Shown: one piece after another, positions 1 to 64,000 of the stretch
Layout of the letters: every line of letters begins with the position of its first letter
Position numbering within the stretch: position 1 is the stretch's first letter
Assembly (NCBI RefSeq): GCF_000185805.1
Contig: NC_014926.1
Coordinates: 1,610,001 to 1,674,000 of the forward strand
DNA from: Thermovibrio ammonificans HB-1
GTDB lineage: Bacteria; Aquificota; Aquificia; Desulfurobacteriales; Desulfurobacteriaceae
Direction: 5' to 3'
DNA: 64,000 nt
Notes under the pieces: model-generated
Seen by the model: the letters and a program-made list of their open reading frames with translations, nothing else
Database searches by the model: none
What the model was told of the DNA's origin: nothing
Made by a program: the position numbers and the translations under genes

Positions 1-641
1 AGCTTGAACTAAAACACGAGGAAGGTTTTATTTGAACAAGTGGGATTTAAACGAAGATAGAGTAAAGTTTCATTAAGTAGCGACGGGCGGGTTTTATTTG
101 AACAAGTGGGATTTAAACATTTCGGACTGGTATGTTTTGAACCTGCCCGCCAAGGACCGTTTTATTTGAACAAGTGGGATTTAAACTAAACCTTCTCAAC
201 TGTCTCAATCGTCCTTTCGTAAGAAGTTTTATTTGAACAAGTGGGATTTAAACTCCAATTATACTCCTAAATATTCTTTTTTAAACCAGTTTTATTTGAA
301 CAAGTGGGATTTAAACGCGGCATGGGAGCTCTTAGAGAGGAGAAAGAGGGCACCGTTTTATTTGAACAAGTGGGATTTAAACCATATACAATATCTATTC
401 CTTCTATCAGAGATGCTGTTTTATTTGAACAAATGAGATTTAAACTGCAGGGCTACTACCCCCTTGTTGTGGAAGAGGAAGCTGGTTTTATCTGAACAAG
501 TGGGATTTAAATCAAGCTACGGCGGTTTACCTGCCATAGCTTCTATCCGTTTTATCTGAACAAGCAAGTAGGATTTAAACGATAATCAGCTTCGTCCCTA
601 AAGAGTTGATAAACGGTTTTATCTGAACAAGTGGGATTAAA
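1..641 (+). CRISPR. CRISPR array, trailer end
   Basis: Ten copies of a 28-nt repeat (begins GTTTTATTTG, ends GGATTTAAAC) start at 25, 91, 159, 226, 289, 355, 418, 485, 549 and 616, separated by nine unique spacers of 35-40 nt. Bases 1-24 are probably the end of a further spacer, so the array continues off the left edge. Copies 1-6 are identical. Copy 7 has AAATGAG for AAGTGGG, copies 8-10 have TCTG for TTTG, copy 9 is 32 nt through a duplicated CAAG, and copy 10 is truncated near 641. Decay towards the right is typical of the leader-distal end, so the leader should lie to the left and transcription runs rightward. The repeat ending ATTTAAAC resembles the 8-nt handle made by Cas6 in type I and III systems. 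No cas gene lies in the window, so the subtype is unknown. Confidence 0.96.
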
Positions 642-688
642 GGCGATAAGGGGCTATGCATAATCTTAATAGATACATAATAAGCAGT

Positions 689-898
689 TTACACAAATAT
701 TACTGTTATTTTCTTTCCGAAAGCTTTGTAAACTTTATCTCTAAGCTCAAGACTTCTTTCTATTGACGGTCGCTTTTTAAGATAGACCACAATAGCTGAG
801 AAGCCGCATTGGATATCTTCTATCTCATTGGGTTTCAGAAGTTCTTTTTCTATAAAGTATTTTATCTCTTGAAGGGTTGGAAAATCTCCTACACACAT
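689..898 (-). CDS. small hypothetical protein, 69 aa
   Basis: A short reading frame between the CRISPR trailer and the tonB-like gene. The protein is a mix of charged helix (residues 8-28) and a C-terminal hydrophobic end (KKITVIFV), consistent with a small alpha/beta protein. I do not recognise the family. No convincing ribosome binding site precedes the ATG at 898, so the start may be wrong. It is retained because no larger frame competes and its composition looks protein-like. It could be a degraded remnant beside the array. Confidence 0.45.
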   Translation of the reverse strand: MCVGDFPTLQEIKYFIEKELLKPNEIEDIQCGFSAIVVYLKKRPSIERSLELRDKVYKAFGKKITVIFV

Positions 899-977
899 TC
901 TATATCACAGGATTAGGATTCAATAGTTTTCAGAGAAATTTATATCTAAAGGTCAAGCCATCTTTTTATAAAAAAGC

Positions 978-1820
978 TTAATGTTCAAGCTTAAAGTTGA
1001 TAACGAACTCAAGCTTCACTCTTTTGTTAGTTGGCGGTTTAGGGAAGGAGCAATTATTCAGTATTTTGACTACGGCGGAAGTCAGAATTCTTGAAGGTGA
1101 CGAGAGAATTCTCAGAGAGCTTAGTTGTCCTTCAGGTGAGATTACGATTTCAACTTTCACTCTGCCTTCTATGCCGAGTCTGCGGGCAATCGGGGGGTAG
1201 AATTTATGACGTTCTACCTCTTTAAGAACCTGTTTTAGGTAGTTCTCAAGAGAAGGCTCTTTCTTTGTGTTTGTTTTAGAAGAGAGGGGTTTTCTGCCAG
1301 GACAAGCTCCAGAGGTTGCTAAACCGGAGGTAGTGGAATTCCTTTCTGAAGGAGTTTTTAAGGGGGAAGCGGTAGGTGAAGTTCCATTTTGAGTAGAAGG
1401 AGTAGTTAAAGAGTTAGCAGAAGTTCTTTTTGAATGTGTTGGGCCGAAATGGGAATGTTTCATCTCGTTTTTAGTAATTTTTAAGTTTTTTTGAAGGAGT
1501 TGGGTTTTTCTTTTTGGAGTAGAGGGTTTAACAGTTTTTTTAGGGGAAGTTTTCAAGGAGTGGTTCCGTTTCTTCTTGTAGTGGCGTTTTTGTTTTACGT
1601 TTTTTTTGGGAAGTGGAGGAGTTTTGTTCACAGTTTTACTTTCTGCTTTAGGGCGAGGACCGTTTTCTCTTTTTGGAGAAGGATATCCGAAGTTTAGGAC
1701 AATAGGTGCTTCCGGCTTTTCTGAGAGTCGAGGAGGTTTAAGTTCGATTGAGAGCAGGTAAAGAAGGGCTCCGTTTATGAGAACGGAGATGAAAAGTGAG
1801 AGAAGGGAGAGGCGGCTCAT
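978..1820 (-). CDS. TonB-like energy transducer, 280 aa
   Basis: The layout is that of TonB: a short cytoplasmic end, one N-terminal membrane helix (about residues 5-26), a long Pro/Ser/Thr/Lys-rich periplasmic linker (about 30-185) and a C-terminal domain of about 80 residues containing FYPPIARRLGIEGRVKVEI, the usual TonB box-binding fold. TonB passes proton-motive energy from ExbB/ExbD to outer-membrane receptors. ExbB, ExbD and a receptor are not in the window. The gene is last in the minus-strand run cREC-gatC-gatA-tonB, 17 bp after gatA, probably by chance co-transcription. Its ATG sits in the loop of a 7-bp inverted repeat (1810-1832), which hints at translational coupling to gatA. A second TonB-like gene lies at 15001. 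Confidence 0.8.
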   Translation of the reverse strand: MSRLSLLSLFISVLINGALLYLLSIELKPPRLSEKPEAPIVLNFGYPSPKRENGPRPKAESKTVNKTPPLPKKNVKQKRHYKKKRNHSLKTSPKKTVKPSTPKRKTQLLQKNLKITKNEMKHSHFGPTHSKRTSANSLTTPSTQNGTSPTASPLKTPSERNSTTSGLATSGACPGRKPLSSKTNTKKEPSLENYLKQVLKEVERHKFYPPIARRLGIEGRVKVEIVISPEGQLSSLRILSSPSRILTSAVVKILNNCSFPKPPTNKRVKLEFVINFKLEH

Positions 1821-1832
1821 TAGCGGCCGCCT
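1810..1832 (-). promoter_or_regulatory. hairpin enclosing tonB start codon
   Basis: On the minus strand AGGCGGC (1832-1826) and GCCGCCT (1816-1810) can pair, leaving a 9-nt loop that contains the ATG of the tonB-like gene. The stem also takes up the AAGG just upstream, which is the likely ribosome binding site. Ribosomes finishing gatA at 1838 would open it. Translational coupling is inferred from the pairing alone. Confidence 0.35.
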
Positions 1833-1837
1833 TCCCG

Positions 1838-3301
1838 TTAAAGGGCAGGTTTAAGGCTGAGGTTAAGCTCAGCTTCGAGGGCGTGGGCAACTTTTAAGAT
1901 GGTTTCTTCGTCGAAGGCTTTTCCGATGAGTTGAACGCCAACAGGAAGGTTCTGAGCTGTTAAGCCGCACGGAAGGGAGAGGGCAGGTAACCCGGCAAGG
2001 TTTACGGCAATCGTGAATACGTCGGACAGATACATTTTTATAGGGTCGTCGGTTTTTTCACCGATTTTAAAGGCAACTTCGGGGGTTACCGGGGTGAGCA
2101 GGACATCTACCGACTCAAAAGCTTTTTGGAAGTCGTTGTATATGAGGGTTCTCACTTTTTGAGCTTTAAGGTAGTAGGCGTCGTAGTAGCCGGCACTAAG
2201 GGTGTAGGTTCCTATCATTATTCTGCGTTTGACTTCGTCTCCGAAGCCTTCTGCACGGGTTTTGCAGTACATATCAACGAGGCCCTTGTAGTTCTTTGCT
2301 CTGTAGGTGTACCTGACTCCATCGAACCTTCCCAAGTTTGAGGAGGCCTCGGCGGGAGCGATTATGTAGTAGGTTTCAACGGAGTACTTGGTAGTGGGAA
2401 GGGAGACTTCTACGAGTTCTGCTCCGAGTTTCTCAAGTTTCCGGGCTGCTTCTTCTACAAGGGCTTTAACTTCCGGTTCTATCCCCTCTACAAAGTACTC
2501 TTTCGGAAGGCCTACTTTGAGGCCTTTAACCTCTCCGTTTAGAGCTTCCAGGAAGTTGGGAACCGGCAGTTTTGCGCTGGTTGCGTCTTTTGAGTCGAGG
2601 CCGGAGATGATGTTTAGTAGGTAGGCGGCGTCTTCTACGTTTTTTGTTATGGGGCCGATTTGGTCGAGGGAGGAGGCAAAGGCTGTAAGGCCATACCTTG
2701 AAACTCTACCGTAGGTTGGCTTCAGGCCTACCACTCCGCAGAAGGCGGCGGGCTGTCTGATTGAGCCCCCGGTGTCAGAACCGAGAGATGCCAGTGCAGA
2801 GCGGGCCGCAACGGCAGCTGCAGAGCCTCCGGAGGAGCCTCCGGGTACACGGGAGAAGTCCCAGGGGTTTTTAGTAGGCCCGAAGTAGGAGGTTTCGGTT
2901 GAGGAGCCCATTGCAAACTCATCGAGGTTGTTTTTGCCTATGAAGATAGCTCCCCTTTCGCGAAGCTTCTTTGTAACGGTTGCGTCGTAGGGGGAGATGA
3001 AGCTCTCGAGCATACGGGAGGCACAGGTCATTCTAATGCCTTCAACGTTGATGTTGTCTTTTATGGCTATGGGAATTCCGAAGAGCTCGGGGATTTCGTC
3101 TTCGGAGAGCCTAAGAAGTTCTTCATCGGCAACTTTTGCCTTCTCAAGGGCTTCTTGGGCACAGACGGTTATGTAGGCGTTGAGCTTCTCCTCGGTCTGT
3201 TCTATACGCTCTATATTCGCCTGTACAAGCTCGGAAGGTTTGAGTTCTTTTTTCTTTATGAGGGTGTGAAGCTCTTTAAGGCTCTTCTCAAGCAGTTCCA
3301 T
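1838..3301 (-). CDS. gatA: Glu-tRNA(Gln)/Asp-tRNA(Asn) amidotransferase subunit A
   Basis: GatA is the amidase subunit of the GatCAB complex. It frees ammonia from glutamine so that GatB can convert mischarged Glu-tRNA(Gln) or Asp-tRNA(Asn) to the amide form. The 487-residue protein has the amidase signature, with the Ser-cisSer-Lys triad visible as Lys81 (PIAIKDN), Ser156 in the GGSSGGS loop and Ser180 ([11 protein letters not shown]). Spacing and length match the family. The ATG at 3301 follows a strong AGGAGGG site and lies 9 bp after gatC. gatB is not in the window, as is common in Aquificota where the gat genes are scattered. Confidence 0.97.
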
Positions 3302-3310
3302 TTCTCCCTC

Positions 3311-3601
3311 CTACTTTTTAACCACTTTGGGAACGATAAAGTACTCTCCGTCGGTTTCGGGGGCGTTCATAAACACCTTCTCCCTCGGCAAGCTCATACC
3401 GGGCACATCCTCCCTTAAGACGTTTTCGGGAGGAATTACGCTAAACTTCGGGTCTATGCCCTCTGTATCGAGCTCGTTGAGCTTCTCAACAAAGGTAAGA
3501 ATCTCCGAAAGCTGATTTCTGAACTTCTCAACTTCCTCTTCCCTGAGCTCTATTCTGGCCAGCATGGCAATGTGAAGAACCTCTTCCCTGCTCAGCTTCA
3601 T
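3311..3601 (-). CDS. gatC: Glu-tRNA(Gln)/Asp-tRNA(Asn) amidotransferase subunit C
   Basis: GatC is the small stabilising subunit of GatCAB that wraps around GatA and GatB. The 96-residue length fits, and the N-terminal helical part with IAMLARIELREEEVEKF and FVEKLNELDTEGI is typical, as is the LREDVP stretch near residue 65. It overlaps the end of the upstream cREC gene by 4 nt (ATGA) and precedes gatA by 9 bp, so the three are co-translated. Confidence 0.95.
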   Translation of the reverse strand: MKLSREEVLHIAMLARIELREEEVEKFRNQLSEILTFVEKLNELDTEGIDPKFSVIPPENVLREDVPGMSLPREKVFMNAPETDGEYFIVPKVVKK

Positions 3602-3921
3602 CTCCTACTCCTTAAATAGGCTTTTATGGAAGCTCCCACTTCCTCTATAAGTTCCCTTGCCAGCGGGTCACTGGAGTGGGAGACAATTTTAACATCGGGG
3701 TTGAGCTCCACCTCACCAAGGTAAACCGCTTCTTCCAGCCACTTTATAAAGTCGAGCCCGGTTCCTCCCAAGCTCTGATAAGGGCCGAGGTGGTTGTCGA
3801 GGTCGAGCACTTCTATTTGAGGGCCGAATCTCTTAACGAGCTTCTTCAGTTCGTTAACGCTGCGCACCAGTATATAATCTGGTGGAGGCTCCCTCCAGTC
3901 GTCTAAGAACAGTTTCACCAC
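3598..3921 (-). CDS. cyclic-phosphate-processing receiver-like (cREC) protein
   Basis: This 107-residue protein has the look of a stand-alone receiver-fold domain of the cREC type: an N-terminal strand ending LDDWREPP (Asp7, Asp8, Arg10), a second acidic strand VLDLDNHLG and a later strand IVSHSS. These are the conserved polar positions expected of that family, which has been proposed to handle cyclic phosphate ends of nucleic acids. The biochemical role is a prediction. There is no output domain. It is the first gene of the operon with gatC and gatA, sharing ATGA with gatC, and is divergent from the ThiS-like gene 17 bp away. Confidence 0.7.
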   Translation of the reverse strand: MVKLFLDDWREPPPDYILVRSVNELKKLVKRFGPQIEVLDLDNHLGPYQSLGGTGLDFIKWLEEAVYLGEVELNPDVKIVSHSSDPLARELIEEVGASIKAYLRSRR

Positions 3922-3938
3922 TCCTCCGGAGGTTAAAG

Positions 3939-4145
3939 TTGGGAACTATTTTAGTAGAACAGGACGGCAGGGAAAGGGCCGTAGAGTTCAACGGCCGCCG
4001 AATAAGGGTAGACAAGCTGTTACTTCAGATGGGCATATACCCGGAAACGGCCGTAGTAGTTCGCAACGGTGAGCTTCTCTGCGACGACGAGCTCCTAACA
4101 GACGGCGACAAGGTAGAAGTTGTAGTAGCCACATCACGGGGGTAG
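3939..4145 (+). CDS. ThiS/MoaD-family sulfur carrier-like protein
   Basis: A 68-residue beta-grasp protein with the family pattern RIRVDKLLLQMGI, then VVVRNGEL and a final DGDKVEVV strand. Relatives carry sulfur as a C-terminal thiocarboxylate for thiamine, molybdopterin or tRNA thiolation. I place the start at the TTG at 3939 because CGGAGGTT lies 5 nt upstream; a longer frame from 3882 would run into the divergent cREC gene. The last residues are TSRG, with one Gly rather than the usual Gly-Gly, so carrier function is less certain. It sits 2 bp before ruvX. Confidence 0.75.
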   Translation: MGTILVEQDGRERAVEFNGRRIRVDKLLLQMGIYPETAVVVRNGELLCDDELLTDGDKVEVVVATSRG

Positions 4146-4147
4146 GA

Positions 4148-4564
4148 TTGGGAAGAGTGATGGCCCTCGACGTAGGATTCAAAAGAATAGGCGTTGCACT
4201 CTCCGACCCTTTAAAGCTGACTGCTTCCCCCTACCGAATACTATACAGAAAGAGCAACAGAGAAACCTTTGAAGAGCTTCTGAAAATAGTGCTCGACAAA
4301 GGAGTAGAAGAGATAGTGGTGGGCATCCCCATAAACGCCCAAGGGGAAAAGACCAAAATAGGCCAAAAGATAGAGAAGTTCACAGCAAAGCTCCAGAGCT
4401 TCCTTAGGGAAAGGGGATACCAAATCCCCATCTACACCCACGACGAATCCTTCTCTACCCAGGAGGCAAGGGAAGTTGCAAGAAGCTTGGGGAAAGAAAA
4501 AGAGGAGCTGGACGACTACGCAGCGGCCCTGATTTTAAAAGAGTGGCTGGAGTTGAAAAGGTAA
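4148..4564 (+). CDS. ruvX: RuvX/YqgF family pre-16S rRNA nuclease
   Basis: YqgF proteins have an RNase H fold and process the 5' end of pre-16S rRNA; they are also annotated as putative Holliday junction resolvases. The 138-residue protein shows the characteristic ALDVGFKRIGVALSD strand with Asp8, the VVGIP strand, HDESFST with the acidic residue, and LDDYAAALIL near the end. The TTG at 4148 is 2 bp after the ThiS-like gene; an in-frame ATG at 4160 (MALDVG) is an equally plausible start. Confidence 0.9.
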   Translation: MGRVMALDVGFKRIGVALSDPLKLTASPYRILYRKSNRETFEELLKIVLDKGVEEIVVGIPINAQGEKTKIGQKIEKFTAKLQSFLRERGYQIPIYTHDESFSTQEAREVARSLGKEKEELDDYAAALILKEWLELKR

Positions 4565-4613
4565 GCAGAAGGCGTATATTAAGTATTCAGAAGTTGAACA
4601 AGGTGAATACCCC

Positions 4614-4641
4614 TTGACAAAGGAAAAATAGGAACTATTAT
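4614..4641 (+). promoter_or_regulatory. sigma-70-type promoter
   Basis: A perfect TTGACA (4614-4619) is followed after 16 nt by TATTAT (4636-4641). It points rightward into a gene-free stretch ending in a terminator at 4689-4720, so it may drive a short RNA. Confidence 0.5.
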
Positions 4642-4647
4642 TAATAG

Positions 4648-4720
4648 CAGACACCCCCTATCCCCCTCCCTCCTCCCCATGAGTCACAGGGGCGCCCGCC
4701 AAGGGCGCCCTTCCTTTTAC
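4648..4720 (+). ncRNA. candidate small RNA with anti-SD-like tract
   Basis: Transcription from the promoter at 4614-4641 would begin near 4648 and stop at the hairpin at 4689-4720, giving an RNA of about 70 nt. It has no reading frame of note. Its single-stranded part is almost pure C and U, including CCTCCCTCCTCCCC, complementary to GGAGG-type ribosome binding sites. No known RNA family is recognised. The call depends on the promoter and terminator being used. Confidence 0.3.
4689..4720 (+). terminator. Rho-independent terminator
   Basis: GGGCGCCC (4690-4697), a 5-nt loop, and GGGCGCCC (4703-4710), then TTCCTTTT. The T-rich side is on the plus strand. It ends either read-through from ruvX or the candidate short RNA. 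Confidence 0.6.
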
Positions 4721-4763
4721 CACCCATCTAAAGGCTACATAAGCAGCGGCAGTTTCAAAAGTG

Positions 4764-5276
4764 CTAACGAATCTCCTTATATTTCTTTACAAGTTCATCC
4801 AACCCTTTCCGGTAGAGGTTGAGCACCTCCCCCTTTGAAATGCCGACCGTGTTAATCTCCCTCTGCCTGACCGAGTAGAACCTACTAACGGCGGTGTCAA
4901 GAAGCTCCAAATATCCAACAAACTCCTTTTCGTAAAGGTCCCCCTTAAGCTCCTCCAACCTCTTCTTAAGAAGGGAGATAATCTCTATATAGGCAAGTTT
5001 ATAGAGGTCAAGGAGCATCCTCTCCACGTGCCCTTTAAAGCGCTTAAGGTTGTTCTCGAATCTCTCCAGAGCTTCCTCGCTGTTGTCAACCTGCGAAAGG
5101 GCCTTAACGGCGCTAACCAAGTGAACAAAAGCCGCCTCAAGCTCTATTAGCGGTTTAACGGGTTTCTCGTTGGTAAAGGCAATTATTGCGTTGTAGGGAG
5201 AAGAGTAGTGCTCGAAGAAAAGCTCGGAGATTTCTCTTAAAGTATCGAGAAGCTCCTGCGAGTAATCCTTAGACAT
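4764..5276 (-). CDS. hypothetical helical protein, 170 aa
   Basis: A soluble, almost entirely alpha-helical protein with alternating hydrophobic and charged residues and no Cys, no signal peptide and no membrane segment. I do not recognise a family. It is the last of three minus-strand genes, 52 bp after a small membrane protein and followed by a gene for a polytopic one, which suggests a membrane-associated complex. Composition resembles the helical proteins at 56511-57744, but I see no clear sequence match. Confidence 0.7.
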   Translation of the reverse strand: MSKDYSQELLDTLREISELFFEHYSSPYNAIIAFTNEKPVKPLIELEAAFVHLVSAVKALSQVDNSEEALERFENNLKRFKGHVERMLLDLYKLAYIEIISLLKKRLEELKGDLYEKEFVGYLELLDTAVSRFYSVRQREINTVGISKGEVLNLYRKGLDELVKKYKEIR

Positions 5277-5328
5277 ACGCCCCCTCTTTGCTTGGAAATT
5301 CTTTGTTTAAACAACCTGAGTAAACCGA

Positions 5329-5706
5329 CTAAACAGTAAGCTTAACGCCGCTCTTAGGGTAAAGAACTCGAGTGAGTTCCGGTCCTAAAAGCCTTTCAAG
5401 TTCCTTCCGCTCCTCCTCGGAAGGTAAACTGACCCGAATGACCTTTTCACCCTTAAGTCCCAGAGGATAAACTGCTCCCCTTTCCCACGAAAGGGTGAGC
5501 TTAGGGTCTACAAACTCCCTAACCTCCAACTCTGCACTTTGAACACTAACGGCACTACCAGAACTCGGCTCTGAAGCGGAAAGTTTCCCAGCATTTTCAA
5601 GGCGGCTGTAACGAAGGAGTAATGATTTGTAAATCAAATACAAAACTCCAATAATAACCACAGCGTAAACTAAATTAAAAACAAAAACCCTTAAAATGTC
5701 TTCCAT
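5329..5706 (-). CDS. hypothetical single-span membrane protein, 125 aa
   Basis: The N-terminal 30 residues form one membrane helix (VFVFNLVYAVVIIGVLYLIY), followed by a Ser-rich linker and a soluble C-terminal half containing VREFVDPKLTLSW and the final SGVKLTV. I place the start at the ATG at 5706, preceded by GGGGGAGGGACAA; an ATG at 5721 is also in frame but has no spacing for that site. It lies directly after the gene at 5722-6240. Function unknown. Confidence 0.65.
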   Translation of the reverse strand: MEDILRVFVFNLVYAVVIIGVLYLIYKSLLLRYSRLENAGKLSASEPSSGSAVSVQSAELEVREFVDPKLTLSWERGAVYPLGLKGEKVIRVSLPSEEERKELERLLGPELTRVLYPKSGVKLTV

Positions 5707-5721
5707 TTGTCCCTCCCCCAA

Positions 5722-6240
5722 TTACTCTTTTCCGGAAGAAAGTGGCTTACGTAGTTTATAAGGAGACTTATCAAAGGCCATCAAGAAGAGAATTATCAGA
5801 AGAACAAATGCGTCTTTGTTGTGAAAAATAAAGGGATTTTGCCCGAGAAACAGCCATCCCATAATCTTATAGAAGAACCAGACAAAAACCAAGACGAAAA
5901 TCATTAAATAGAAAAATGCACCCTCACCTAAAAGTTCTGAAAAGTCCAACTTTAAAAAGCCGGAAACAATAGTCGCAGTAAATATAAGAATAACACCTTC
6001 CACCATATACATAAGGACGGTACCGAGCAGCCCCGAGAAGTAGCTGGAGGAGAAAATAAAGCTTTTTAAATCATTCAAGGCAATCCCGGCCTTCAAAGAA
6101 AAGATAACCTTAACAACCACAGGAATCGCAAGAGCGGCAACCACCCAAAGAGAAGCGTAGAATAGGTCTAAGATACCGTATCTGACAGCCTTAACGGCCG
6201 TTTTTGACTTGTATTTGAACCGCTTTAAAAACTCACGCAT
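5722..6240 (-). CDS. hypothetical polytopic membrane protein, 172 aa
   Basis: Four or so hydrophobic segments (about residues 27-50, 65-90, 105-130 and 142-157) and a basic N-terminus mark an integral inner-membrane protein. I do not recognise a family. It is first in the minus-strand group that continues with the genes ending at 5329 and 4764, and is divergent from mnmA across 128 bp. Confidence 0.7.
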   Translation of the reverse strand: MREFLKRFKYKSKTAVKAVRYGILDLFYASLWVVAALAIPVVVKVIFSLKAGIALNDLKSFIFSSSYFSGLLGTVLMYMVEGVILIFTATIVSGFLKLDFSELLGEGAFFYLMIFVLVFVWFFYKIMGWLFLGQNPFIFHNKDAFVLLIILFLMAFDKSPYKLRKPLSSGKE

Positions 6241-6287
6241 AGGTAACCGAAGTTAACTTAATCTGATAAGTATAATTTTCTAAATAG

Positions 6288-6316
6288 TTCAACACCCATA
6301 ACGCTTTTATTATAGT
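6288..6316 (+). promoter_or_regulatory. possible promoter of mnmA-atp operon
   Basis: TTCAAC (6288-6293), a 17-nt spacer and TATAGT (6311-6316). The expected start near 6323 is just before the upstream ATG at 6330, which favours the downstream ATG at 6369 as the mnmA start. The -35 match is weak. Confidence 0.35.
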
Positions 6317-6368
6317 TTCCAAGGGCAATATGGAGTTTAAAGAAATTAAATCTAAAGAGCTGGCCGTT

Positions 6369-7403
6369 ATGAAAAGAGTCCTACTCGGGTTCAGCGGCGG
6401 GGTAGACAGCTTCTACGCAGCCCACCTACTACTTGAACAGGGCTTCAACGTTTACCCGGTTTACTTCAAGCTCCTGCCCGACGCCGACACCACAAAACCC
6501 AGAAGGAGCGCAGAGCTTCTAAACCTTAAACTCACAGTTGTGGACCTCACCGAAGAGTTTAAAAAGGCGGTAATAGACTACTTCATCGCCTACTACCGGA
6601 AAGGACTCACCCCGAACCCGTGCGCAGTGTGTAACCGGGAGATAAAGCTTAAAGAGCTGTACAAACTCGCCCGGAAACTCAAAATTCCCTACATAGCAAC
6701 GGGCCACTACGCACGGGTGGAAAAGGTAGAGAGCTTCGGCAGAAAACTCATAAAGCGGGGCGTTGAACCGGGGAAGGAGCAGTCCTACTTCCTGGCACTC
6801 GTAGAGCAAAGGGTTTTTGAAAATTTGATTCTCCCGCTGGGGAACCTTACAAAAAGAGAGGTAATAGAGAAAGCCAAGAAGTTGGGATTCCCCTTTGAGG
6901 GAGAAAGCCAAGACGTCTGCTTTATAAAGGAGAAAAGCTACGCCGACTTCCTGAGGAAGTTCATAAAACCCCGGCCGGGGCCTTTTAAGCTCACAACCGG
7001 AGAAGTTCTCGGGAAACACAAAGGACTCATCTACTACACAGTAGGCCAGAGGAGGGGGCTGGGGATAAGCTACAAACACCCACTTCACGTAGTTGAGCTC
7101 CGCCCCGAAGAGAACGCGGTGATTGTAGGCCCGAAGGAGGCCGTTGAAAAAGACGAAATAACGGTGTGGAAGGTTAACTGGCACGTACCCCAAGAGCGCC
7201 TTACCGACCTACCCTTGCTGGCCCAGGTAAGGTACCGTTCTGAGCCAGTTCCGGTAGAATCGTTACACTATTTTAAAAACGGCATTTATCGTGTAAAATT
7301 AGCGGCGAAAGTTTCTGCCCCCGCGCCAGGGCAGGTCTGTGCCTTTTACAGCAACGACCTGCTTCTGGGAGGAGGGGAAATCACTCGGGAAGGAGTCGGG
7401 TAA
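6369..7403 (+). CDS. mnmA: tRNA-specific 2-thiouridylase MnmA
   Basis: MnmA adenylates and thiolates U34 of tRNA-Lys, -Glu and -Gln. The protein has the N-terminal PP-loop FSGGVDS, the active-site Cys in PNPCAVCNREIK, the GHYAR strand, KEQSYFL, and the second conserved Cys in SQDVCFI, followed by the C-terminal beta-barrel. I choose the ATG at 6369 (344 aa), which puts the PP-loop at the usual distance from the N-terminus; an ATG at 6330 adds 13 residues. Its stop overlaps the start of the ATP synthase b' gene by one base (7403), so the two are co-transcribed. mnmG at 17106 modifies the same uridine. Confidence 0.95.
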   Translation: MKRVLLGFSGGVDSFYAAHLLLEQGFNVYPVYFKLLPDADTTKPRRSAELLNLKLTVVDLTEEFKKAVIDYFIAYYRKGLTPNPCAVCNREIKLKELYKLARKLKIPYIATGHYARVEKVESFGRKLIKRGVEPGKEQSYFLALVEQRVFENLILPLGNLTKREVIEKAKKLGFPFEGESQDVCFIKEKSYADFLRKFIKPRPGPFKLTTGEVLGKHKGLIYYTVGQRRGLGISYKHPLHVVELRPEENAVIVGPKEAVEKDEITVWKVNWHVPQERLTDLPLLAQVRYRSEPVPVESLHYFKNGIYRVKLAAKVSAPAPGQVCAFYSNDLLLGGGEITREGVG

Positions 7404-7840
7404 TGGAGGGAAGCATCGTATCCATAGACTGGACCCTGGTGGTTCAGGCTGTCAACTTCCTCATCTTCATGGTGCTCATCAACAAGTTCCTGTTTCAACC
7501 CCTCCTAAAGCTTATGGAAGAGAGGGAGAGCGAGCTGGGAGCTATCTACTCGGAGGCAGAGGCTCTGAAACAGAAGGCCGAAAGCCTCCTGAAAGAGGTA
7601 GAGGAGCTCCTTGAGAAGGCCAAGGCCGAGGCCAAAACCATAATAGACACGGCGGTGAAAGAGGCCCGTGCAGAGAGGGAAGAGATAATCAGAAGGGCCC
7701 AGGAAGAGGCAACCGCAAGGGTAGAGAGCGCCAAGAAGGAGATATGGAGCTCCTTCGAGAAGGAGAAGGCCAAGCTGGAGGCCGAGGCCGAGAAGCTGGC
7801 AGAAGAGATAGTGAAGAAAATCCTCAGAAAGGTAGCTTAA
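7403..7840 (+). CDS. F0F1 ATP synthase subunit b'
   Basis: A 145-residue stator subunit: a short N-terminus, one membrane helix (about residues 8-30), and a long Glu/Lys/Ala-rich coiled coil to the end. It pairs with the b subunit encoded next to form the heterodimeric peripheral stalk found in photosynthetic bacteria and Aquificota. It is the first of seven ATP synthase genes. Subunits a and c are not encoded nearby, so the membrane rotor must be encoded elsewhere. Confidence 0.9.
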   Translation: MEGSIVSIDWTLVVQAVNFLIFMVLINKFLFQPLLKLMEERESELGAIYSEAEALKQKAESLLKEVEELLEKAKAEAKTIIDTAVKEARAEREEIIRRAQEEATARVESAKKEIWSSFEKEKAKLEAEAEKLAEEIVKKILRKVA

Positions 7841-7850
7841 AGGGGGCACG

Positions 7851-8324
7851 ATGGAAGGCGGCGGACACCTGCTATTTTGGAAGTTCGTAAACACCATTAT
7901 CCTGTTTGCACTCCTTTACTGGATTCTCAGAAAGCCCGTTTCAAACTTCATCTCCAACGGTATAGAGGCGATAACCACCAAGTTCGAGAAGGCCAAGCAG
8001 GAGAAAGAGGAGGCGCTGAAGCTCCTCAAGGAGGCCGAGAAGAAGTCTCAAGAGGCAAAAGCGGAGGCCGAGAGAATCATCGCCTACTCGAAGGAAGTGG
8101 CCCAGAGGGAGAAAGAGCAGATTATCGCCGAGGCCAAGCAGACTGCCGAGCGCATCGTGAAGATGGCCGATGAGGAGATAGAGAAGGAGCTCTACAAGGC
8201 GAAAGAGGAGCTCAAGAAGTTCGCGGCTCAAAAGGCTGTAGAGCTTGCAGAAAACAAGCTCAAAGGCTCCATAACCCCGGAAGTTAACAAGAAACTCATC
8301 GAATCCAGCCTTGAAAAGCTTTAG
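7851..8324 (+). CDS. atpF: F0F1 ATP synthase subunit b
   Basis: A 157-residue protein with an N-terminal membrane helix (about residues 8-25, WKFVNTIILFALLYWIL) followed by a continuous charged coiled coil and a C-terminal part that binds delta. Same architecture as the preceding b' subunit but diverged, so two b-type subunits are made. It starts 10 bp after b' and ends 11 bp before atpH. Confidence 0.93.
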   Translation: MEGGGHLLFWKFVNTIILFALLYWILRKPVSNFISNGIEAITTKFEKAKQEKEEALKLLKEAEKKSQEAKAEAERIIAYSKEVAQREKEQIIAEAKQTAERIVKMADEEIEKELYKAKEELKKFAAQKAVELAENKLKGSITPEVNKKLIESSLEKL

Positions 8325-8335
8325 GAGGGGTCAAG

Positions 8336-8869
8336 TTGAGACTGGAAGTAAGAGTTGCCAGAAGGTACGCAAAAGCTCTGGCAGAGGTTCTACCCGACGA
8401 CAGACTGGAAGCGGTTCTGAACGAACTGAAAACCGTTGTTTCCCTGTTTGACGACAAGGCAATCAAATACTTTAAAAACCCGATAATTCCCGTAGAGAAG
8501 AAGAAAGCCCTCCTTGAGAAAGTGCTGGAAAAGGTTCAAGTCAGCAAGGAGCTCAAAAGGGTGCTCGAGCTTATGGCCGAAAGGAACAGGCTCGGCCTTC
8601 TCAGGGAGTTCCTCCAGGAGTTTGAGCAGTTCGTAAACGCCCGTTTGGGAGTTGTAAAGGCAGAAGTGACCACTGCTACCGAGATAGACGAGGAGACCCT
8701 GAACAGGATAAAGGCCAAAATCGAGGAGATTTTCGGGAAGAAGGCCGAGATTACCGTGAAGCTTGACCCTTCCATAATCGGCGGCTTTGTGGTGAAGGTT
8801 GCAGACAAGGTGCTCGACGCCTCTATAAAGAGCCAGCTTGAAGCTCTTAAGAAAGCGATAGCCGATTAA
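8336..8869 (+). CDS. atpH: F0F1 ATP synthase subunit delta
   Basis: Delta caps the F1 alpha subunits and joins them to the peripheral stalk. The 177-residue protein has the helical N-terminal domain (VARRYAKAL...) and the C-terminal [20 protein letters not shown] motif characteristic of the family. The start is a TTG at 8336 behind AGGAGGGG. Confidence 0.95.
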
Positions 8870-8897
8870 GATAAAAACCAGAAAGCGAGGTGGAACG

Positions 8898-10406
8898 ATG
8901 CAGATTAGGGCAGAGGAAATTTCCGAACTGATAAGAAAACAGATTGAGGAGTTTGAGGCCTCTGTAAACCTCGACGAGACGGGTATTGTTATCAAGGTCG
9001 GAGACGGAGTTGCAAGGGTTTACGGCCTCGAGAACGTTGAGTACGGTGAGGTTGTAGAGTTTGAAGACGGAACCGAAGGCGTTGCGTTCAACCTTGAGGA
9101 GGACAACGTAGGTGTCGTTCTCCTCGGAGAGGGAAGGGGCATCGTAGAAGGCGGTAAGGCCAAGAGGACCGGCCGTATCCTCGACATGCCCGTTGGAGAC
9201 GGCCTTATAGGAAGGGTCCTTGACCCCTTGGGAAATCCCATCGACGGTAAAGGAGACATTGAGTACACAGAAAGGCGTGCGGTTGAGCGTATCGCTCCCG
9301 GAATCGTAACCAGGAAACCGGTTCACGAGCCGCTTCAAACCGGTATCAAGGCAATCGACGCCCTCATCCCCATCGGAAGGGGTCAGAGGGAGCTCATCAT
9401 CGGAGACAGGCAGACCGGTAAGACCACCGTTGCTATCGATACTATTCTCAACCAGAAGAGGGAAGGCGTTATCTGCGTTTACTGTGCGGTAGGTCAGAAG
9501 CGTTCAACCGTTGCTCAAACGATTCAGCTCCTCAAAGAGCTGGGAGCTATGGACTACACAATCGTTATCTCCGCTACTGCTTCCGACCCGGCAGCACTTC
9601 AGTACCTTGCACCCTACGCCGCCTGTACAGTAGCGGAGTACTTCAGGGATACCGGAAGGGCAGCACTTATAGTTTACGACGACCTCTCCAAGCAGGCGGT
9701 TGCCTACCGTGAGATGTCGCTCCTCCTCAGGCGTCCTCCGGGAAGGGAGGCTTACCCGGGAGACGTTTTCTACCTGCACTCCAGGCTCCTTGAAAGGGCC
9801 GCAAAGCTCAACGACGAGCTCGGAGCAGGTTCGCTTACAGCCCTCCCGATTGTTGAGACCAAGGCCGGAGACATCTCCGCTTACATTCCCACAAACGTTA
9901 TCTCCATTACCGATGGTCAGATATTCCTCGAGACCGACCTCTTCTACAAGGGTCAGAGGCCGGCTATCAACGTAGGTCTCTCGGTTTCCAGGGTAGGTGG
10001 TGCAGCCCAGATTAAGGCAATGAAGCAGGTTGCCGGTAAGCTCAGGCTTGAGCTTGCAAGGTACAGGGAGCTTGAGGCGTTCGCCCAGTTCGCTTCCGAC
10101 CTTGACCCTGCAACAAGGGCTCAGCTTGAGAGGGGTAGGAGGCTTATGGAGCTCCTCAAACAGCCGCCCCACAAGCCTATCCCCGTAGAGAAGCAGATTG
10201 TTGCCTTCTTTGCCGCAATTAACGGTTACCTCGACGACATCCCCGTTGAGGCGGTTACGAAGTTTGAGTGGGAGCTCTACGCCTTTATGGACGCCAAGCA
10301 CCCCGAGATTCTCAAGGAGATTCTCGAGAAGAAGAAGCTCGACGACGAGCTCACCAAGAAGCTCCACGAGGCAATTAAGGAGTTCAAGGCAACCTTCACA
10401 GCCTAA
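8898..10406 (+). CDS. atpA: F0F1 ATP synthase subunit alpha
   Basis: The 502-residue non-catalytic nucleotide-binding subunit of F1. The Walker A loop GDRQTGKT is at residues 169-176, and the family signature [13 protein letters not shown] is present near residue 360. Full length with no gaps. It lies between delta and gamma, the standard F1 order. Confidence 0.99.
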
Positions 10407-10420
10407 TTGAGAGGTAAACA

Positions 10421-12741
<2,321 letters not shown>

Positions 12742-12753
12742 AGGAGAGTTTAG

Positions 12754-13176
12754 ATGGCTGGCAAGGGAATACCGGCTGAGATGAAGCTCCAGCTTGCTTC
12801 GGCAACCGGTAAGCACTACGAGCTTACCGTTAAAGAGGTTTACGTTGAGACCGACGACGGCGACCTGGGCGTTCTGCCCGGCCACCAGCCGGAGTTCTAC
12901 AGGATAAGCGCCGGGTTTGTCTCCTGTAGAACTGCCGACGGAGAAGAGGTAAGGAAGCTCGTTTACAACGGGTTCGTCCAGGTTGAGCCGGACGTTGTTC
13001 GCATAGGCGTTCAGGAAATTTACGAGCCCGGCGAGGTAGACGTTGAAGCCGTAGAGAGGGAGGTTGCGGAGCTCAAGGAGCTCCTTACCTCCTTAGGCGA
13101 GGAGGAGGAGGCCCGCCGGGCCGAGGTTGAAGCCGAAATAGCAAGGAAGGAGAAGCTCATTAGGAAGGCCCGTTAG
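12754..13176 (+). CDS. atpC: F0F1 ATP synthase subunit epsilon
   Basis: Epsilon has an N-terminal beta-sandwich with the GDLGVLPGHQPEF motif and a C-terminal pair of helices that can inhibit ATP hydrolysis. At 140 residues it is of normal length with the helices retained. Its stop codon lies in the loop of a terminator that closes the mnmA-atp operon and overlaps the convergent gene at 13173-13505 by 4 nt. Confidence 0.96.
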   Translation: MAGKGIPAEMKLQLASATGKHYELTVKEVYVETDDGDLGVLPGHQPEFYRISAGFVSCRTADGEEVRKLVYNGFVQVEPDVVRIGVQEIYEPGEVDVEAVEREVAELKELLTSLGEEEEARRAEVEAEIARKEKLIRKAR

Positions 13177-13190
13177 CGGCCTTCCTTTTC
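13163..13190 (+). terminator. terminator of the mnmA-atp operon
   Basis: GGAAGGCC (13163-13170) pairs with GGCCTTCC (13178-13185), followed by TTTTCCC. The 7-nt loop holds the atpC stop codon, so a ribosome terminating there would cover the hairpin. Confidence 0.75.
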
Positions 13191-13505
13191 CCTCCTGTTT
13201 AACCACCACACCGCTACAACTCCCGCCCCCAAAAGCCCTACCAGGAATCCGGAAATTAGGTAGAGGAACTCCGATTTTTCCCGAGGGATGGAAGAGCTCG
13301 GCCTCGGAATCTGAGACGGGGCAATTCCCGGGTAGAGCTCGTAAGTTTTCCCCGATTTTGTCTTAATGACAACAACTTCTACAACTTTACCGTTCACCTG
13401 TTTGTAGGCAATTCGGGCCTCTACGGGCACGTCTTCGGAAGGGGCTCCGAAGGCCACAGGGGCAAACAGGTGGAGAAGGAGGAAAAAAGTTATAAACTTT
13501 TTCAT
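13173..13505 (-). CDS. hypothetical signal-peptide protein with C-terminal membrane anchor
   Basis: A 110-residue protein with a cleavable signal peptide (about residues 1-20, ending AFG-A), a periplasmic stretch with KTKSGKTYELYPG, a Pro/Ser linker and a C-terminal membrane helix (about 80-104) followed by a basic tail. It should sit in the inner membrane with its middle in the periplasm. No family is recognised. It is convergent with atpC and divergent from the permease at 13557. Confidence 0.7.
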   Translation of the reverse strand: MKKFITFFLLLHLFAPVAFGAPSEDVPVEARIAYKQVNGKVVEVVVIKTKSGKTYELYPGIAPSQIPRPSSSIPREKSEFLYLISGFLVGLLGAGVVAVWWLNRREKEGR

Positions 13506-13528
13506 AGAAAACCCCTATAGCTGTTTAG

Positions 13529-13537
13529 TGCTATTAT
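13529..13537 (+). promoter_or_regulatory. possible extended -10 promoter of the permease gene
   Basis: TGCTATTAT, an extended -10 element, ends 20 bp before the permease ATG. No clear -35 is seen, as is usual for this promoter class. Confidence 0.35.
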
Positions 13538-13556
13538 CGACACAAGGAGGGAAGAG

Positions 13557-14882
13557 ATGGAGAAAAAGAAGAAGATGACCTTCCTGCAGGCCGTTGCAAT
13601 GGCAGTAGGAACGATGATAGGTGCGAGCATCTTCTCTATTTTCGGAGACGGGGTGAAAATTGCGGGTAACGCCTTGCCGATAGCCTTCTTCATCAGCGGT
13701 ATATACGCCCTGATGGTGGGATACTCTTACGCCAAGTTCGGCTCAAAGCTGGTTTCAAACGCCGGCCCCATAGCCTTCATTCAGAGGGGGTTCGGAGATT
13801 CACCCGTTGTTGGGAGTTTATCGATTCTGATGTGGTTCAGTTACGTCATATCGATTGCACTTTTTGCCATAAGTTTTGCAGGCTACTTCCTGCCGCTGGT
13901 TCACCTGGACTACCCGGTTTTTCACAGGGTAGTTGAGGTTCTCGTGATAGCCCTTTTCGGAGCCCTGAGCTATTTTGGGGGAACGCAGGCGGTTGGAAAG
14001 TTGGAGTTCTGGATTGTTCTAACAAAGCTGTTGATACTGCTGATATTCATAGTTGCGGGACTTTCGGTTATACACCCGGAGTACTTAAAGGTTCACCTCA
14101 ACAGCCACACCCTAAAAGGGATACTGAACGCCTCGGTTGTTTTCTTCCTCTCTTACATGGGGTTCGGCCTCATAACAAACATCAGTGAGAACGTTGAAAA
14201 TCCGCAGAAAACGGTTCCAAGGGCCATTTATACCAGCATACTGGTGGTTATGGCCGTTTACGTTTTGGTTTCGGTGGCGGCCCTGGGAGCCCTACCGGCC
14301 TCGGAAATAGTTAAGTACAGGGAGAACGCACTGGCCGTTGCGGCAGAGCCGGCACTCGGGCACTTGGGCTTTTTCCTCCTGAGTATAGGAGCCCTCATCA
14401 GTATATCTTCGGCCTTAAACGCAACTATCTATACCGGTGCAAACGCCTCTTACGCCCTCATGAGGGACGGCTACATTCCCGCCCCCCAGAAGCTCGTAGA
14501 GAGGAGTTGGATGGGAGAGCACCTGGGGCTTTACTTAACCTGCAGTTTGGGCCTCTTTTTCACACTCTTTTTCAACATAACTTCGGTGGCCTCGATGATA
14601 AGCATAATAACAACGGCCCTCTATATAGGGGTTATAACCTCCCACCTGCGGTTGGCAGACGTTATAGGGGGAAACAAGGGGCTTGTGTTCTTTAACTTGA
14701 TTGTAATTACGTTCGTTGCCATACAGATAGCGCTCTTTCAGTACCAGCATAGTAAGCTAACGTTTATAACCACAATCGTTTTATTCCTTGCCGCCTACGG
14801 GCTCGAGGTCCTCTACTACGGGAAAAGGAGAACGGCCACACCTTTTATCAGGAGGGTTGATAAGCAGGCCACGGTTCACTAA
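13557..14882 (+). CDS. APC-family amino acid permease
   Basis: A 441-residue protein with about 12 membrane helices. The first helix carries AVGTMIGASIFSIFGDG, the unwound helix-1 motif that binds the amino acid in the APC superfamily, and SENVENPQKTVPRA after helix 6 is the usual cytoplasmic loop. The substrate cannot be told from sequence. AAGGAGGGAAGAG precedes the ATG. It stands alone, 21 bp before tRNA-Gly. Confidence 0.9.
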   Translation: MEKKKKMTFLQAVAMAVGTMIGASIFSIFGDGVKIAGNALPIAFFISGIYALMVGYSYAKFGSKLVSNAGPIAFIQRGFGDSPVVGSLSILMWFSYVISIALFAISFAGYFLPLVHLDYPVFHRVVEVLVIALFGALSYFGGTQAVGKLEFWIVLTKLLILLIFIVAGLSVIHPEYLKVHLNSHTLKGILNASVVFFLSYMGFGLITNISENVENPQKTVPRAIYTSILVVMAVYVLVSVAALGALPASEIVKYRENALAVAAEPALGHLGFFLLSIGALISISSALNATIYTGANASYALMRDGYIPAPQKLVERSWMGEHLGLYLTCSLGLFFTLFFNITSVASMISIITTALYIGVITSHLRLADVIGGNKGLVFFNLIVITFVAIQIALFQYQHSKLTFITTIVLFLAAYGLEVLYYGKRRTATPFIRRVDKQATVH

Positions 14883-14903
14883 TTTATTATTTGCGCAGGA
14901 AGG

Positions 14904-14979
14904 GCGGGCGTAGCTCAGGTGGTAGAGCATCAGCTTCCCAAGCTGAGGGTCGCGGGTTCGAGTCCCGTCGCCCGCTCCA
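14904..14979 (+). tRNA. tRNA-Gly(CCC)
   Basis: A 76-nt cloverleaf with acceptor stem GCGGGCG/CGCCCGC, D arm with AGCTCAGGTGGTAGAG, anticodon loop TTCCCAA giving CCC (reads GGG), T arm with GGTTCGAGTCC, discriminator T and an encoded CCA. Confidence 0.97.
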
Positions 14980-15000
14980 TAAAAATAAAAGGGTCTTCCG

Positions 15001-15729
15001 TTGGGAAATCAGCTTAAGTTAGACCTTATCTCCCTTGCCGCATCTTTAGCAATCCACGCAGCCCTTCTATCCGTTCCCGCCGTTCGGGAGGCCTTTACGG
15101 CCAAGGTTTACCAGATTGTAAGCGTTGTCCCCTTAACTTTTGACACGGCGGTTGAGTCGGACCTTTTGGGAGTAAAACCTTCAGAGGGAAACAGCGAGAA
15201 GGCCCCAAGGAAGGATGAGAACACAGTAACAAGGGGGAGAAGCTCCAAGGCGAGGAAGAACCTTCTCCACGCCAAAACTTCAAACTCAAAAGAGCTTAAA
15301 GGTCCGTTTAGAAGTAACTCTAAAGCCGGTGTCCAGGCAGTTTCCGGGAGCAGGTGGATAAAAACGCAGGCAACCGGAAAGGGCGGAAGGAGGCTGAGCC
15401 TATCTGCCCAGGTCAATACAGAGGAGGGAAGGGGAACTCCGAAAGTTGCAAGTAACCGTTTAGTTCCCTACCTGATAGCTCTCAGGAACAGGATTATGGA
15501 GAGGTGGAAGGCACCGTTTTACAGGAGCGAGAAGGGCAGCCAATCGGTTATAATCGCCCTCACCATAGGGGCAAGCGGCAAGTTAAGGGAGCTCGAGGTG
15601 GAGAGGCTATCCCCCGATATCGCCTTTAACCGCTCGGCCCTCTCTGCAGTTTACTCTGCAGAGCCGTTCCCGCCCCTCCCGAAGGGAGTAAACTCGGTTA
15701 GGGTAAAGGTGAAGTTTGAAGTTAAGTAA
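15001..15729 (+). CDS. TonB-like protein, 242 aa
   Basis: A second TonB/TolA-like protein: one N-terminal membrane helix (about residues 8-26), a low-complexity Lys/Ser-rich periplasmic linker, and a C-terminal domain beginning LIALRNRIMERWKAPFY and ending VRVKVKFEVK that matches the TonB C-terminal pattern. It probably spans the periplasm. The start at TTG 15001 has a poor ribosome binding site. It overlaps the following acyltransferase by 14 nt. Confidence 0.75.
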   Translation: MGNQLKLDLISLAASLAIHAALLSVPAVREAFTAKVYQIVSVVPLTFDTAVESDLLGVKPSEGNSEKAPRKDENTVTRGRSSKARKNLLHAKTSNSKELKGPFRSNSKAGVQAVSGSRWIKTQATGKGGRRLSLSAQVNTEEGRGTPKVASNRLVPYLIALRNRIMERWKAPFYRSEKGSQSVIIALTIGASGKLRELEVERLSPDIAFNRSALSAVYSAEPFPPLPKGVNSVRVKVKFEVK

Positions 15730-16342
15730 CCCATGGCTCATATACAACGTTACCAGAGCTTGGGTTAAAACTCTTAAGGTGGATGTTGAGTTCAGGGCCC
15801 AACCCCGGTTTCCCTCTATAGTTGCCTTTTGGCACGGCAGGATGTTTTTACTGCCCTTTGCCTTAAGGGAGTTCTCCTCTAAGGTGGCAATTCTCATAAG
15901 CAGGCACAGAGACGGCCAGCTTATAGCCGAAGTTGTAGAGAGGCTCGGATTTAAAACGGTGAGGGGCTCCACCGGGCCCGGCAAGGGAGGGGAAAGGGCC
16001 TTCCTCCAGATGCTTGAGCTTTTAGACAAAGGCTACGTTGTTGCCATAACTCCCGACGGCCCCCGGGGGCCGAGAGAGGTTGTTAAACCGGGAATCGCAA
16101 AGCTGGCGGCGAAAACCGGTCTTCCGGTTTTTCCGCTGACCTTTTCGTGCAGCAGCGGATTTCGGTTAAATTCGTGGGACCGATTTTTGATTCCCCGTCC
16201 GTTCTCAAAGTGTAAGGTGATTTTAGGTGAGCCTGTGAACTCCTTGAATCAAAATTCAGAAGAGGAGCTGAGAAAAGAAATAGAATTAAGGTTAAAAGAG
16301 CTAAACCGGGAGGCCGACAGGGAGGTGGAATGGAAAAAGTAA
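15716..16342 (+). CDS. lysophospholipid acyltransferase-like (DUF374) protein
   Basis: The 208-residue protein contains AFWHGRMFLLPF, ISRHRDGQLIA, VRGSTGPGKGGERAF and TPDGPRGPREVVKPG, the conserved blocks of the DUF374 branch of the acyltransferase superfamily, which acts on lipid or lipid A substrates at the inner membrane. The exact acceptor is unknown. The TTG start overlaps the TonB-like gene, and the end overlaps the SAM hydrolase gene by 13 nt. Confidence 0.82.
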   Translation: MKLSNPWLIYNVTRAWVKTLKVDVEFRAQPRFPSIVAFWHGRMFLLPFALREFSSKVAILISRHRDGQLIAEVVERLGFKTVRGSTGPGKGGERAFLQMLELLDKGYVVAITPDGPRGPREVVKPGIAKLAAKTGLPVFPLTFSCSSGFRLNSWDRFLIPRPFSKCKVILGEPVNSLNQNSEEELRKEIELRLKELNREADREVEWKK

Positions 16343-17097
16343 TCGCCCTGCTCTCCGATTTCGGTCTTAAAGACCACTACGTAGGAACGGTCCACGGGGT
16401 TATTAGGAGTATTACGCCGGAAGCAAAAATCGTTGACATAACCCACTCCGTTAGGCCTTTTGACCTTGTTGACGCAGCCGTTAAGCTGAAGTGGTCTTAC
16501 AGGTTTTTTCCTACAGGTACTGTTTTCCTCTGTATGGTTGACCCCGACCCTACGGCAGAGCCGGTAATAGTGAGTACCGAGAGGTTCTACGTTGTCTGTC
16601 CGAATAACGGCGTAGGCAGTTTGATGTTCGAGGAGGAGCCTCCCGAGGCGCTATACAGGATAACGGCCGACCACTACTTTATAGAGGGGAAAGGGCACTT
16701 CAGGACGAGGAATCAGTTGGCTCCCATAGCAGCCGAGCTTCTCAAACTCTCCTCTCCCCTTCACTTGGGTGAGGAGATAGAGCTATCGAGGCTAAAGAGG
16801 TTCCGGCTTCCGCCCGTTAAGGAGGTTGCTCCGGGAGTTTACGAGACCATCGTCCTTGAGGTTGACCAGTTCGGAAACTTGATTCTCAACTTTGAGTTCG
16901 GCGGAGAGGCCCCGAAAGCGGTTGAGGTAAATGGCGTTAGGGTAGAGAAGTTCCTGCCGAAGTTTGAGAAGCTCCAGAAGGGTGAGCTGTTCGTCAGCGT
17001 TTACCCGGAGGGGAACCTTCAGGTGGTTGCCTACATGGCAAGTTCAGCCAAACTTTTAAAGGCAACCAGGGGAACGAAGGTTAAAGTTTTCCTTTAG
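16330..17097 (+). CDS. SAM hydrolase/adenosyltransferase (DUF62) family
   Basis: These enzymes, relatives of fluorinase and chlorinase, use water or hydroxide to split S-adenosylmethionine into adenosine and methionine. The 255-residue protein starts [14 protein letters not shown], the conserved N-terminal substrate-binding segment, and has [11 protein letters not shown] and [10 protein letters not shown]. Physiological role in thermophiles is unclear. It overlaps the upstream gene and precedes mnmG by 8 bp. Confidence 0.88.
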
Positions 17098-17105
17098 GAG
17101 CTTCC

Positions 17106-19013
17106 ATGTGGGATGAAGTATTTGACGTAATTGTAGTGGGTGCCGGCCACGCCGGGTGCGAGGCTGCACTCGCTGCCGCCCGTATGGGCTGTAAAACCGC
17201 ACTCTTTACCATAAACGTAGATAGAATAGCCGAGATGTCGTGTAACCCTGCAATCGGGGGCGTTGCAAAGGGAACGGTTGTAAGGGAGATAGACGCCCTC
17301 GGCGGGGAGATGGCGAAGAACATAGACGAAACCGGCATCCAGTTCAGGATTCTGAACAAGAAAAAGGGGCCTGCAGTAAGGGCCCCAAGGGCCCAGGCCG
17401 ATAAAGAGGCCTACAGGAACCGTATGCGCCGGGTGATAGAGAACACCCCCGGCCTTCAGGTTATCCAGCAGACGGTAGACGACATAGTTGTAGAAAACGG
17501 CACCGTAAAAGGGGTTGTTACCCACATAGGCGCAAGGTACGGGGCAAAGGCCGTAGTTGTTACGGCCGGCACGTTTTTAAGGGGCAAGATATTCATAGGT
17601 TTCAACGAGTTTGAAGGGGGGCGAATGTGGGAGCCCCCCGCGAATAAGCTGTCGCTCTTCTACGAAAAACACGGATTCAGGGTTGCCCGGCTGAAAACGG
17701 GGACTCCCACAAGGATAGACGGAAGAACGATTGACTTCTCTAAGATGGAGAGGCAGGACGGAGACGAGCCGCCTCCGTTCTTCTCCTACTGGACCGAGCC
17801 CAGAGAGGCTGAGCAGATACCGTGCTGGCTGACCTACACCACACCGGAGACCCACAGAATAATAAGGGAGAACCTCCACCGCTCACCGATGTACGGTGAG
17901 TGTAAGCTGATAAGCGGCGTGGGGGTTCGCTACTGCCCCTCTATAGAGGATAAAATCGTTAAGTTCCCCGACAAAGAGCGCCACCACGTTTTCGTTGAGC
18001 CGGAGGGGAGGAACACGGTAGAGTTCTACCCCAACGGAACGTCAACGAGCCTGCCATACGACGTTCAGGTGGCAATAATACGCTCCATTCCCGGCCTTGA
18101 GAACGCCGAGATAATAAGGCCCGCATACGCAATAGAGTACGACTTTATAGACCCTCGCCACCTCTACCCCACCCTTGAGACAAAGCTGATAAAGGGGCTT
18201 TTTAACGCCGGGCAGATAAACGGAACAACCGGCTACGAGGAGGCCGCCGGCCAGGGAATAGTGGCCGGTATAAACGCCGCACTCTACGCCCTGGGAAAAG
18301 AGGAGAGGTTCATCCTGGGAAGGGACGAGGCCTACATAGGCGTAATGATAGACGACCTTGTAAACAAGGGGGTTAGAGAGCCCTACCGTCTGTTTACCTC
18401 GAGGGCCGAATACAGACTACTGCTGCGTTATGACAACGCAGACTATCGGCTTGCAAAGTACGGTTACAAGTTCGGCCTATTAACGAGGGAGCAGTACGAG
18501 CGGGTTAAGAGGAAGTATGAGACTGTTAAGGTTTTTATAGAGAAGTTAAAAGAGGTGAAGCTAAGGCCCGAGCAGGTGAACCCGATTCTTGAGAGTGAGG
18601 GCTCAACGCCGATTAAGGAGAGTAAGAGCGCCTACGAGCTTCTGAAAAGGCCCGAGGTGAAGCTGGAGGAGATTCTGAAGCTCATACCCTTTGAGCTAAA
18701 CGTAGAGGATGAAAAACTGCTCAGGGAAATCCTTGAAGAGGTTGAAATAGAGGTCAAATACGAAGGCTACATAAAGCGGCAGCTGGAGGAAATTAAGAAG
18801 TTTCGGAAGCTCGAGAACATAAAAATCCCCGAAGACTTCGACTACGACATAGTTCCCATATCGGTGGAGGAGAGGCAGAAGCTCAAGGAGATGAAACCGG
18901 TTACCTTAGGGCAGGCCGCAAGGCTCGAGGGGATAAGGCCCGCATCTATACCGGTTCTCGCCATTTACATACAGAAATGGAAACGGGGAGAGCTTCAGCG
19001 TGAAAAGACTTAG
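17106..19013 (+). CDS. mnmG: tRNA uridine-5-carboxymethylaminomethyl synthase MnmG
   Basis: MnmG with MnmE installs the cmnm5 group on U34. The FAD-binding [19 protein letters not shown] is at residues 9-28, ATGTFLRG-like [11 protein letters not shown] follows, and the C-terminal helical domain with [11 protein letters not shown] is complete (635 aa). mnmE is not in the window. It overlaps rsmG by 14 nt, the classical gidA-gidB pair. Confidence 0.97.
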
Positions 19014-19626
19014 AGAGCTTTGCACATTAAACGGTATAGAGCTTAAAGAGGAGCACTACCAAAAACTGGAGCTCTTCAAAGAGCTTCTCAAAAAGTGGGG
19101 GAGGCGAATAAACCTCACGTCGCTCCTCGACGACACCCAGATTGAAGAGAAACACCTGTTCGACTCCCTGTTGGGCCTAAAGGCTTTTAAAGAGGCCGGC
19201 ATCAACGTTGAAAACGCTTCCATCTGCGACGTAGGCTCCGGAGGGGGCTTCCCGGGAGTTCCCCTCGCCGTTGCCCTTGAAAACGCCGACTTCACGCTGG
19301 TAGAGCCCAGGAAGAAAAGATGCGTCTTTCTCGAAGAGGTAAAAAGGAGACTGAACCTTAAAAACGTAAAAGTGGCCTGCAGCCGCATAGAGGATGTGAG
19401 CGGTCCCTTTAACCTGCTCACCATGAGGGCGGTAGAAGACCCTGAAGGGGCCGTAAAAATAACGGAACACCTGCTAAAAGAGGGGGCCGTCCTGTGCATA
19501 TACAGGGGAAAGGAGCGCTTTCAGAAGAGCATTCCCGGGTATAAAATCAGAGAGATAACGGTGGAGCCGAAAGGGGTAAACTTCACCCGCCGGTTCCTGT
19601 TCATAGAGAAACAGCCTCAGGGGTAA
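19000..19626 (+). CDS. rsmG: 16S rRNA (G527-N7) methyltransferase RsmG
   Basis: RsmG methylates G527 of 16S rRNA. The 208-residue protein has [21 protein letters not shown] and the SAM-binding [14 protein letters not shown], both diagnostic. GTG start at 19000 behind GGGGAG, inside the end of mnmG. Confidence 0.95.
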
Positions 19627-19629
19627 ACG

Positions 19630-21039
19630 TTGAAACGGCTCGCCGCCGCAGTTCTGGCGGCTATTGCAGCAGCTTCCTGTGGAGGAGGAGGCGGCGGAAC
19701 AACAGGGGAAGAGGTCTCAAAGTATCCCGTTCACCGCCACGTGAAAACCACCTGGTTCTACGTTGGAGAGCCCGCAACTCCCGACAACAACTACATCTCA
19801 AACGTTGAGAGCGCCTGGGACGACATATGGCTGTGGCACTACGGGGGCGTAGACGACCCCTACAACAGAACCGGCTACTTCCCCTCACTGTTCACGCCGC
19901 ACCAAAACCCCTTTTACTTTGCCCTTCCCTACAACGACCTAACGCCAAACGGAACCCTGAAGAAAAGCGCCGAGAAAATCCCCTGGTTCAGCTGGGAGCT
20001 TTACAGGAAGAACGGCTCGGTCCTTAAAAACAGGTGGATAAGAATAGTAAAAGGGGATAAGGTGGCCTACGCCCAGTGGGAAGACGTGGGCCCGTTCGGT
20101 GAAGACGACTTTAACTACGTTTTCGGCAACGCCCCTCCCAGCAACCCGGTAAACGGCGCAGGCCTCGATGTGAGCCCCGCCGTAAGGGACTACCTGGGCC
20201 TAAAAGACGTAGACTACGTAGACTGGCAGTTTGTAGACGACGACCAAGTTCCCTCCGGGCCCTGGAAAGAGGTTGTAACAACAACCCCGGTAACCTACCT
20301 CTCCCCGCCTTCGCTCTCTGAGAACGCAACCCTTTACATACAGCTAACGGGAGAGCTGAGAACCGACATTCCGGCAAATGTCTACGAGGTAGACCTCTTC
20401 AACACCTCCAATCAAACGATAAAGGAGCTGAAAGACGCAGGGAAAACGGTTATCTGCTACTTCAGCGCAGGGACCCTTGAAGAGTGGAGGCCCGACGCCG
20501 ACCAAATCCCCGAATCTGCAGTCGGGAAACAGGTAGAGGGCTGGCCCGGAGAGTTCTGGCTGGACATAAGAAATCCCCAGGTACGTCAAGTTATGAAACG
20601 GCGAATCCTGCTTGCAAAGGAGAAAGGGTGCGACGGTGTAGACCCGGACAACGTAGACGGCTACACCCACAACACCGGCTTTCCCCTGACCTACAAAGAC
20701 CAGTACAGCTTCAACGCCTACCTGGCCCTTGTAGCAAAGGAAAACAGACTCCTAATAGCCTTAAAGAACGACCCCGAACAGGTTAAGGACCTCTACGAGC
20801 TCTTCGACTTCGCAATAGTTGAGGAGTGCCTGGAGTTCAACACGTGCAACCTCTTCCTACCCTTTTTAAAGGCGGGAAAACCCGTTTACGACATAGAGTA
20901 CAACCAAACCCTGCTGCAAAACGAGGAAGCCTTTAACCGGGCCTGCGAAAGCCTTGAAAGCGAAGGAATCCAGATGAGCCTTTACCCGAAGCTCCTGAAC
21001 GGAAGCTATGTAAAGAGCTGTCAGTTCGGAAGCTACTAA
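19630..21039 (+). CDS. lipoprotein with GH114-like glycosidase domain
   Basis: A 469-residue exported protein. The N-terminus is a lipoprotein signal ending AASC-GGGGGG. Residues about 35-210 form a Trp/Tyr-rich domain I cannot name. Residues about 235-465 look like the TIM-barrel of glycoside hydrolase family 114 (endo-alpha-1,4-polygalactosaminidase): VICYFSAGTLEEWRPDA, PGEFWLDI, KGCDGVDPDNVDGY with acidic active-site residues, and FAIVEECLEF. It would cut galactosamine-containing exopolysaccharide at the cell surface. TTG start with AGGGG upstream, 3 bp after rsmG, probably in the same transcript. Confidence 0.8.
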   Translation: MKRLAAAVLAAIAAASCGGGGGGTTGEEVSKYPVHRHVKTTWFYVGEPATPDNNYISNVESAWDDIWLWHYGGVDDPYNRTGYFPSLFTPHQNPFYFALPYNDLTPNGTLKKSAEKIPWFSWELYRKNGSVLKNRWIRIVKGDKVAYAQWEDVGPFGEDDFNYVFGNAPPSNPVNGAGLDVSPAVRDYLGLKDVDYVDWQFVDDDQVPSGPWKEVVTTTPVTYLSPPSLSENATLYIQLTGELRTDIPANVYEVDLFNTSNQTIKELKDAGKTVICYFSAGTLEEWRPDADQIPESAVGKQVEGWPGEFWLDIRNPQVRQVMKRRILLAKEKGCDGVDPDNVDGYTHNTGFPLTYKDQYSFNAYLALVAKENRLLIALKNDPEQVKDLYELFDFAIVEECLEFNTCNLFLPFLKAGKPVYDIEYNQTLLQNEEAFNRACESLESEGIQMSLYPKLLNGSYVKSCQFGSY

Positions 21040-21122
21040 GCTTTAGCCTGTATTTAACAGCAGACGGCCAGCCTTTGGTAAGTTTTAACGGAAGGGCCAA
21101 AGCCATCTGTAACGAGGCAAAA

Positions 21123-21395
21123 ATGTCTATAAAGGAGCTACTCAACAGTTACGAGTTCGACCCCGAGTTTATATACGAAGGTTTGAAGCACGACTTAGCA
21201 GAGCAGTTAAAGGAGTTAATGGAGTCTAAGGGCATCAGCAAGAAAGAGCTTGCCGAGAGAATGGGGGTCTCACCTTCTTACATTACGAGAATTTTCGGAG
21301 CAGACAACATCTCCCTGAAAACAGTGGCAAAAGTTTTAGCGGCCCTCGAGGTCAACGGAAGAATCTCCCTTACCCCTTCTAAAAGAGAAGGCTAA
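21123..21395 (+). CDS. XRE-family helix-turn-helix regulator, 90 aa
   Basis: A small DNA-binding protein. Residues about 24-75 hold the five-helix Cro/CI fold, with ISKKELAERMGVSPSYITRI as helix-turn-helix. The ATG at 21123 is chosen because CGAGG lies just upstream; the frame is open from 21075. Such proteins are often antitoxins (HigA-like), but no toxin gene is adjacent: upstream is the GH114 lipoprotein, downstream thrB. Confidence 0.82.
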   Translation: MSIKELLNSYEFDPEFIYEGLKHDLAEQLKELMESKGISKKELAERMGVSPSYITRIFGADNISLKTVAKVLAALEVNGRISLTPSKREG

Positions 21396-21434
21396 AGGTT
21401 AAACTTTTCCTAACTAAAACCTTCGGAGTAGGTG

Positions 21435-22328
21435 ATGAAGTTTAAGGTCTCCGTTCCGGCCTCTACGAGCAACTTGGGGCCAGGTTTCGACGCCCTCGGA
21501 CTTGCGCTGAAGCTCTATAACGACTTTATAGTTGAGCCCTCAGACTTTTACTCTGTGGAGATAGAGGGTGAGGGAGCAGACTCCCTTCCCAAAGACGAGA
21601 AGAACCTCTTTTTAAGGGCCTACCGCTCTACAATGGAGTACCTGGGGCAGAACCAACCGATAAAGGTGAAACAGGTAAACAGGATTCCGCTGGGAAGGGG
21701 GCTCGGAAGCTCTGCCACTGCAATAGTGGGGGGGATTCTGGCCGCAGAGAGGATTTCCGGAAAGAAGTTATCCCTCCCAGAGGTTATAGATGTTGCCTTT
21801 AAGTTTGAGCCCCACCCCGACAACGTGCTGCCAGCCTACACCGGGGGCTTCGTTGTTGCGGCGACAAACGGAGACCTCACTTACGTGAAGCTCGACTGGC
21901 CAGACGAGTTAAAGGTGATAATAGTTGTTCCTGAGCTCTTCTTGTCGACAGAGGAGTCCCGCTCGGTTCTACCCGAGAGCTACTCCAGGGAGGACGTTAT
22001 CTTCAACATTCAAAGGGTTGCGCTTCTCCTCGGGGCCCTTCAGAAGAGGGATTTCGGCCTACTGAAAGAGGCGGTAAAGGACAGAATCCACCAGCCCTAC
22101 CGGTGCGACCTCATCCCCTCTTTCTGGGAGGTTCTCTCAGAAGGCTACAAGGCGGGAGCCTACGCCGTTTACCTTTCGGGTGCAGGAAGCTGCATAGGGG
22201 CACTTGCAGACAAGAACTTTGACGAAATCGGAAAGGCTATGTGTAACGTTTTCGACGCCCTCGGCATAGAGAGCAGGTATCTGGTTCTGGACGTTGACAA
22301 GGAGGGAGCCAGAATAGAAGAGGCTTAA
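21435..22328 (+). CDS. thrB: homoserine kinase
   Basis: ThrB phosphorylates homoserine on the way to threonine. It is a GHMP kinase with PASTSNLGPGFDALGLAL at the N-terminus and the ATP-binding loop PLGRGLGSSATAIVGG, 297 residues. The ATG at 21435 is preferred over the GTG at 21432 given GGAGTAGG. It converges on the minus-strand gene at 22325 with a 4-nt overlap. Confidence 0.95.
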   Translation: MKFKVSVPASTSNLGPGFDALGLALKLYNDFIVEPSDFYSVEIEGEGADSLPKDEKNLFLRAYRSTMEYLGQNQPIKVKQVNRIPLGRGLGSSATAIVGGILAAERISGKKLSLPEVIDVAFKFEPHPDNVLPAYTGGFVVAATNGDLTYVKLDWPDELKVIIVVPELFLSTEESRSVLPESYSREDVIFNIQRVALLLGALQKRDFGLLKEAVKDRIHQPYRCDLIPSFWEVLSEGYKAGAYAVYLSGAGSCIGALADKNFDEIGKAMCNVFDALGIESRYLVLDVDKEGARIEEA

Positions 22329-22849
22329 ACCTTAAACAGGGCGTAGGAGAAGGTAACTCCGCAGTCCGACTTGTAAAACGGTTTAAACAGCAGAAGGCCA
22401 ACGGCTTCCCTCTCGGCGAAACGCTCGGCGCTCAGGGAGCTCTTCTCAAAGGCCTGGGGGCTTAAGTAGCAGTTAACGGAGAGCAGGAATTTATCCCAAG
22501 GAAGGTTCACCCTACGGAGTTTTTCAACATCTCCCTTTAGCCACGAGAAATTGTTATCGGCTATAGTTTTGAGCTCCAATAGGGTGCCCTCAGACCAATC
22601 CGGCTTTACTAAAGTCAGGTCCGGTTTTATTTTAAGCCGGCCCAAGCGCTCTCCTACGTAAACTTTAAACTCCCCACTGCTTTCAAAGTTCTCAAGGAAG
22701 TAGGAAGCGAGCTTAATCTGAACCAGGCACTCAAAGCCAAAATCCCGAGACCCCCGGCCTTCGGTCTTTTTACTGAGGGCAATTCGGGCTACGCCGTTAA
22801 GGTCCGACCAGTCCTGAGAGGCGAAAAATTCAGAGAGCATTCCTTTCAC
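22325..22849 (-). CDS. putative PD-(D/E)XK nuclease-fold protein, 174 aa
   Basis: I do not recognise a named family. In the middle is KPDLTLVKPDWSEGTLLELK, that is PD followed about 14 residues later by ELK, with an upstream Glu, the pattern of the PD-(D/E)XK nuclease core. The rest, with WLKGDVEKLRRVN, fits a small restriction-like fold. GTG at 22849 or ATG at 22840 may be the start. It directly follows a winged-helix gene (2 bp), so the two are probably one functional unit. Confidence 0.6.
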   Translation of the reverse strand: MKGMLSEFFASQDWSDLNGVARIALSKKTEGRGSRDFGFECLVQIKLASYFLENFESSGEFKVYVGERLGRLKIKPDLTLVKPDWSEGTLLELKTIADNNFSWLKGDVEKLRRVNLPWDKFLLSVNCYLSPQAFEKSSLSAERFAEREAVGLLLFKPFYKSDCGVTFSYALFKV

Positions 22850-22851
22850 TT

Positions 22852-23205
22852 TTAAAGTTTCTCCCGTAGCGAGTTTGAGCCCTTTAAGTTAGGGTAGGTG
22901 AGCTTCAGCTCCCACCTTTTACCGCGGCGGCCCACTCCTCCGGTAGAGCAGACAAAGCCGGCACTCTCAAGTTTTGAGAGGGTTCTGGTTAGGCTCTTTT
23001 TATCGGCCTTTGAGTTTTTAAGAACGCCCCTTTTAACAAGCTCCCTAAAGAGTTCGGCCGTTGTCAGGAGTTGTCCCTTCTCCATGAGGACGAAAACTGC
23101 GTGAAGGCCGAGAAACTGCCTCTTCATACATTGCGGCTTATTCGGGTTTATATAAATCTCTTCCGCTAAAGGGACGGTTTCTGGGGTACTTAGCGACCTT
23201 CCCAA
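22852..23205 (-). CDS. winged-helix protein, paralogue of the WYL regulator's N-terminus
   Basis: A 117-residue DNA-binding-type protein. Residues about 45-85 (TTAELFRELVKRGVLKNSKA, then DKKSLTRTLSKLESAGF) align with the N-terminal helix-turn-helix of the WYL regulator at 58080-59174 (STTELFNQLVSAGILENSSA, then DRKKLQRTLSEL). There is no WYL sensor domain here. The TTG start at 23205 has AAGGAGGG 8 nt upstream and overlaps the end of the preceding GGCT-like gene by 16 nt. Confidence 0.68.
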   Translation of the reverse strand: MGRSLSTPETVPLAEEIYINPNKPQCMKRQFLGLHAVFVLMEKGQLLTTAELFRELVKRGVLKNSKADKKSLTRTLSKLESAGFVCSTGGVGRRGKRWELKLTYPNLKGSNSLREKL

Positions 23206-23573
23206 ACAAAGAAACCCTCCTTCGGAGGAACCGGTTCACCCCTGGGGGTGTCTACGTAGTAGATGTAGGCCTCAACGGTCTGCTTGCTCGCAAGCTCAAC
23301 TTCCACCAGCTTCCTCTTGTAATGATTGGGACAGCCCTCAAGGTTGTCGAGGTCCTTTAGGGTTTTAAGGTCTACCTCGTAAACCTCTCCCTTTACCGGC
23401 AGACCCCGGCTATCGGGAACGGCGTAGGGAAAGCCGACGGAGTAGAGTTTAAAGGGCTCTTTGGTAACTCCGGTGCCCAAGTAGCGGCACTTCCTAAGGA
23501 GCCTGTTGTTCCAGTAGCCTCTTTTAAGGGAGCCGTAGACGAATAACTTCACCTTTCCGTTACCTCTCATCAT
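23190..23573 (-). CDS. gamma-glutamylcyclotransferase-like (GGCT/AIG2) protein
   Basis: A 127-residue protein with the YGSLKRG nucleotide-like loop at residues 13-19, PVKGEVYEVD, and LDNLEGCPNHYKR, where the Glu fits the catalytic acid of the GGCT fold. Members release 5-oxoproline from gamma-glutamyl peptides or amines; the substrate here is unknown. Two ATGs (23573 and 23570) follow GGGGGAG and the second has better spacing. First of three overlapping minus-strand genes. Confidence 0.82.
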   Translation of the reverse strand: MMRGNGKVKLFVYGSLKRGYWNNRLLRKCRYLGTGVTKEPFKLYSVGFPYAVPDSRGLPVKGEVYEVDLKTLKDLDNLEGCPNHYKRKLVEVELASKQTVEAYIYYVDTPRGEPVPPKEGFFVWEGR

Positions 23574-23664
23574 CTCCCCCTCTTGGCCTAAATCCCCCTC
23601 TTTTCTTAGAGATTTTAGCCTCCAGGGGTGAATCTGTACCTGAAATGGGTCAATTTATGGAATT

Positions 23665-23687
23665 AAAAGGCGGGCGGAAAGCCCGCC
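23665..23687 (-). terminator. terminator of valS
   Basis: On the minus strand GGCGGGC and GCCCGCC pair around a 5-nt TTTCC loop, followed by TTTTAATT. It lies 6 bp past the valS stop codon and before the GGCT operon. Confidence 0.85.
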
Positions 23688-23693
23688 CGAGGG

Positions 23694-26333
23694 TTAACCG
23701 AGCTTCTGAAGCTGTTGAAGGGTTTGGGTGAGTTTGGAGTGGAGTTGGGTAAGTTCCTGAAGCTCTTTTCTGTTCTTCTCAACAACCTCTTTGGGAGCCT
23801 TGGCAAGGAAGTTCTCGTTGGAGAGCTTCTTCTCCAGCTTTGCAATCTCCTTGGCCATCTTCTCAAGCTTCTTCTTTATACGTTCAACCTCTTTCTCTAC
23901 ATCTATGAGTTCACCTACCTTAACGTAAACCTCCACACCGGGCAGGAAGAAGGAGACACAGCCTTTAGGTGCTTCAGAAACCACCTTAACAGAGGAGGCC
24001 CTGGCCAGCTGTTTTATCGCCGGCTCCATCTTCTCTATAACGTCTACAAGCTCGGAGTCTCCGCTCTTTACAAAAACCTCCACCTGAGTAGAGGGAGGTA
24101 TGTTGAGCTCGGCCTTAACGTTCCTGACTCCCCTTATCAGCTCTTTAACCGTTTCCACCCTTTGGGCAACTTCCGGAAAGAGGCAGCACTCTTTCGATGG
24201 CCAGGGTGCAATAACAATAGATTCGGCGTCTTTGTTGGGGAGCTTCTGGTAAATCTCCTCGGTTATAAAAGGCATTATCGGGTGAAGGAGCTTCATCGCC
24301 TCCCTGAGCACCCTTAAAAGTACCTGAGAGGCAGTCCTCCTCTCCTGCTCCGTTCCCTTATAGAGGCGGTGCTTTGTAAACTCAACGTACCAGTCGGCAA
24401 GCTCGTTCCAGATGAACTGGTAAACGGCCTTCGCTGCGTCGTTAAACCTGTACCCCTCAAGCGCCCTATCCACCTCTTGGGCCGTTTCAGAGAGCTTTGT
24501 AAGAATCCACAGGTCCTCCGGCGCGTAGTTGGTGGAAGCTCCCCCCTCAACGGCTGCAGCGTCGGCCGCGTTAAGGACAAAGCGGGCAACGTTCCACACC
24601 TTATTTGCAAAGTGGCGGTACCCTTCGATTATCCGCTCCGAAAGCCTTATATCCCTACCCTGAGCGGCAAGGGCGGTAAGGGTGAACCTCAAAGTATCGG
24701 CACCGTACTTCTCAACCATCTCCAGTGGGTCTATAACGTTCCCCTTGGTTTTGCTCATCTTCTGGCCCTTCTCGTCCCTTACAAGGGCGTGAACGTAAAC
24801 GTCGGCAAAAGGGCGCTTACCGGTAAAGTGGTAGCCCATCATCATCATCCGGGCAACCCAGAAGAAGATGATGTCAAAACCGGTAACCAGAAGGTCGGTG
24901 GGGTAGAAGGCTTTAAGGTCGTCTGTCTCGTCGGGCCAGCCGAAAACCCCGAAGGGCCAGAGGGCAGAGCTGAACCAGGTGTCAAGCACATCTTCGTCCT
25001 GTTTGAGGTTCCTGCTACCGCAGCTTTCACAGCGCTCCGGAGCCTCCTCGGCAACGTTCACGTGGCCGCAGTCTGCACAGTACCAGGCGGGAATCCTGTG
25101 ACCCCACCAGATTTGCCTCGAAATACACCAGTCCCTTATGTTGTACATCCAGTCGAAGAAGGTGTTCTCCCACTGCTTAGGAATGAACTTAACCTCCCCG
25201 CTCTTAACCGCCTCTATGGGCCTTTGGGCAAGGGGCTTCGTCTTCACAAACCACTGCTCGGTAAGGTAGGGCTCTATCACTGTTTTACAGCGGTAACAGT
25301 GGCCAACGGCGTGGGTGTGGGGTTCTACCTTCTCAAGGAGTTCCTCCTCCTTGAGCATCTTAACTATCGCCTCTCTTGCCTCAAACCGGTCCATACCCTT
25401 AAACGGAGCGACGGTTATCCTGCCCCAGTCGTCCATCACCTGAATTTCCGGAAGGCCGTGGCGCTGAGCAACTTCGTAGTCGTTAAAGTCGTGGGCGGGG
25501 GTAATCTTCACCGCTCCCGTTCCAAATTCGGGGTCAACGTACTCATCGGCAATTATCGGAATCTCCCTCTCTACAATGGGAAGGCGCACCTTCTTGCCTA
25601 TCAGGTGCCTGTAACGCTCATCGGAAGGGTTAACGGCAACTGCAACGTCGCCCAGAAGGGTCTCGGGCCTCGTTGTGGCAACAACAATGTAGCCCTCCTC
25701 GCCCACAAGGGGGTAGCGAATGTACCACAGGTTTCCCTGCTCCTCTTCGTGCTCAACCTCAAGGTCGGAAAGGGCGGTATGGCACCTCGGACACCAGTTA
25801 ATAAGGCGTTTGCCCCTGTATATGAGCCCCTCCTTGTAGAGAGTAACAAAGGCCCTCCTGACCGCCCTCGAGAAGCCCTCGTCCATGGTAAAACGCTCAC
25901 GCTCCCAGTCGCAGGAGGTTCCCAGCTTTTTAAGCTGGTTTATTATCCTGCTGCCGTACTGCTCCTTCCACTTCCACACCCTCTTCAGGAACTCCTCCCT
26001 GCCAACGTCGTGGCGGGTGAGCCCTTCCTTTGCCAGCTCTCTCTCCACTACCCACTGGGTTGCAATGCCGGCGTGGTCGGTTCCGGGTACCCAGCACACC
26101 TCGTATCCGTTCATCCGCTTCCAGCGGCAGATAACATCCTGAAGCGTAGAGTTGAGGGCGTGACCCACGTGGAGAACGCCGGTAACGTTGGGGGGCGGAA
26201 GAACAACGCTGAACTTGGGCTTTTCACCCTTTAACACCTTTTCGGTATCTGCGTGAAAGTACCCCTTCTCAAGCCAGTGCCTGTACCACTTATCCTCAAA
26301 CAGGGCCGGGTTGTAGGTGGGTTCCATCTCCAT
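23694..26333 (-). CDS. valS: valyl-tRNA synthetase
   Basis: Class I synthetase of 879 residues. The HIGH motif is PNVTGVLHVGHAL (about 49-61) and KMSKS is KMSKTKGN (about 525-532). The editing domain with TTRPETLLGD, the CP1 insertion and the C-terminal coiled coil (about 810-879) are all present. The ATG at 26333 has GGAGG upstream. It is divergent from tRNA-Arg and ends in a strong terminator. Confidence 0.98.
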   Translation of the reverse strand: MEMEPTYNPALFEDKWYRHWLEKGYFHADTEKVLKGEKPKFSVVLPPPNVTGVLHVGHALNSTLQDVICRWKRMNGYEVCWVPGTDHAGIATQWVVERELAKEGLTRHDVGREEFLKRVWKWKEQYGSRIINQLKKLGTSCDWERERFTMDEGFSRAVRRAFVTLYKEGLIYRGKRLINWCPRCHTALSDLEVEHEEEQGNLWYIRYPLVGEEGYIVVATTRPETLLGDVAVAVNPSDERYRHLIGKKVRLPIVEREIPIIADEYVDPEFGTGAVKITPAHDFNDYEVAQRHGLPEIQVMDDWGRITVAPFKGMDRFEAREAIVKMLKEEELLEKVEPHTHAVGHCYRCKTVIEPYLTEQWFVKTKPLAQRPIEAVKSGEVKFIPKQWENTFFDWMYNIRDWCISRQIWWGHRIPAWYCADCGHVNVAEEAPERCESCGSRNLKQDEDVLDTWFSSALWPFGVFGWPDETDDLKAFYPTDLLVTGFDIIFFWVARMMMMGYHFTGKRPFADVYVHALVRDEKGQKMSKTKGNVIDPLEMVEKYGADTLRFTLTALAAQGRDIRLSERIIEGYRHFANKVWNVARFVLNAADAAAVEGGASTNYAPEDLWILTKLSETAQEVDRALEGYRFNDAAKAVYQFIWNELADWYVEFTKHRLYKGTEQERRTASQVLLRVLREAMKLLHPIMPFITEEIYQKLPNKDAESIVIAPWPSKECCLFPEVAQRVETVKELIRGVRNVKAELNIPPSTQVEVFVKSGDSELVDVIEKMEPAIKQLARASSVKVVSEAPKGCVSFFLPGVEVYVKVGELIDVEKEVERIKKKLEKMAKEIAKLEKKLSNENFLAKAPKEVVEKNRKELQELTQLHSKLTQTLQQLQKLG

Positions 26334-26367
26334 CCTTTTCCTCCAGCAAGAAGTTGCTCAATTTTAG

Positions 26368-26395
26368 TTGAAATCAAAAGTTGCAGGGATAAATT
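26368..26395 (+). promoter_or_regulatory. possible promoter for tRNA-Arg and tadA
   Basis: TTGAAA (26368-26373), 16 nt, then TAAATT (26390-26395), ending 15 bp before the tRNA. Transcription would start near 26402 and run into tRNA-Arg, tadA, tRNA-Ser and perhaps recA. Confidence 0.4.
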
Positions 26396-26410
26396 TATAG
26401 CCGACAGAGC

Positions 26411-26487
26411 GCGCCCGTAGCTCAACTGGATAGAGCGTGGGACTACGGATCCCAAGGTTGCAGGTTCGACTCCTGCCGGGCGCGCCA
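26411..26487 (+). tRNA. tRNA-Arg(ACG)
   Basis: A 77-nt cloverleaf: acceptor GCGCCCG/CGGGCGC, anticodon stem TGGGA/TCCCA, loop CTACGGA giving anticodon ACG, T arm GCAGGTTCGACTCCTGC, discriminator G and encoded CCA. A34 of this tRNA is the target of TadA, encoded 23 bp downstream. Confidence 0.98.
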
Positions 26488-26510
26488 CTTACCCCTCCAC
26501 CGGAGCCGCC

Positions 26511-26957
26511 TTGAACGACCTCTACTTCCTCAGGCTTGCACTTCGGGAGGCGGAAAAAGCGCTATCCTTCGGGGAAGTTCCCATAGGAGCCGTTGTAGTA
26601 AGGAACGGAGAGGTTATAGCAAAGGCCTTCAACCGGAAGGAGTTCCTCCAGGACCCAACGGCCCACGCAGAGCTGATAGCAATAAGGGAGGCGGCGCGGA
26701 AGCTCAACAGCTGGAGGCTTAACGACTGCACCATCTACTCAACGGTAGAACCCTGTATAATGTGCTGTGGCGCTATAATTCAATCTCGGATAAAGAGGGT
26801 TGTCTACTCCACGCCCGACCCTAAATTTGGAGGGGTAGAGAGCCTATACAGGCTGCTGGGCGACGAGAGGAACAACCACAGGCCTGAAGTGGTGAAGCTG
26901 GAGCTTCCAGAATCGGAGGAGCTCCTGAAAGCCTTCTTCAGGTCCCTTCGCCGATAG
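26511..26957 (+). CDS. tadA: tRNA-specific adenosine deaminase
   Basis: TadA converts A34 of tRNA-Arg(ACG) to inosine so that one tRNA reads CGU, CGC and CGA. The 148-residue protein has the zinc/catalytic motif HAE (52-54) and PCIMC (81-85), with PTAHAELIAIREA typical of TadA over other cytidine deaminase relatives. The start is a TTG at 26511. Its own substrate tRNA lies 23 bp upstream, and tRNA-Ser begins one base after its stop. Confidence 0.95.
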   Translation: MNDLYFLRLALREAEKALSFGEVPIGAVVVRNGEVIAKAFNRKEFLQDPTAHAELIAIREAARKLNSWRLNDCTIYSTVEPCIMCCGAIIQSRIKRVVYSTPDPKFGGVESLYRLLGDERNNHRPEVVKLELPESEELLKAFFRSLRR

Positions 26958-26958
26958 C

Positions 26959-27054
26959 GGAGAGGTGGCCGAGCCCGGCTTAAGGCGCCCGACTCGAAAT
27001 CGGGTGTGGGGGCAAACACCCCCACCGCGGGTTCAAATCCCGCCCTCTCCGCCA
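26959..27054 (+). tRNA. tRNA-Ser(CGA)
   Basis: A class II tRNA with acceptor GGAGAGG/CCTCTCC, anticodon stem CCCGA/TCGGG, loop CTCGAAA giving anticodon CGA, a long variable arm (GTGGGGG/CCCCCAC), T arm CGGGTTCAAATCCCG, discriminator G and encoded CCA. It starts one base after the tadA stop, so it must be cut out of the tadA mRNA or share its promoter. Confidence 0.97.
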
Positions 27055-27079
27055 CCTTAACCCCTATTGAGGAGACTCC

Positions 27080-28135
27080 ATGGCCGGACAACACCCAAAC
27101 CAAAATCAACCATCAAAAGAGGAAAAACTAAAAGTCCTTGAAAGTGCAATTAAACGGATAAAAAAGGAGTTCGGAGAGGGCGCAATAATGCGCCTTGGGG
27201 AAACGCCCGTTGAGAGAGTTCCGGCAATATCCACCGGCTCCATCTCGGTAGACAGAATCACCGGCATAGGCGGAGTACCCAGGGGAAGAATCACCGAGAT
27301 TTTCGGCCCGGAAGCATCCGGTAAAACAACGCTGGCGCTCCACGTAATATCAAACGCACAGAAAGAAGGGGGCGTAGCGGCCTTTATAGACGCAGAGCAC
27401 ACCTTCGACCCGACCTACGCAAGGAACTTAGGGATAAACCTGGAAGAGCTTCTGCTATCTCAGCCCGACAGCGGAGAGCAGGCCCTTGAAATAGCCGAAA
27501 CCCTCGTTAGGAGCGGTGCCGTAGACGTAATAGTCATAGACTCCGTAGCCGCCCTCACACCCGAGGCCGAGCTCAAGGGCGACATGGGAGACTCCCACGT
27601 GGGGCTCCAGGCAAGACTGATGTCTCAAGCCCTCAGAAAACTCACGGCGGCAGTCAGCAAAAGCAAGTGTGCTTTAATTTTCATAAACCAGGTCAGAGAA
27701 AAAATTGGTATGATGGGCTACGGAGGGCCCCAGGAGACAACTACAGGCGGCAGGGCCCTGAAGTTCTACGCCTCTATGAGGATGGACATAAGGAACATAG
27801 GCCAGATAAAGGGCAGAAACGACGAGCGTATAGGCCACAAGGCCAAGGTGAAAATCGTGAAGAACAAACTGGCCCCTCCCTTTAGGGAGGCCGTAGTTGA
27901 GATTTATTACGGCGAGGGCATCTCCAAGGAAGCCGACCTGCTGAACCTCGGAGAAGAACTTGGCATAATAAAAAGGAGCGGCTCGTGGTTCTCCTTCGAC
28001 AACGTGAAGCTCGGCCAGGGCAAGGAAAACGCCCGCCAGTTCCTGAAGGAGAACCCCGAAATAGCCCAAGAGATAGAAAAGAGAATTCTGGAGGCACTCG
28101 GTGCCGAAGATAGAGCTGAAGCAGCTCCTTCTTAA
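27080..28135 (+). CDS. recA: recombinase RecA
   Basis: RecA coats single-stranded DNA and drives strand exchange and repair. The 351-residue protein has Walker A GPEASGKT at 76-83, [10 protein letters not shown] as Walker B and the DNA-binding loop [10 protein letters not shown]. It begins 25 bp after tRNA-Ser and overlaps pilT by 35 nt. Confidence 0.98.
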
Positions 28136-29198
28136 AGCCTTTAAAATGGGAGCCTCGGACCTTCACCTGAGGGTGAAGGCCCCTCCCATATTCAGGGTAG
28201 ACGGCAGAATAGTAAGGCTGGACCTCCCGCTACTTGAAGCGAGCGACATAGACGAGTACGTCAAAGAGATTCTCCCCTTAGAGAAGAAAAAGGAGCTTCC
28301 CTTCATAAAGAACATAGACCTTGCCTACTCCCTTCCCGGCGTCTGCAGGTTCAGGGTCAACATCTTCCGTCAGAGGGGGACCTTTGCAATCGTTATGAGG
28401 ACAATCCCCGTTAAAGTCCCCGACATAGACGAACTGAACCTTCCGCCGGTCCTCAAGAAAATAGCCCTCTACCAGAGGGGGCTCGTTCTCGTTACCGGAA
28501 CAACGGGTTCGGGTAAATCTACAACCCTTGCGGCAATGCTCAACGAGCTGAACAAGAGGGACTCACGGGTAGTCATAACAATCGAGGACCCTATAGAGTA
28601 TCTCCACAGCGACAAGAAGTGCATCTTCTACCAGAGGGAAATCGGAGACGACGCCGACGACTTCTTCACCGCCCTGAGAGCGGCCCTCCGTGAAGACCCG
28701 GACGTAATCCTGGTGGGAGAGATGAGGGACGCGGAAACCGTAAGGACCGCCCTCGACGCGGCAGAAACGGGTCACATGGTATTCTCAACCCTCCACACCT
28801 TAGACGCAAAGGAGACAATAAACAGAATCATCTCCTTCTTCCCCCTTCACCAGCAGCAGGCAATAAGGTTCCAGCTCGCCTCCGTCCTCAAGGCAACCAT
28901 ATCCCAAAGGCTCATTCCCAGGGCCGACGGTAAGGGAAGGGTGCCCGCCGTAGAGGTGATGATAGTAACCGAGGCCATAAAAGAGCGGATAATGAACCCC
29001 GAGCTTACCGACGAGATTCCCCAGTTCATAGAGCAGGGCCACGACGTTTACGGCTCCCAAACCTTCGACCAATCGCTATACGACCTGTGGCAGAAAGGCC
29101 TCATAACAAAGGAAGATGCCCTCAAGTACGCAACAAAGCCCGACGACCTGCGACTGAAGATGGAGGGCATAATAAGCGGTGGAACCGAAAGAATATAG
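28101..29198 (+). CDS. pilT: type IV pilus retraction ATPase PilT
   Basis: PilT depolymerises type IV pili for twitching and DNA uptake. In 365 residues it has Walker [10 protein letters not shown] (133-141), the Asp box around [11 protein letters not shown], Walker B ILVGEMRD and the His box HLVFSTLHT-like [12 protein letters not shown], plus the C-terminal FDQSLYDLW. The GTG at 28101 lies inside recA behind GGAGG. Its end overlaps recX by 20 nt, so recA, pilT and recX are one unit. Confidence 0.94.
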
Positions 29199-29634
29199 AG
29201 AGGCCTACACTTACGGCTTAAAGCTACTCTCCAAAAGGGGCTACTCAAAAAGAGGGCTTCTGAACAAGCTCAAGGAGAAGTTCCACCCGGAGGCGGCAGA
29301 GAGGGCCGTAGAGGAGCTTGCGCGTCAGGGCTACCTAAACGACCTCGAGCTGGCACTCTCCTACTTTGAGGAGAAGGTTAGAAAAGGGTGGGGCAGGAGA
29401 AAAATTGCCCTGCACCTAAAGGCCCTCGGCTTCTCAAGCGAAACGGTAAAGGAGGCAGAGCTACTAACTACGTTCAGCTACGAACAGCCCCTAAAAAGCC
29501 TCAGGAAGAAATTCCCGGGAGGAATCGGAGGGAGGAAGGAGAGAGAAAAGGCCCTGCGGTTTCTGCTTCAGAGGGGATTCTCCTGGCAGGAAGCCCAGGA
29601 GATATTAAAGAGGTTTGAAGAGGACGGGGCCTGA
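29179..29634 (+). CDS. recX: RecA regulator RecX
   Basis: RecX caps or blocks RecA filaments. The 151-residue protein consists of helical repeats: LKLLSKRGYSKRGLLNKL and GYLNDLELALSYFEEK are typical. GTG start within the end of pilT. recX usually follows recA directly; here pilT is inserted. Confidence 0.88.
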   Translation: MEPKEYREAYTYGLKLLSKRGYSKRGLLNKLKEKFHPEAAERAVEELARQGYLNDLELALSYFEEKVRKGWGRRKIALHLKALGFSSETVKEAELLTTFSYEQPLKSLRKKFPGGIGGRKEREKALRFLLQRGFSWQEAQEILKRFEEDGA

Positions 29635-29643
29635 GAAGCCCCG
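29625..29643. terminator. possible bidirectional hairpin terminator
   Basis: CGGGGC/GCCCCG with a 7-nt loop containing the recX stop. Neither strand has a good T-run (the minus side continues TCCTCTTC), so it is a weak candidate between two convergent units. Confidence 0.3.
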
Positions 29644-29658
29644 CCCCACAGACTCAGC

Positions 29659-30996
29659 TCAAAAGCTCAGGTTCAGCATCTTGAGCATCTTCAGCGTAAC
29701 GGCACCGGGAGTTATGGGAAGGTCGTGGTCTTTCTGGTAGGCAACAACCGCCCTCTGGGTTTTGGCTCCCCAGATGCCGTCAATCGGACCGTCGTAGTAC
29801 CCCTCCTTTTTGAGGGCAACTTGGAGCTTCCCTATCATCTCGGGAGTCATGTTGGTCTTGCAAAGGACCTTAACCCATAGATACTGGGGTCCTCTGACCT
29901 GCACCCTCCTGTCTACCCAGGCGTACTTGGGAGGAATCACCACCTTCTCGACCCTTGCAGGCTCTACAAGCTCCTTAACCTTTACCGTTTTGTAAACCGG
30001 AGGCAGCTTTATAACCTTGGTAGTTGCAGGCTTAACGAGAACCTGCTTCTCTACGTACTTGTACTCGGGGGGTATAACCACCTTCTTTGTAACAGGAGGT
30101 TCCACCATTACCCTTTTACGTATGTACTTGTACTTGGCGGGAACCTCTACCAAACAGAGGATATCTCCCGTTTTGGGGTCCCACTTCTTCTTTATAGCCT
30201 TGTTTAGGAAGGACTCTCCCCGCTTCCACACGGTTCTGGGAGGCTCAACCATAACCTTCTCTGTAACCCACTTGTAAACGGCGGGCTTAACCACAACAAC
30301 CTTTTCGGTTGCAGGCCTAACGAGAACCTTCTCCCTTACGGTTTTGTAAACCGGAGGAACGGTGATTATCTTCTCGGTTGCCGGCCTTACAAGCACCCTC
30401 TTCTCAACAACTCTGTAAACCGGGGGTTTGGTTATAACTTTTTCACCGCCTTCGTCTACTTCAACCCTTACCTTCTCTACAGCGTACTTCGGCGGCAGGT
30501 ATCCTATCGCGAAGCACTCGCCGGGCTTGGCGTTGGGCGGAACAAGGGGTACCCCTTCGGAGAGGTTTATGGTGCAGGCCTTCTCCTGCTGAACCTGAGA
30601 GCCCGATACGGTTTCTGTAGCGGCGGTTTCCGCTTCGGTTTTGACCTGCTCCTGTGCAGCCTGAGAGCCGGACTGGCTGTTTACGAGCTTCTCCATACTC
30701 TCGGCAGGGCTCTTAAACTGCTCTTTAAGTTGACTTTGAGCGTTTGTAGCTTCCCGTGCGGTTTCCTCTTGAGCCTCTTGGGTCAGTTTCCGAATCTCCT
30801 CAACGGTTTTTCTGTATTTCTCCTCGGTTTCATCGTTAACGGCAACGTTTCCGGCAGACATGTTTGCAACGTGTTTAACGTTCTGCTGTGCGTGGGTGGA
30901 GACTTTTGAGAAATCCCCGCTTAAAGCGGCGCTCTCCTTAACGCAGGAAGCAAGGAGAAACAGAGGAACTGCCAGCAACAACTTCTTAATTTTCAT
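29659..30996 (-). CDS. lipoprotein with eight VYK-type repeats and peptidoglycan-binding domain
   Basis: 445 residues. A lipoprotein signal ends LLASC at residue 18. Residues about 25-140 are helical and Gln/Glu/Ser-rich. From about 165 to 380 come eight repeats of about 23 residues of the type PPVYKTVREKVLVRPATEKV, the fourth interrupted by an insertion of about 25 residues (TWKRGESF-like to DPKTGDILC). The last 65 residues form a PG_binding_1 domain (KLQVALKKEGYYDGPIDGIW, then GAKTQRAVVAYQ). It should link the outer membrane to peptidoglycan; the repeats are probably a beta-rich fibre. Confidence 0.85.
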   Translation of the reverse strand: MKIKKLLLAVPLFLLASCVKESAALSGDFSKVSTHAQQNVKHVANMSAGNVAVNDETEEKYRKTVEEIRKLTQEAQEETAREATNAQSQLKEQFKSPAESMEKLVNSQSGSQAAQEQVKTEAETAATETVSGSQVQQEKACTINLSEGVPLVPPNAKPGECFAIGYLPPKYAVEKVRVEVDEGGEKVITKPPVYRVVEKRVLVRPATEKIITVPPVYKTVREKVLVRPATEKVVVVKPAVYKWVTEKVMVEPPRTVWKRGESFLNKAIKKKWDPKTGDILCLVEVPAKYKYIRKRVMVEPPVTKKVVIPPEYKYVEKQVLVKPATTKVIKLPPVYKTVKVKELVEPARVEKVVIPPKYAWVDRRVQVRGPQYLWVKVLCKTNMTPEMIGKLQVALKKEGYYDGPIDGIWGAKTQRAVVAYQKDHDLPITPGAVTLKMLKMLNLSF

Positions 30997-31022
30997 TAAT
31001 TCCTCCCCTAATCTACTCGTGG

Positions 31023-31032
31023 TTTGGCCAAA
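31023..31032. promoter_or_regulatory. palindrome TTTGGCCAAA in divergent intergenic region
   Basis: The 219-bp space between the repeat lipoprotein and alaS is AT-rich. It holds this perfect 10-bp palindrome 27 bp before the lipoprotein start and a TTAGC/GCTAA inverted repeat (31190-31206) just before alaS. Either may be an operator; nothing proves it, and no clear promoter pair is seen. Confidence 0.2.
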
Positions 31033-31206
31033 TAATATTCCAAAACCGCCGTTTAATAATTAATGAACGGGAATGTTTATTAAATTTTTCCAATAAAACT
31101 TGTGATTCACCGGAATAAAACCGGGCAGGCACGAAGGTTGAAGAGAGGTGAGGGGCCTCTAAATTTCAGAGAGGTCTAATAGAATTTGGTTAGCGAAACT
31201 GGCTAA

Positions 31207-33852
<2,646 letters not shown>

Positions 33853-33856
33853 ACCC

Positions 33857-33888
33857 GGGGGAGCGGAAGCTCCCCTTCTCCCTTCCTT
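33857..33888 (+). terminator. terminator of alaS
   Basis: GGGGAGC (33858-33864), GGAA tetraloop, GCTCCCC (33869-33875), then TTCTCCCTTCCTT. It begins 5 bp after the alaS stop. Confidence 0.8.
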
Positions 33889-33972
33889 AACAAAACCACT
33901 CCATTTTTATATTCAAATGGATGGATAAACTTTTCTTTATATTCCTACTCTGGTAAAATAATGAAACCTGCA

Positions 33973-33990
33973 TTGTAAACGTTTTGTAAA
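33973..33990. promoter_or_regulatory. TTGTAAA direct repeat before the cytochrome gene
   Basis: Two TTGTAAA copies (33973-33979 and 33984-33990), 11 bp apart, lie just before the ribosome binding site of the octahaem cytochrome. The middle, TGTAAACGTTTTGT, resembles a LacI-type operator half-palindrome. A TAAAAT -10-like element is at 33954-33959. Regulatory meaning is speculative. Confidence 0.25.
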
Positions 33991-34006
33991 TTTTCGGAGG
34001 GAAACC

Positions 34007-37000
34007 ATGGGAAGGAAGTGGCGCAAGAGCAGGTTGAGCCTGACAACCGGCTTTATACTCTCTGCCGTGCTGGCATCTCAGGCCTCTGCTCAACACCCGG
34101 CTGTAAAGCTTATCGACGTTAACGGAACAACCGAGAAGCAGATTCTCGACCAGAACCTCGCAAACAACGAAACCATTACAGTCCAAGGCTTCGATGGCAA
34201 CGTTACTCTCGTAAAGGGAACCCCCATAAGCTTTGAAAAGTCCTGTGCCCAGTGTCACGAGAACATAATCACCGACATAAGGGCCTCCCACCACGGCGCC
34301 GTGGGGCTCCACGACATGGGCTGGATGGACAACATGGAGACCCACGGAGACGACACGGGAGCAAAGGACTTCGTTACAAACCAAGTCCTGAAAATGCGCT
34401 ACTTCAGGACTAAGTCCCACTACGGAGGCTGGTGACCCCCCTCCTACCGCCAGTTGGCGGCAAAGAACCCCCTTACAGACCCTGCCGTTCCCGACGGTGC
34501 CGTAGACGGCATCAACCCGGCAGACGAGGCCTCCTACAAGGGCTTCAACTTCGATATGGGTACAATGAACCACAACATAACCTGTAACTCCTGTCACGCA
34601 GGAGGAGGGGCGGCCCAGTTCGGAAGGGAGAAGAAACCCCTCGACGAGGTTCTAAGGGAGAGAATAGGGGACACCGAGTTTGAAAAACTCAAAACCTTAG
34701 GCTGGTTCATCCACGACGAGAACCTCATAGCAAAAACGGGAATAGACGGCGACCTGCTCGGGTACTCCGACTACGAAGTTGGAGCAGGTTACCTCGGGAA
34801 GCCGGGAGTGTTTAACTTTGCACGCTCCGGCGTTAACGACACCGACTGCTTCATGTGTCACGCCGACGCCAGCCAAACCGATAAGATGATAAAGTCTAAG
34901 GTGGGTGGCACAGAGGTCTACCCGATAATGCCCGCAAACCCGCGGGTCATGGTGTTTAAGGGCCTCACCGCCGACAACGAAACAATTGTGATATCCCTGG
35001 GAATCCCTCCGAAGAAGGGAGAGGTTATCGGCGGTAAAGTTGTAGACCACGTAGACTCCGCCTACTATAACTCCGTTCCCGTTCAGGTACTTGCGGCCGT
35101 TTACAACGTTAGCGACCCCAAAACCTTCATAGGCAACATCGTAAACGGAACCGACCAGCACTTCTACCTCTACCCCAACAACGCAAACGGTGCCACGAGG
35201 GAAGTTGCAAGGGTCGTCTACTTTGAGCACCCCGAGTCCACAAAGGCCGCAGACGGCGGAGAGGTTTACGTTAACGGCGGTGCTGTAACGTTTAAGGACG
35301 ACAACGGCCAGGTTGTATACAGAACCTTCGCAGGTTACTTCTTCAAGTACATCTCTACCGCCTCCCTGATGGGAGTAGACACCAACCAGAACGGCGTTCC
35401 CCTGGCCTATGTAAGGTTCGTAAAGGACGAAAACGGCATTTGGAAGGCAGAGGTTTACTACGACAAAGACGAGTTTGACTCCAAGGGAGAGGTAGACCTC
35501 CCCGTTCTCGAAAACAGGGTCGGCGACAAAGACACACCGCCGACGGAGGTTCCGCCCGACTCCTACACCTACTCGGTGCCCGAAAAGCTCGGAGATGCAA
35601 ACGAGCCCTTCCCCGAGATGACAAAGCCCGCAGAGAACAGGAACAGGGAGTGGGGCCTGGTATGTTCCTACTGTCACATGGCCATACCCTATAAGAGCGG
35701 TAAAACCTTAGACGCAAACGGAAACACCGTAGAGACCTACACCTGGGTAACAAGGAAGGGAACCCTCGGACTTGCGGCCGAAATCGTTAAGAGGGGAGAC
35801 GTCTTCTCCTACGACCTTCACAGGGGAGGCGAAGAGGAGGGCAACCTCCAGCCCGACGCCTTCACAAACGTAGACTTCACAAACGCAACGGCAATGCACG
35901 AAGCTCTCCTGAAAATGGAGAGCGCCAAGTCGGTAGTCTCCATACCCGACCCCGAAGGGGAGGACATCCCCATAGGCTACGACGTCCACTTCGACAGCAA
36001 AGAGGCCGGACTTACCTGTCTGTCCTGTCACGGAGAGGGAACCCTCTCCCCCGAGGAGAAGGAGTACCACCCGATACACCACGACTTCCTGAAAGGAAAC
36101 GACTGGGGCGGACACTGGGACCAGTCCCTCGACTACAACCCGTCCCTTAAGACGTGTCTGGACTGCCACTTCGGCGGTTCAAGGCAGCTTGCAGCAGACG
36201 TCCACAGCGAGGTATTCGGCCCTTCAGGAAACGCGGCAGTCCATATGGAGAAGGTCTCCTGTGAGGTCTGCCACATTCCGTACAAGACCCACTGGACCTT
36301 CAGGACCTTCTACGACGTTGTAGGCTACTCCTACAACTTCGACAACAGGATGCTCGCCTACGACCTTGCAAACGGAACGGTGAAGAAGCTGCCTGTAGAG
36401 ATGTTCACACCCGGTTTCGGCCCGTTCATGCCCATTGCAGGCTACGGCGCTCCCCAGCCGTTCTGCATCACCAAGACGAGCGACGGCAAAGACACGGTAG
36501 TCCCCATCTACCAGGCAGACTTCGACCCCCGTCAGGCAGCCCTGAGGCTGGAGCAGAACGTATTCGGCATATGGAAGGTGCCCAAAGAGTCGTTCCCGTG
36601 GGGATGGGCAACCGTAATCATCAACAACGGCTTCAGGCCCGACACCCCCGGCGGCCAGAAGTTTATGTACAGGCTTGCCGACCCGCTCACACTCGTAACC
36701 TGGTACGACAAGTCAACGGGTAAGGTCCTCTATACGAGGGAGATAGCCGCCGCCCTCGACGGTGCGGTTAAGTCCGACGCCGCATCCAGCGGCCTGCTGC
36801 CTGCAGGACAAACCGAAAAACGCGTTCCCGCCTACTTCATAGAGAACGGTAAGGTGTGCGTGAAGACGATTCTCGGAGACTACATCTGCGACGATAACGG
36901 CGACTACCTGCCCGAAATCGACACGGACACCGAGTACGAGGCTATGAAGTCCGCCCTCAAAGAGGTCCTCAAGACCGAGGGCGTTAAGAACCCAGAGCCC

Positions 37001-38584
37001 GTCTTCTACATCTGGACAGCTCCGTTCAGCATAGACCACGGCGTTCTGCCCAAAGAGTACGCCCTCGGTGCCGGTAAGACCGTTAACGGAGAGGAGCTCA
37101 ACTGTTCCGCCTGCCACGACGCCCTCAACGGAAGGTTACCGCAGGCAAACATGTCGGATATAGAGTCTTCCGAGTCCCTCCAGCAGCTCATAGTTAAGGA
37201 CGACAAGGGCCACATTAAGTACTTCGGCCTGGGTAGGCAGATAGTTACCGTTCCCGTGAAGATACCTGCAGAGGCCTACAAAGAGGCCGTTAGGGTCTTC
37301 TTCAACTCTCCCGAGAACGCAGACGGCTCTCCCAAGTACGGCACTATGAACGGTAAGGAGGTAATGGTTACAACGGCGGGAGATATCCTCGTTAACGCCC
37401 TCACAAACGGCCTGGACGTAGACAGGCACCTCGTTCCAATTCCGGTGGAGAGCTCCGGCATAGAGGGTATAGCCTTCGCCCTCAACGGAGAGACCTCCTC
37501 CTGGAAGATGAAGTTCGACGGCGTAGAGGCCGAGGTTGAGACAGAGGCCCTCTACAACGACGACGTTCCCCGCAGGGCAATAGTCCTCAGGCTGAAGAAC
37601 GAGCTTCCCGAGCTTCTCGGCCTTGAGCACCTTGCCGACGAGATACTCGCAGCCGGACCCGACGGACTCCAGCCGGTGTTCACTCCGATAATCCCATCCG
37701 AGTACATAGAGAAGATTAAGTTCAGCCTTGCAAATCTCGGGGTTACGTCGATAGACGCCCTCTACATAAACGCTACCAAGATTCACAAGGTAAGGGTTTC
37801 CGAGGGCGAGAACGTTTACTACGAGGTGGACAAGGAGCAGTTCCACCCCACCTCCATACCGGTAACAGAGGCCATAGCCAAGGGCTGGGCTTCCTACGAC
37901 TCCTACACCAAGGAACTCTCAATTAACGTTGCAGCCCTCAGAAACGGCATCCCAGGAGAGGGTGAGCTCGCCTTCTCCGTAATGAGGCAGGCAAACGCCG
38001 CGGTAGAAGTTCCACAAACCGTTGAGGTTGAAGGTTCCGAAACTGGAACTAAGGTAGACCTCAAAGTTGACGTAGGCGGTAAGGTTGTTCCGGTAACCGT
38101 TACACTTTCCGACAACGCCTCCGTTGAGAACGTTCTCGGTAACATTCCCACCGAGGAGGCCCAGCTTGTGACCATAGCCCAAACCTTCAACTTCTCTAAG
38201 CTGGGCGTAGCCTTCACGGCAACTGCCACCGGCAACTTCCAGGTAACTTTTGAAAACGGAACGCTCCTTGTAGACCCCAACAACGCTGTTGTCGGCTACG
38301 AAGTCAACGGCGTTAAGAAGACCGTTAAGCCCAGGGTTGAGGGAACGAGCCTCGTAGCAGATATCGACCTGGAGGAGACAAAGGCCGAAACAAGGGTAAC
38401 CGAACCGATAACCGTTGCCCTCGGTGAGACCTCTACCACCCCGACCGCTACTGCCCCGACCGGTGGAGGCGGAGGCGGCTGTGCAATGACCACTGCTCCT
38501 GCCTCCTCGGGCCTGTTCAACCTGGGAGTTATCCTCTCCGGACTCCTCGGACTCTTCGGCCTGAGGAGGAAGAGGAGACAGTAA
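34007..38584 (+). CDS. selenocysteine-containing octahaem c-type cytochrome (in-frame TGA)
   Basis: Two open frames, 34007-34432 and 34436-38584, are in the same phase and separated only by TGA at 34433-34435, codon 143 of 1525. A hairpin 11 nt after the TGA suggests selenocysteine insertion, giving ...SHYGGW-Sec-PPSYRQ. A signal peptide covers residues 1-28 (ending ASA). Eight haem sites CxxCH start at 80, 193, 281, 553, 671, 717, 752 and 1033. One is before and seven after the TGA, so neither piece alone makes sense. Residues about 1035-1470 lack haem sites and end in beta-rich, Thr-rich sequence. The last 40 residues (from 1486) are GGGGGGC, a hydrophobic helix and RRKRR, a GlyGly/JDVT/Synergist-type C-terminal sorting signal, so the protein is probably surface-anchored. 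Probable extracellular or periplasmic electron transfer; substrate unknown. GGAGGG precedes the ATG. Confidence 0.85.
34433..34460 (+). promoter_or_regulatory. UGA codon and SECIS-like hairpin
   Basis: TGA at 34433-34435, then 11 nt (CCCCCCTCCTA), then CCGCC-AGTT-GGCGG (34447-34460), a perfect 5-bp stem with a 4-nt loop containing GTT. In E. coli fdhF the minimal SECIS hairpin also begins 11 nt after the UGA and has a GU in its apical loop. The hairpin lies inside the coding sequence and encodes YRQLAA. Confidence 0.7.
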
Positions 38585-38610
38585 CCTCCCGTTTCCTTAA
38601 AGTTCTTCTG

Positions 38611-38634
38611 CCCCGGCTCTGCCGGGGTTTTTTT
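38611..38634 (+). terminator. terminator of the octahaem cytochrome gene
   Basis: CCCCGGC, TCT loop, GCCGGGG, then seven T. A textbook intrinsic terminator 27 bp past the stop, showing that the cytochrome is monocistronic at its 3' side. Confidence 0.93.
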
Positions 38635-38667
38635 ATACTCTCAACTAAACAGTTTAGGAGAGGTTCT

Positions 38668-39954
38668 ATGAGAAAAGCCCTTGTAGCCCTACTGCTCTTT
38701 TCCGTAGCCTCCTGCAACTCCCCGCAGACGAAAGAGCTTAAAGAGCAGCACACAACGGTCTCCGAGGAGAAGCACGCAGTGTGCACCCCGGATACCCCCC
38801 TTGCCGAGGGTAAGGGTGTAAAGGTAACGCTGGCAGACTTCCGCTACACGTGGAAGTTACTTAGCCCCCAGAGCAGGAACTTCTTCGCCGCCCACCCGGA
38901 AGAGCTGTTAAAGAGGATGGTGAACCGCAGGCTCGTTGTAAACTACGTTGAGTCTACAGGGCTTGCAGAGCGCAGCGGGCTTGAGAAGGAGATGGAGGAG
39001 TTTAAGAAGGAGTGGCTCGCAAGGTACTACGTATCGGCAGAGGCCAAGAAGAGGCTTAAGCCGGTGACAAACGAGGAGATAGTAGAGCGGTTTAAGGAGC
39101 TCTTTCCCAAAAAAGACCCTTCGAAAATGTCTAAGGGCGACAAGGACTTTATCAGGCACGAGCTGGAGGTTAAGCACTTTGACCAGGCGGTTAAGTCGCT
39201 CTACGACGAGGTAACGAAGAAGTTAAAAATCGAGAGGAAGGGGGATAAGCTTGTAGCCTCCTGCTGCGGACTCGAGGTTGAGGCTCCCTATAACAAGAAG
39301 AGGGAGAAGGAGCTTCAGAACTACCTCAAGGAGAAGTTCCTCACCGAGTACTTCTACAGGCAGGCTTTAAAGGCGGGCTACGACAAGCTTCCCCGGTTTA
39401 AACACATGTACGAGGAGTACTACGCAACCAGGGCCGTTGAGCTCTTCAGGAAGGAGCTTGAAAAGGGGATAAAGGTAACAGACGAAGAGGCCAAGGCCTT
39501 CTACGAGAAGAACAAGGAGCGCTTCAAAATGCCCGACAGGGTAAAGGCGGTAGTTTTCTACTTTAAGTCGAAGGAGAGGGCTTTAGAGGCCAAGAAGATG
39601 CTGGAAAGCGGCAAGAGCTGGCAGGACGTTGCCCGCAGGCTGGGCCAGTTTAACGCTAAGGAGAAGTTCTACTACCGCGACCCCAAAGACCCGATAGGCG
39701 CCCTGGTGTTTATGAATGGCAACCCTAAAAAGGGTCAGGTGTTCGTTGCCGACTTCGGGGGCAAGTACGTAACCGTTTACGTTGAGAAGTTCGTTCCCGG
39801 AGGGGTGCTCCCGTACAAGGAGGTGAAGAACTACGTGAAGCTGGTTTTAAAGAGGCAGAAGCTCCGGCAGGCAGAGGTTGAGAAGCTCCGGAAGCTCTGG
39901 AAGGAAAAAGGCGTGAAGCTCGAAAACCTCAGCTGTTTAAAGGGGAGCCTCTAA
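38668..39954 (+). CDS. PpiC/SurA-like peptidyl-prolyl isomerase lipoprotein
   Basis: 428 residues with a lipoprotein signal ending SVASC (residue 16). The layout fits a periplasmic parvulin-type foldase: a SurA-like helical N-terminal part (VNRRLVVNYVESTG), then ITDEEAKAFYEKNKERF-like VTDEEAKAFYEKNKERFK before a degenerate rotamase region (KSWQDVARRLGQFNA, GQVFVADFGGKYVTVYV) and a basic C-terminal helix. The isomerase core is not strongly conserved, so it may act mainly as a chaperone. It follows the cytochrome terminator and has its own AGGAGAGG site. Confidence 0.72.
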   Translation: MRKALVALLLFSVASCNSPQTKELKEQHTTVSEEKHAVCTPDTPLAEGKGVKVTLADFRYTWKLLSPQSRNFFAAHPEELLKRMVNRRLVVNYVESTGLAERSGLEKEMEEFKKEWLARYYVSAEAKKRLKPVTNEEIVERFKELFPKKDPSKMSKGDKDFIRHELEVKHFDQAVKSLYDEVTKKLKIERKGDKLVASCCGLEVEAPYNKKREKELQNYLKEKFLTEYFYRQALKAGYDKLPRFKHMYEEYYATRAVELFRKELEKGIKVTDEEAKAFYEKNKERFKMPDRVKAVVFYFKSKERALEAKKMLESGKSWQDVARRLGQFNAKEKFYYRDPKDPIGALVFMNGNPKKGQVFVADFGGKYVTVYVEKFVPGGVLPYKEVKNYVKLVLKRQKLRQAEVEKLRKLWKEKGVKLENLSCLKGSL

Positions 39955-40922
39955 GAGAGGAGCTCCCTCTTCGTCTCCTCCCAGCTGGTCTGCGGCTGGG
40001 GGAACTTCTCCTTAAAGAAGTGCTCGTAACGTCTTACAACCTTCTCCCAAGTGGGCAGGCTCGTTTGAGCCCCTTCGGCCTCTATGGTAAAGGAGGCAAC
40101 TGTTGAGGCTATCCTACCGGCGGTTTTAACGTCGTAACCTTTAAGAAGGGCAACTATGAATCCGGCCCTGTGGGAGTCTCCCGCACCCGTAGGGTCAATA
40201 AGCCTCGAGGGGCGAACCGCCGGAATCCTGTAGACCTCACCCTTAAAGAGAATAACAGAGCCCTGAGCCCCCAAAGAGACACACAGGAGCTTCGGCCCCT
40301 CTATCTGGCGCAGGCTCTTTATCTTCAAAAGCTCCTTTATCCGCTTGGCCTCGTGGTTGTTCATAAAGAGCATATGAACGTAGGGGATAATCCGAACAAC
40401 CCGGTAGGGGTAGTTAAAGGTCTCCTGGCCCGGGTCAAAGCTCACAACGCTCTTCAGCCTACCCCCTTTAAGGAGCCTGTAGTAGAACTCAAAGTGGCCG
40501 GTGGAGAAGTGGCACACCTGGCTCCCGTTCCCCAGCCTGATGGCAAGTTCCATGTTCTCAAAGAGCTTTTTAGCCGTGCCCTTTCTGTTTTCGTAGTAGT
40601 AGAGAATCTGGTCGTCGCTGCTCTCCTTGCTTACGATGAAGCTCCTGGGCATGAGGAAGTCGGCAGGAATGAGCCCCCTCCTGTCTACACCCTCCTTCTC
40701 AAGGTGCTTCTCGTAGTTGGTCTTCTTAAAGTCGCTGCCGGCAACAGCAAATATCCCGCTCTTGGCGCCGAGCCTTGCAGCGGCAACGGCAACGTTTGCC
40801 CCGGCTCCGCCGTAAGTGTAGCGGTACTTATCCACCTGAACCGTTTCGTTAACGGCGGGAAACTTCCTTACAACGAGAACGTTGTCTATAACTACGCTTC
40901 CGAAGGCGAGAACGTCGAGCAT
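39951..40922 (-). CDS. PfkB-family carbohydrate kinase
   Basis: A 323-residue ribokinase-fold kinase. The N-terminal GGAGANVAVAAARLG substrate loop and the C-terminal LIDPTGAGDSHRAGFI, holding the anion hole and catalytic Asp, are clear. The usual Phe after GDS/GDA is His here. The phosphorylated substrate (sugar, nucleoside or other) is not predictable. Convergent with the PpiC-like gene by 4 nt, and 42 bp after the ylxR-L7Ae gene. Confidence 0.88.
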   Translation of the reverse strand: MLDVLAFGSVVIDNVLVVRKFPAVNETVQVDKYRYTYGGAGANVAVAAARLGAKSGIFAVAGSDFKKTNYEKHLEKEGVDRRGLIPADFLMPRSFIVSKESSDDQILYYYENRKGTAKKLFENMELAIRLGNGSQVCHFSTGHFEFYYRLLKGGRLKSVVSFDPGQETFNYPYRVVRIIPYVHMLFMNNHEAKRIKELLKIKSLRQIEGPKLLCVSLGAQGSVILFKGEVYRIPAVRPSRLIDPTGAGDSHRAGFIVALLKGYDVKTAGRIASTVASFTIEAEGAQTSLPTWEKVVRRYEHFFKEKFPQPQTSWEETKRELLS

Positions 40923-40964
40923 GGCGGCTAACCTCCCTTAATCTAAGTATAACAAGGGAGGAGG

Positions 40965-41495
40965 TTAGCGCGAGGAGAGAAGGGAGTGGAGCTTCTTGGC
41001 GGTCTCGTAGAACTTCCTGCCCAAGCCCACCCTCTCAACGAAAACGGCACCGGCCCTGCGCTCCTTTCTCAGGGCGTTTCCGAGCTCCTCGCTGGTAAAA
41101 ACTCCGTCGAGCGTAAGCCACCCCTCCCGCCTGAGCCTCTTCTTCGTTTTGTCGCTGAGGTCGTCTGCAAAGAGTAAAACCCCTTCCGGAGAGGTGAGCC
41201 CCTTTATGCTATCCTGGCCGACAACGGTGGCCCCCGACTTGTGGGCAAGGGAGAGCAGGTGGAGGAGATACTCCTTCAGGGCCTTTACACTCTCTGTGTA
41301 GAGCCCGTCCGGGTCAACCTTACCCTTAAACTGCCTTTTAACGAACTGCCTTATACAGCCGTAGCTGGGACAAACGTTAAAGCCCCTGCCCGGCAGCTTA
41401 CCGGCAACGTCGAGCAAGGGCTTTCCTTCAAACTCCACAAAGCGGAGGAAGCTCTCCTTCTCGGCCTCCCTTCTGCAGGCGGCACACCGCCTCAT
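40965..41495 (-). CDS. YlxR (RnpM)-L7Ae-like fusion protein
   Basis: 176 residues in two parts. Residues 1-78 form a YlxR/DUF448 RNA-binding domain with RRCAACR and GRGFNVCPSYGCI, where the Cys pairs are conserved. Residues about 84-170 look like the L7Ae/YlxQ fold (LHLLSLAHKSGATVVGQDSI and VLLFADDLSDKT). In many bacteria the two are separate genes downstream of nusA. It overlaps nusA by 4 nt. infB, expected next, is missing. Confidence 0.85.
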   Translation of the reverse strand: MRRCAACRREAEKESFLRFVEFEGKPLLDVAGKLPGRGFNVCPSYGCIRQFVKRQFKGKVDPDGLYTESVKALKEYLLHLLSLAHKSGATVVGQDSIKGLTSPEGVLLFADDLSDKTKKRLRREGWLTLDGVFTSEELGNALRKERRAGAVFVERVGLGRKFYETAKKLHSLLSSR

Positions 41496-42634
41496 TCTTC
41501 GGCCTCCTCTTCCTCCGCCTCAAGCTCTTCAAGCTTCCTGTAGTCGCTCTCCTTTATTATGTCTATCCCGACAACGTGGCCTGCCTGGCCGGCAAGCTTA
41601 GAGGCGAGCCTTGCGTTAACGCCGTGCTTACCGATGGCAAGGGAGAGCTGGTCGTCGGGGACAACAACCTCCACGCGGAACTCCCCGTTCTCATCCTCGT
41701 AACTTTCGGCCTGTATCACCTTGGCAGGCGAAAGGGCCCTTGCAACAAGCTCTGCAACGTCGTCAGACCACCTTATTATCTCTATCTTCTCGCCGGAGAG
41801 CTCCCGGGAAATCGGGAGAATCCTACTACCCTTGACCCCTATACAGGCACCAACGGGGTCTATGTAGTCCTCCTTGGAGTCAACGGCCACCTTGGCCCTT
41901 ACGCCGGGCTCCCTGGCAACGGCTTTTACCTCAACAAGGCCCTCTGCAACTTCCGGTATCTCAATCTCCATAAGCCTCTTTAAGAGCTTGGGGTGGGTCC
42001 TCGAGAGAATCACGTAAGGGGGAGGGTAGTCGTCTATCCTGCTGGGCTTCTTCCTGTTGTAGCGCTTATAGTCGAAGACAACATCGTAGATGTAAGCCCT
42101 TACCCGGTCGCCTATACGGTAGCGCTCCTTCGGAATCTGCTCCTCCTTGGGCAGAACGCCGATAACCCGCCCCAAGTCTACAACTATGTCGCCGTTACGC
42201 TTTATCTCCTTTACAGTTCCGGAGATAACATCCCCTATCTTCTGGCGGAAGTAGTCGAAGAGGGCACGCCTTTCGGCCTCGGTTATCTTATCGTGGATAA
42301 CCTGAGCCGCCGCCTTTGCGGCTATCCTTCCAAGCTCCTCGGTCTTTATCTCTATGAGAACCTCGTCTCCGAGTTTAACTTGGTCTCCGAAGAGTTCCCG
42401 GGCCTCCTCAAGGGAGATTTCGTGGTCGGGGTCTGTAACCTCCTCAACCACTTTTTTGCGCTGGTATATGCCGAAGTCCTTTCCGTCTTCGTCTATTTTT
42501 ACGACAAGGTCTCCCCTGTAGCCCGCCTTCTTGGCGGCGTTTATGATACCGACCTTAACGGCCTCTATTACGTCCTCTTTGGATATGCCCTTCTCCTTGC
42601 AGAGAAGCTCTATGGTCTTACCGAGTGTTTCCAT
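41492..42634 (-). CDS. nusA: transcription termination/antitermination factor NusA
   Basis: NusA binds RNA polymerase and nascent RNA to control pausing, termination and antitermination. The 380-residue protein has the N-terminal polymerase-binding domain (1-125), an S1 domain (about 133-200; GDVISGTVKEIKRNGDIVVD), and tandem KH domains (about 205-345; VDPVGACIGVKGSRI and LAIGKHGVNARLA). It ends in an acidic tail and lacks the extra acidic repeats of the E. coli protein. Confidence 0.96.
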   Translation of the reverse strand: METLGKTIELLCKEKGISKEDVIEAVKVGIINAAKKAGYRGDLVVKIDEDGKDFGIYQRKKVVEEVTDPDHEISLEEARELFGDQVKLGDEVLIEIKTEELGRIAAKAAAQVIHDKITEAERRALFDYFRQKIGDVISGTVKEIKRNGDIVVDLGRVIGVLPKEEQIPKERYRIGDRVRAYIYDVVFDYKRYNRKKPSRIDDYPPPYVILSRTHPKLLKRLMEIEIPEVAEGLVEVKAVAREPGVRAKVAVDSKEDYIDPVGACIGVKGSRILPISRELSGEKIEIIRWSDDVAELVARALSPAKVIQAESYEDENGEFRVEVVVPDDQLSLAIGKHGVNARLASKLAGQAGHVVGIDIIKESDYRKLEELEAEEEEAEE

Positions 42635-42652
42635 AAACGGTGTCCTCCTTAT

Positions 42653-43141
42653 TTACTTGTTGAAAAGGGAATCTATGTCTACCCGGGCACTCTTAATGTT
42701 GTCGTAGGGTATCTCAACGTCGGCGTTACGGGAAACGTCGTGAACGGTAACGCCCCTTTCCGAGGTTGAAACAACGGCCCCTTTGAAGTTACGCTGGTTA
42801 TCCATGGGCTCGTGGGTCTTTATCTTCACAACAACGCCCCTGTGGCGCTCAAAGTCCCTCTGGGTTTTCAGGGGTCTGTCGAGCCCCGGAGACGAAACCT
42901 CAAGGTGGTAAGCGTGGGGAATCACGTCTTCAACGTCAAGGAGAGTTCCTATCCTCTCGCTTATCCACTGACAGTCAGATATGGTTATACCCCCTTGGGG
43001 CCTGTCGGCGTATATCCTCAAAACCCAACCGACGGGCTCCTTCTGAAACTCAACGTCAACCAGCTCAAAGCCCCCCTCTTCAAGGATAGGGGCCAGAAGC
43101 TCCTTTACTTTATCTATAACCTGCTGAACCCTTTCCTCCAC
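42653..43141 (-). CDS. rimP: ribosome maturation factor RimP
   Basis: RimP assists 30S assembly. The 162-residue protein has GGFELVDVEFQKEP, LRIYADRPQGGITI and the SSPGLDRPLKTQRDFERH signature. The start is a GTG at 43141 behind GAGGTAAGC. It precedes nusA by 18 bp, the usual order. A terminator hairpin sits 24 bp upstream of its start. Confidence 0.95.
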   Translation of the reverse strand: MEERVQQVIDKVKELLAPILEEGGFELVDVEFQKEPVGWVLRIYADRPQGGITISDCQWISERIGTLLDVEDVIPHAYHLEVSSPGLDRPLKTQRDFERHRGVVVKIKTHEPMDNQRNFKGAVVSTSERGVTVHDVSRNADVEIPYDNIKSARVDIDSLFNK

Positions 43142-43164
43142 GGCTTACCTCACAATGGGGGTTA

Positions 43165-43195
43165 AATAAAAAGGAGCGGTTCCGAAGAACCGCTC
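43165..43195 (-). terminator. terminator/attenuator between smpB and rimP
   Basis: On the minus strand a perfect 9-bp stem GAGCGGTTC/GAACCGCTC with a TTCG tetraloop is followed by CCTTTTTATTT. It ends 24 bp before the rimP GTG, leaving no room for a promoter after it. It either ends the smpB transcript or attenuates rimP-nusA. Confidence 0.9.
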
Positions 43196-43251
43196 TGAAA
43201 GCAGAGAGTATGAGTGCGATGAACACAGACAGCTTCTAACCGCCGCTCTTT

Positions 43252-43280
43252 AATTTAAGGCAAGTTTTTAGATTTAGCAA
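43252..43280 (-). promoter_or_regulatory. possible promoter of the rimP-nusA leader
   Basis: On the minus strand TTGCTA (43280-43275), a 17-nt spacer and TAAATT (43257-43252). Transcription would start near 43245 and run about 75 nt to the hairpin at 43174-43195. Confidence 0.4.
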
Positions 43281-43300
43281 ACGGGAGTTTTACGGGGAGA

Positions 43301-43762
43301 TTACCTGTAGAACTTCATGGCCTTCTGAGCCTCCCTCTCCAGCTCCCTCCTCTTTATGGCTTCCCTCTTGTCGTACTTCTTCCTTCCCTTAACGAGGGCT
43401 ATCTCCACTTTTGCCTTTCCCCTCTCGTTAAAGTAGATTCTCAGGGGAACAATGGTCAGCCCCTTCTCGGCAACTTTTCCCGCAAGCCTCTTTATCTCCC
43501 TCTTGTGGAGTAGGAGCCTCCTCTTCCTTGTGGGCTCGTGGTTAAAGAGGTTGCCGTGGGTGTAAGGGGCTATGTAGGCGTTAAAGAGGAAAGCTTCGCC
43601 GTTTTCTATCCGGACGAAAGAGTCGCGCAGGTTCGCCTTACCCTCCCTGAGGGACTTCACCTCGGTGCCCTTAAGCTCTATGCCGGCCTCGTAACGCTCC
43701 AGTATGTCGTAGTCGTAAAAGGCCTTTTTGTTCTTTATTTCCGGCGCTCTTCCTCCTGCCAT
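43301..43762 (-). CDS. smpB: SsrA-binding protein SmpB
   Basis: SmpB carries tmRNA to stalled ribosomes. The 153-residue protein has NKKAFYDYDILERYEAGIEL, GTEVKSLREGKANLRDSF, LIPLRIYF-like TIVPLRIYF and the basic C-terminal tail KKYDKREAIKRREL. It begins inside the end of the S1 gene (28-nt overlap). The ssrA RNA is not seen in the window. Confidence 0.97.
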   Translation of the reverse strand: MAGGRAPEIKNKKAFYDYDILERYEAGIELKGTEVKSLREGKANLRDSFVRIENGEAFLFNAYIAPYTHGNLFNHEPTRKRRLLLHKREIKRLAGKVAEKGLTIVPLRIYFNERGKAKVEIALVKGRKKYDKREAIKRRELEREAQKAMKFYR

Positions 43763-44754
43763 TTCAGTATAACTCTCCTCTTATCCCGGTCTATTCTGTC
43801 CACAACAAATTTATACCTGTGTTTGTACTTTAGCTTCACCCCCTTGGGAACGGCACCTGCAGGAAGGAAACCTGCAACGTCGTTGGGCAGGTAAACCCAA
43901 ACGCCCTTTCTATCTTCTTTAACCACTTCCCCTTCAACAACCTGACCGGGAGAGAAGAGCTCCTCTATCCGCTCCCACGGGTCGGGGCGGGTCTCCTTAA
44001 GAGAGAGAACGAGCCTTTCTTTATCTCTCTCAATCTTCTTTATCTTCACCTTTATTTTGTCGCCTATCTGGGCAACGTCGAAGGGCGTTTTAAGCCCGCT
44101 CCAGGAGATATCACTCTTGTGAACGAGGCCGTCTACCCCGTCTACGTCAACGAAGATACCGAAATCCACTATGTTCTTAACGGTGCCCTCTACTATTTCG
44201 CCCTCTTTAAGCCTTTTGAGGGTCTCTTTACGCTTCTTGGCCCTCTCCTCCTCAAGGAGCTTCCTCCTCGAGATTACAACGCTCCTTCGCTTTCTATCCA
44301 CCGAGAGAACTTTGGCCTCTATCTCCCTGTCGAGCCACTGGTCGGGGTGAACAACGGGCATTATGTCAACCTGCGACATGGGCAGGAAAACGGTTATACC
44401 CTCTTTGAGCCTTACTTTGTAGCCACCTCTGACCTTCTGCTTTATGACACCCCGAACGACACCCCTTTCCTCTATCTCGTTGGCTATCCGCTCCCACTCC
44501 TTAATGGAGCGGGCGCAGTTCACCGAGAGGAGAGCGTAACCTTCTTCGGTTTCGGGCTCCACAACGCAAACGTCTATTTTGTCGCCCACTTTCGGCTTGT
44601 AGCCGAGCTCCTTAACAGGAACCACCCCCTCTGACTTCCAGCCGAAGTCAACGAAAACTTCCCGGTCGGTGACTTTAACCACCGTTCCGGTTATAACCTC
44701 CTGGTTGAGCTTCTTAAAGCTCTCCTCCAGCAGTTTGGCAAACTCCCCTTCCAC
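43735..44754 (-). CDS. S1 domain protein, ribosomal protein S1-like
   Basis: 339 residues made of four S1 RNA-binding domains (about 18-85, 100-170, 185-255 and 270-335). Examples are GTVVKVTDREVFVDFGWKSE, GTVKNIVDFGIFVDVDGVDG and KIKKIERDKERLVLSLKETR. Four domains suit the short form of ribosomal protein S1. The GTG at 44754 overlaps the end of ispH by 41 nt. In some clostridia ispH and S1 are a single fused gene; here they are overlapping neighbours. Confidence 0.88.
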   Translation of the reverse strand: MEGEFAKLLEESFKKLNQEVITGTVVKVTDREVFVDFGWKSEGVVPVKELGYKPKVGDKIDVCVVEPETEEGYALLSVNCARSIKEWERIANEIEERGVVRGVIKQKVRGGYKVRLKEGITVFLPMSQVDIMPVVHPDQWLDREIEAKVLSVDRKRRSVVISRRKLLEEERAKKRKETLKRLKEGEIVEGTVKNIVDFGIFVDVDGVDGLVHKSDISWSGLKTPFDVAQIGDKIKVKIKKIERDKERLVLSLKETRPDPWERIEELFSPGQVVEGEVVKEDRKGVWVYLPNDVAGFLPAGAVPKGVKLKYKHRYKFVVDRIDRDKRRVILKWQEEERRK

Positions 44755-45601
44755 TTAGCACTCCCCCTTTACCAAGGTCTTTAACGAACTGAACGACTTC
44801 ATCTATAACCCAAGCAGGTGTAGAGGCACCTGCGGTTATACCAACGCTCTTTGCACCTTCAAACCACGCCGGGTCGATTTCGTCCTTGGACTCAACGTGG
44901 TAACTGCGGGGGTTAACGGATTTTGATATCTGGTAGAGTTTTGTTGTGTTTGAGCTGTTTTTTCCTCCGATTATCAGCATTACATCCACCTGGCCGGCCA
45001 GCTTGCGGGTCTCTCTCTGCCTGATAGAGGTGGCACTACATATTGTATTATAAACTTTGAGTTCTTTAACTTTCAGGGCAAGAAGGGATATCGCCTCCTT
45101 GAAGAAGTTCAGGTTCAGGGTTGTTTGACACACTACCCCTAAACGGGGCATCTTGGGCAGTGCCTCAACCTCCTCAACGGTGCTTGCGATAATCGGCTCC
45201 TTCAGGTGGCCGGCTATTCCGATAACTTCGGGGTGTTTGGGGTTTCCAAGGATTAAAACGGGATACCCTTCCCTTTCGAGCTTCATCGCCTTTTCGTGAA
45301 CGTCTTTAACAAAGGGACAGGTGGCATCTACAACCCGGGCCCCTCTGCCCTTAAGGAACTCTATAACGCTGGGGGCAACGCCGTGGGAGCGGATAACAAC
45401 GGTATCGCCCTTTTTAACGGCGTCCATATCCTCTATAAAGTCCATACCGAGTTTACGGAGCCTCTCTATCTCCCGCCTGTTGTGGATGAGCTCGCCGAGG
45501 CAGTAGGCCCTGCCGTCTTTCTCAAGGGCCTCAACGGCCATGTTAACCGCCCTCTTTACACCCCAGCAGAAACCTGCACTCTTAGCTACTTTTATCTCCA
45601 T
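44714..45601 (-). CDS. ispH: 4-hydroxy-3-methylbut-2-enyl diphosphate reductase
   Basis: IspH makes IPP and DMAPP in the last step of the MEP pathway using a [4Fe-4S] cluster. The three cluster cysteines are Cys12 (AGFCWGV), Cys95 (DATCPFV) and Cys188 (NTICSAT). The 295-residue length is typical and SHGVAPSV and GASTPAWVI are present. It overlaps plsC by 20 nt. Confidence 0.97.
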   Translation of the reverse strand: MEIKVAKSAGFCWGVKRAVNMAVEALEKDGRAYCLGELIHNRREIERLRKLGMDFIEDMDAVKKGDTVVIRSHGVAPSVIEFLKGRGARVVDATCPFVKDVHEKAMKLEREGYPVLILGNPKHPEVIGIAGHLKEPIIASTVEEVEALPKMPRLGVVCQTTLNLNFFKEAISLLALKVKELKVYNTICSATSIRQRETRKLAGQVDVMLIIGGKNSSNTTKLYQISKSVNPRSYHVESKDEIDPAWFEGAKSVGITAGASTPAWVIDEVVQFVKDLGKGGVLSGRGVCQTAGGEL

Positions 45602-46244
45602 TTTGAAGCTCCTTTATCCGTTCCATCATCAGGTTGGCTGCCCTCTGGTAGTTCTCCTTACTATCCTCTAAATCTATGGTAAAGGGCCTACCGAACCTAA
45701 TGGTAACTTTCGGCCACCCCGTAACAAGCCCCTCTTTACCTATCAGCTTCTCGCTCCCCTCAATCAGACACGGAACTATCGGAACCCGGGCCTTGAGCGC
45801 AACCATTCCGGCCCCCCACTTGGGCCTTACAAACCTCCCGGCAGGGGCACGCTGCCCTTCGGGGAATATGCAGACAAGCTCCCCCTTTTCCAGAACTTCA
45901 AGGGCCGTTTTAAGGGCGGTAAGGTCGGCCCTACCCCTTTTCACGGGGAAAGCGTTACCCCAGTGCTTTATTAGGGTGGAGAGAACGGGGGTTGTAAAAA
46001 GCTCCGACTTCGCCATGAAGAAAACGGGCCTCTTTTTAACCGCATAGGCCACAAGCGGAGGGTCGAGGTAGCTCCTGTGGTTGGCCACAAGGAGAACCGG
46101 GCCCTCGGCAGGAACGTTCTCCCTGCCGTAAACCCTAAGGCGGCACAGGCCGGCAATGGCCCGCGCAACGGTGTTGAGCCAAACCCAGTAAGCCGTTTTC
46201 CTCTTAACCCACGGGTACCTACTTGTTAAGGCTTCCATAGGCAA
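45582..46244 (-). CDS. 1-acylglycerol-3-phosphate acyltransferase (PlsC family)
   Basis: Makes phosphatidic acid from lysophosphatidic acid. The 220-residue protein has the HX4D site NHRSYLD (His56, Asp61), FPEGQRAP and VPIVPCLIEGSEKL, and an amphipathic N-terminus. First gene of the block that continues to ispH and S1. Substrate preference is inferred from the family only. Confidence 0.92.
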   Translation of the reverse strand: MPMEALTSRYPWVKRKTAYWVWLNTVARAIAGLCRLRVYGRENVPAEGPVLLVANHRSYLDPPLVAYAVKKRPVFFMAKSELFTTPVLSTLIKHWGNAFPVKRGRADLTALKTALEVLEKGELVCIFPEGQRAPAGRFVRPKWGAGMVALKARVPIVPCLIEGSEKLIGKEGLVTGWPKVTIRFGRPFTIDLEDSKENYQRAANLMMERIKELQNGDKSS

Positions 46245-46273
46245 ATTCTAACAAAGGGAAACGGCCCAAAACC

Positions 46274-47245
46274 TTAGAAACAGGCGGTAAACTCAACGGC
46301 AACCGACGTAACCTCACTCTTACCGTTAAAGGCCGGCCTTGAAGCGGAGACCTCCGAAACCTCCAGCCTGATTTCCGACCAGCCGTTGAGTTTAAAAGTG
46401 GGGGTTACGGTAACGGAGACCGCCCTGCCGCCGCTCAAGCCGTATATGTTCGAGCCGGCCTCTTCGTTAACAACCTCGAAGCGAACGGGCAGGCTGAAAG
46501 CTCCCCCGGAGGCGGTAAGGTAAAGGGCAACCCCTTCACCCCTTTTGGAGGGTGAGTCTACAAGCCACTGGTAGTCGGCGTTCAGCGTAACCGAAAAACC
46601 TCCGGAAAGGGGAAGGGTGTAAACGGCGTCGAGCATCCTCTTGTAACCGTTAACACTAAAGTAGTTAAGGCCGAGTTCCCCTCGGGAAAGGTTAAATCCC
46701 ACACCGGCACCGAAAGCCCTGCTGTCGCTGCTGCCGAGCCCCTTGCCCCAGTCGTACTCGGTGTAAAGGTTTAAACGGCCCTCCTCCTTTGAAAGGCGCA
46801 CACCTTTATAGATAAAGGGCTGGGCTCTCCACAGAAGGCCGAACTGGACGTTGGGGTTTGAGTAGGTGGCGGGAAGCTCGGCACCTACGTTTGTAGTAAG
46901 CTCCCCTACAGAGAGCTCAAAACCGCCGGGAGCAGGTATCTTTAAATACCCCCATAAAAGGCCGAAGCGGCTGCCTCCGCCGTTTGTTGCAAAGTTTGCG
47001 CCGTTCTTTAAGGGGTCACCTGCAACCGTGGGCAGAAGTAACGAGCCTACGGCAACGTTGAAGGCGGGTCCGGTTCCCCCCTTTAACTCCAAAAGGGCGC
47101 TGGATAGGCGGGCACCGCTGCCTGCCGAAACCCTGTTAAAGAAGCCGTAGGAGAGAGCCCCCTGAGCCGATACACCTGCAAAGGAAGGCTGTGAAAGGCA
47201 AATCACGGTTGCTAAAATTCCTAAAGCGCGCTTCACCATTTTCAC
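46274..47245 (-). CDS. putative outer-membrane beta-barrel protein
   Basis: 323 residues with a signal peptide (about 1-23, ending SFA-G), then Gly/Ser/aromatic-rich amphipathic strands throughout and a C-terminal Phe (VEFTACF), the usual signal for outer-membrane insertion. No family is recognised; it may be a porin or a barrel of unknown cargo. It lies 46 bp after amtB in the same direction, so co-expression with ammonium uptake is possible. Confidence 0.75.
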   Translation of the reverse strand: MKMVKRALGILATVICLSQPSFAGVSAQGALSYGFFNRVSAGSGARLSSALLELKGGTGPAFNVAVGSLLLPTVAGDPLKNGANFATNGGGSRFGLLWGYLKIPAPGGFELSVGELTTNVGAELPATYSNPNVQFGLLWRAQPFIYKGVRLSKEEGRLNLYTEYDWGKGLGSSDSRAFGAGVGFNLSRGELGLNYFSVNGYKRMLDAVYTLPLSGGFSVTLNADYQWLVDSPSKRGEGVALYLTASGGAFSLPVRFEVVNEEAGSNIYGLSGGRAVSVTVTPTFKLNGWSEIRLEVSEVSASRPAFNGKSEVTSVAVEFTACF

Positions 47246-47259
47246 CTCCTCTTCTTCTT

Positions 47260-47283
47260 GGGGGCCTGCGCCCCCCTTTTTTT
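47260..47283 (+). terminator. plus-strand terminator-like hairpin between two minus genes
   Basis: GGGGGC, CTGC loop, GCCCCC, C and seven T read on the plus strand, although both flanking genes are on the minus strand. On the minus strand it is a hairpin without T-run. It may end an antisense transcript or simply stabilise the end of amtB mRNA. Confidence 0.35.
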
Positions 47284-47291
47284 ACCTTCAC

Positions 47292-48572
47292 CTACAGGTT
47301 AAAGCCCCTCTCGCCGTGAACGGCAGAGTCAAGGCCTTGAATTTCCTCTTCTTCTGTTACCCTTGCTCCGCCGGTGATTAGGGAACTAACGGCAAAAACG
47401 GCAGCGGTCATAACGGCAGAGTAGATAACGGTTACGAGAACCGCCTTAACCTGAGTCCACAGCAGGGGAAGGTTCCCCTCGAGAACGCCGGGCGTTCCCC
47501 CTATCACTTTTGAGGCAAATATACCGGTGGCAATCGCTCCCCAGATACCGTTGATACCGTGAACGCCAAAGGCGTCGAGGGAATCGTCGTAGCCGAGCTT
47601 CTTCTTCAGAACAAACACGCCAAACCAGCCGAGGGCACCTGCAACGAGCCCTATCGCCAGAGCTCCGCCGATTCCCACGTAACCGGCGGCAGGAGTTATT
47701 GCAACAAGGCCAGCAACGGCGCCGGAGGCTGCCCCTAAAACGGTGGGCTTTTTAAGGAAGAGCCACTCCACAAGCAGCCACGAGATTGCAGCAGCAGCAG
47801 CAGCGGTGTTTGTAACGAGCATTGCCACGGCAGCAGAGCCGTTTGCGGCAAGTGCCGAACCTGCGTTAAAGCCGAACCAGCCGAACCACAAAAGGGCCGC
47901 CCCAAGGGCCGTTAGGACCACCGACGAGGGGAAGAAGGCGCTCCTGCCGTATCCCCTGCGCTTTCCGAGCATAAGGGCCATAACGAGGCCGGCTATACCG
48001 GCGTTTATGTGAACCACCGTGCCGCCGGCAAAGTCGAGGGCTCCGTCGTGGGCGAGGAAGCCTCCTCCCCAAACCCAGTGGGCAACAGGGGCGTAAACAA
48101 CAGTTGCCCAAAGAACCGAGAAGACAAGCCAGGTGGAGAACTTCAGCCTCTCTATAACCGCACCGCTCGCAAGGGCAACGGTAATCGCCGCGAAGGTTCC
48201 CTGAAAGGCAACGAAGAGGTACTCGGGTATGGTGCCAGAAAGGGAGGAGGGGGAGACCCCAGAGAGAAAGAGCTTAGTAAGCTTACCGATAATCCCGTGG
48301 AAGTCGGGGCCGAAGGCCAGCGTGTACCCCCACCCCACCCAAACGAGGGAGACAACGCAGTAGGCGAGGAAGCTCATGGCTATCGTGTTCAAAATGTTCT
48401 TACTGCGGGCCATACCCCCGTAGAAGAGGGCAAGGCCGGCGGGGGTCATAAGCATCACAAGGGCAGTGGCAACGAGCATCCAGGCTGTATCGCCGCTGTC
48501 CAGCTTGGAACCCGACGCGTAAGCAGCCGAAGGGAGCGCGGCTAAGGCAAGGGCAAAGACTAAACGCTTCAT
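47292..48572 (-). CDS. amtB: ammonium transporter
   Basis: Amt channels take up ammonium. The 426-residue protein has a signal sequence (1-19, AYA-S), 11 membrane helices, FYGGMARSKN, the pore histidines His188 (GTVVHINAG) and His338 (DAFGVHGING), and the DxxCxxF-type PII-binding region reduced. The ATG is preceded by GGGAGGTGATGCC. A sigma-54 promoter and an NtrC-like site lie upstream. No glnK or glnB is adjacent. Confidence 0.96.
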   Translation of the reverse strand: MKRLVFALALAALPSAAYASGSKLDSGDTAWMLVATALVMLMTPAGLALFYGGMARSKNILNTIAMSFLAYCVVSLVWVGWGYTLAFGPDFHGIIGKLTKLFLSGVSPSSLSGTIPEYLFVAFQGTFAAITVALASGAVIERLKFSTWLVFSVLWATVVYAPVAHWVWGGGFLAHDGALDFAGGTVVHINAGIAGLVMALMLGKRRGYGRSAFFPSSVVLTALGAALLWFGWFGFNAGSALAANGSAAVAMLVTNTAAAAAAISWLLVEWLFLKKPTVLGAASGAVAGLVAITPAAGYVGIGGALAIGLVAGALGWFGVFVLKKKLGYDDSLDAFGVHGINGIWGAIATGIFASKVIGGTPGVLEGNLPLLWTQVKAVLVTVIYSAVMTAAVFAVSSLITGGARVTEEEEIQGLDSAVHGERGFNL

Positions 48573-48607
48573 GGCATCACCTCCCAGGTGGAGCTACCTC
48601 CAGTTTA

Positions 48608-48623
48608 AGCACGGCCCGTGCCA
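48608..48623 (-). promoter_or_regulatory. sigma-54 promoter of amtB
   Basis: Minus-strand TGGCACGGGCCGTGCT against the consensus TGGCACG-N4-TTGCW: only one mismatch (G for the first T of TTGC), with the invariant GG and GC at correct spacing. The expected start, near 48597, gives a leader of about 25 nt to the amtB ATG. Confidence 0.82.
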
Positions 48624-48697
48624 AAACGGCAACATCCCCCTCAAACGTGGTAATCGGCTAAAAGTGTGACTAATTTCTGTTCTTGAGGTCCGAGCTG

Positions 48698-48714
48698 TGC
48701 ACAAATTTTGTGCA
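48698..48714. promoter_or_regulatory. NtrC-type enhancer palindrome
   Basis: TGCACAAATTTTGTGCA, a 17-bp palindrome with TGCAC-N7-GTGCA, the same arms and length as NtrC sites such as the strong glnA site of E. coli. It is centred about 109 bp upstream of the predicted amtB start and lies directly before the GGAGGAG site of rsmH, so a bound activator could also affect rsmH. Confidence 0.7.
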
Positions 48715-48723
48715 GGAGGAGCA

Positions 48724-49611
48724 ATGGAGGAGATATACCACCCGCCGGTACTTCTCAAAGAGTCCCTTAAAGTACTAAAGGCGGAAGAAGGAGGAGTGTT
48801 TGTAGATGCAACTTTAGGGGGAGGAGGCCACACCGAGGCTATACTGAAGGCACACCCCGAGAACAGGGTTATAGCCATAGACAGGGACGAAGAGGCGATA
48901 GAACGGGCAATGGAGAGGCTTAAACCTTACGGCGATAGAGTTTCCATCTATCACGCCAACTTCTCCCAAATAGACCGGGTTCTACAGATGGAAGGGGTCG
49001 AAAGGGTAAAGGGGGTACTCTTTGACTTGGGCGTTTCCCACTTCCACCTACGGGGCGAGAGGGGGTTTACCGTTTGGAAGGAGCAGCCCCTCGACATGCG
49101 GATGGACAGGAGCCAGAAGTTAACGGCAAAAGAGGTGGTGAACGAACTCTCCGAACGGGAGCTGGCAAGGATAATCTTCCGGTACGGCGAGGAGAAGTTC
49201 GCACGGAAAATAGCCTCGGAGATAGTAAAGAGGAGAAAGAGGAAACCCATAGAGACAACAACCGAGCTGGCCTCGATAGTGGAGGAGGTGATTCCAAAAA
49301 AGCTGTGGGCCGGAAGGAAGAAACACCCGGCGGTAAAAACCTTTCAGGCCATAAGGATATACGTTAACAGGGAGTTTGAGGAGATTGAAACCGGCATACC
49401 GAAGGCGGCAGAGTTCGTGGAGCCCGGAGGCAGACTCGCCGTAATAACGTTCCACTCCTTGGAAGACAGGCTCGTTAAGAACATATTAAGGAACCTTGAA
49501 GGGTTCACTCCCGTGACGAAGAAGCCGATAGTTCCCACGGAAGAGGAGGTGGTAGAGAACCCGGCTGCAAGGAGCGCAAAGCTGAGGGCCGCAGAGAGGG
49601 TAAGGCCCTAA
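48724..49611 (+). CDS. rsmH: 16S rRNA (C1402-N4) methyltransferase RsmH
   Basis: RsmH (MraW) methylates C1402 of 16S rRNA. The 295-residue protein has HPPVLLKESLK, DATLGGGGHTEAIL as SAM site, VLFDLGVSHFHL, TFQAIRIYVNREF and FHSLEDRLVK. The ATG at 48724 is chosen because GGAGGAG precedes it; the longer frame from 48697 would run through the NtrC palindrome. It converges on argF with a 4-nt overlap. Confidence 0.96.
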   Translation: MEEIYHPPVLLKESLKVLKAEEGGVFVDATLGGGGHTEAILKAHPENRVIAIDRDEEAIERAMERLKPYGDRVSIYHANFSQIDRVLQMEGVERVKGVLFDLGVSHFHLRGERGFTVWKEQPLDMRMDRSQKLTAKEVVNELSERELARIIFRYGEEKFARKIASEIVKRRKRKPIETTTELASIVEEVIPKKLWAGRKKHPAVKTFQAIRIYVNREFEEIETGIPKAAEFVEPGGRLAVITFHSLEDRLVKNILRNLEGFTPVTKKPIVPTEEEVVENPAARSAKLRAAERVRP

Positions 49612-50537
49612 GGCCTCACCCTCCTCACAAGCTTCAAAATCAAGGCCTTCTGGGTGTGAAGCCTGTTCTCGGCCTGGTCCCAAACTACGGAGCGTTCACC
49701 CTCTATAACTTCGTCTGTAACCTCTTCGCCCCTGTGGGCCGGAAGACAGTGCATAAAGAGGAAATCCGGCTTTGCCAGCTTTACAAGCTCGCCGTTTACC
49801 TGGTAGGGGGTGAAAATCCGTCGGCGCTCTTCGGCCTCGGCCTCCTGACCCATAGAGGCCCAAACGTCGGTATAGATAACGTCGGCGTCTTTAACCGCCT
49901 CTTCGGGGTCGTTGGTTACAACTATTTCTGCGCCGGTACTCTTCGCAATCTCCTTGGCGGCCTTAACGTACTTCTCAAGGGGTTCGTACCCCTTGGGGGT
50001 TGCGGCGTAAAAGCGCATTCCCATGTAGGCTGCACCCACGAGCCAGGAGTTACACATGTTGTTGCCGTCTCCCAGGTAGGCAACTTTTAGCCCCTTCAAC
50101 TCTCCCTTGTACTCCCAGATGGTAAAGAGGTCGGCGAGAACCTGACAGGGATGCTCCTGGTCGGTAAGGGCGTTTATAACGGGAACCGAGGCGTAGCGGG
50201 CAAGCTCCTCCACCCTCTCCTGGCCGAAGGTCCTTATGACTATCAGGTCTACGTAGCGGGAGAGCACCCTCGCAGTATCCTTTATGGGCTCACCCCTGCC
50301 CAGCTGGGAGCCCTGAGTATCCATGTAAACGCCGTGGCCGCCGAGCTGGTAAACTCCCACTTCAAAGGAGACCCTGGTTCTGGTGGACGGCTTTTCAAAT
50401 ATCAGTGCGGCGGTAAAGCCCTCGAGGGGTCTGTAGAGCTCCCCCTTCTTCTGCTTCTCCTTTAGGAAGGCAGAGAGGGATATTATGTTCTCTATGAAGA
50501 GCCTGTCGGCATCGAGCATCGAGATAAAGTCTTTCAT
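49608..50537 (-). CDS. argF: ornithine carbamoyltransferase
   Basis: ArgF makes citrulline from ornithine and carbamoyl phosphate. The 309-residue protein has the carbamoyl-phosphate site EKPSTRTRVSFEVG (about 49-62), HPCQ, and the ornithine site FMHCLPAHRGEEV. It is last of four overlapping minus-strand genes (HhH-GPD-like, prepilin, coiled-coil, argF), sharing ATGA with the one before. Confidence 0.97.
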   Translation of the reverse strand: MKDFISMLDADRLFIENIISLSAFLKEKQKKGELYRPLEGFTAALIFEKPSTRTRVSFEVGVYQLGGHGVYMDTQGSQLGRGEPIKDTARVLSRYVDLIVIRTFGQERVEELARYASVPVINALTDQEHPCQVLADLFTIWEYKGELKGLKVAYLGDGNNMCNSWLVGAAYMGMRFYAATPKGYEPLEKYVKAAKEIAKSTGAEIVVTNDPEEAVKDADVIYTDVWASMGQEAEAEERRRIFTPYQVNGELVKLAKPDFLFMHCLPAHRGEEVTDEVIEGERSVVWDQAENRLHTQKALILKLVRRVRP

Positions 50538-50776
50538 TCTTCCCTCCTGAGAGCGGCTATGAGAACCTTAACTTCGTTGTTTAGGAAGTTAATTTTACTC
50601 TCAAGCTGCTCAACTTTCGTTTCAAGGTCGGAAAGGAGGGAAGCGCTCTTTAAAAAGTCCGATTCAAGGTCTCTGAGGTGCTCCTCAAGTTCTCTTACGT
50701 AGAGGTAGAGTTTAACCGAGAAAACGAACATGGTTGCAAAGGCAAGAAGCACCAGAATCAGTAATACCTGAACCAT
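50534..50776 (-). CDS. small membrane-anchored coiled-coil protein, 80 aa
   Basis: One N-terminal membrane helix (about residues 3-26) followed by a coiled coil with heptads to the end (ELEEHLRDLESDF, KVEQLESKINFLNNEV). The architecture resembles small pilus or division accessory proteins but I recognise no family. It overlaps the prepilin gene by 19 nt and argF by 4 nt. Confidence 0.7.
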   Translation of the reverse strand: MVQVLLILVLLAFATMFVFSVKLYLYVRELEEHLRDLESDFLKSASLLSDLETKVEQLESKINFLNNEVKVLIAALRREE

Positions 50777-51237
50777 TCCGCCAGCCTCCCCTTTTCCACT
50801 TTGTCCTTTAAGGTATCTGCCTCCCCCGTTGTTAAGTTGTAAGTGTAAACCTCTCCCGTAGGGAAAAGGAAAAGGTAGGCCCTGTAGGAGTCCCCCTCCT
50901 TTAGAACGAGCAGGGCGTCGGTGGGTCCGGAAGGGGTGAAGCAGAAAGAGTTGAACTGCTCACCGGAGACGAGCCTTCCGGGAACAACGAAAGTTTTGGG
51001 CTTCAAGGGCAGTTTAAGGCTCTCTCCGCCGAGGCTAAGGGTGCCGTTCAGGAAATCTACGCACACGCTACCGCACTTTCCCAGCAGGCAGATCTGGGAG
51101 GAGAGGGAGGAGAGCCTGTTGTCGAAGCTCTCCCGGGATGAAAGCGATAGGTTAAACAGGGCGGGAAGCGAAACCGTCAGGAGCAGGGAGAGGATAACGA
51201 GAACTATCAGAAGTTCAAGCAGGGTAAAGCCTCTCAT
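50758..51237 (-). CDS. type IV pilin-like (prepilin) protein
   Basis: The N-terminus MRGFTLLELLIVLVILSLLL is a class III prepilin signal: cleavage after Gly3, methylated Phe, and Glu at position +5. 159 residues; the C-terminal part is beta-rich with two Cys close together (CLLGKCGSVC). Probably a minor pilin or pseudopilin. pilT at 28101 is the only other type IV pilus gene in the window. ATGA overlap with the upstream gene. Confidence 0.85.
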   Translation of the reverse strand: MRGFTLLELLIVLVILSLLLTVSLPALFNLSLSSRESFDNRLSSLSSQICLLGKCGSVCVDFLNGTLSLGGESLKLPLKPKTFVVPGRLVSGEQFNSFCFTPSGPTDALLVLKEGDSYRAYLFLFPTGEVYTYNLTTGEADTLKDKVEKGRLAEWFRYY

Positions 51238-52115
51238 TTGGTATCTATCTCCACCCTGCCGGAAGTGACAACCACTTTACCGTCTACACACAGGTGGCCC
51301 ACCGGACACTCACCCCTCTTGGGCCTTTCGCCGTTTTTCCTGTAGTGGCAGCCGTACTTACTCAAAAGCCAAAGGGGGCGGAACATCTCTATCGGGGCTA
51401 TGCCGGTTCCTTTTAGCCCCTCTTCCCACACCTTTACAACCCTTCTCTTTATGGTCTCGTTGAGCCCCTTGGCAGAGTACTTACCCGTTATGCAGCCCGT
51501 TGTGAACGTTGCCCGGGCCACGTGAACGTCAACGGGAATCGGGAGCTTCTCAACGTTCTTAAAGGGCAGGTTAAACTTATCCCTCAGGGAGCGAATCCAG
51601 TGGGGAAAGAGCTTCTCCCCCGAAAGGCTCGGGAACTCCTCCTTCCGGTTCTTCAGAAAGTCTTTAAACATAAATTCAACGTCGTAACCGTAACTCTCAA
51701 AGAGGCTCCTCAGGCTGCCGTTGTGCCTTTCGGCAAGGGAGCTGGCTATAGAGAACCAGATTTGGGGGTCCCTGTTCTTCTTCTTTGCGAGCCCGTGCTT
51801 CAAAAGGGCCTCTTTAAGGGCCTCCGCCCCTTTTCTCTTCACCTCTTTGGGGTCGAAAACCCACTTAACCTCCTCGTCGGAGAAGGTCTTTATAGAGGAG
51901 CTCCAGAGCTCGGAAGCGTTTCGCATGTAGTCGAGTGCCGTTGTGAACGTGACCAGAAGCAGGGCCTCCTCAAACTCAAGGGAGGGGAGGAGTTCGTTTA
52001 CGGCGTCGTCGGGGAGCTGGCGCTTGCCGAAAATACCGCCCTTCTCGAAGGCGGACAGAAGCTCCCGGGCAACCTCCCTTGCCCGCTCCGGGTTTAACGT
52101 TAGATTAACAGCCAT
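51234..52115 (-). CDS. HhH-GPD-like DNA glycosylase-type protein (putative)
   Basis: 293 residues. The central PIPVDVHVARATFTTGCITG resembles the conserved Asp-containing P-VDxHVxR segment of endonuclease III-type glycosylases. The C-terminus has a cluster C-x13-C-x5-C (YGCHYRKNGERPKRGECPV, GHLC) that may be an Fe-S or metal site, but not with the standard spacing C-x6-C-x2-C-x5-C. A base-excision role is plausible, not certain. First gene of the prepilin-argF unit. Confidence 0.55.
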   Translation of the reverse strand: MAVNLTLNPERAREVARELLSAFEKGGIFGKRQLPDDAVNELLPSLEFEEALLLVTFTTALDYMRNASELWSSSIKTFSDEEVKWVFDPKEVKRKGAEALKEALLKHGLAKKKNRDPQIWFSIASSLAERHNGSLRSLFESYGYDVEFMFKDFLKNRKEEFPSLSGEKLFPHWIRSLRDKFNLPFKNVEKLPIPVDVHVARATFTTGCITGKYSAKGLNETIKRRVVKVWEEGLKGTGIAPIEMFRPLWLLSKYGCHYRKNGERPKRGECPVGHLCVDGKVVVTSGRVEIDTK

Positions 52116-52145
52116 TAATGGCCCCTAAGGGGTTATATGGTGTAT

Positions 52146-52151
52146 TATAAT
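52146..52151 (+). promoter_or_regulatory. possible -10 element before the TPR gene
   Basis: A perfect TATAAT 44 bp before the TPR gene start; no good -35 is seen at the usual distance. The 80-bp divergent gap holds nothing else clear. Confidence 0.3.
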
Positions 52152-52195
52152 ACTCCAATGGTTTAGCTGCTTCGGCCGTTTTCTGGAGGGTGGCT

Positions 52196-53695
52196 TTGGG
52201 ACTGTTCGACCTCTTTAAAAAGAAGTCCCCGGAAGAGCTCTTCTTCGAAGCCGTAAAAGCCGGGGACGCAATGGAGACGGTGAAGCTGGGAGAGGAGCTC
52301 CTCCGCCAAAGGCCAAACGACCTCTCCATTTTAAACCCCTACATAGACGCCCTCATCAGGCTCGGCAAGAAAGAGGACGCCGTTAAGCTGCTCCTTTCGT
52401 TTGCCGAGGAGCGGATAAAAGAGGACTACTACGACGTAGCAATTCCCATCCTGAAGAGAATCCTGAAAATAGACCCGCTGAACCTTAAGGCGATAAAGCT
52501 GCTCGCAAACACCTACAAGAAGAAGGAGCTCTTTTACGAAGCCTTCAACACCCTTGTTGAGAGCTACAGGCGGTTTAAAGAGTCGGGGATTCGGGCCGAC
52601 TCTATAAAGGAGCTGATTGAGGACTTCATAAAGGAGCAGTTCCACCCCCTCTTCTACGAGCGCTACGCCGACCTCCTGATGGAGGAGAAGGATACGGAAA
52701 ACGCCCTTGTCAACTACGTGCTTGCGGCAAACCTCTACCTGAAGCTGGGGAACTACAAGTCCGCCCTCAGAACGCTGCTGAAGGCCGAGCAGATAAGGAA
52801 GAACGAGTCCCTCGACAGGCAGGTGGTTGAAGCCCTTGCCCACATAGACGACCCGAAGCTCATAAAAGACCTCCTTCCCCCGCTGCTCCAGAACTACAAG
52901 AACAACGAGGAGTTCTTAAAGTTCGTAGTTTCCGTTTTCTCAGAGGCCGACAGACTTCCGCTGCTGAAACAGATAGTAAAAGAGCTTCAAGCCCCCAAGG
53001 TGAAGTACACCCTCCTTGCCCTCATCAACTTCGAGCTGGGTGAGGTGGAAGAGGCCCAGGAGTACCTTGAGAAGCTGAAGCTGGTAGACAGGGACCTCTA
53101 CGAGAAGATTGCAGCAACGGTCAAGAGCAAGTACCAAGAGGTTCTCGAGGGTATAGAGTTCCCCGAAGAGGTAGAGGAGCTTCCAGAGCCCGAGCAGGTC
53201 CTTGAAGTCTTAGAGCAGGTTCTCGACCTGAACGACATAGTATCGGAGTACGTTGAGAAGATAGGCGAGGAGGAGAAGCCCAGCGAAATCAAGCAGGAGA
53301 TAGAGACCCTCAAAACCTTCGAGAAGGACGGCAGGAAGGCCCTATCTACGGCCGAAGCGCTGCTGGGACTCGGGAAGTTCGACGAGGCCATAGAGGCGGC
53401 AAAGGCGGCACTCAACACCGAAAACGCCTTTAAAGCCACCGCCCTCATAGCGGAGGCGATGATAGGTAAAGGTGAGCTTACCGACGCCCTATCGTTCCTG
53501 CTCGAGGCGATAAAGAACTCCTCCCTAACCCCCGAGGAGAAGGCCCGCCTCAAAGTCCTCATAGGCGACATCCACAAGATTAAAGGGGAGCTCAACAAGG
53601 CCCTCATGTGGTACAGGGAGGCCCAGAAGGTCCTCAACGACCCGGAGGTTCAGGAGAAGATAGAGGAGATTGAGGGCAGTGAACAGGCCGTTTGA
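52196..53695 (+). CDS. TPR-repeat protein
   Basis: 499 residues of helical repeats starting MGLFDLFKKKSPEELFF. TPR-like pairs such as YYDVAIPILKRILKIDPLN, then LKAIKLLANTYKKK, and a C-terminal set with EALLGLGKFDEAIEAAKAAL cover most of the length; the middle (about 310-360) is acidic. A scaffold of unknown partners. The TTG at 52196 is 5 nt after GGAGGG, better than the GTG at 52190. It overlaps hemW by 26 nt. Confidence 0.85.
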   Translation: MGLFDLFKKKSPEELFFEAVKAGDAMETVKLGEELLRQRPNDLSILNPYIDALIRLGKKEDAVKLLLSFAEERIKEDYYDVAIPILKRILKIDPLNLKAIKLLANTYKKKELFYEAFNTLVESYRRFKESGIRADSIKELIEDFIKEQFHPLFYERYADLLMEEKDTENALVNYVLAANLYLKLGNYKSALRTLLKAEQIRKNESLDRQVVEALAHIDDPKLIKDLLPPLLQNYKNNEEFLKFVVSVFSEADRLPLLKQIVKELQAPKVKYTLLALINFELGEVEEAQEYLEKLKLVDRDLYEKIAATVKSKYQEVLEGIEFPEEVEELPEPEQVLEVLEQVLDLNDIVSEYVEKIGEEEKPSEIKQEIETLKTFEKDGRKALSTAEALLGLGKFDEAIEAAKAALNTENAFKATALIAEAMIGKGELTDALSFLLEAIKNSSLTPEEKARLKVLIGDIHKIKGELNKALMWYREAQKVLNDPEVQEKIEEIEGSEQAV

Positions 53696-54809
53696 AGCCC
53701 TCTACGTCCACGTTCCCTTCTGCCGTTCAAAGTGCTTCTACTGCGACTTCTACTCGGAAGCCGGCAGAACAAAGGATGGCTACGTAAAACTCCTCCTTAC
53801 CGAGCTCTCCCTCCTACAACCGGAGCTTCAGCAGTTCCCCACGGTATACTTCGGCGGAGGAACCCCCTCTCTTATGGAGCCTTCCTTCTTTGAAACCCTT
53901 CTGTCGCGGGTGGGGCAGTTCTCGGAAGTCACCGTGGAGTTTAACCCGGAAGATGCAACGCCCCAAAAGCTCAGGGCCTTAAGGGAGCTGGGGGTGAACA
54001 GGGTCAGCATAGGAGTTCAGAGCCTCTCAGACACAACTCTTAAAGCCTTAAGGCGAAGGCACACCGCCCGGCAGGGGTTAAAGGCCGTAGAAGAGGCCCT
54101 AAAAGTTTTCAACAACGTGAGCGTAGACCTCATCTACGGCGTTCCCGGCCAGCGGCCGGAAGAGTTTCTAAGAGAGCTGGAGACCTTGCTTTCCCTCCCG
54201 GTGAAGCACGTATCCCTGTACGCCCTCACCCCCTACAGCGAAACTCAGCTGGGGAGACTGGTGGAGCTGGGGAAGGTGGAGCTGCCGCCGGAGGAGCAGG
54301 TTGAGGAGTGCTACCGCCTTGGGGCGAAGCTCTTAGAGGAGAAAGGCTTAAAACGCTACGAGATATCGAACTTTGCGCTGGAGGGCTTCCGGTGTAAGCA
54401 CAACCTCCACTACTGGAGGCTGAACAACTACTTGGGAATAGGCCCTTCGGCGGCCTCCTTCAGCGATAGCAGGTACAGGAGGAACGTTTCAAGCCTTGAA
54501 AGCTACGAAAGGAAGCTTGCGGCCGGGGAGCTTCCAACGGCAGAGGAGGTAAAGTTCTCACCAGATGAGCTCAAAGAGGTGAAGCTCTCCTTCGGCCTGA
54601 GGCTGACCGAAGGGGTAGAGCTTGAAGCTCTGGGCCTGAAGGAGTGGTTCCAGGAGCTTCTGGCCGCCGACGAGGCAATCGGCGCAATGGTAGAGGAGGG
54701 GCTACTGGAGTTCAGTGGCGGCCGGCTCAGGCTGGGGGAAAAGGGCGTTCTGACCTCCAACGCCGTAATAGCAACGCTCCTTTCCAAACTGCCTAAGAGC
54801 ACTCCTTAG
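53670..54809 (+). CDS. hemW: radical SAM haem chaperone HemW-like protein
   Basis: 379 residues with the radical-SAM Cys18-x3-Cys22-x2-Cys25 (PFCRSKCFYCDFYSEAG), VEFNPEDATPQKL and GVNRVSIGVQSL, and the HemN C-terminal domain. HemW inserts haem into respiratory proteins; the absence of an N-terminal extension with the second SAM site favours HemW over HemN. Of interest beside an octahaem cytochrome, although c-type haem attachment is a separate pathway. TTG start inside the TPR gene. Confidence 0.9.
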   Translation: MRAVNRPFEALYVHVPFCRSKCFYCDFYSEAGRTKDGYVKLLLTELSLLQPELQQFPTVYFGGGTPSLMEPSFFETLLSRVGQFSEVTVEFNPEDATPQKLRALRELGVNRVSIGVQSLSDTTLKALRRRHTARQGLKAVEEALKVFNNVSVDLIYGVPGQRPEEFLRELETLLSLPVKHVSLYALTPYSETQLGRLVELGKVELPPEEQVEECYRLGAKLLEEKGLKRYEISNFALEGFRCKHNLHYWRLNNYLGIGPSAASFSDSRYRRNVSSLESYERKLAAGELPTAEEVKFSPDELKEVKLSFGLRLTEGVELEALGLKEWFQELLAADEAIGAMVEEGLLEFSGGRLRLGEKGVLTSNAVIATLLSKLPKSTP

Positions 54810-55101
54810 ACCTACTGCTCAGCTTCCTGCACACCTCGTCGAACTTCTCCCTCTCAAGGTTTTTAACCTCGCCCTTCACAAGGCCGTCGGCCCACTGCTC
54901 GTTCCACTTGTCTATCCAGCAGTGGAGGTCAACCGTTTCGAGGCCGAGCTTCCTGGCTATCTCCTTAGGGTCTGAGTCGCTCTCACCGTAGATGAGAATC
55001 GACATAAGCTTCCTCATAAGGTCGGCCTCGGGGCTGTGCTTTGCCAGCCTCTCGATGGTGTCGAGCAGAACGCTCCTGAAGTAAACATCCTTACGCTTCA
55101 T
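54793..55101 (-). CDS. hypothetical helical protein, 102 aa
   Basis: A small soluble helical protein with KEIARKLGLETVDLHCWIDKW resembling a homeodomain-like helix-turn-helix of the kind seen in resolvases and phage proteins, and a basic C-terminus. Family unknown. The ATG at 55101 has GGAGGGAG upstream. It overlaps the 3' end of hemW by 17 nt on the opposite strand. Next to it, 55102-55246 is a 145-bp AT-rich gap with no clear promoter. Confidence 0.7.
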   Translation of the reverse strand: MKRKDVYFRSVLLDTIERLAKHSPEADLMRKLMSILIYGESDSDPKEIARKLGLETVDLHCWIDKWNEQWADGLVKGEVKNLEREKFDEVCRKLSSRSKECS

Positions 55102-55246
55102 CTCTCCCTCCTCAAGCTGTAAATAAACTTAAAATTTCATCATATTTTAGTAATAAACTTTTCTGAAAGAAATTTATCCTAAACCGGCTTTAAAAGGACA
55201 GTTTACGGGCCGAAAACCGCTTAAACTGAAAAGAAAGGAGGCAGCG

Positions 55247-55669
55247 ATGAAGTTCGACCCGGAAAAGGCAAAAAAGGCCCTTGAAGAGGGGATAAAGAAG
55301 GCGAAGCTCTCGGACGTTAAAGAGGCGGTAGAGAAGCAGGAAGAGATAGTAGAGAAGTTCAAGTTCTTCCTGAGCGAGTACCTTACAGACGCAAAGGAGA
55401 TGCTCCTAATGCTCAAAGACTACCTTTCGGGGGAGTACACAGAGGTTCCCTGGTTCACCGTTGCGGCCATAACTGTTGCCCTCCTCTACGTTTTGAACCC
55501 GATGGACCTGATACCCGACTTCATTCCGGTTATAGGCCAGATAGACGACGCAATGGTGATGGGACTGTGCCTTCAGATGGTAAGGAAAGACCTGGAGAAG
55601 TACCGGGAGTGGAGGAGGAAGAGGGATGAGAAGGATAACCGGCCACATAACGAAGGCGGTAGTGCTTAA
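55247..55669 (+). CDS. YkvA (DUF1232) family membrane protein
   Basis: 140 residues with a charged helical N-terminus, then a DUF1232 core YVLNPMDLIPDFIPVIGQID, DAMVMGLCLQMVRKDL, which forms a membrane hairpin. Function of the family is unknown. AAAGGAGGCAGCG precedes the ATG. It overlaps the zinc-finger gene by 44 nt. Confidence 0.9.
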   Translation: MKFDPEKAKKALEEGIKKAKLSDVKEAVEKQEEIVEKFKFFLSEYLTDAKEMLLMLKDYLSGEYTEVPWFTVAAITVALLYVLNPMDLIPDFIPVIGQIDDAMVMGLCLQMVRKDLEKYREWRRKRDEKDNRPHNEGGSA

Positions 55670-55817
55670 AACGGGAGTAGTTAAGCTCCCGACCTTCGGC
55701 TACTGCCCCAAGTGCGGTGCGGCCCTTAAACTCGTAGAGGGCCCCTTTGGAAAGTTTACGGCGTGCAGCAACCCCGCCTGTCCCTTTGTAAAGAGGGTGA
55801 AGGGGGAGGAGGATTAG
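55626..55817 (+). CDS. topoisomerase-type C4 zinc-finger protein, 63 aa
   Basis: A free-standing zinc finger: CPKCGAALKLVEGPFGKFTA, CSNPACPF gives four Cys with the spacing of the C-terminal C4 finger of DNA topoisomerase I. It probably binds single-stranded DNA. ATG at 55626 behind GGAGGAAGAGG, in another frame inside the YkvA gene. Confidence 0.85.
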   Translation: MRRITGHITKAVVLKTGVVKLPTFGYCPKCGAALKLVEGPFGKFTACSNPACPFVKRVKGEED

Positions 55818-56524
55818 GAAACCTGCCCCTTACCTCCGAAACGCTCGGCGGCCTTCTTAAGGAACTCCTGGGCAAAGGGGGCAAACTCCCAGGAGGCCCT
55901 CAGAAAACAGACGGCGTAAGGGTAAAGGGGGGATAGGAAGAGGTAAAGAAACAGAAACGGCAGCCACACGGCCGCTCCCTTAAAGTAAAGGGAGTGGGTC
56001 CAAAAGCCGTCCCAAAGGTGGGTAAAAACAGACCAAAGGAGCAAAGACAGAAGAGCGGCAAGCGCGAAAAAGGGTCTCTTTAAGCGGTCTGAGAAGAAAA
56101 CCGCTCCGAGCAGGACAAGGAGTAGAACCTCCGACCATACCGGTGAAAAGGAGCGGTAGACAAAAAGCGACGCAGCGGTAGCCCCGGGAAAGGTAAAAAG
56201 GAGCTTCCCAAATAGAACCGAGTTCCCTTCTCCCCTCGCACTCTCCTTACAGGAGCTAAAGCCCGACCAAAGACTATTGAGTAGAAAGTCCTCAAGGTAG
56301 GTAACCTTTTCGGGCCGGTTGTTGAGCCCTTCAACGAAACGGCGTGTGTAGTCGGCCCAAGGTATCTCCGATAGGTTAAAGCCCATAAAGTGCTCAAGGA
56401 GGAGAGAGCCGAAGAGAAGCTCCGAGAGCCTCCCCCTATACCTCTCTACCAGAGCCTGAGCGGCTTTTTCCTTCTCCTTTATAGAGCCGATTTCCTGGGC
56501 CACAAACTCGTCAATCCTGCTCAT
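55814..56524 (-). CDS. hypothetical membrane protein, last gene of the WYL operon
   Basis: About 236 residues. The N-terminal 110 are soluble and helical (KEKAAQALVERYRGRLSELL). Residues about 110-215 hold four to five hydrophobic segments (LFTFPGATAASLFVY, VLLLVLLGAVFF, ALAALLSLLLWSVF, AVWLPFLFLYLFLSPLYPYA). No family is recognised. The ATG at 56524 (GGGG upstream) is preferred to a TTG at 56530. It overlaps the preceding 240-aa gene and is convergent with the zinc-finger gene by 4 nt. Confidence 0.75.
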   Translation of the reverse strand: MSRIDEFVAQEIGSIKEKEKAAQALVERYRGRLSELLFGSLLLEHFMGFNLSEIPWADYTRRFVEGLNNRPEKVTYLEDFLLNSLWSGFSSCKESARGEGNSVLFGKLLFTFPGATAASLFVYRSFSPVWSEVLLLVLLGAVFFSDRLKRPFFALAALLSLLLWSVFTHLWDGFWTHSLYFKGAAVWLPFLFLYLFLSPLYPYAVCFLRASWEFAPFAQEFLKKAAERFGGKGQVS

Positions 56525-57233
56525 CTTCAACCCCGAAAACGGCGTTCCTCCTGAGGGCCTCGTAAAGGGGCGAGCCCGGCGGCAACTCCATAGAGAGCAC
56601 CTTCTCTTTAACTCTCTCGATGCCCTGCAGGAGCCCGAGCTTCAGCGAGTCAACGTTACCGGCAACAACAACGCCCCTTTTAACGTCTTCGTAAACCTCC
56701 TTCAGGAATAGCGCCACAGCCTCGATGTAGTAGCTCTTCAGAAGGAGCAGCAGCGTAGTCTCACCGGTGTTTACGGCCCTCTCCCTCAGAGACGGGTCTT
56801 CAAACTCGGGGAAGGTCGAGAGGGTCTTCAACAGGGAGTCAATCTGCTCCCTTATGTAGGGAAGGTGCTCCCTCTCCACCTCCTCAACGGCCTTCAGCTT
56901 CTCCTCAACGAGGGCAAGGCGCGAGGCGTGGAGCTGCTCCAGGCTGGAGAAGAACCTGTTAAACCACTGCCTCTTCTTCCACCAGGCCACTCCCCCCATA
57001 ATCACCGACTTTACGAGCTTCACCCCTCCCGACAGGAGCCTACCCTCCTTCAGCTCGCCAACGGCCTCACCGAAACCCTTCAGGGCGTTTAAGCTCAGCT
57101 CCTCGTACTCCTTCATAAGGTTGTAGAAACGGCTGTTAAGCCCCTGAAGGTCTTTAGAGACGAGGCTGTAATCCCTCTCTACGAGGGCCTCAACCTCTTT
57201 AACGGTAGCCTCAACGCTTTCAAGGAGCTCCAC
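56511..57233 (-). CDS. hypothetical helical protein, 240 aa, WYL operon
   Basis: A long helical protein without signal peptide or Cys. A Gly-rich amphipathic patch with KLVKSVIMGGVAWWKKRQW near residue 75 could touch the membrane; coiled coil before and after (EEKLKAVEEVEREHLPYI). Unknown family. The GTG at 57233 follows GAGGAGG, 10 bp after the 166-aa gene, and the two are clearly one operon. Confidence 0.75.
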   Translation of the reverse strand: MELLESVEATVKEVEALVERDYSLVSKDLQGLNSRFYNLMKEYEELSLNALKGFGEAVGELKEGRLLSGGVKLVKSVIMGGVAWWKKRQWFNRFFSSLEQLHASRLALVEEKLKAVEEVEREHLPYIREQIDSLLKTLSTFPEFEDPSLRERAVNTGETTLLLLLKSYYIEAVALFLKEVYEDVKRGVVVAGNVDSLKLGLLQGIERVKEKVLSMELPPGSPLYEALRRNAVFGVEDEQD

Positions 57234-57243
57234 CGCAACCTCC

Positions 57244-57744
57244 TCAAGCCGTAAGGAGCTTCATAACGGCCCGGGAAAGCTCGCTCAAAAGGGCGTTACA
57301 CCTGTCTATAAGGGCGAGCTTACGGGCGAACTGCTCCTGAGTTTCGGCGGGAAGGGCGTTAACTATCTTCATAACCGCGTTGAGCTGCTCTTTGTAAACC
57401 TCTATGAGCTCTTTGAGCCTCTGGGAGAACTCCCTGAGCCTCTCCCTCCTCATCTCAACGGCGGCAATCTCCCTTTGAAGCTCAAGGGCTATGCGGTTGG
57501 CCTGGGCGTCTGCCTCCCTGAGGGCCTTTGCAATGTAGAGAATCTCCTTGATGTCGTCGCGGGAGTCGTAAAGCTGGCGAGCCGCAGAGACCAAACTCTC
57601 TAACTTTTCGCGCCTCTTCTCACCTTCGGGGGCCACCTTGATTTTCACCCCCTTGCCCTCAACGGCACTTGAAATGGACCTTACATTCTCCTGAAGCTCA
57701 TCCAGGTAGTCATCGGCGATTTCAAAAAGCTCCTCCTCTTTCAT
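57244..57744 (-). CDS. hypothetical coiled-coil protein, 166 aa, WYL operon
   Basis: A helical protein with coiled coil in the middle (LELQREIAAVEMRRERLREF) and no membrane segment. Family unknown. Start at 57744 because GGGAGGTTTCT precedes it; the frame is open further upstream into the zinc-ribbon gene. Similar in style to the next gene, perhaps its partner. Confidence 0.75.
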   Translation of the reverse strand: MKEEELFEIADDYLDELQENVRSISSAVEGKGVKIKVAPEGEKRREKLESLVSAARQLYDSRDDIKEILYIAKALREADAQANRIALELQREIAAVEMRRERLREFSQRLKELIEVYKEQLNAVMKIVNALPAETQEQFARKLALIDRCNALLSELSRAVMKLLTA

Positions 57745-57754
57745 AGAAACCTCC

Positions 57755-57997
57755 CTAAAGTCTCGTCCACAGGTGACCGCCCCCTGCAGGGCAGCCGGCA
57801 GAAGAAGGGGCACTCGAGCAGTAAACCGTTACACCGCACTTTTTACAGATGTAAGGGTTTAAACCGCTACCCCCCGTAAGGTTGCCTTTGCAGAGCCGAT
57901 GCCACAGGTGGGCACCGCCGGCCGGGCAGCCTGCCGAGGCGGGAAAACCCTCGGACACCACAAGGGCCCTACACTTCCTGCACAGGTAAACCTTCAA
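57755..57997 (-). CDS. tandem zinc-ribbon protein, 80 aa
   Basis: Two copies of the same motif: YLCRKCRALVVSEGFPASAG, CPAGGAHLWHRL (residues 4-34) and YICKKCGVTVYCSSAPSSAG, CPAGGGHLWTRL (residues 49-80). Each has CxxC, then GCPAGG and His-x-Trp, giving a probable Cys3His zinc site. The duplication is within one gene. I recall similar single motifs in small unclassified bacterial proteins but cannot name the family. TTG start behind GGGGAGG; 10 bp before the next gene. Confidence 0.85.
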   Translation of the reverse strand: MKVYLCRKCRALVVSEGFPASAGCPAGGAHLWHRLCKGNLTGGSGLNPYICKKCGVTVYCSSAPSSAGCPAGGGHLWTRL

Positions 57998-58079
57998 GCT
58001 CCCTCCCCACTTTTAACAACCTTTAACTCAAGTGTAGGGAGGAAACTGCCCAAAATGTGGGGCACAAACGGGGGAATCT

Positions 58080-59174
58080 TCACTCTCTCAGGAGGGAGTC
58101 GTAGAAGGACTTACGGCGCTCGAAGAACTTCCTGACCTCTTCTTTAAACTCTTTGAACCTCTTTAGGTTCTCCCTCAGGCTGTAGCTGAGGCCGTCGTAA
58201 ACCTTAGAGAGCTCTTTGGCTCGGGCAAGCTCAACGTCTTCGGCGGCGGGGCGGTAAACCGCCTTTATCTCGTCGAGGATTATCCAGCTTGCGAACCGGT
58301 AGCTGTTAAAGCCTACGAGCCAAACGAAGAGGCTGTCTCCCTTCAGCTCCATGTGGAACTGGGTGGGGTAGTGGGTAACGGTGTGCTCCTCTTTCAGGTA
58401 GGACATGTAGTCGGCGGGAAGCTCCAACTTAAAGACGAACGGCTCTTCCCGGTAGGGGAAGAACTTCTTGTGGTACTTTACCCAGAAGTAGGCGGGGAAC
58501 TGTTCGTCGTAAACTCTGTTAACGCTTAAGCTTATGAGCTTAAAGACCCTGTACCTTTTTGTTTCTGCCTCTACGGCCCCCATGTAGAAAAAGCCGTTAT
58601 AGTGGAAAACCTTTATCGGGTAGATTTTGAAGCTCCCCTCGTCGGCGTATGTCACAAGGAGGGGGTGGCGCTCAACTATGGCGTTAAATATCCTCGAGAG
58701 GGTCTCCCTGTTGATGCCCGAGTAACGCTCTATGGGAATGGGAAGGTAGTCGAAAGCCTCAAGGGCCCGCTTCTTCTTCTCCTCCGGAATGTTTCCGAAA
58801 CGGTTAACCGCCTCTATGGCCGGCTGGAGGACGGGGATGTCGCGGTACTTTTTGGGAACGAAGGATATGAGGAAGAAGAAGGAGAGGAGCTCCTCCTCCG
58901 AGTAGAAGGCAAGGTAGGGGAAACGTTTGTGGTTGAACTTCCACTCCTGGGGCTTCTTCCCCCTGAACTTCTCAAACCTCTTCAAGAGGAACTCGGCCTC
59001 GGCAAGCTCAGAGAGGGTCCTCTGGAGCTTCTTCCTGTCGGCACTGCTGTTTTCGAGGATACCGGCGGAAACAAGCTGGTTAAAGAGCTCGGTAGTTGAG
59101 ACAAACTCTCTTCTGCGGGAGAGGAACCTCAGTATCTCTATTGCAAGGTAAACTTTGAACGACAGCTCTTTCAC
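58080..59174 (-). CDS. WYL-domain transcriptional regulator
   Basis: 364 residues. An N-terminal winged helix (about 15-85; TTELFNQLVSAGILENSSAD) precedes a WYL sensor domain (about 165-250; YPIKVFHYNGFFYMGAVEAE, TKRYRVFKLISLSVNRV) and a C-terminal WCX-like extension (to about 330). WYL regulators bind nucleic acid or nucleotide ligands and often control defence genes. First gene before the zinc-ribbon/coiled-coil/membrane cluster, 82 bp upstream. GTG at 59174. Paralogous helix-turn-helix at 22852. Confidence 0.92.
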   Translation of the reverse strand: MKELSFKVYLAIEILRFLSRRREFVSTTELFNQLVSAGILENSSADRKKLQRTLSELAEAEFLLKRFEKFRGKKPQEWKFNHKRFPYLAFYSEEELLSFFFLISFVPKKYRDIPVLQPAIEAVNRFGNIPEEKKKRALEAFDYLPIPIERYSGINRETLSRIFNAIVERHPLLVTYADEGSFKIYPIKVFHYNGFFYMGAVEAETKRYRVFKLISLSVNRVYDEQFPAYFWVKYHKKFFPYREEPFVFKLELPADYMSYLKEEHTVTHYPTQFHMELKGDSLFVWLVGFNSYRFASWIILDEIKAVYRPAAEDVELARAKELSKVYDGLSYSLRENLKRFKEFKEEVRKFFERRKSFYDSLLRE

Positions 59175-59252
59175 CCCGTTTCCCCCGAAGTTGCAAGGTG
59201 AGGCGGAAACCCTAAGTTATCTCCACCGTCAAATTTTATAACGGAGTAAGAA

Positions 59253-59501
59253 ATGGAGAGGAGCAGCTTCCAGAAGAAGCTCGAGATAGTTGCATCGGTT
59301 ATAGGCGTTGTTGCCCTGTTCATAACGGCAATAGGTTACCCCCAGGTGGGGTTTGTGGTGGCGCTGTTTGCGTCGGCCCTCTACGCAACCTACGGCTACC
59401 TCACAAAACAGTACGGCATAATGGTTAGCTCCCTTATATACGCCGCCGTTGAGGTTGTGGGTATAATCAGGTGGGTTTTCCTGGGGGAACACAATGGATA
59501 G
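59253..59501 (+). CDS. small hypothetical membrane protein, 82 aa
   Basis: Three hydrophobic segments (about residues 11-27, 32-49 and 56-78). Short multi-span proteins of this pattern resemble half of a PnuC/YgjV-type transporter, but I cannot assign it. CGGAGTAAG precedes the ATG. Its end overlaps surE by 8 nt, so the two are co-transcribed. Confidence 0.75.
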   Translation: MERSSFQKKLEIVASVIGVVALFITAIGYPQVGFVVALFASALYATYGYLTKQYGIMVSSLIYAAVEVVGIIRWVFLGEHNG

Positions 59502-60249
59502 AAGACCGAGAATACTGCTCTCCAACGACGACGGCATACGCTCCGAAGGGCTCAAGGCCCTGTACAACGCCCTCTCGAGCTTTGCAGACGTTGTGGTTGT
59601 TGCCCCCGACAGGGAAAGAAGCGCTGTGGGAAGGGCCCTAACCCTTCACCGCCCCCTCAGGTGTGAACAGGTAGACGAAAACTGGTTCGCCGTAGACGGC
59701 ACGCCCACAAGCTGCGTTTACATAGGCATCCACGCCATAATGAAGGGCCAAAAGCCCGACATGGTGGTAGGGGGAATCAACAGGGGCCCCAACTTGGGGG
59801 AGGATATCACCTACTCGGGCACCGTTTCGGTAGCCATGGAGGGGGCGCTGCTGGGGATACCGGGAGTGGCCTTTTCACTTGCAACGTTTAAAGACTTTCA
59901 GTGGGAGTCTGCCGCACGGTGGGCACAGCGAATAGTGAAGAAGGTCTTAGAGAGGGGGCTTCCGCAGGGCTGCTGCCTCAACGTAAACATTCCCAACCTG
60001 CCCTTCTCCCAGGTAAAGGGGGTAAAGGTAACAAGGCAGGGGAAGAAGAACTACACCGAGAAGGTGGAGGAGCGCAGAGACCCCTGGGGAAGGGTTTACT
60101 ACTGGATAGGCGGGGAGGAGCCCGACTGGATTCCGGAGCCGGGAACCGACTACTGGGCCGTGAAAAACGGCTTTGTGTCTGTAACGCCGATACACCTTGA
60201 CCTTACAGACTACAAGGCACTGGAGGAGCTTAAAAAGGTTGAGTGGTAA
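59494..60249 (+). CDS. surE: 5'/3'-nucleotidase SurE
   Basis: SurE dephosphorylates nucleoside monophosphates. The 251-residue protein has ILLSNDDGIRSEGL with the metal-binding Asn11-Asp12-Asp13, and GGINRGPNLGEDITYSGTVS. Full length, overlapping genes on both sides. Confidence 0.96.
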   Translation: MDRRPRILLSNDDGIRSEGLKALYNALSSFADVVVVAPDRERSAVGRALTLHRPLRCEQVDENWFAVDGTPTSCVYIGIHAIMKGQKPDMVVGGINRGPNLGEDITYSGTVSVAMEGALLGIPGVAFSLATFKDFQWESAARWAQRIVKKVLERGLPQGCCLNVNIPNLPFSQVKGVKVTRQGKKNYTEKVEERRDPWGRVYYWIGGEEPDWIPEPGTDYWAVKNGFVSVTPIHLDLTDYKALEELKKVEW

Positions 60250-60829
60250 GGGTATTCTCTCTATAGCGTTCTGGAAGGGACTGGCCGCAAAGTACGGGGC
60301 GGCGGCCCTTGCGTTAAACGCCTTTATAGAGGCGATTTTCTTTCCCATTCCGCCTGACGTTCTGCTCGTAACGCTTGCGGCACTCTACCCGGATAAGGCC
60401 TTCTTCTACGCCGCAGTGGCAACCCTATTTTCAACCCTGGGAGGGGTTGTAGGCTACGCAGTCGGGTACGTAGGGGGCAGGCCTTTGGCCGAGAAGCTCT
60501 TCGGAAGAGAAAAGGTTTTGAAGGTACACAGACTCTACGAGAGCTACGAGGGCCTAATAATACTGCTTGCCGGGTTCACACCGCTGCCGTACAAGGTGTT
60601 TACGGTCACCTCGGGTGTTCTGTTTGCATCACTCAGGAAGTTGATTGTCTTCTCGCTTATCGGCAGGGGAACCCGCTTCTTTGCCGAAGCCGCCCTCTTT
60701 TACTTCTTCGGCCCCCAGGTGAAGTCGTTTGTTACCCAGAACCTAAACGCAATATTTTTAGGTTTAGGCGTTATTACGGTGCTGAGCTTCCTCGCCTACA
60801 GAAGATTTAAGAAGGGAAGGTTGCCATGA
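60239..60829 (+). CDS. YqaA/DedA-family (VTT) membrane protein
   Basis: 196 residues with AFIEAIFFPIPPDVLLV and GYAVGYVGGRP, FTPLPYKVFTVTSGV, and GRGTRFFAEAALFYFFG, the VTT/DedA signature segments of a membrane protein with about five helices. Members act as lipid scramblases or flippases. The TTG at 60239 (GGAGGAG 10 nt upstream) overlaps the surE end by 11 nt. Confidence 0.87.
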   Translation: MSGKGILSIAFWKGLAAKYGAAALALNAFIEAIFFPIPPDVLLVTLAALYPDKAFFYAAVATLFSTLGGVVGYAVGYVGGRPLAEKLFGREKVLKVHRLYESYEGLIILLAGFTPLPYKVFTVTSGVLFASLRKLIVFSLIGRGTRFFAEAALFYFFGPQVKSFVTQNLNAIFLGLGVITVLSFLAYRRFKKGRLP

Positions 60830-61380
60830 GCCGAAGGAGCTTCTTCAAACTCATAGGGAAGTCGCTGGCCCAAGCGGCCGCAGAGTTCACCTACGAGGTG
60901 ACAAAGCCGACAAAGAGCTTCCTCCGCCCCCCCGGGAGTGCCGACGAGGATACCTTCCTTGCGGCCTGTACCAAGTGCCACAGCTGCGTCAAAAGCTGCC
61001 CCACCGGCGTTATAGACCTTGTAAAAGACGTTAACCCCTTGGTTTTCGAAACGCCGTTTATGAACTTCGAGAACAACCACTGCGAACGGTGCTACGCCTG
61101 CATAGATGCCTGCCCAAGCGGGGCACTGAGCAGGGAAAACCTTAAAAAATACAGGTACGTTGCAAAGCTCGTAAAGGAGCGGTGCGTAGCCTACGAGATG
61201 ATTTTCTGTCAGAGCTGCTACTGGAGCTGCCCGAAAATGGACAAGGCGATAACCCTAAAGGAGTTCACCTACCCCGAGTTCCACGGTGAACACTGCTTAG
61301 GGTGCGGAAGGTGTGTAAACGCGTGCCCAACAAACCCGAAGGCCGTAGAGATTGTGAAAGTTGAAGGTGAAACAGCTTAA
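60826..61380 (+). CDS. NapG/MauM-type ferredoxin with four [4Fe-4S] clusters
   Basis: 184 residues. The N-terminus MSRRSFFKLIG is a Tat-type twin-arginine motif. Then follow Cys-rich groups CTKCHSCVKSCP (about 48-59), CERCYACIDACP, CQSCYWSCP and CLGCGRCVNACP: four ferredoxin clusters, as in periplasmic NapG/MauM relatives. It may pass electrons in respiratory or nitrate metabolism, but no oxidoreductase lies beside it. ATGA overlap with the YqaA gene. Confidence 0.87.
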   Translation: MSRRSFFKLIGKSLAQAAAEFTYEVTKPTKSFLRPPGSADEDTFLAACTKCHSCVKSCPTGVIDLVKDVNPLVFETPFMNFENNHCERCYACIDACPSGALSRENLKKYRYVAKLVKERCVAYEMIFCQSCYWSCPKMDKAITLKEFTYPEFHGEHCLGCGRCVNACPTNPKAVEIVKVEGETA

Positions 61381-62314
61381 GACCCACGAAGCCCTGAAGC
61401 TCATAGGGAAAAAGCTCCCGTTCAAGAAGGTGCTCATCCACGGCGAGGAGGTTTACCTCACCCAACAGTTTGTAAAGAAGGTGGCGGCTCTACACCCGGT
61501 AGAGCGGTTCTTCCCCGAGGCCATAGACGAGTTCCTCAACTTTACCGGCTCAAGCCTTTTCGGCGGAAGCTCAATACCGGTAATCCTCTACGCCGAGGAG
61601 CTTCCCAAAACCCTAAAAAAGAAAAAAGAGCGGGAGCTCTTCCTGAAGAAGCTAAGGTCACTCGACACCTTCATAGTGGCCGCCCACTGCGAGCTCGACT
61701 ACAGAACCCTTAAAGGCGAGCTCTTCTCCCAGGTGGAACAGCTGTGCGACGCCCTTTTAACCTCCGAAAGGCTGCCGGTCAACGCCATCTACGGCCTGCT
61801 CAACAAGAAGTTCCTCCAGTCGGGGAAAAAGGTGAGCAAAGAGGTTCTAAAGCTGCTCGTTGAGCTTGTTGGAACCGACCTAACAGAGCTCAGGCACGAG
61901 GCGGAGAAGCTGATAAACTACCCGGGAGAGCTAACGCCCGAAGTTGTAAGAGGGCTCGTCTTCCCCACGGAGAAATCCAACGCCTTTACGCTCATCTACC
62001 CCCTTGCCCGGGGCAACACAAAAGAGTACCTGAAGCAGCTGAACGCCCTCTTGGCCTCAGGCAACGAACCGCTCCAGCTCATAGCCCTCCTACAGACTCA
62101 AGCCCGCCAAGCAGTAAAGCTCGCCCTGAAGAAACAGGTAAAACTGCCAAAAGAAGCGGCAAAACAGATGGCCCTGCTGCTTAAACAGGTGGGGGCAAAG
62201 AGAATGCTCCTGCTACTCAAGGCCCTAAACGAGGCCGAGTTTGCCGTTAAGAGCGGCAGGGAGAGGGGAGAGCTTGCCCTGAAAAAGCTGGCCCTCGGGG
62301 ACAATTTCAAATAA
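61361..62314 (+). CDS. holA: DNA polymerase III delta subunit HolA
   Basis: The clamp-loader delta subunit opens the sliding clamp. The 317-residue protein has the N-terminal FKKVLIHGEEVYL loop, the clamp-contact SSLFGGSSIPVIL and the domain III helices. The start is a TTG (61361) or GTG (61367) inside the ferredoxin gene. Confidence 0.9.
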   Translation: MKVKQLKTHEALKLIGKKLPFKKVLIHGEEVYLTQQFVKKVAALHPVERFFPEAIDEFLNFTGSSLFGGSSIPVILYAEELPKTLKKKKERELFLKKLRSLDTFIVAAHCELDYRTLKGELFSQVEQLCDALLTSERLPVNAIYGLLNKKFLQSGKKVSKEVLKLLVELVGTDLTELRHEAEKLINYPGELTPEVVRGLVFPTEKSNAFTLIYPLARGNTKEYLKQLNALLASGNEPLQLIALLQTQARQAVKLALKKQVKLPKEAAKQMALLLKQVGAKRMLLLLKALNEAEFAVKSGRERGELALKKLALGDNFK

Positions 62315-62342
62315 ATTCTTGTCAAACCCTTTAGGAGGCTGC

Positions 62343-63623
62343 ATGACCTTACTCTACTTCATAGTAGCCCTGGGAATACTCATATTCGTCCACGAGCTCG
62401 GCCACTTCATAGCCGCAAGGGCCTTCGGAGTGAGAGTGGAGACCTTCTCCATAGGCTTCGGGCCGAAGGTACTGAAGTTCCGCTGCTGCGACACGGAGTT
62501 TGCAGTAAGCCTGATTCCCCTCGGCGGCTACGTTAAAATGGCCGGCGAAGATCCCGACACACCGCCGAAACACCCTTACGAGTTCTACGCCAAACCTCCG
62601 TGGCAGAGGATAGTAATAGCCCTGGCAGGGCCGCTGATGAACCTGCTGCTTGCCGTTATCTTCTTTACGGCCTCCTACACCCTGGGACGCTACGTCCCCA
62701 GCTACCAGGTAGAGGCGGCAAAGGTCGGAATAGTGGTAGATAAGAGACTCCCCCTGAAACCCGGAGACGTTATAGAGAAAGTAAACGGCCAACCCGTTAA
62801 AAACTGGAAACAGCTCAACGAGGTGATAGCCCTGAACCCGAACAGGGAGCTCCACCTGGTTGTTAAAAGGGGAGAAAAAGAGCTGAACGTAACTGTTAAA
62901 ACCGGCGAAGACTCCAAAAACGGTATCGGAACACTACCGGTTGTACCGGCGATAAAGCCGATAATAGGCAAAGTCCTTAAGAACTCTCCGGCCGCCAAGG
63001 CGGGCCTAAAAGAGGGAGACGTTATCCTTAAAATCAACGGAAGGGAAATTACAAGCTGGAACCAGGTTGTAAAAACGATAAGTAACAGCGGCGGCAAGCC
63101 CGTTGAGTTGGAGATTCTGAGGGGTAAAGAGAAACTAACCGTAAAGGTTAAGCCCCACCTTAACAGGAAGCTCCACAGGTACACAATCGGCATAGTCCCG
63201 AAAATAGACCTCACCTACGTTAAATACCCCCTGCCTCAGGCCCTTAAAAAGGGCATAGAGGAGTTTAAGAACCAAACCGAGCTCTTTTTCACCTTCCTGT
63301 ACAAGCTGGTAACCGGACAGGCCTCTATAAAGAGCCTCGGAGGGCCGATACTCATAGCCCAGGTGGCAGGCAAGGCGGCACAGGCAGGCCTGTCGAACTT
63401 CATCTACTTCATGGGCTTTATAAGCCTGCAGCTGGGCTACTTTAACCTGCTGCCGCTACCGGTTCTCGACGGCGGACTCATCCTCCTATTCCTCATAGAG
63501 ATGGTAAGGAGGAGGCCCCTGTCTGCCTCCTTTAGGGAGAAGTTTCAGCAGGTTGGCCTTGCCCTTATAGCCTTACTCATGGTGATAGTTTTCTACAACG
63601 ACATAATGAGGCTCTTCCAATGA
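62343..63623 (+). CDS. rseP: site-2 protease RseP (M50)
   Basis: A 426-residue inner-membrane zinc protease of envelope stress signalling. HELGH (17-21) lies in the first membrane helix; the second zinc ligand motif is [11 protein letters not shown] near residue 375. Two PDZ domains (about 110-180 and 195-270) lie between. The ATG at 62343 is chosen for AGGAGG; the longer frame starts at 62319. Confidence 0.95.
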
Positions 63624-64000
63624 AGAAGGAGCGGCTGGACAAACTGCTCGTTGAGAGGGGAATCGTAAAGAGCAGGGAGAGGGCAAAAGCCCTCATAATG
63701 GCAGGTAAAGTGCTCGTAAACGGACAGGTTGTAGACAAAGCTGGAACGGCCGTTCCCGCCGACGCAAGAGTGGAGGTTAAGGGCGAGGATATCCCCTACG
63801 TATCAAGGGGCGGACTGAAGCTGGAAACAGCCATTAAGGCCTTCAACTTAAATGTTGAAGGCTTCACCTGCCTCGACGTAGGCGCTTCTACGGGAGGTTT
63901 TACAGACTGCCTGTTAAAGCACGGCGCCCGAAAAGTTTACGCCGTAGACGTAGGCAAGGGGCAGCTCGACTGGAAGCTGAGGAACGACCCGAGGGTAGTC
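63620..64000 (+). CDS. TlyA-family rRNA methyltransferase, 5' part
   Basis: The gene runs off the right edge, so only the first 127 residues are visible. An S4 RNA-binding domain ([20 protein letters not shown], then VLVNG) is followed by a FtsJ-type SAM-binding [20 protein letters not shown]. TlyA methylates ribosomal RNA 2'-OH groups. Its ATG overlaps the rseP stop (ATGA). Confidence 0.92.

Follow-up and report, generated by a model that had tools for sequence, protein, structure and literature searches.

Most known selenoproteins are either thioredoxin-like or molybdenum and nickel enzymes, and few families of multihaem cytochrome have so far been proposed to contain selenocysteine (Sec). 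One of these is ExtKL of Geobacter (NF040886, cyt_C_like_Sec), a multihaem c-type cytochrome with a UGA codon and a proposed selenoprotein (PMC5877670, PMC13188914), which differs from the proteins described here in having five haems and a mass of about 49.5 kDa. A GenBank-annotated Sec entry, WP_331457571.1, also appears in a published table (PMC13188914) under TIGR04315, the profile of octahaem tetrathionate reductase (OTR): like the present proteins it is a Sec-containing octahaem cytochrome, and it is named as a member of the OTR family. The locus analysed below encodes a large octahaem protein whose gene carries an apparent stop at 34433, which on the sequence evidence is almost certainly read as selenocysteine.

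Thermovibrio ammonificans is a deep-sea hydrogen-eating bacterium. The HB-1 genome comprises 1,759,526 bases, of which the chromosome accounts for 1,682,965, and the window examined here is a stretch of 64,000 nucleotides. Within it a reading frame opens with the ATG at 34007, runs for 142 codons to a TGA (34433-34435), continues in the same frame and closes with the TAA at 38582-38584. The TGA is the only internal stop, and reading through it yields a protein of 1525 amino acids, here termed type A, so that the two in-phase frames of the initial annotation are indeed parted by a single codon. Haem sites lie on both sides of the TGA, as had been claimed: one CXXCH precedes it and seven follow, eight in total. 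Equally well founded was the assignment of a signal peptide to the upstream part and of a sorting-type tail (glycine-rich stretch with cysteine, hydrophobic helix, basic end) to the downstream part, as each is present in that part only. The tail is matched by TIGR04174 only below its cut-off in a profile search of the type A protein; together, signal peptide and tail suggest export and surface anchoring. Eight CXXCH sites are found in all full-length members of the family, and types A and B share eight further invariant histidines together with the invariant Lys595. The features are collected in Table 1.

Table 1. Features of the type A gene and its surroundings, in positions of the window
Feature	Position	Strand	Remarks
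Whole type A selenocytochrome gene	34007..38584	+	1525 codons, one of them TGA; closed by TAA; layout kept in homologues
Ribosome-binding site GGAGGG	33996..34001	+	5 nt 5' of ATG 34007 (sequence)
Signal peptide, residues 1-28	34007..34090	+	Predicted cleavage after ASA; N-terminal signal-like stretch also in homologues
Haem site 1 CAQCH, residues 80-84	34244..34258	+	Invariant CXXCH
TGA, probable selenocysteine, residue 143	34433..34435	+	Context HYGGW-U-PPSYRQLAAK; TGA in 36/36 type A-C genes
Five consecutive invariant codons TAC CGC CAG TTG GCG, residues 147-151	34445..34459	+	Three are rare codons
SECIS hairpin CCGCC-AGUU-GGCGG	34447..34460	+	Apical loop starts 16 nt after TGA; invariant; fold computed
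Haem site 2 CNSCH, residues 193-197	34583..34597	+	Aligns with Lys-ligated active-site haem of OTR; putative role
Haem site 3 CFMCH, residues 281-285	34847..34861	+	
Haem site 4 CSYCH, residues 553-557	35663..35677	+	
Lys595 in VKRGDV	35789..35791	+	Invariant; column of OTR Lys153 in 12/12 alignments; candidate distal ligand of haem 2
Haem site 5 CLSCH, residues 671-675	36017..36031	+	DVH motif (659-661) before, common to OTR
Haem site 6 CLDCH, residues 717-721	36155..36169	+	
Haem site 7 CEVCH, residues 752-756	36260..36274	+	
Haem site 8 CSACH, residues 1033-1037	37103..37117	+	HGVLPKEYAL before, common to OTR-like proteins
C-terminal GGGGGGC, hydrophobic helix and RRKRR tail	38462..38581	+	Probable surface-sorting signal; in all full-length members
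PPIC-type rotamase lipoprotein gene	38668..39954	+	PF13145 49.4 bits; possible folding partner

The TGA occurs at the same position in all 36 genes recovered from 17 Desulfurobacteriaceae genomes of seven genera. These genes fall into three paralogue types, A, B and C, all of which are present in HB-1. A search of 136 Aquificota genomes placed the 27 type A and B genes in 17 genomes, exclusively within Desulfurobacteriaceae, and each carries exactly one TGA, at the Sec position. The type B paralogue of HB-1 (near C2:925.5-929.4k) has its TGA aligned with that of type A, in the context GAW-U-PPSYRQLAAK as compared with GGW-U-PPSYRQLAAK. Type C proteins are shorter (about 800-920 aa; GMYGKL-U-[PA]PAYRQLAP), and the HB-1 copy (C2:352012-354768, L106 1013-3769) has 919 aa with Sec107. 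When the profiles of types A and C are compared, Sec falls on Sec (E=2.6e-30).

A hairpin, CCGCC-AGUU-GGCGG, starts 11 nt past the TGA; at -9.4 kcal/mol it is the fold of lowest energy. The energy is unremarkable by itself, with z between -1.5 and -2.0, and is weak evidence alone; an Rfam scan of the region gave no relevant match. Allowing as many as 3 mismatches, the window contains one occurrence of the pattern of TGA plus hairpin, where 0.11 would be expected. Conservation is far more telling. The pattern TGA-N9-TACCGCCAGTTGGCG has 36 exact matches, all in type A-C genes, and a control pattern has none: recurrence of the same TGA and hairpin in 36 genes is more than chance. Among the 218 fully conserved degenerate amino-acid columns of types A and B only seven use the same codon throughout, and the consecutive hairpin codons 147-151 account for five of them. 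The series TAC CGC CAG TTG GCG is kept without exception in 36/36 genes of types A-C, in which CGC makes up 7.8% of arginine, TTG 6.7% of leucine and GCG 7.3% of alanine codons, while the three codons between TGA and hairpin (PP[S/A]) vary freely. That rare codons are frozen exactly here shows selection on the RNA, of the kind to which a bacterial SECIS would be subject. The bacterial SECIS consensus has a G in the apical loop, and the AGUU loop agrees, with G at its second position. The 5-bp GC hairpin of the initial annotation therefore holds, invariant in the relatives and at synonymous sites, and a SECIS signature is found. In the type C gene of HB-1 the hairpin flank is slightly altered: TACCGCCAGTTGGCGCCC.

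The machinery for inserting Sec is encoded in the genome. The genes selA, selB, selC and selD, named earlier as a check on the Sec reading, are all four present: SelA scores 616 bits, SelB 423 and SelD 365, and the tRNA-Sec (80.7 bits), called as tRNA-SeC(tca) by ARAGORN, had already been reported for T. ammonificans (PMC4227106, PMC5441870). SelB was not seen in two of the 17 genomes that carry Sec genes; these two are incomplete assemblies. The selD gene of HB-1 (C2:1591236-1592159, L097) contains a TGA of its own in frame (SG-U-GAK) and, behind it, a GC-rich hairpin whose loop is almost as far from the TGA as in the type A gene; an in-frame TGA in selD is also seen in 20 of 21 other genomes of the family. 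The formate-dehydrogenase-like genes of the genome were examined for TGA and carry none, so they do not account for the Sec machinery. As an ordinary stop, TGA ends nine of the 44 long open reading frames in the window and it also closes two of the cytochrome genes (L068, L137).

These observations bear on two readings of the TGA that dispense with selenium. Decoding as one of the standard amino acids, for instance tryptophan, or a leaky or regulated stop, would fit the tryptophan that precedes the UGA, and leaky UGA codons are known in bacteria; against this, the codon is TGA in each of the 36 genes and TGG in none, the hairpin codons beside it do not vary, tRNA-Sec, SelA, SelB and SelD are all present and TGA serves as a normal stop in the window, and such a reading is very improbable. 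Still less probable is a sequencing error, a pseudogene or a pair of separate genes. Such cases typically show up as a single stop within a long frame, but the identical TGA recurs in 36 genes from independent assemblies, and the genome was sequenced at about 4,285x Illumina coverage (PMC3570795). A separate downstream gene, for its part, would encode a product lacking a signal peptide and, alone, without export for haem attachment. Conservation of the TGA excludes all three for practical purposes. The insertion of Sec143 in the context HYGGW-Sec-PPSYR, first put forward from the bare sequence, is thus strongly supported by the invariant TGA, the frozen hairpin and the complete machinery.

A fourth paralogue, type D, was found with the type C profile in six genomes and is Sec-free: the five copies with a readable region have neither TGA nor hairpin and read GMYNR[VIR]-S-VPHMF, with serine in the Sec column. 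Type D shows that the scaffold can exist without Sec. In several genomes these octahaem paralogues (L155-L159) stand beside Sec types. In a haem-core tree with OTR as the root, the topology is ((A,B),(C,D)) with support of 95-100, and the simplest history would place Sec in the common ancestor with a single loss to serine in type D. The initial annotation had pointed to Cys or Sec as the residues to look for at column 143: the Sec codon is there in 36/36 type A-C genes, but no Cys form was found in types A-D, in the Aquificota genomes or in a single scan of 84,980 species genomes with a peptide pattern. An ordinary codon other than Cys or Sec, held to speak against Sec, was met only outside the Sec clades, as the hairpin-less serine of type D. 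Absence of a Cys form is unusual for a selenoprotein family. It may reflect the limited range of the search, which beyond Aquificota consists of that one scan, with matches in Desulfurobacteriaceae only, and distant Cys forms may exist elsewhere. A tblastn search of plasmids and an IMG/VR protein scan gave no homologues; a single IMG/VR match to the SECIS pattern was rejected as chance, as it lies in a 57-codon frame devoid of haem sites. Only one genus, g4, lacks types A-C in every genome; it has OTR-like octahaem proteins without Sec (L100, L102), although SelB is present.

The closest likeness of the haem core is to OTR (PDB 1sp3, TIGR04315). The eight CXXCH sites of both follow one order; a DVH precedes haem 5 and an HxVxPxExAL haem 8, and a lysine beyond haem 4 shares its column with OTR Lys153, which is the distal ligand of the OTR active-site haem. 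Twelve alignments were made, combining four ways of typing Sec (C, X, A or D) with three alignment modes: in 12/12 all eight haem columns are in register with 1sp3 and Lys595 falls on Lys153. A match of Sec143 to OTR Cys64, convincing in the first alignment, appears only if Sec is typed as Cys and is lost with X, A or D, so that the claim is confined to the haem 1-2 loop common to both. In profile comparisons type C matches OTR-like octahaem proteins with E=1.2e-10, and for type A the match to the OTR-like profile is confined to the vicinity of haem 8 (hhalign). Scores against TIGR04315, 25-64 bits with a cut-off of 375, are far below the curated threshold. A search of PDB sequences returned nothing significant, and AlphaFold2 models of residues 26-1065 and of the 286-residue N-terminal Sec region (nine sequences) were discarded at mean pLDDT values of 34.3 and 34.8. 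The haem core is remotely related to OTR.

Sequence evidence supports the Sec site, its SECIS and the insertion machinery, as well as the eight haem sites and the OTR-like haem order and lysine. From the OTR-like core, the haem sites and the lysine alignment, the protein may be inferred to be a surface reductase with eight haems and with its Sec in the loop between haems 1 and 2. SelB and tRNA-Sec would insert Sec at UGA 34433, directed by the hairpin 11 nt downstream; haem 2 would be the Lys595-ligated catalytic haem, to which the other seven haems would feed electrons, and Sec143, in its putative redox or active-site role, would be involved in catalysis, where it probably serves as nucleophile or as a donor of protons or electrons. 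The best guess for the substrate is polysulfide, sulfur or another sulfur oxyanion. The overall explanation, a surface octahaem selenocytochrome with Sec143 inserted through SelB, tRNA-Sec and SECIS, an OTR-related core and a catalytic Sec, is given a probability of about 0.85. The suggestion that Sec143 might be a haem ligand finds no direct support: the invariant lysine aligns with the active-site lysine of OTR, and together with the eight invariant spare histidines it suffices for eight haems.

The main rival to a reductase acting on sulfur compounds accepts the same selenoprotein but makes it a conduit of extracellular electron transfer, wiring electrons to minerals or partners, with Sec as a redox relay, metal ligand or haem neighbour. 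A large multihaem protein with a surface-type tail would suit that task, local matches to MtrC/MtrF and OmcA/MtrC models are seen, and in genome G123 an operon encoding a 28-CXXCH protein is found in the vicinity of the type B gene. The haem order and lysine, however, match OTR, which is an enzyme; the MtrC/OmcA likeness is confined to one haem cluster, with OmcA/MtrC far below the family cut-off; and a conserved Sec beside an invariant motif suggests chemistry. A conduit is accordingly considered rather unlikely, and the sulfur-compound reductase is favoured. A broader scenario is more doubtful still: three ancient paralogous lineages of surface selenoenzymes, with Sec beside a Lys-ligated haem, might serve sulfur or polysulfide (or nitrite) reduction in Desulfurobacteriaceae. 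The steps of sulfur reduction and of nitrite conversion to ammonium in Thermovibrio have been described as unresolved, and types A-C are candidates for the electron-acceptor steps left open there (PMC5441870).

In the neighbourhood, the rotamase lipoprotein gene downstream of type A has a similar-looking counterpart downstream in locus L051, and the type B locus has a PPIC rotamase gene as well (L098:3144-4388), with an ADP-ribosylglycohydrolase-like gene, identified by eye, standing between cytochrome and rotamase. Close to a type B gene there is an operon (L099:56-6049) for cytochrome b-like, trihaem, NHL-like and 28-CXXCH proteins.

With 36 copies, three types and both codon and SECIS frozen at synonymous sites, the family is among the better-supported computational cases. 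The Sec reading is testable in a culturable type strain, and the genes of types A-C are likely to be split or mis-annotated in public genomes. A description of the family was not found in the papers and profile libraries searched, and membership in ExtKL, OmcA/MtrC and TIGR04315 was ruled out by score: the NF040886 profile had no match in 22 genomes of the family nor to the type A protein, and TIGR03507 (OmcA/MtrC) gave 16 bits against a cut-off of 209.3. The decahaem OmcA/MtrC cytochromes resemble types A-C in a local match at the haem 5-7 cluster and in their likely surface location, but types A-C have eight haems instead of ten, Sec and a different anchor. Compared with OTR they are two to three times longer, with a surface-type tail and Sec in the haem 1-2 loop; though outside TIGR04315 membership, they may be inferred to work like OTR-type enzymes. 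As types A-C fail the TIGR04315 cut-off, WP_331457571.1 probably represents a different branch. Sec multihaem cytochromes having already been proposed in ExtKL and in the TIGR04315 Sec entry, the type A-C family is therefore rated as a new variant among them, and its 36 genes point to an undescribed family of putative selenium-dependent respiratory cytochromes.
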